13,491 nt of DNA, from the NCBI GenBank assembly GCA_937892105.1, contig CALAUZ010000042.1, forward strand, positions 1 to 13,491, read 5' to 3'. The DNA comes from an uncultured Fretibacterium sp. GTDB taxonomy: Bacteria; Synergistota; Synergistia; Synergistales; Aminobacteriaceae. Below the pieces are notes generated by a model. The model saw only the letters and a program-made list of their open reading frames with translations. It searched no databases and was not told where the DNA came from. The position numbers and the translations under genes are program-made. Below are positions 1 to 13,491 of this stretch, one piece after another (position 1 is the first letter of the stretch; each line of letters opens with the position of its first letter).

Positions 1-142
1 AGTCAAAGCCTTCGTCGTGAAGAGTGCCTGCTAGTTCAGGAGGTAAAATCGAATATAACATCGACTGAAATAAATGAAGATTCGCAGATGGTAGACGTAT
101 CGAAGATTTATCAGATGACGTTAGCAAAAACGTTATGTGCAT
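1..142 (-). CDS. cas6: Cas6-like CRISPR repeat endoribonuclease, N-terminal 47 residues only (runs off window)
   Basis: Cas6 proteins cut pre-crRNA within the repeat to give mature guides for type I and III CRISPR complexes. Reading the minus strand from an ATG at 142-140 gives 47 residues starting MHITFLLTSS and reaching SMLYSILPPELAGTLHDEGF before the window ends. The order is that of Cas6 N-termini: a first beta strand, an L-P motif near residue 17, a helix with S-M/A-I/L-Y, then P-E-L/Y-A and the LHDEG(F/Y) motif that ends the first helix-loop. The start is fixed by an AGGAGG at 149-154, six bases upstream. The catalytic residues and the C-terminal glycine-rich loop lie outside the window. 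It is divergent to the CARF-HD/RNA polymerase operon, which places that operon at a CRISPR locus. The call rests on short motifs only, so a diverged relative is possible. Confidence 0.72.
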   Translation of the reverse strand, partial: MHITFLLTSSDKSSIRLPSANLHLFQSMLYSILPPELAGTLHDEGFD

Positions 143-163
143 TGTGTTCCTCCTTTTATTTTG

Positions 164-192
164 ATAATATCATAAAATTCTATAATAATCAA
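164..192 (-). promoter_or_regulatory. Sigma70-like promoter for the Cas6-like gene
   Basis: On the minus strand TTGATT (plus-strand positions 187-192) and TATTAT (164-169) are separated by 17 bases, close to consensus. The -10 lies about 20 bp before the cas6 ribosome binding site. It runs divergently from, and only a few bases from, the promoter of the CARF-HD operon. Confidence 0.6.
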
Positions 193-199
193 AAATTAT

Positions 200-228
200 T
201 TGAGTGAATCGTCATTATATTGTACAAT
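200..228 (+). promoter_or_regulatory. Sigma70-like promoter for the CARF-HD/RNA polymerase operon
   Basis: TTGAGT at 200-205 and TACAAT at 223-228 are spaced by exactly 17 bases. Transcription would start near 235, leaving a leader of about 34 nt before the ATG at 269. The -10 is embedded in the palindrome at 217-230, so a protein bound there would block the promoter. The host housekeeping polymerase is therefore the likely first transcriber of the operon that encodes the second polymerase. Confidence 0.6.
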
Positions 229-230
229 AT
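217..230. promoter_or_regulatory. 14-bp perfect palindrome over the operon -10 element (candidate operator)
   Basis: ATATTGTACAATAT reads identically on both strands and covers the -10 hexamer of the plus-strand promoter. Position and symmetry fit a dimeric repressor site. No classical DNA-binding repressor is encoded in the operon, so the binding protein, if any, is unknown. AT-rich DNA yields short palindromes by chance, but 14 perfect bases over a -10 are worth noting. Confidence 0.4.
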
Positions 231-268
231 TTGAAATGATAAAAAATTTCACGTAGAAGGGTTTAATA

Positions 269-2338
269 ATGGGAAGACAAATTTTCATGATATGTACTTC
301 AGGTACATCAGCAGTTACAGGACTGGCAAGTGTAAAAGCTCTGCTATCTACTTCAACTGTGTCTATAACGAATCAACAAATTATAAACGCAATTCTTGAA
401 ACTCCTCCGCAAGACTCAAGAGACTATAATGAGAGAATGGCCGCTATTGAGATTATGAAAGCTCCGTCAGCAAACATTCACACGGATTTTGGAGCATCAG
501 AAAAATTCCCGAGTGCCGAACTTCAGACTATATTAAGATGGTTGAGAGAATCGCCCGATGTTGATGAATTACGAATTACTCTGCTTCCGTCTCAAGATCC
601 TAAATCAATACTCACAGCTAACGTAACCGCTGTATGTCTACAAATTTTGCAGCCACTTTTCCCCAACGTTAAATTTATCTTTAGCCGCAGCTATCCCGGA
701 ATTATTCCACTTCCGATTAAAGTAGATACTCGCCAAGAATTTTTGTCATCAGTTGCGAATTTATATCATGAACTGGATACTTTGATTGCAAATAAATCTC
801 CTGATGAAGACGTTATAATTTGTTCTACTGGAGGCTATAAAGCTGTATCTGGCTTCGCTATGGTTTACGCACAACTGCATTCACTACCTTGTCTGTATTC
901 GTTTGAGATGTCTCCTGCTGCTTATGAAGTTATGAGTATGCCTCTTGGTTATGCTTATTCAATGCTCGATGAAGAGATTAACATGTTAAAAGCCGTCTAC
1001 AGAGACACTGAGATTGATAAATCTGCTCTGCCTCAATGGGTGAAGGACTCGGAATTATTTGCTGGTACTTTTCTTAAAAGCTATGAACAGGCGCGTGAAA
1101 AGCCTTATGGTACTGGCGAAGAACTATTCAGAAGACTTCGGAAATGTCAAAACGGTAATGAATGGGCAGATTATTTGCAGGAGCTTTTAGTTAACAAGTG
1201 GTCGGAATTATGGCAGGGAGATCAGATCCCTGAAACAGTTGAGCATAGCCGCAGACATTCTAAACGCTTAATGGAGTTAGCTGCTAATTTATTCAGATGT
1301 GCCGGCGATAAAATTTCACGTATAGGCTTCACTGACAAAGACCCTAGGCCGCTAGCTTTATTGATAGCGTCGGTTTACTTGCATGATATTGGACACACTG
1401 CGCTTTCTTATCCTATAATAGTTAATGATAATGACATTGATAACGAAAACTTGTTCCCGCTTGGATTATTCCCTTCTGCTGTTCGTGAACTTCATCATTT
1501 ATTGACAGGCGAATTATTAACAGGAAATCCATCAAGATATTTTATGAGCGATAAATACTCTGATAAAGCAAAATTACTTCAAAAGTGTGTGCCGTTAATT
1601 GCAGCTCATCATAGGGGCTATACATCTTTGAAGGGAAACGCAGCAAAACTAGATGACAATGACAGAATCGCTAAAGCAGGAAATTTATTATTAGGTCGAG
1701 AAAAATTTTCTGAAACTTTAAGACCGTTAGAGGAACGAGCAAAGGTGATTGATATTCCGATGGATATATTGTTGAATGTTACGGCGTTATTACGAGTTCT
1801 TGATGGCTGTGATGTTCAGGCTGATAGGGTCATAAGCAAACACTATCTTGAATACAGAAATCAAAGAAGCAGTGATGAAGCGAGATTGATTCATGCTGAA
1901 TTATTATCTTGTATAAGGCAATTACCGCTAAATCTTCAAGAAGAAGCTAACTATTTACGCAACAACTTATCTGAAAATGAGATCAAAGACTGTTGCAAGC
2001 GAATTTATTCAAAAGTTTTTGACTCTCTCTATAATCTCAAAGAGCAATATAGAACGTGGCGCAATCTTCAAAGTGAAGCCTTGCCGGAGTTTATGGCATT
2101 GTCTTTGATTAATCGTCTTGCTTTCAAACTTGAGCAGCATATACATTTTAAGAAACATCAATGCGTGAGCTTTGTACTTCCAGTAATGGACAATAATAGA
2201 AACCTGATTAACATACAAATATTTGCAAACGATGAAAACTCTGACACAATCAACGAAATAATGAACGATATTAACAAGGAATATAATGCAGTGAAAGATA
2301 TATTAATTGATTTTCCAGCATTTGAGGCGAGGTGCTAA
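269..2338 (+). CDS. CARF-HD protein: cyclic-oligoadenylate sensor domain fused to HD phosphohydrolase
   Basis: Residues 1 to about 240 look like a CARF domain of the Csm6/Crn1/APE2256 type: an N-terminal strand ending in a Thr/Ser/Gly loop (TSGTS, residues 10-14), the STGGYK motif at 186-191 and a following Y-x-FE strand. CARF domains bind cyclic oligoadenylates made by Cas10 in type III CRISPR immunity; the Ser near residue 11 and Lys191 sit where ring nucleases such as Sso2081 have catalytic residues. Residues about 320-520 form an HD domain with H326, the H372-D373 pair in LHDIGH, H447/H448 and D512, a complete metal-ligand set. The last 170 residues are helical and unrecognised; I see no HEPN R-x4-6-H motif. 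The start is supported by AGAAGG at 255-260, eight bases upstream. The stop abuts the next ATG. The HD substrate (nucleic acid, dNTP or cyclic nucleotide) cannot be told from sequence. Confidence 0.82.
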   Translation: MGRQIFMICTSGTSAVTGLASVKALLSTSTVSITNQQIINAILETPPQDSRDYNERMAAIEIMKAPSANIHTDFGASEKFPSAELQTILRWLRESPDVDELRITLLPSQDPKSILTANVTAVCLQILQPLFPNVKFIFSRSYPGIIPLPIKVDTRQEFLSSVANLYHELDTLIANKSPDEDVIICSTGGYKAVSGFAMVYAQLHSLPCLYSFEMSPAAYEVMSMPLGYAYSMLDEEINMLKAVYRDTEIDKSALPQWVKDSELFAGTFLKSYEQAREKPYGTGEELFRRLRKCQNGNEWADYLQELLVNKWSELWQGDQIPETVEHSRRHSKRLMELAANLFRCAGDKISRIGFTDKDPRPLALLIASVYLHDIGHTALSYPIIVNDNDIDNENLFPLGLFPSAVRELHHLLTGELLTGNPSRYFMSDKYSDKAKLLQKCVPLIAAHHRGYTSLKGNAAKLDDNDRIAKAGNLLLGREKFSETLRPLEERAKVIDIPMDILLNVTALLRVLDGCDVQADRVISKHYLEYRNQRSSDEARLIHAELLSCIRQLPLNLQEEANYLRNNLSENEIKDCCKRIYSKVFDSLYNLKEQYRTWRNLQSEALPEFMALSLINRLAFKLEQHIHFKKHQCVSFVLPVMDNNRNLINIQIFANDENSDTINEIMNDINKEYNAVKDILIDFPAFEARC

Positions 2339-5300
2339 ATGACTGCGAATGATATTATTAACGATGTGCGCAAATGGCTTGAAGATACAGATATAGAAGT
2401 TAATCTAATATCGACTGCTGGAACTGAAAACGAGCTTATCAGCTTGGAATTATACGGTGCCTCTGTTAAGGAATTAGCGGAGTATTACGGGACTGATGGG
2501 CGATTGATATTAAATTGGATATTACCGAATTTCAAGGACAATGGCTGTGCTATACGAGATTTTCAGACCGGAGAAATTTATTCATCTGGTTATATTTACC
2601 GCAGACCGGAATTTGATAAGGACAAGCGCGAAAAAAATATCAAGCCGTTGAGGTTATGTCCTGATCTCGATAAAGGTGAAGTCTACCCTGCATGGTATAA
2701 CGATATTAGGCTCAAATGGAAACGTTTTGCACGCAGCATAACTAACAAGAAATGTACTCTGAATAATTTTGTGCGTCTTGAGGCTGGATTAAATGCCTTT
2801 TTCACAAGTTCTTCAGCAAGGCAGGCAGCACGTTTTACAAAAGAGAGCAGAGAAAATGAAAATCCATTATTGAGGCTGGAGAATAAACGACAAGTTCTGA
2901 TTAATTGGCCGTGTGAGACTCTAGGACGCTTGAGAATCCCTCACTCTTCACATATAAATAAATTATGTCCTTTTGAAACTCCTGAATCAAAATTGACTGG
3001 ATTGCAATTAAATTTATCTGCTGATGCTGAACCAAGTGGAGGCAAAATAATATCCGGCGATGAGTTATTGTCTATAGCTGTAGGATTAATCCCTTATCCT
3101 AATCATACTGATGGGCCTAGACTGATGATGGGCGGAAAAAATATGAAACAAGCTGAAGCTGGAATTGTTGGTGCAGAAGCTCCGATTGTACCGGGATACT
3201 ATGAAGGAATTAAATCACGCGACATAAAATCTCTGCGTCCTAACTTAAAGAAGCTGCGGTTCTTTCCTTATTTAGGGCTTAATGCTCTCACAGTCATAAT
3301 GCCTTATAATGGTTACACTTATGAAGATGGGCTTGTGATTTCTGAATCACTTGCTGAAAGACTCTGCATTAAAGAGGACATTTACAGACGGTCGAAAACT
3401 TTTGATGTAACGTTGAAGGCCTCCGAACTCGTCGCGCTTGATATAGATATTGAGTCAGGAAATGACGGCATGAGCAAAATTTTCGCGCATATAGGAGGAC
3501 GATACATATACGGAGATGAATTGTCGAGACCTAGATTAAAGTTTTACTCAATCGATAATCCAGAGCAAGAAAAATCTTGGCACGAACGCTATGAACATCA
3601 CGCGCCAGGAAACTTGACAGCAATAAGCATAAACTACATTCTCAAAAAGGAGTCTGGAAGTGTACTCAAAGGCACGAAATTTTACGAGGTAGAATTAACT
3701 ATCAAGTGGGAATTTCTCATTGAACGTCCTATGGGTTTGGGCGATAAATTGACCGGACGCAATGGCAATAAAGGTGTAGTAACCAAAATTCTTCCTGATG
3801 AAAAAATGCCGCATATTCACTTTGCTGATGAAATAAAACCAGCTGAATTAATAATTTCTCCGTGTTCGATAATTGGGCGCAAAAACCTTGGGCAAATTTG
3901 GGAAATGACTCACTCGTTATTGATAAAGAAGGGCGGCGAAAAACTCAAAGCCTTAACTGATGATAACGATATCGATATAAATAACATTCACATTGATGAA
4001 GTTCCGGAGATAAAAGACAGGTTGGGCGAATTTTTACAGGAAGCTGGCTGTAACGATTTCGGAACGTTTGAAGTAACATGTGATGGAAAAACTTTTCATG
4101 CGTTCGCAGGGTGGCAATATTTCTGCCGTCTTCATCATCACGCTTGGAAAAAATTACAGGCTCGTGGCACAAAAGCTCCTTATGATTCTGCAACTGGTCA
4201 GCCTTTACGATGTGCTGCTCTCACTGGTCAACGAATGGGCGAAATGGAAAACTGGTCATTGCTTAGTCATGGTGCTGTTGATGTATTAATGGAAATGCGA
4301 CGAACTCAGACTGGAAATTTTGCTAAAACTCGTGAATTATTCAGGAAAATTTTGCGTTCTCTAGGTATAGTCATTAGCGAAGATATTGCAGGTCTTAATA
4401 TTAACTCACGAAATCATGATGATGACATTTTAGAGAGAAAAAATTTACGTACAGCTTTAACTTCAGATAGAGAACAAACTGCTTTTTGCGGGATTATCAA
4501 CGATACAACGTGCAAAGCTGAAGCCGAAGATATCCTTTCAAGACTGAAGGACGAGAAATTAGCCAAAAAACTTGAAGAGCTTATAAAAAGTGAAATGTTC
4601 TTCAACGAGGACGGAAGCATACACATTGAGCCAGATATATTGCAATACTCAGCGGATATGTCTTATGGTATTCAGGAAACTGGAACTATCTTGTTAAATA
4701 AGCAACCGTTATTGAAAGAATTATTGCTGAAATTCTGCATAGATCGTAACGATTTTAACAGAGCTGAAGCCTTGATAGCATACAAGGACGGTTTGATTAA
4801 TCTCTTATCGCATAAAACCGGAATACCACGTTATTATTTATCAGGAAGACGTTACAATCATTCTGGACGAGCTGTTATAGTCCCTGAACCTTCATTGAGA
4901 GTTGATAATGTATATTTGCCAGCAGCTATGTTAATTGAGTTGCTTGAAGGTTACGATAAGATTTATACTAACATGCTTCCGGAAGAGCTAAAGGATTTGA
5001 GCTTGACCAGAAAAATTTTCAATGACTACTATACACATAAGGACGAGGCTAGAAAACTTGCGAGGACATTTGATGAATTTCTATTACGCGATGAAGGCGA
5101 GTTATGGTGTTTTATGATCCGTCAGCCTAGCTTGCATCGTCATAGCATTCAAGCTTTCAGGATACGTTGTTGGGAGTTTCCTGTTATCGGTCTTCCTCCG
5201 TTCGTAACTCCTGGATTCAACGCTGATTTTGATGGCGATACAATGGCTGTCTTTATTCCTGCTTATAAGCATGCAAGCAACTTGAGCAAATTCTCTATTT

Positions 5301-6568
5301 TGAATAATCCAGGCATAGTTGGAAATGGAAAAAGCGCACTTGCAGATTCACTTGATTTAGCGTTAGGATATTGGAACATGAATCACTCTAAACTCTCTGA
5401 CTATATGTGCGAGCTTCTCAAAAATACTTCTCCGGAAAAACTAGCAGATATATTACAGGACTTGCAAGGGAAAATTACGACAGCTTCATGTGGTGCAGCA
5501 ACTTTAACGCCTCTTGAGTTCAATAGGTCAATAGAATATACGAATATAGACACGTTAATCAAGTCAGGAGCAAAAGGAAGCCGTGAAGACTTCGAAAAAA
5601 TCACTGATAAAATCGGAACAATAAGCGACAAAATGAAGGACGAGGATAACTTGCTTGACTCCGAGAATATGGAAACAGTAACAATTAACGGGAATTTTTG
5701 GGACGGCCTAAATGATGAAGAGCTATTCATTTACAGTTATTCATCACGATATTCAATGGCGCAAAAGAAACTTTCTGTAGCTGAAGCCGGATATTTATCT
5801 CGTCAACTTGCCGAAAAGCTTTACGAATACACAGTTAATAGTCATGATTGCGGCTCAACTGAAGGACTTGAAATTTCATATTCTCATGAAAAAGATCGCC
5901 TCTTAATCAACGGGGAAATCTTGCCAACTCTCGGCATAAAAAAAGATATAGAGCGCATTTTATGGGGAAGAGTTATAGTAGGTCAAAATCATTGCATTAA
6001 TTCCGATGAATTGGAATATATCTTGACATCTCTAAAGGCTGGAAATAAGATTTTTGTGCGCTCTCCTCTTTGTTGTCATGAACGTGAAAATGGTCACGTA
6101 TGTGCTATGTGTTATGGCGCAGATGTTGCAACTAGGCCTTATGACAAGCCCGAACCTGTTTATGAAAATTTTGCGGCTGGATTAACTGCAGCTCAAGCTA
6201 TAGGCGAACGAGGCACTCAGCTTGCTATGAAACGCTTTCACAATGTCGGAAGTAATTCAACTAGTCCGATACAGGCTATACGAAAATTGCTTGTAAAAAG
6301 TGATAAAGCTTCAATAGCTCAAATACTCGAAGAAATTCTCACACTTGAGGCTCATACAGCTAACAAAGAGCTCCCGCAATCATTGATACATTTTGAGATC
6401 GCAGCAGCTTACAAAGATTCTGAATCGCCCAGCGAAAATTATTTATCTCAAATTGCCGGTGAAAAAATTTCACGCTTATTAATGAAGAAGCCTGATGAAG
6501 TTTTCAAATTTCACGATAGCTTAGCTACAATAAAGAGCCGTTTATTATGGGAAGGAGGAGCAAATTAA
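2339..6568 (+). CDS. Single-chain RNA polymerase: fused, reduced beta and beta-prime catalytic cores
   Basis: DNA-dependent RNA polymerase of the two-barrel type in one 1409-residue chain; E. coli beta plus beta-prime total about 2750. Beta part: the rifampicin-region equivalent at about 155-200, PFETPES at 211-217 (PIETPEG), GDKLTGRNGNKG at 468-479 with K470 and K478 matching E. coli K1065 and K1073, GQRMGEME from 630, and a beta C-terminal motif ending near 681. Beta-prime part: SGRRYNHSGR at 835-844, catalytic NADFDGD at 961-967 with three Asp, bridge helix near 1130-1160, second zinc site (C1171, C1245/1246, C1255, C1258), and trigger loop with M1297, K1298 and H1301. Missing or very short: about 350 residues of beta N-terminal lobes, the beta-prime N-terminal zinc ribbon and most of the beta-prime clamp, and most of the C-terminus after the trigger loop. 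No alpha or omega gene is present. All core residues are intact, so activity is likely; its template and promoter are unknown. Confidence 0.93.
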   Translation: MTANDIINDVRKWLEDTDIEVNLISTAGTENELISLELYGASVKELAEYYGTDGRLILNWILPNFKDNGCAIRDFQTGEIYSSGYIYRRPEFDKDKREKNIKPLRLCPDLDKGEVYPAWYNDIRLKWKRFARSITNKKCTLNNFVRLEAGLNAFFTSSSARQAARFTKESRENENPLLRLENKRQVLINWPCETLGRLRIPHSSHINKLCPFETPESKLTGLQLNLSADAEPSGGKIISGDELLSIAVGLIPYPNHTDGPRLMMGGKNMKQAEAGIVGAEAPIVPGYYEGIKSRDIKSLRPNLKKLRFFPYLGLNALTVIMPYNGYTYEDGLVISESLAERLCIKEDIYRRSKTFDVTLKASELVALDIDIESGNDGMSKIFAHIGGRYIYGDELSRPRLKFYSIDNPEQEKSWHERYEHHAPGNLTAISINYILKKESGSVLKGTKFYEVELTIKWEFLIERPMGLGDKLTGRNGNKGVVTKILPDEKMPHIHFADEIKPAELIISPCSIIGRKNLGQIWEMTHSLLIKKGGEKLKALTDDNDIDINNIHIDEVPEIKDRLGEFLQEAGCNDFGTFEVTCDGKTFHAFAGWQYFCRLHHHAWKKLQARGTKAPYDSATGQPLRCAALTGQRMGEMENWSLLSHGAVDVLMEMRRTQTGNFAKTRELFRKILRSLGIVISEDIAGLNINSRNHDDDILERKNLRTALTSDREQTAFCGIINDTTCKAEAEDILSRLKDEKLAKKLEELIKSEMFFNEDGSIHIEPDILQYSADMSYGIQETGTILLNKQPLLKELLLKFCIDRNDFNRAEALIAYKDGLINLLSHKTGIPRYYLSGRRYNHSGRAVIVPEPSLRVDNVYLPAAMLIELLEGYDKIYTNMLPEELKDLSLTRKIFNDYYTHKDEARKLARTFDEFLLRDEGELWCFMIRQPSLHRHSIQAFRIRCWEFPVIGLPPFVTPGFNADFDGDTMAVFIPAYKHASNLSKFSILNNPGIVGNGKSALADSLDLALGYWNMNHSKLSDYMCELLKNTSPEKLADILQDLQGKITTASCGAATLTPLEFNRSIEYTNIDTLIKSGAKGSREDFEKITDKIGTISDKMKDEDNLLDSENMETVTINGNFWDGLNDEELFIYSYSSRYSMAQKKLSVAEAGYLSRQLAEKLYEYTVNSHDCGSTEGLEISYSHEKDRLLINGEILPTLGIKKDIERILWGRVIVGQNHCINSDELEYILTSLKAGNKIFVRSPLCCHERENGHVCAMCYGADVATRPYDKPEPVYENFAAGLTAAQAIGERGTQLAMKRFHNVGSNSTSPIQAIRKLLVKSDKASIAQILEEILTLEAHTANKELPQSLIHFEIAAAYKDSESPSENYLSQIAGEKISRLLMKKPDEVFKFHDSLATIKSRLLWEGGAN

Positions 6569-6569
6569 C

Positions 6570-7421
6570 ATGGCACTTAGGAATCGACAACGAACCAGCA
6601 CAAAGCACTCATTACGAGAACAGATTCGCAACAGAGGGTATTCATACGTTGATAATAACACTGACATCAACGAAATCGAACTAACTCCCGAAGATTATGA
6701 TGACGCACCGTATGAAGCAGATGATCTTTCAGATTATGAAGAAGGCGAAGAACTTCAAGACGATATACATATATCGAAATGTTCAGGTATACAGCCTATA
6801 TGGTTATTATATGAAGGACAGATTTTATGGGCAACTTCAAATTTTGGTACAAGGCTTGCTGAAAGAGAATACTTAAGGAGGCGTCTTCAGTTACTGCTGA
6901 ATTTTCTTAAAGGTCAATTTCCTGATAAAAGCTATGATGTTTTGCTGTTGAGCCTTCAGGGCTTCTTTGTCCGTGATAACGATAACGATGAAGACGCAAA
7001 ATATTGGCTTGAATCGTTGAAAAACGTTGGAATTATCTACGGTGAAGGGAAGATACTTGTGCTGAAAAATTTCAGGGCATCTAAAGGTGAAAGCAAGAGC
7101 AGAGGGTTAGTAAGACTTCCTAAATACCTTGAGTATTTATGGCTGGAACGTGAACTTATGAAAACAGAAAACATTTCGGACAAGCCATTTTCATGGATAA
7201 ATTGTCAACGCTGGCTGCCTGATGGTCTAAAAAGTTTTTGCAGAGAGATCAACGAATTTTGCGCTATGCTTGATAATCAGAAACGCGACAATAACACGCA
7301 CGGACTCGGTCTAAAGCGAGTTGAATTTGGCTATATGGATTCAACGTTACAGCGTAAGAGGCTAAAAGAGTGGGCGCAATGGTGGGATAAAAAGGAGAAA
7401 GAGAATGACATACGATATTAA
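6570..7421 (+). CDS. Unrecognised 283-residue protein with acidic N-terminal segment, polymerase operon
   Basis: I do not recognise a family. Residues 1-25 are basic and polar, residues about 30-77 are very rich in Asp and Glu, and the rest (about 78-283) is a mixed helical domain containing a Leu-rich helix near 105-120, a likely helix-turn-helix-sized unit near 120-170 and a Trp/Lys-rich C-terminus. There is no signal peptide or membrane segment. AAGGAGGAG sits about 10 bases before the ATG, and the gene starts one base after the polymerase stop. Its place between the polymerase and the AAA+ gene suggests a partner of the polymerase, for example a specificity (sigma-like) or assembly subunit standing in for missing lobes; that is inference from position only. 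No sigma54 RpoN box or sigma70 region 2 motif is visible. Confidence 0.85.
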   Translation: MALRNRQRTSTKHSLREQIRNRGYSYVDNNTDINEIELTPEDYDDAPYEADDLSDYEEGEELQDDIHISKCSGIQPIWLLYEGQILWATSNFGTRLAEREYLRRRLQLLLNFLKGQFPDKSYDVLLLSLQGFFVRDNDNDEDAKYWLESLKNVGIIYGEGKILVLKNFRASKGESKSRGLVRLPKYLEYLWLERELMKTENISDKPFSWINCQRWLPDGLKSFCREINEFCAMLDNQKRDNNTHGLGLKRVEFGYMDSTLQRKRLKEWAQWWDKKEKENDIRY

Positions 7422-8805
7422 TATTTGCTTTGCTTACAAGACTAAAAACGAATCTGAGCAATTAAAGTTATGCAGAAGTTTACTTGATGATATTTTCACT
7501 AGCCTGATACAGCAAGGTAAGGCTGAATTTGATTCATTGGGTAAAATCAAAAGTTCTAACGATATTCACGATGCAGATTTCATAATCGGTAATTCATCAC
7601 ACCCTGATTTTCAAATTAATCACATAGACATGAACGAAGCAAATTTTATGCGTCCTATCCCTGCGATTATACTATTGAGTGATGATAGCTGGGATAAAAA
7701 TGTTAATGCAGTCTCTAGAAATCCAGTATATGACGTTAGAGCTATATTCAGAGCTTCAAAACTTTTTAGCGAATCCAGAGATTTGGAGGAGTTTGGGCAA
7801 TTTTCGGAAGTTATCAAGAATTTGTTGCGTGATGTATTGCGTAAACGAGGACTTAAAGAAGAAGATTTCTCAAAGCCTATAGACTGGAAAGTGAAAATAA
7901 ACAGTGATTGCGGAACTGAATTTATCAGTTTGTTCTCAACTCCTTCGATGCAGAGAATGGCTAGAAAATACAAGAACGCATTATTATCTATTGACGATCC
8001 TGTTTTGCGCAAACTTCGAGATAATGTAAGAGAATCACTTGACTTAAAGAAACGCTGTATGGAGATAAAGAACTTTTTCGGGAAAAATGCTCTTGATAAC
8101 GTTAATTCTTATCGAGTGCCTTCAGTGTTGCTTTTAGGAGAAACTGGCTGTGGAAAATCTTTATTATCAAGTATAGCTGCAAGTGTAATTATGCCAGATA
8201 AAGAATTTACCAAGATAAATATTTCGTCATATAACAAAGAGTCGATTGATCTAATGCTATTCGGAGCTGAAAAAGGCTCATACACTGATTCTGATCGAGA
8301 TAGAATGGGAGTATTAATTGGACATTGCGGTGAAGTTGTATTCCTTGATGAGATTGGGGACATGGATATAGAAACTCAGACACATTTATTAACATACATG
8401 GATAATGGCCAAGTAATGCCTCGTGGAATGGCCAGCGCAGTATGCTCGCCATGTATTTTGATAGCTGCAACGAATAAAGACGTAAATAATGATTCAACTT
8501 TCCGTAAAGACATTCTGAATCGCTTTGAACATGTTATAGAAATCCCGCCAATACGAGAGAGAAAACAAGATATGCGCCTGTTAATCAGCATACTTTTACA
8601 GAACAACAAATTGAATCCATTTATATCAGATGTTCAACGTAAAGTGCAGCGAATAAGCCTTGATGCGATAAAATATCTTGAAGACCGTGAATACTCTGGT
8701 AATTTCCGGGAATTGAAATTTCGCATAACTCAGGCAGTAAATAGCGCATTTATTGAAGGAAATTCATGTTTATGTCTTCGCCACTTTTTATTTCACGAAC
8801 AATAA
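7405..8805 (+). CDS. AAA+ ATPase of the sigma54-activator type, degenerate GAFTGA loop, no HTH
   Basis: Residues about 215-466 are a bacterial enhancer-binding-protein AAA+ module: Walker A GETGCGKS at 245-252, Walker B FLDEIGD with D315 and E316, a sensor I segment (AATNKD), an FRKDILNRF arginine-finger segment, IPPIRER and a lid ending in NFRELKFRI. The loop that normally reads GAFTGA and contacts sigma54 is here GSYTDS (291-296). The protein stops right after the lid, so the usual Fis-type DNA-binding domain is absent. Residues 1 to about 150 form an alpha/beta, Rossmann-like domain I cannot name; RtcR, a family relative, carries a CARF domain at that position, but I see no clear CARF motif. 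AAGGAG lies seven bases before the ATG, which overlaps the end of the preceding gene by 17 bases, indicating coupled translation. Likely role (inference): ATP-driven remodelling of the operon's own polymerase. Confidence 0.88.
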   Translation: MTYDINICFAYKTKNESEQLKLCRSLLDDIFTSLIQQGKAEFDSLGKIKSSNDIHDADFIIGNSSHPDFQINHIDMNEANFMRPIPAIILLSDDSWDKNVNAVSRNPVYDVRAIFRASKLFSESRDLEEFGQFSEVIKNLLRDVLRKRGLKEEDFSKPIDWKVKINSDCGTEFISLFSTPSMQRMARKYKNALLSIDDPVLRKLRDNVRESLDLKKRCMEIKNFFGKNALDNVNSYRVPSVLLLGETGCGKSLLSSIAASVIMPDKEFTKINISSYNKESIDLMLFGAEKGSYTDSDRDRMGVLIGHCGEVVFLDEIGDMDIETQTHLLTYMDNGQVMPRGMASAVCSPCILIAATNKDVNNDSTFRKDILNRFEHVIEIPPIRERKQDMRLLISILLQNNKLNPFISDVQRKVQRISLDAIKYLEDREYSGNFRELKFRITQAVNSAFIEGNSCLCLRHFLFHEQ

Positions 8806-8821
8806 CGTGAATATTTGTTTT
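8792..8821 (+). terminator. Weak intrinsic terminator at the end of the CARF-HD/polymerase operon
   Basis: TTCACG (8792-8797) can pair with CGTGAA (8806-8811) across an 8-base loop that contains the stop codon, followed by TATTTGTTTT. The stem is only six pairs and the T tract is interrupted, so termination may be partial. Confidence 0.4.
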
Positions 8822-8834
8822 ATAGTAATTTAAC

Positions 8835-8862
8835 TTGAAAAATATTTAAAATGATGTATAAT
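8835..8862 (+). promoter_or_regulatory. Near-consensus sigma70-like promoter upstream of a transposase remnant
   Basis: TTGAAA at 8835-8840 and a perfect TATAAT at 8857-8862 are 16 bases apart. The first ATG downstream (8870) begins the short IS630-like fragment and has no ribosome binding site. The promoter could be the left-over promoter of the insertion element, or could drive a short untranslated RNA toward the parA terminator side. Confidence 0.45.
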
Positions 8863-8869
8863 ACTATAT

Positions 8870-8984
8870 ATGAGTTATCCAGAAATATTTAGAAAATGCG
8901 CATTAGACTATCAGGATAAACGTATTAATTTTCGTATAACCGCAAAATAACGCCTATTATCGTACGGACAAATTCGGAAACTGA
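8870..8984 (+). pseudogene. Possible remnant of an IS630-type transposase N-terminus
   Basis: The ATG at 8870 opens a 26-codon reading frame, MSYPEIFRKCALDY followed by QDKRINF, ending in TAA at 8948. IS630-family transposases often begin MSYP/S-x-(E/D)-FRKK-(A/V)-L-x-Y before a helix-turn-helix. Reading on in the next frame from 8946 gives NNAYYRTDKFGN and a TGA at 8982, which resembles the end of the same HTH segment (YYRWxDK). Nothing of the DDE catalytic core follows. The match is from memory of the family consensus and is short. Confidence 0.35.
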
Positions 8985-8993
8985 CAATCTGTT

Positions 8994-9037
8994 TTGACGT
9001 AATTTATGATATGCTTAAGACTTGATGATTACGTCAA
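8994..9037. repeat. 10-bp perfect inverted repeat with 24-bp spacer downstream of parA
   Basis: TTGACGTAAT (8994-9003) and ATTACGTCAA (9028-9037) are exact inverted copies. A looser outer pair is also visible (CGTACGGACAAATT near 8961-8974 against AATTTGTACGT near 9035-9045). There is no T tract, so it is not a standard terminator. It could be a protein-binding site such as a partition or recombination site, or a transposon end. Confidence 0.4.
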
Positions 9038-9082
9038 TTTGTACGTTATGATCATTTATTTTGTTGAATTTATTTCATATAA

Positions 9083-9874
9083 TTACTTATAGTAAAAATT
9101 ATATAAAAAACTATATGAATATTTTGATGCGATCTCAAAGTATGCTTGGGCTACCTCTGCTTTACCCTGTGCAATAACCACAGGCAGACCTTGATATACT
9201 GCTCGAGGAGCATCCGCTGACTTCTTGATCGTTCCAAGGAATGGAATATCAAGTTCATGAAGCAACTCCCATACGTCGTACTGATCTTTGACACGCTGTT
9301 CATATATGGTTGCGATAATTCCGGCTATTCTTAAATCTGGATTCATGTCTTGGTCATTCTGTATGTTACGTATTGTGCTTAAAAGAGCCTTCATTCCTTT
9401 ATAAGCTAAGAAATCAGTTTTGCACGGAATGATTACTTCATTAGCTGCATTTATTCCGTTGAACATTAAAATTGAAAGTTGAGGAGGACAGTCAATGAAG
9501 CAGTAATCAAAATATGGAGAGAGTTTTTCGAGCGCACGCTTCAATTTCTTTTCCCGTGCAGGGAGCGTTATAAGTTTCATTTCCTGTTCAGCAAGATCAA
9601 TGTCAGAAGGAATTATGAAAAAGTTACTCATACCAAGGGCATCGATAGTATAGGCACATTCGAGTGGATCCTTGGGCGTTCGTTCAAATAATCCGCATAT
9701 ATTCAATCCCTTATAATCTCTTTCCATACCGCATGAAATTGTGAGAGAAGCCTGCGGGTCAAGGTCAACCATTAAAACTTTTTTACCTTCAAGAGCTTTC
9801 ACCGCAGCAAGATTATATGTTGTAGTTGTCTTTGCTACGCCGCCCTTTTGATTCGTTAACACAAATGTTTTCAC
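9083..9874 (-). CDS. parA: ParA/Soj-family partition ATPase (orphan, no ParB seen)
   Basis: ParA ATPases position plasmids or chromosome regions by ATP-dependent DNA binding, usually with a ParB partner. The 263-residue product (from the GTG at 9874) has the deviant Walker A KGGVAKTTT (residues 10-18), the A-prime motif VDLDPQASLT, and Walker B IDCPPQ. A GTG at 9883 in the same frame overlaps the AAGGAG (9883-9888), so it cannot be the start; the GTG at 9874 lies eight bases after that site. The last dozen residues are Tyr/Phe-rich and encoded by an AT-rich direct repeat, unlike the usual ParA end, which suggests altered C-terminal codons. No parB lies in the window. It is convergent with the polymerase operon and probably belongs to a separate plasmid-like or mobile segment. 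Confidence 0.9.
   Translation of the reverse strand: MKTFVLTNQKGGVAKTTTTYNLAAVKALEGKKVLMVDLDPQASLTISCGMERDYKGLNICGLFERTPKDPLECAYTIDALGMSNFFIIPSDIDLAEQEMKLITLPAREKKLKRALEKLSPYFDYCFIDCPPQLSILMFNGINAANEVIIPCKTDFLAYKGMKALLSTIRNIQNDQDMNPDLRIAGIIATIYEQRVKDQYDVWELLHELDIPFLGTIKKSADAPRAVYQGLPVVIAQGKAEVAQAYFEIASKYSYSFLYNFYYK
9087..9109. repeat. AT-rich direct repeat, copy at the 3' end of parA
   Basis: This 23-bp stretch matches 9911-9933 at 20 of 23 positions, with the last 15 bases (AAAATTATATAAAAA) identical. It encodes the final Tyr/Phe-rich residues of ParA. The other copy overlaps the parA promoter. Low complexity makes chance similarity possible. Confidence 0.4.
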
Positions 9875-9909
9875 AGTAGTCACTCCTTATATAAAAAATA
9901 ATTGTGTTT

Positions 9910-9937
9910 ATTATATATAAAATTATATAAAAATCAA
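9910..9937 (-). promoter_or_regulatory. Sigma70-like promoter for parA
   Basis: On the minus strand TTGATT (plus positions 9932-9937) and a perfect TATAAT (9910-9915) are 16 bases apart, ending about 22 bp before the AAGGAG of parA. The spacer is almost pure A/T and is part of the direct repeat that recurs at the 3' end of the gene. Confidence 0.55.
9911..9933. repeat. AT-rich direct repeat, copy in the parA promoter
   Basis: Partner of the 23-bp repeat at 9087-9109 (20 of 23 identical). The two copies flank parA in the same orientation, 824 bp apart. Confidence 0.4.
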
Positions 9938-10059
9938 CCCTGGTTTTATTCAGACAGGACAGATGGTTTGTTCACGGTAAAAGGCTCATAACAACAGTTG
10001 AGGCATGTGCACCAACGCCGAAGTCTATCCAGTTCATCAAGGACATCACCACAAAGTAG
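9931..10059 (+). pseudogene. C-terminal fragment of an unrecognised gene, no start codon
   Basis: The frame is open from a TAA just before 9931 to the TAG at 10057-10059 and has no ATG, GTG or TTG with a ribosome binding site. Its reading (FRQDRWFVHGKRLITTVEAC, then a Pro-Lys-Ser segment ending DITTK) looks like genuine protein sequence, and base composition is richer in G+C than the operon to the left. I do not recognise the family. It is probably the tail of a gene lost by deletion, the break lying at the parA promoter. Confidence 0.3.
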
Positions 10060-10088
10060 AATGATAGTAGAATGATATTTTCAGCGGC

Positions 10089-10340
10089 ATGATTCTTTAC
10101 GCCTCACGTGATCCTTTCACCAATAAAGAGGAGCTTTTTGGTGATAATTTCATGATCCTCAAATGTCTGGGCAAACTTAATGACCCCGCCGAACTAACCG
10201 ATTCCGCCGCCAGAATATATAGCCGCATCTTTGAGAATATGATGTCAGAGGTAGAAGCTATTAAGACCAAAGCCGCAAAAGCACTTAAGGTTGTAATTGA
10301 GAACGGTTACCAGTTCTATGAGTCAGTAGAAGTGGCGTAA
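10089..10340 (+). CDS. Short unrecognised ORF, probably a gene fragment
   Basis: The product would be 83 residues (MILYASRDPFTNKEELFG at the start), largely helical with an Ala/Lys-rich helix near the C-terminus (EAIKTKAAKALKVVIENGY). There is no Shine-Dalgarno sequence before the ATG, and the frame is open a further six codons upstream to a TAG, so the ATG may be internal to a longer ancestral gene. It follows another start-less coding fragment in a different frame, so both could be pieces of one decayed gene. No domain recognised. Confidence 0.35.
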   Translation: MILYASRDPFTNKEELFGDNFMILKCLGKLNDPAELTDSAARIYSRIFENMMSEVEAIKTKAAKALKVVIENGYQFYESVEVA

Positions 10341-11110
10341 CCTGTCCCCTCTGGATACCACACACATAGTAAGCTTTTGCCAAGATCATCAGACTAGGGA
10401 TTAGTTTGCTGTCCTGCCGCTTCACGCCGACCATATGACCGTCATAAACGCGCCAGAATGTTACCCGAAATCATTAGCTAATGTGTCCGCCTAAAACGTG
10501 CCTAAGGTGCTTGCATTGGATAGAAGGCCTAGCCGTGCCGAGCTGAATATCATTGCGCCGAAATCTTGTGAATCTGCATTCATAGGCAGTTATAGGCAAT
10601 CATAGAGAGAATCATAGCCCGTTCTCATCCTCATTTCAGCTCAACTAATGCTCAATTATGATATATATACATATATGATATATTCGTTTTCCTTCACGTT
10701 CATTTCATATCTACTACTTTGAGCCAGTTTTGTTGGAACTTTAGAGTGCTGGGGGACACGAGTAGAATGGAGTAAAAGCTAAATTTCCTGAACTTACTTA
10801 AAGGATAAATCATACTGCCTATAATCTTTCCTGATGACAATAGTCCATATTACTCTGAGAATGATACGGGGTTAGAAGTTTTGGAGCTGAGGAGAATGCT
10901 CGGAAGGACGAGAGCGGTTCTGTCCTCCCCGTCCGCTGAAGCTCCTTAGCTCCTTACCATTCGATAAAAGATTATGAAAAATTTTGAACATTGCAAGCTC
11001 TCTCCGGAAGTGAAAACTTGTACAAAAAAAATTAAGCGGCAGATTATGCTGAGGGAACCGATTGCAAGATATAAGCCTTTCTGGTAATATAACTATAAAA
11101 AATACTTTAT
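10341..11110. other. About 770 bp without a convincing gene
   Basis: No reading frame here has both a start signal and protein-like sequence. Visible structure: a direct repeat TATGATATAT at 10657-10666 and 10674-10683 inside an AT-rich near-palindrome; several copies of the short string CATAGxx around 10580-10620; and the strong hairpin at 10883-10953. The stretch sits between gene fragments and a frameshifted transposase-like gene, so it is probably decayed mobile DNA. Confidence 0.5.
10883..10953. repeat. Long imperfect hairpin with 12-bp terminal stem
   Basis: GGAGCTGAGGAG (10883-10894) pairs with CTCCTTAGCTCC (10942-10953) over all 12 positions, counting one G-U in plus-strand RNA. Inside, AGGAC pairs with GTCCT and CGG with CCG, giving a branched or extended stem of about 71 nt. 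No T tract follows on either strand, so it is not an intrinsic terminator. It may be a structured RNA, a REP-like element or a transposon sub-terminal end. Confidence 0.45.
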
Positions 11111-11124
11111 AAGGAGGTAATGAA

Positions 11125-12148
11125 GTGCCAAAGAAACAATCGCTAATCGCCAACATGATTGACATAGCCGATAAGGAAGCACAATATGACAGACAGTCCA
11201 AGCGGCTTCTATCCATGACAGTAATATTAGCGTGGATACTGAAATCATGTGTTGATGAATTCAGAGATTTCAGTATCGCATACATAACAAATAACTGTTT
11301 TGTGGGCAAGCCAGAAGTCATGGTTCATGCACTTCACGCTGATCATGTCGATAGCATGGAGGAGCAGCAGACACAGAAGATAATCAGTCGGCTAAATCGC
11401 CTGCTATCAATCAGTTCGTCCAGACCATGAATTCAGAATCAAGTACGATTAAAGAGCACACTATTCATTTTGATATTCGTTTCAAGGTAAAAGTGCCAAA
11501 GAATAATGAAATCATTGAATTGATTAATTGATTATCGACATAGAAGCCCAGAAAGATACCTCTTCAATTAAACGTCTAATCCGTAGAGGAATCTATTACG
11601 TCTCAAGAATGATTTCAGAGCAGTATGGAACAGAATTCTTCAATGATGAATATGAGAAGATTAAGAAGGTAATTTCAATATGGATTTGTCCTTCAACTGC
11701 AAAATACAAGGCTAACTCGATCGTCCAGTGGCGTAGTATCACAGAACCCGTATATGGCGGATTTAAGATTGATGAAGAAGCTTCCGACTTAATGCGTGTG
11801 ATCATTGTAAATCTTGAGGATGAAAGTAAGCGTGATAAGACAGAAAATCAGATTATCCGACTTTTGAGCGTATATTTATCAGACGAAAAAACGCCGGAAG
11901 AGAAGAAAAAGATTCTGGAAAAAGAATTTGACATTGAAATGACGGAAGAAATGGAGAAGGAGGTTAGAGAAATGTATTCAATGAGTCAAGCGTTGAAGGA
12001 TAAGACTTGGCAAGAGGCCAGCATAAGATTTGCAACTAACCTGTTAAAAGATGCAAAGCCGATTTCCTATGTTGCAAAAATGACAGAACTCTCAGAAGAT
12101 GCAGTTCGTAGCACTTCGGAGGGACTTAAGAAAACGGCTAAGGATTAA
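11125..12148 (+). pseudogene. Rpn-family PD-(D/E)XK nuclease/transposase gene, broken by two frameshifts
   Basis: The family (PDDEXK_2, recombination-promoting nuclease, COG5464) encodes mobile DNA endonucleases common in gut anaerobes. The reading starts at a GTG (11125) seven bases after AAGGAGG with the hallmark (V/M)PKKQSLIANMIDIADKEA, continues in frame 1 to a TGA at 11428, resumes in a second frame through about 11427-11528 (TIKEHTIHFDIRFKVKVP, with the conserved FDIRF aspartate), then in a third frame from about 11528 to the TAA at 12148 (IDIEAQKD, containing the E-x-Q/K catalytic segment, then GIYYVSRMIS and IWICPS). The C-terminal acidic/helical part ends KTAKD. Since the three parts align in order to one ordinary-length protein of about 330 residues, two small indels are the simplest explanation, and the product is probably inactive. 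Confidence 0.8.
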
Positions 12149-12418
12149 TTAAGGTGGGTTAGCCACACTGATGATAGGAGTGGCGGCCTCGCCGCTTCGT
12201 TCCTTCACAACGTACTTGCTTCATAAGAAAAAATAAAAAATAGGGAGGGGCTAAATAATTTTGATACAGAATTCCTTTCCTTTTGCAATCTCGATAGAAG
12301 CAGGTATGAACCAAGTTGCCTGTGTGCTAACGAAGCGGTGAAGATAGACAAGCGATGATCGGCTCATCATACCTCGTATCAAAAGCTCGGTTTCCCACAG
12401 TTCTCCACCTGTAGACAC
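12149..12418. other. Stretch with hairpins and no firm gene
   Basis: After the broken Rpn gene there is a GC-rich hairpin at 12179-12196 (seven pairs with one G-U, GCCT loop) without a T tract, then an A-rich run at 12228-12241 and a purine-rich AGGGAGGGG at 12242-12250 with no good ORF after it. On the minus strand an open frame ends at 12251 (see separate entry). Confidence 0.4.
12251..12418 (-). CDS. Doubtful small ORF downstream of the terminator, 55 residues
   Basis: From a GTG at 12418 the frame reads 55 codons, with SSLVYLHRFVSTQATWFIPA in the middle, to a TAG at 12253-12251. The amino-acid pattern (alternating aromatic and aliphatic residues) looks protein-like, but no ribosome binding site fits; two internal ATGs at 12370 and 12367 also lack a well-spaced one. 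The GTG directly follows the T tract of the terminator of the gene to the right. It could be a fragment of a decayed gene or not translated at all. Confidence 0.22.
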   Translation of the reverse strand: MSTGGELWETELLIRGMMSRSSLVYLHRFVSTQATWFIPASIEIAKGKEFCIKII

Positions 12419-12442
12419 AAAAAAGCCAGCTCCAAGGCTGGC
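12419..12442 (-). terminator. Intrinsic terminator of the minus-strand acidic-protein gene
   Basis: Read on the minus strand, GCCAGC and GCTGGC (plus positions 12437-12442 and 12425-12430) form a perfect six-pair GC-rich stem with a six-base loop, followed by six T (12424-12419). It lies 20 bp beyond a TAG at 12465-12463 and about 107 bp beyond the first stop of the gene at 12550. Confidence 0.8.
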
Positions 12443-12549
12443 AATTTTCTGGCTTCTCACTGCTACTCGACTGTGGAGGCTTCGATTGTGTTTCCTGTCA
12501 CTTCTTCTATCGCTTCAGTTGATGTTGCTAATGTTGCTGATGTTGTCGC

Positions 12550-13416
12550 TTATTCTGCCGATGATTCTGCTGAAATTGAAGGTGTCGCATCTTCTTTGTC
12601 CCTGTTTACCTTCTTATGCTTTTCCTCCCACCTAGCCTTACTGCTTGGTGTGCAGAAAGCTGTATTGCCAGCAAGATTCTTGTACAGTAGATTCCGCTCA
12701 GCTTTTCCTTCAGCTCCTTTCCAGCCTAAGCGAATCAGCCAAGTTCTGAGAGCAAATTTCTCATTCTCTGGTCGCTTAATTTTAACCTTGTGGAGATTGA
12801 CATTCTTGTCTTTTTTCTCTTCCTTCTCTTCCTTCTCATTTTTCTCATTCTTCTCTTTCATTGACTTCTCAAGGAATGAGAGAAGCATTCTGACTGCCTT
12901 CTTCATCGCAGAATCCGACAACTCATCTAAAGCTGTGATGAGTAAGGAATTATCTCTCACTTCCAATCCTTTAATCAGCTCAATCCTTTCCAATGCTTCT
13001 TCTTCTCGCAGTTCATTCGCTTCTCTGAATAAGGCAAAACCTTCTTCGAATGTGACTGCTTCTGCCAAGTCGCTTTTCACTCCTTCATCGATGAAGATGT
13101 TCATACCAGTTGCCTTGTTGAGTAGATAGCTGTGTGAGTAGATTTCGCTGATGAGGTACTTGAGGCTGTTGAGGCTGTTGAGAGTGATTGTTTGAATTGC
13201 TGTTCCTTCGATTCCAGCCTGTTCGCTTCCAGCTTCTTCATCAGTTGTTGCTTCTTCAGCTTCTGCTACATCATCAACTGGGGTAGTTGCTGTGGTTGCT
13301 GTTGATGAATCTTCTTCCGCTGTGTTATTGCTGGCAGTCTCAGATGATTCGATTGCCTCTACTGCTTCTACTGCTTCCGCAGTTGTGTTGATTGTTGTGT
13401 TAATTGCTGTTTCCAT
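12550..13416 (-). CDS. Unrecognised 288-residue low-complexity acidic/basic protein
   Basis: No family recognised. Residues 1 to about 75 are a Thr/Ala/Glu-rich low-complexity tail with EAVEAVEAIESSE repeats. Residues about 78-187 look like a folded helical domain. Residues 188-207 are a run of Lys/Glu/Asn (KEKNEKNEKEEKEEKKDK). The basic C-terminal part contains FALRTWLIRLGWKGAEGKAE then NLLYKNLAGNTAF, reminiscent of a C-terminal module seen in some plasmid-borne clostridial proteins (from memory, weak). There is no signal peptide or membrane segment. The ATG is preceded by GAAAGGA with ten bases between. A promoter and a terminator frame the gene as a single unit. An in-frame TAA ends it at 12550, yet the same frame continues for 28 codons of similar Thr/Ala/Glu-rich composition to a TAG at 12463, so the gene may carry a recent nonsense mutation or be read through. 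Confidence 0.75.
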   Translation of the reverse strand: METAINTTINTTAEAVEAVEAIESSETASNNTAEEDSSTATTATTPVDDVAEAEEATTDEEAGSEQAGIEGTAIQTITLNSLNSLKYLISEIYSHSYLLNKATGMNIFIDEGVKSDLAEAVTFEEGFALFREANELREEEALERIELIKGLEVRDNSLLITALDELSDSAMKKAVRMLLSFLEKSMKEKNEKNEKEEKEEKKDKNVNLHKVKIKRPENEKFALRTWLIRLGWKGAEGKAERNLLYKNLAGNTAFCTPSSKARWEEKHKKVNRDKEDATPSISAESSAE

Positions 13417-13455
13417 AATTCTTTTTTCCTTTCTTTTTTGAATTTTGTGCTTGTC

Positions 13456-13483
13456 ATATTAGCTCTAAAACCAGTAATATCAA
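13456..13483 (-). promoter_or_regulatory. Sigma70-like promoter for the acidic-protein gene
   Basis: On the minus strand TTGATA (plus 13478-13483) and TAATAT (13456-13461) are 16 bases apart; a transcript would start about 35 bp before the ATG at 13416. The spacer and -10 contain the 12-mer GTTTTAGAGCTA discussed in the findings. Confidence 0.5.
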
Positions 13484-13491
13484 GGTCTTAC

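What the first reader, a model, noticed from the sequence alone, without database searches (positions are those of the whole stretch)
1..8821. CRISPR-linked operon pairing a CARF-HD sensor with a private RNA polymerase and an AAA+ activator
Seen: a Cas6-like N-terminus diverges from a tightly packed operon of CARF-HD, fused beta/beta-prime RNA polymerase, acidic unknown protein, and a sigma54-activator-type AAA+ ATPase. Known: CARF domains bind cyclic oligoadenylates in type III CRISPR signalling; enhancer-binding AAA+ proteins open polymerase complexes. Inference: a nucleotide signal raised on infection is linked to a dedicated transcription machine. It might transcribe the CRISPR array or defence genes independently of host polymerase (useful if a phage shuts it down), copy target RNA, or make toxic transcripts. 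I do not recognise this combination as a described system.
Basis: partly seen in the sequence, partly recalled or inferred. Interest (0 to 1): 0.96.

Follow-up and report, generated by a model that had tools for sequence, protein, structure and literature searches.

The report
CRISPR-linked private RNA polymerase operon
Beside a CRISPR gene, this bacterial DNA carries a four-gene operon that joins a predicted infection-alarm receptor to its own stripped-down RNA polymerase, a partner protein of unknown function and a predicted ATP-driven activator ring, and it would likely let the cell switch on a reserve transcription machine when its CRISPR system detects a virus.

Summary
The operon (269-8805, +) encodes CARF-HD, a 1409-aa fused beta/beta' RNA polymerase keeping the catalytic motifs, an acid-tailed orphan (orf3) and a sigma54-activator-type AAA+ ATPase. 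The 47-residue frame (2-142, -) is the Cas6 N-terminus, 62-74% identical to relatives.

In Synergistota the polymerase is in at least 15 of 185 genomes. CARF-HD lies upstream in the 13 whose contigs reach that far; Cas10 occurs in 12, a full cmr1-6 set was read in 7. Orf3 sits beside the polymerase in all 15 (in one by position only), AAA in 14. Four genomes have CARF-HD directly before cmr1 without the other three genes, so these form an add-on module. Eight of the 15, including complete Fretibacterium fastidiosum, show no sigma54; seven of those still keep the activator.

Likely reading: an ATP-gated private transcription machine linked to type III CRISPR signalling. The signal link, promoters, targets and any defence effect are inferred. 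Ten literature searches listed no description; the 2020 CARF census was not held.

The parts
2..142 (-). 5' end of cas6 (47 residues; runs off the window)
   Evidence: 62-74% identity over 47/47 residues to L002, L006, L004; L006 protein passes NCBIfam cas6
200..228 (+). promoter-like site TTGAGT-17-TACAAT in the divergent cas6/CARF-HD gap; host sigma70-type, speculative
   Evidence: 9 of 12 matches; 40 such sites in 1-9100 against 30.0 (sd 4.4) in shuffles, so weak
269..2338 (+). CARF-HD protein, 689 aa (predicted alarm-nucleotide sensor with HD hydrolase domain)
   Evidence: PDLC01933 696 bits; Cas_APE2256, HD-CE; HD residues kept in the visible part of a 16-sequence alignment
2339..6568 (+). 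fused beta/beta' RNA polymerase, 1409 aa
2852..4378 (+). beta-like half (residues 172-680), matches E. coli beta 516-1338
   Evidence: hhalign E 7.4e-44, 29% identity
4775..6244 (+). beta'-like half (residues 813-1302), matches E. coli beta' 321-937
   Evidence: hhalign E 1.1e-51, 30% identity
5219..5239 (+). catalytic NADFDGD (residues 961-967)
   Evidence: ADFDGD identical in 25 of 25 aligned family members, N in 24
6570..7421 (+). orf3, 283 aa: acidic stretch then folded core; possible initiation factor
   Evidence: family of its own; AlphaFold pLDDT 70.9; weak sigma54-like fold match
7405..8805 (+). AAA+ ATPase of the sigma54-activator kind, 466 aa, no C-terminal DNA-binding domain
8275..8292 (+). 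loop GSYTDS (residues 291-296) in place of GAFTGA
   Evidence: exact GAFTGA in 1 of 43 aligned relatives

Best explanation
The four genes likely form a private transcription machine tied to type III-B CRISPR: a stripped-down RNA polymerase, an unknown partner protein that may act as its initiation factor, an ATP-driven ring predicted to open its promoters, and a CARF-HD protein predicted to sense the alarm molecule made by Cas10. Shown here: gene content and order, conservation in at least 15 of 185 Synergistota genomes, conserved active-centre motifs, absence of the usual sigma-docking regions, an intact Cas10 cyclase motif in relatives, and purifying selection. Inferred: Cmr finds phage RNA, Cas10 makes cyclic oligoadenylate, CARF-HD responds, and polymerase plus orf3, held inactive at dedicated promoters, is opened by the AAA+ ring using ATP. 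The most likely output is transcription of the CRISPR array, cmr and other defence genes by a polymerase that phage inhibitors of the host enzyme would not recognise.
For: Co-occurrence: CARF-HD upstream of the polymerase in 13 of 15 carriers, the other two contigs ending inside it; 13 of 14 against 11 of 171 non-carriers, Fisher p 1.1e-12 (G026 counted as non-carrier). Cas10 (PF22335) in 12 of 15 carriers; 11 of 14 against 40 of 171, p 5.3e-5. Full cas10-cmr1-3-4-5-6 set read in 7 carriers. Cas10 GGDD in 10 of 10 carrier proteins read, so the cyclase is probably active. Orf3 profile hits exactly the 14 carriers and nothing else in 185 genomes. AAA follows the polymerase module, not CARF-HD: beside orf3 in 14 of 15 carriers and not in the four loci where CARF-HD directly precedes cmr1. 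Eight of 15 carriers show no sigma54 with either of two models; in seven of the eight the operon AAA is the only strong activator-type hit (89-127 bits, next 41 or less). Active-centre motifs kept in 24-25 of 25 relatives at the aspartates, beta lysines and trigger-loop histidine. dN/dS 0.045-0.104 to the closest relatives.
Against: Nothing ties the alarm signal to the polymerase except gene order. One carrier, G001, has orf3 followed by a diaminopimelate-epimerase gene and no AAA in its draft genome. G024 has a truncated AAA without polymerase. Seven carriers do have sigma54, so the AAA might serve it there. Orf3 has no sequence support as an initiation factor. Classical sigma54 promoters are not enriched near the loci (2 against 5.3 expected). 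CARF-HD works without the polymerase in other genomes. Carriers with nearly identical genes give dN/dS 0.20-0.36, from few changes. Only one phylum was searched.
Confidence: 0.5

Rival explanations
1. Target amplifier: the polymerase transcribes invading DNA (or copies invader RNA) to give the Cmr complex more RNA to recognise, boosting Cas10 signalling rather than switching on new genes.
For: Type III systems see only transcribed targets (passages of PMC9704534); the linked loci are type III-B; sigma-docking parts are missing, which would fit promoter-independent use.
Against: A dedicated activator ring is more natural for defined promoters (inference); the core is closest to DNA-dependent bacterial enzymes. 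Template use was not tested.
Confidence: 0.2
2. Constitutive CRISPR polymerase: it transcribes the array or cmr genes at all times and is not controlled by CARF-HD, which is a separate effector sharing the operon.
For: CARF-HD stands alone before cmr1 in four genomes, so it has a job without the polymerase; arrays lie near the loci in 7 carriers.
Against: The polymerase lies directly behind CARF-HD in the carriers whose contigs show it, with one small gene between in two; an ATP-driven activator points to control (inference).
Confidence: 0.14
3. Suicide output: once signalled, the ungated polymerase makes useless transcripts, drains nucleotides or blocks replication, stopping the infected cell.
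For: Many CARF effectors act by dormancy or death (abstracts and passages of PMC12409355, PMC9704534); a CARF-RelE gene is found beside most loci read.
Against: A 4.2-kb enzyme plus two further genes is an expensive toxin; CARF-HD and CARF-RelE could already do this (inference).
Confidence: 0.08
4. Decoy: the module soaks up phage inhibitors aimed at RNA polymerase and its own activity is secondary.
For: Phages often attack host RNA polymerase (general knowledge, recalled).
Against: Catalytic motifs are kept, genes are under purifying selection, and the surfaces that many inhibitors use, the sigma-docking parts (recalled), are missing.
Confidence: 0.04

Closest known systems
CalpL/CalpT/CalpS (type III CRISPR, Sulfurihydrogenibium)
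   Same: Type III signal leads to a transcription response (passages of PMC11417357 read).
   Different: CalpS is an ECF sigma factor for the host polymerase, freed by a protease; here the locus encodes a polymerase and an AAA+ ring, with no protease or ECF sigma factor among the four genes.
Csa3 (CARF-HTH regulator)
   Same: CARF-controlled transcription linked to CRISPR (passages of PMC9704534).
   Different: A DNA-binding regulator of the host enzyme, not a polymerase.
RtcR and other sigma54 activators (NtrC, PspF)
   Same: Same AAA+ kind.
   Different: No C-terminal HTH, altered GAFTGA loop, N-terminal domain not matched by the CARF-AAA-HTH models, and 8 of 15 host genomes without detected sigma54.
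YonO (SP-beta prophage single-chain RNA polymerase)
   Same: One-chain enzyme with the two-barrel catalytic aspartates (passages of PMC5467207).
   Different: No detectable sequence relation; the paper reports no detectable trigger-loop homology in YonO, whereas here the trigger-loop motif is kept.
CARF-HD (PADLOC CARF7--CARF_HD)
   Same: Full-length match, 696 bits.
   Different: Known as a lone model; here it heads an operon with a polymerase.

Membership tests
Type III-B CRISPR-Cas locus | Cas10/Cmr2, Cmr1, Cmr4, Cmr6 and Cas6 over curated cut-offs in the linked locus | tested here: met
   Relatives only: L006 Cmr2 189, Cmr1 60, Cmr4 219, Cas6 123 bits, L004 Cmr6 107 bits, all over cut-off; Cmr3 and Cmr5 by Pfam
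Type III-B CRISPR-Cas locus | cmr genes in the window's own genome | not testable with these tools
   Window ends inside cas6; no genome held
CARF7--CARF_HD (PADLOC) | Full-length profile match | tested here: met
   696 bits, profile 2-657 of 670
CARF7--CARF_HD (PADLOC) | Binding of cyclic oligoadenylate | not tested
   Needs biochemistry
Multi-subunit-class RNA polymerase | Catalytic aspartates, beta lysines, trigger loop | tested here: met
Multi-subunit-class RNA polymerase | Complete bacterial beta/beta' including sigma-docking regions | tested here: not met
   No counterpart of E. coli beta 1-515 and beta' 1-320; beta 835-1056 only with long gaps; the positions of the docking sites are recalled
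YonO-type single-chain polymerase | Sequence relation to YonO | tested here: not met
   BLASTP best E 2.8; profile comparison probability 0.1
Bacterial enhancer-binding protein (sigma54 activator) | Sigma54-activator AAA+ domain | tested here: met
Bacterial enhancer-binding protein (sigma54 activator) | GAFTGA loop | tested here: not met
   GSYTDS in the window; exact GAFTGA in 1 of 43
Bacterial enhancer-binding protein (sigma54 activator) | Sigma54 in the host | tested here: inconclusive
   Window host unknown; absent in 8 of 15 carriers, present in 7; 7 of the 8 are draft genomes
RpoN/sigma54 (for orf3) | Sequence models or relation to RpoN | tested here: not met
   No sigma54 model among Pfam hits of 35 members at E up to 10; no PDB sequence hit; hhalign probability 0.2
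RpoN/sigma54 (for orf3) | Sigma54 fold | tested here: inconclusive

The most novel reading that the evidence does not exclude
A CRISPR system that owns a complete, self-contained transcription machine: a minimal fused RNA polymerase, a highly diverged sigma54-like factor (orf3) and its own AAA+ activator, silent until the type III alarm signal arrives and independent of host sigma factors, so that defence genes go on being transcribed when a phage disables the host polymerase. It would be an ATP-gated, sigma54-style transcription system built for immunity.
Probability: 0.25. Interest if true: 0.97.

Novelty: categorically new. Interest (0 to 1): 0.91.

Why it matters
To my knowledge (recalled) no bacterial immune system is known to carry its own multi-subunit-class RNA polymerase. 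If it works as inferred, type III CRISPR does not only cut or poison but runs a separate transcription programme, possibly one that survives phage shut-off of the host enzyme. The polymerase is of interest by itself: an enzyme with a full set of active-centre motifs but without the sigma-docking parts would show how little is needed for regulated promoter opening, and an activator kept in hosts without detected sigma54 makes the question of its partner directly testable.

Tried and rejected
Viral, phage or plasmid origin: a viral-contig scan with six exact peptide patterns found no relative (limited sensitivity). In the plasmid and phage collections no record had a place covering 80% of the query (65 and 43 records with weaker matches); the listed rows (20 of each) look like ordinary RpoB/RpoC or a Rhizobium-phage beta'. 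Host duplication: one branch with support 100 separates the fused family from host RpoB/RpoC and from other fused enzymes (42 sequences, 462 columns; supports inside the family go down to 58). YonO relation: rejected. Orf3 as sigma54 by sequence: no support. Viral structure library for orf3: no match with E below 0.001. Classical -24/-12 promoters: 2 hits against 5.3 in shuffles over 9,957 intergenic bases. AAA N-terminal domain: only whole-protein matches with receiver-type activators at rmsd 17 to 24, so its fold relation stays open. Polymerase folding was not tried (1409 residues; the two fold jobs went to orf3 and AAA).

Rows dropped or added before counts: one search lists 15 genomes; I dropped G045, whose only match is to beta' residues 1070-1308 in a 1668-aa frame, ordinary RpoC by my reading, and added G026, found through AAA. 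The polymerase search scored only 3 candidates per genome, so 15 of 185 is a lower bound. The Fisher tests used 14 carriers. Of the 11 CARF-HD-model genomes without polymerase five carry a full-length protein (G038, G112, G114, G116, G117); four of these lie directly before cmr1, G112 does not; the other six are partial, weak or broken matches. Exceptions: G001 lacks the AAA; G024 has a truncated AAA alone. I had first put G001's missing AAA down to a cut contig; one search showed that the contig runs on.

Literature: the 2020 CARF census (recalled) was not held, so I cannot say whether it mentions the polymerase. Ten searches listed no paper whose title or abstract start describes it; only 20 of 34 and 15 of 459 papers were listed. 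Term look-up in main texts: PMC12669027 and PMC12409355 have 0 occurrences of 'RNA polymerase' and 'CARF-HD', PMC11229360 0 of 'RNA polymerase', PMC9704534 one, in a figure legend about transcription of invader DNA. No whole paper and no supplement was read.
Full report
What is in the window. Four genes run on the plus strand with junctions of 0, +1 and -17 bases: CARF-HD (269-2338), a fused RNA polymerase (2339-6568), orf3 (6570-7421) and an AAA+ ATPase (7405-8805). On the minus strand the window begins inside a gene whose 47 visible residues match, over their whole length and at 62-74% identity, the start of proteins in three related genomes; one of these passes the NCBIfam Cas6 cut-off. The closest genome found is a red-deer Synergistales assembly: polymerase residues 1-695 are 92% identical. 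dN/dS against that genome is 0.045-0.104 in the seven gene pieces compared; more distant pairs give 0.11-0.20 (one saturated), and nearly identical pairs, with few changes, 0.20-0.36.

Genome context. The window's own genome is not held. Among 185 Synergistota genomes the polymerase search gave 14 carriers (after dropping G045), and a fifteenth, G026, appeared through its AAA gene. CARF-HD lies upstream of the polymerase in 13 of the 15; in G001 and G026 the contig ends inside the polymerase gene. The orf3 profile hit the same 14 genomes and no others; G026 has a similarly built protein in that place which the profile did not detect. AAA lies beside orf3 in 14 of 15; in G001 orf3 is followed by a diaminopimelate-epimerase gene and no AAA was found. 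G107 and G110 carry one extra small gene between CARF-HD and the polymerase. Cas10 (PF22335) occurs in 12 of 15, a full cas10-cmr1-3-4-5-6 set was read in 7, and arrays were seen near the locus in 7. A CARF-RelE gene, identified as such in L005 and L006, has homologues in most of the loci read. Of five genomes with full-length CARF-HD and no polymerase, four have it directly before cmr1, without orf3 or AAA. So CARF-HD belongs to the type III-B system, and polymerase-orf3-AAA behaves as a unit that is added or lost.

The polymerase. It aligns with E. coli beta 516-1338 (residues 172-680, E 7.4e-44) and beta' 321-937 (residues 813-1302, E 1.1e-51). ADFDGD is identical in 25 of 25 family members; the two beta lysines and the trigger-loop histidine are kept in 24, 25 and 25. 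Without counterpart are beta 1-515 and beta' 1-320, and beta 835-1056 aligns only with long gaps. From recall, the beta' coiled coil and the beta flap tip, the main docking sites of sigma factors, lie there. In a tree of 42 sequences one branch with support 100 separates this family (6 members with the operon seen and 14 database relatives) from the hosts' own RpoB/RpoC and from another set of fused enzymes. No phage or plasmid record covered 80% of the query.

The signal. Cas10 was read in 10 of the 12 carriers that have it, and all 10 keep GGDD. Nine have no HD dipeptide in the first 150 residues, G064 has one, so the output probably depends mostly on cyclic oligoadenylates. CARF-HD keeps its HD residues in the visible part of an alignment of 16 (output partly cut). 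That CARF-HD senses this signal follows from the CARF family and was not tested.

Mechanism and likelihood. I put 0.5 on a private, ATP-gated transcription machine linked to the type III signal, with defence genes as targets. Polymerase activity is implied by the motifs; the AAA-polymerase link rests on co-occurrence; the role of orf3, the promoters, the control by CARF-HD and the targets are inference. Rivals are amplification of target RNA (0.2), constitutive array transcription (0.14), a suicide output (0.08) and a decoy (0.04).

Known or new. The single parts are known kinds: CARF-HD (PADLOC model), type III-B, the activator family, the bacterial polymerase core. The nearest system is CalpL/T/S, which frees a sigma factor for the host enzyme (passages of PMC11417357). 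Ten literature searches listed no paper on this combination, and the 2025 classification (PMC12669027) has no occurrence of 'RNA polymerase' in its main text. The 2020 CARF census was not held, so novelty is stated with that gap. Of the 62 closest database polymerases, 16 have the same longest-contig length as an AAA relative (from the listings), which suggests that the pairing holds in metagenomes too.

Noticed in passing
window 9083-9883 (-): ParA-family ATPase (AAA_31 162 bits; below the NCBIfam cut-offs), which may hint at a mobile or plasmid-derived stretch beside the operon.
   Followed up: no
window 11125-12148 (+): Rpn/PDDEXK-type transposase-like ORF (11528-12148, starts at profile position 66-68) preceded by a shorter open frame (11125-11430); looks like a truncated or broken copy.
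   Followed up: partly
window 12550-13416 (-): Low-complexity E/K/T-rich ORF, 288 aa, with no family over cut-off.
   Followed up: no
L048:12957-13415 (-) and L047:13935-14432 (-): Small extra gene (152 and 165 aa) between CARF-HD and polymerase in G107 and G110, without Pfam or PADLOC match.
   Followed up: partly
L047 (G110): This polymerase locus lies beside cas1, a reverse-transcriptase gene and a divergent Cas10.
   Followed up: partly
L107:15300-16247 (-): G024 has a 315-aa AAA of the operon kind without polymerase in the 20 kb read, near a Csm1-type Cas10.
   Followed up: partly
P0063-P0079: Other fused beta/beta' proteins of 1600-2400 aa, one from a Verrucomicrobia assembly, fall outside the CRISPR-linked family; their gene neighbourhoods could not be reached.
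   Followed up: partly
P0251: A Thermotoga protein named a sigma54 regulator is 34% identical to the operon AAA over 71% of it, although no Thermotoga name appears among the listed polymerase hits.
   Followed up: no
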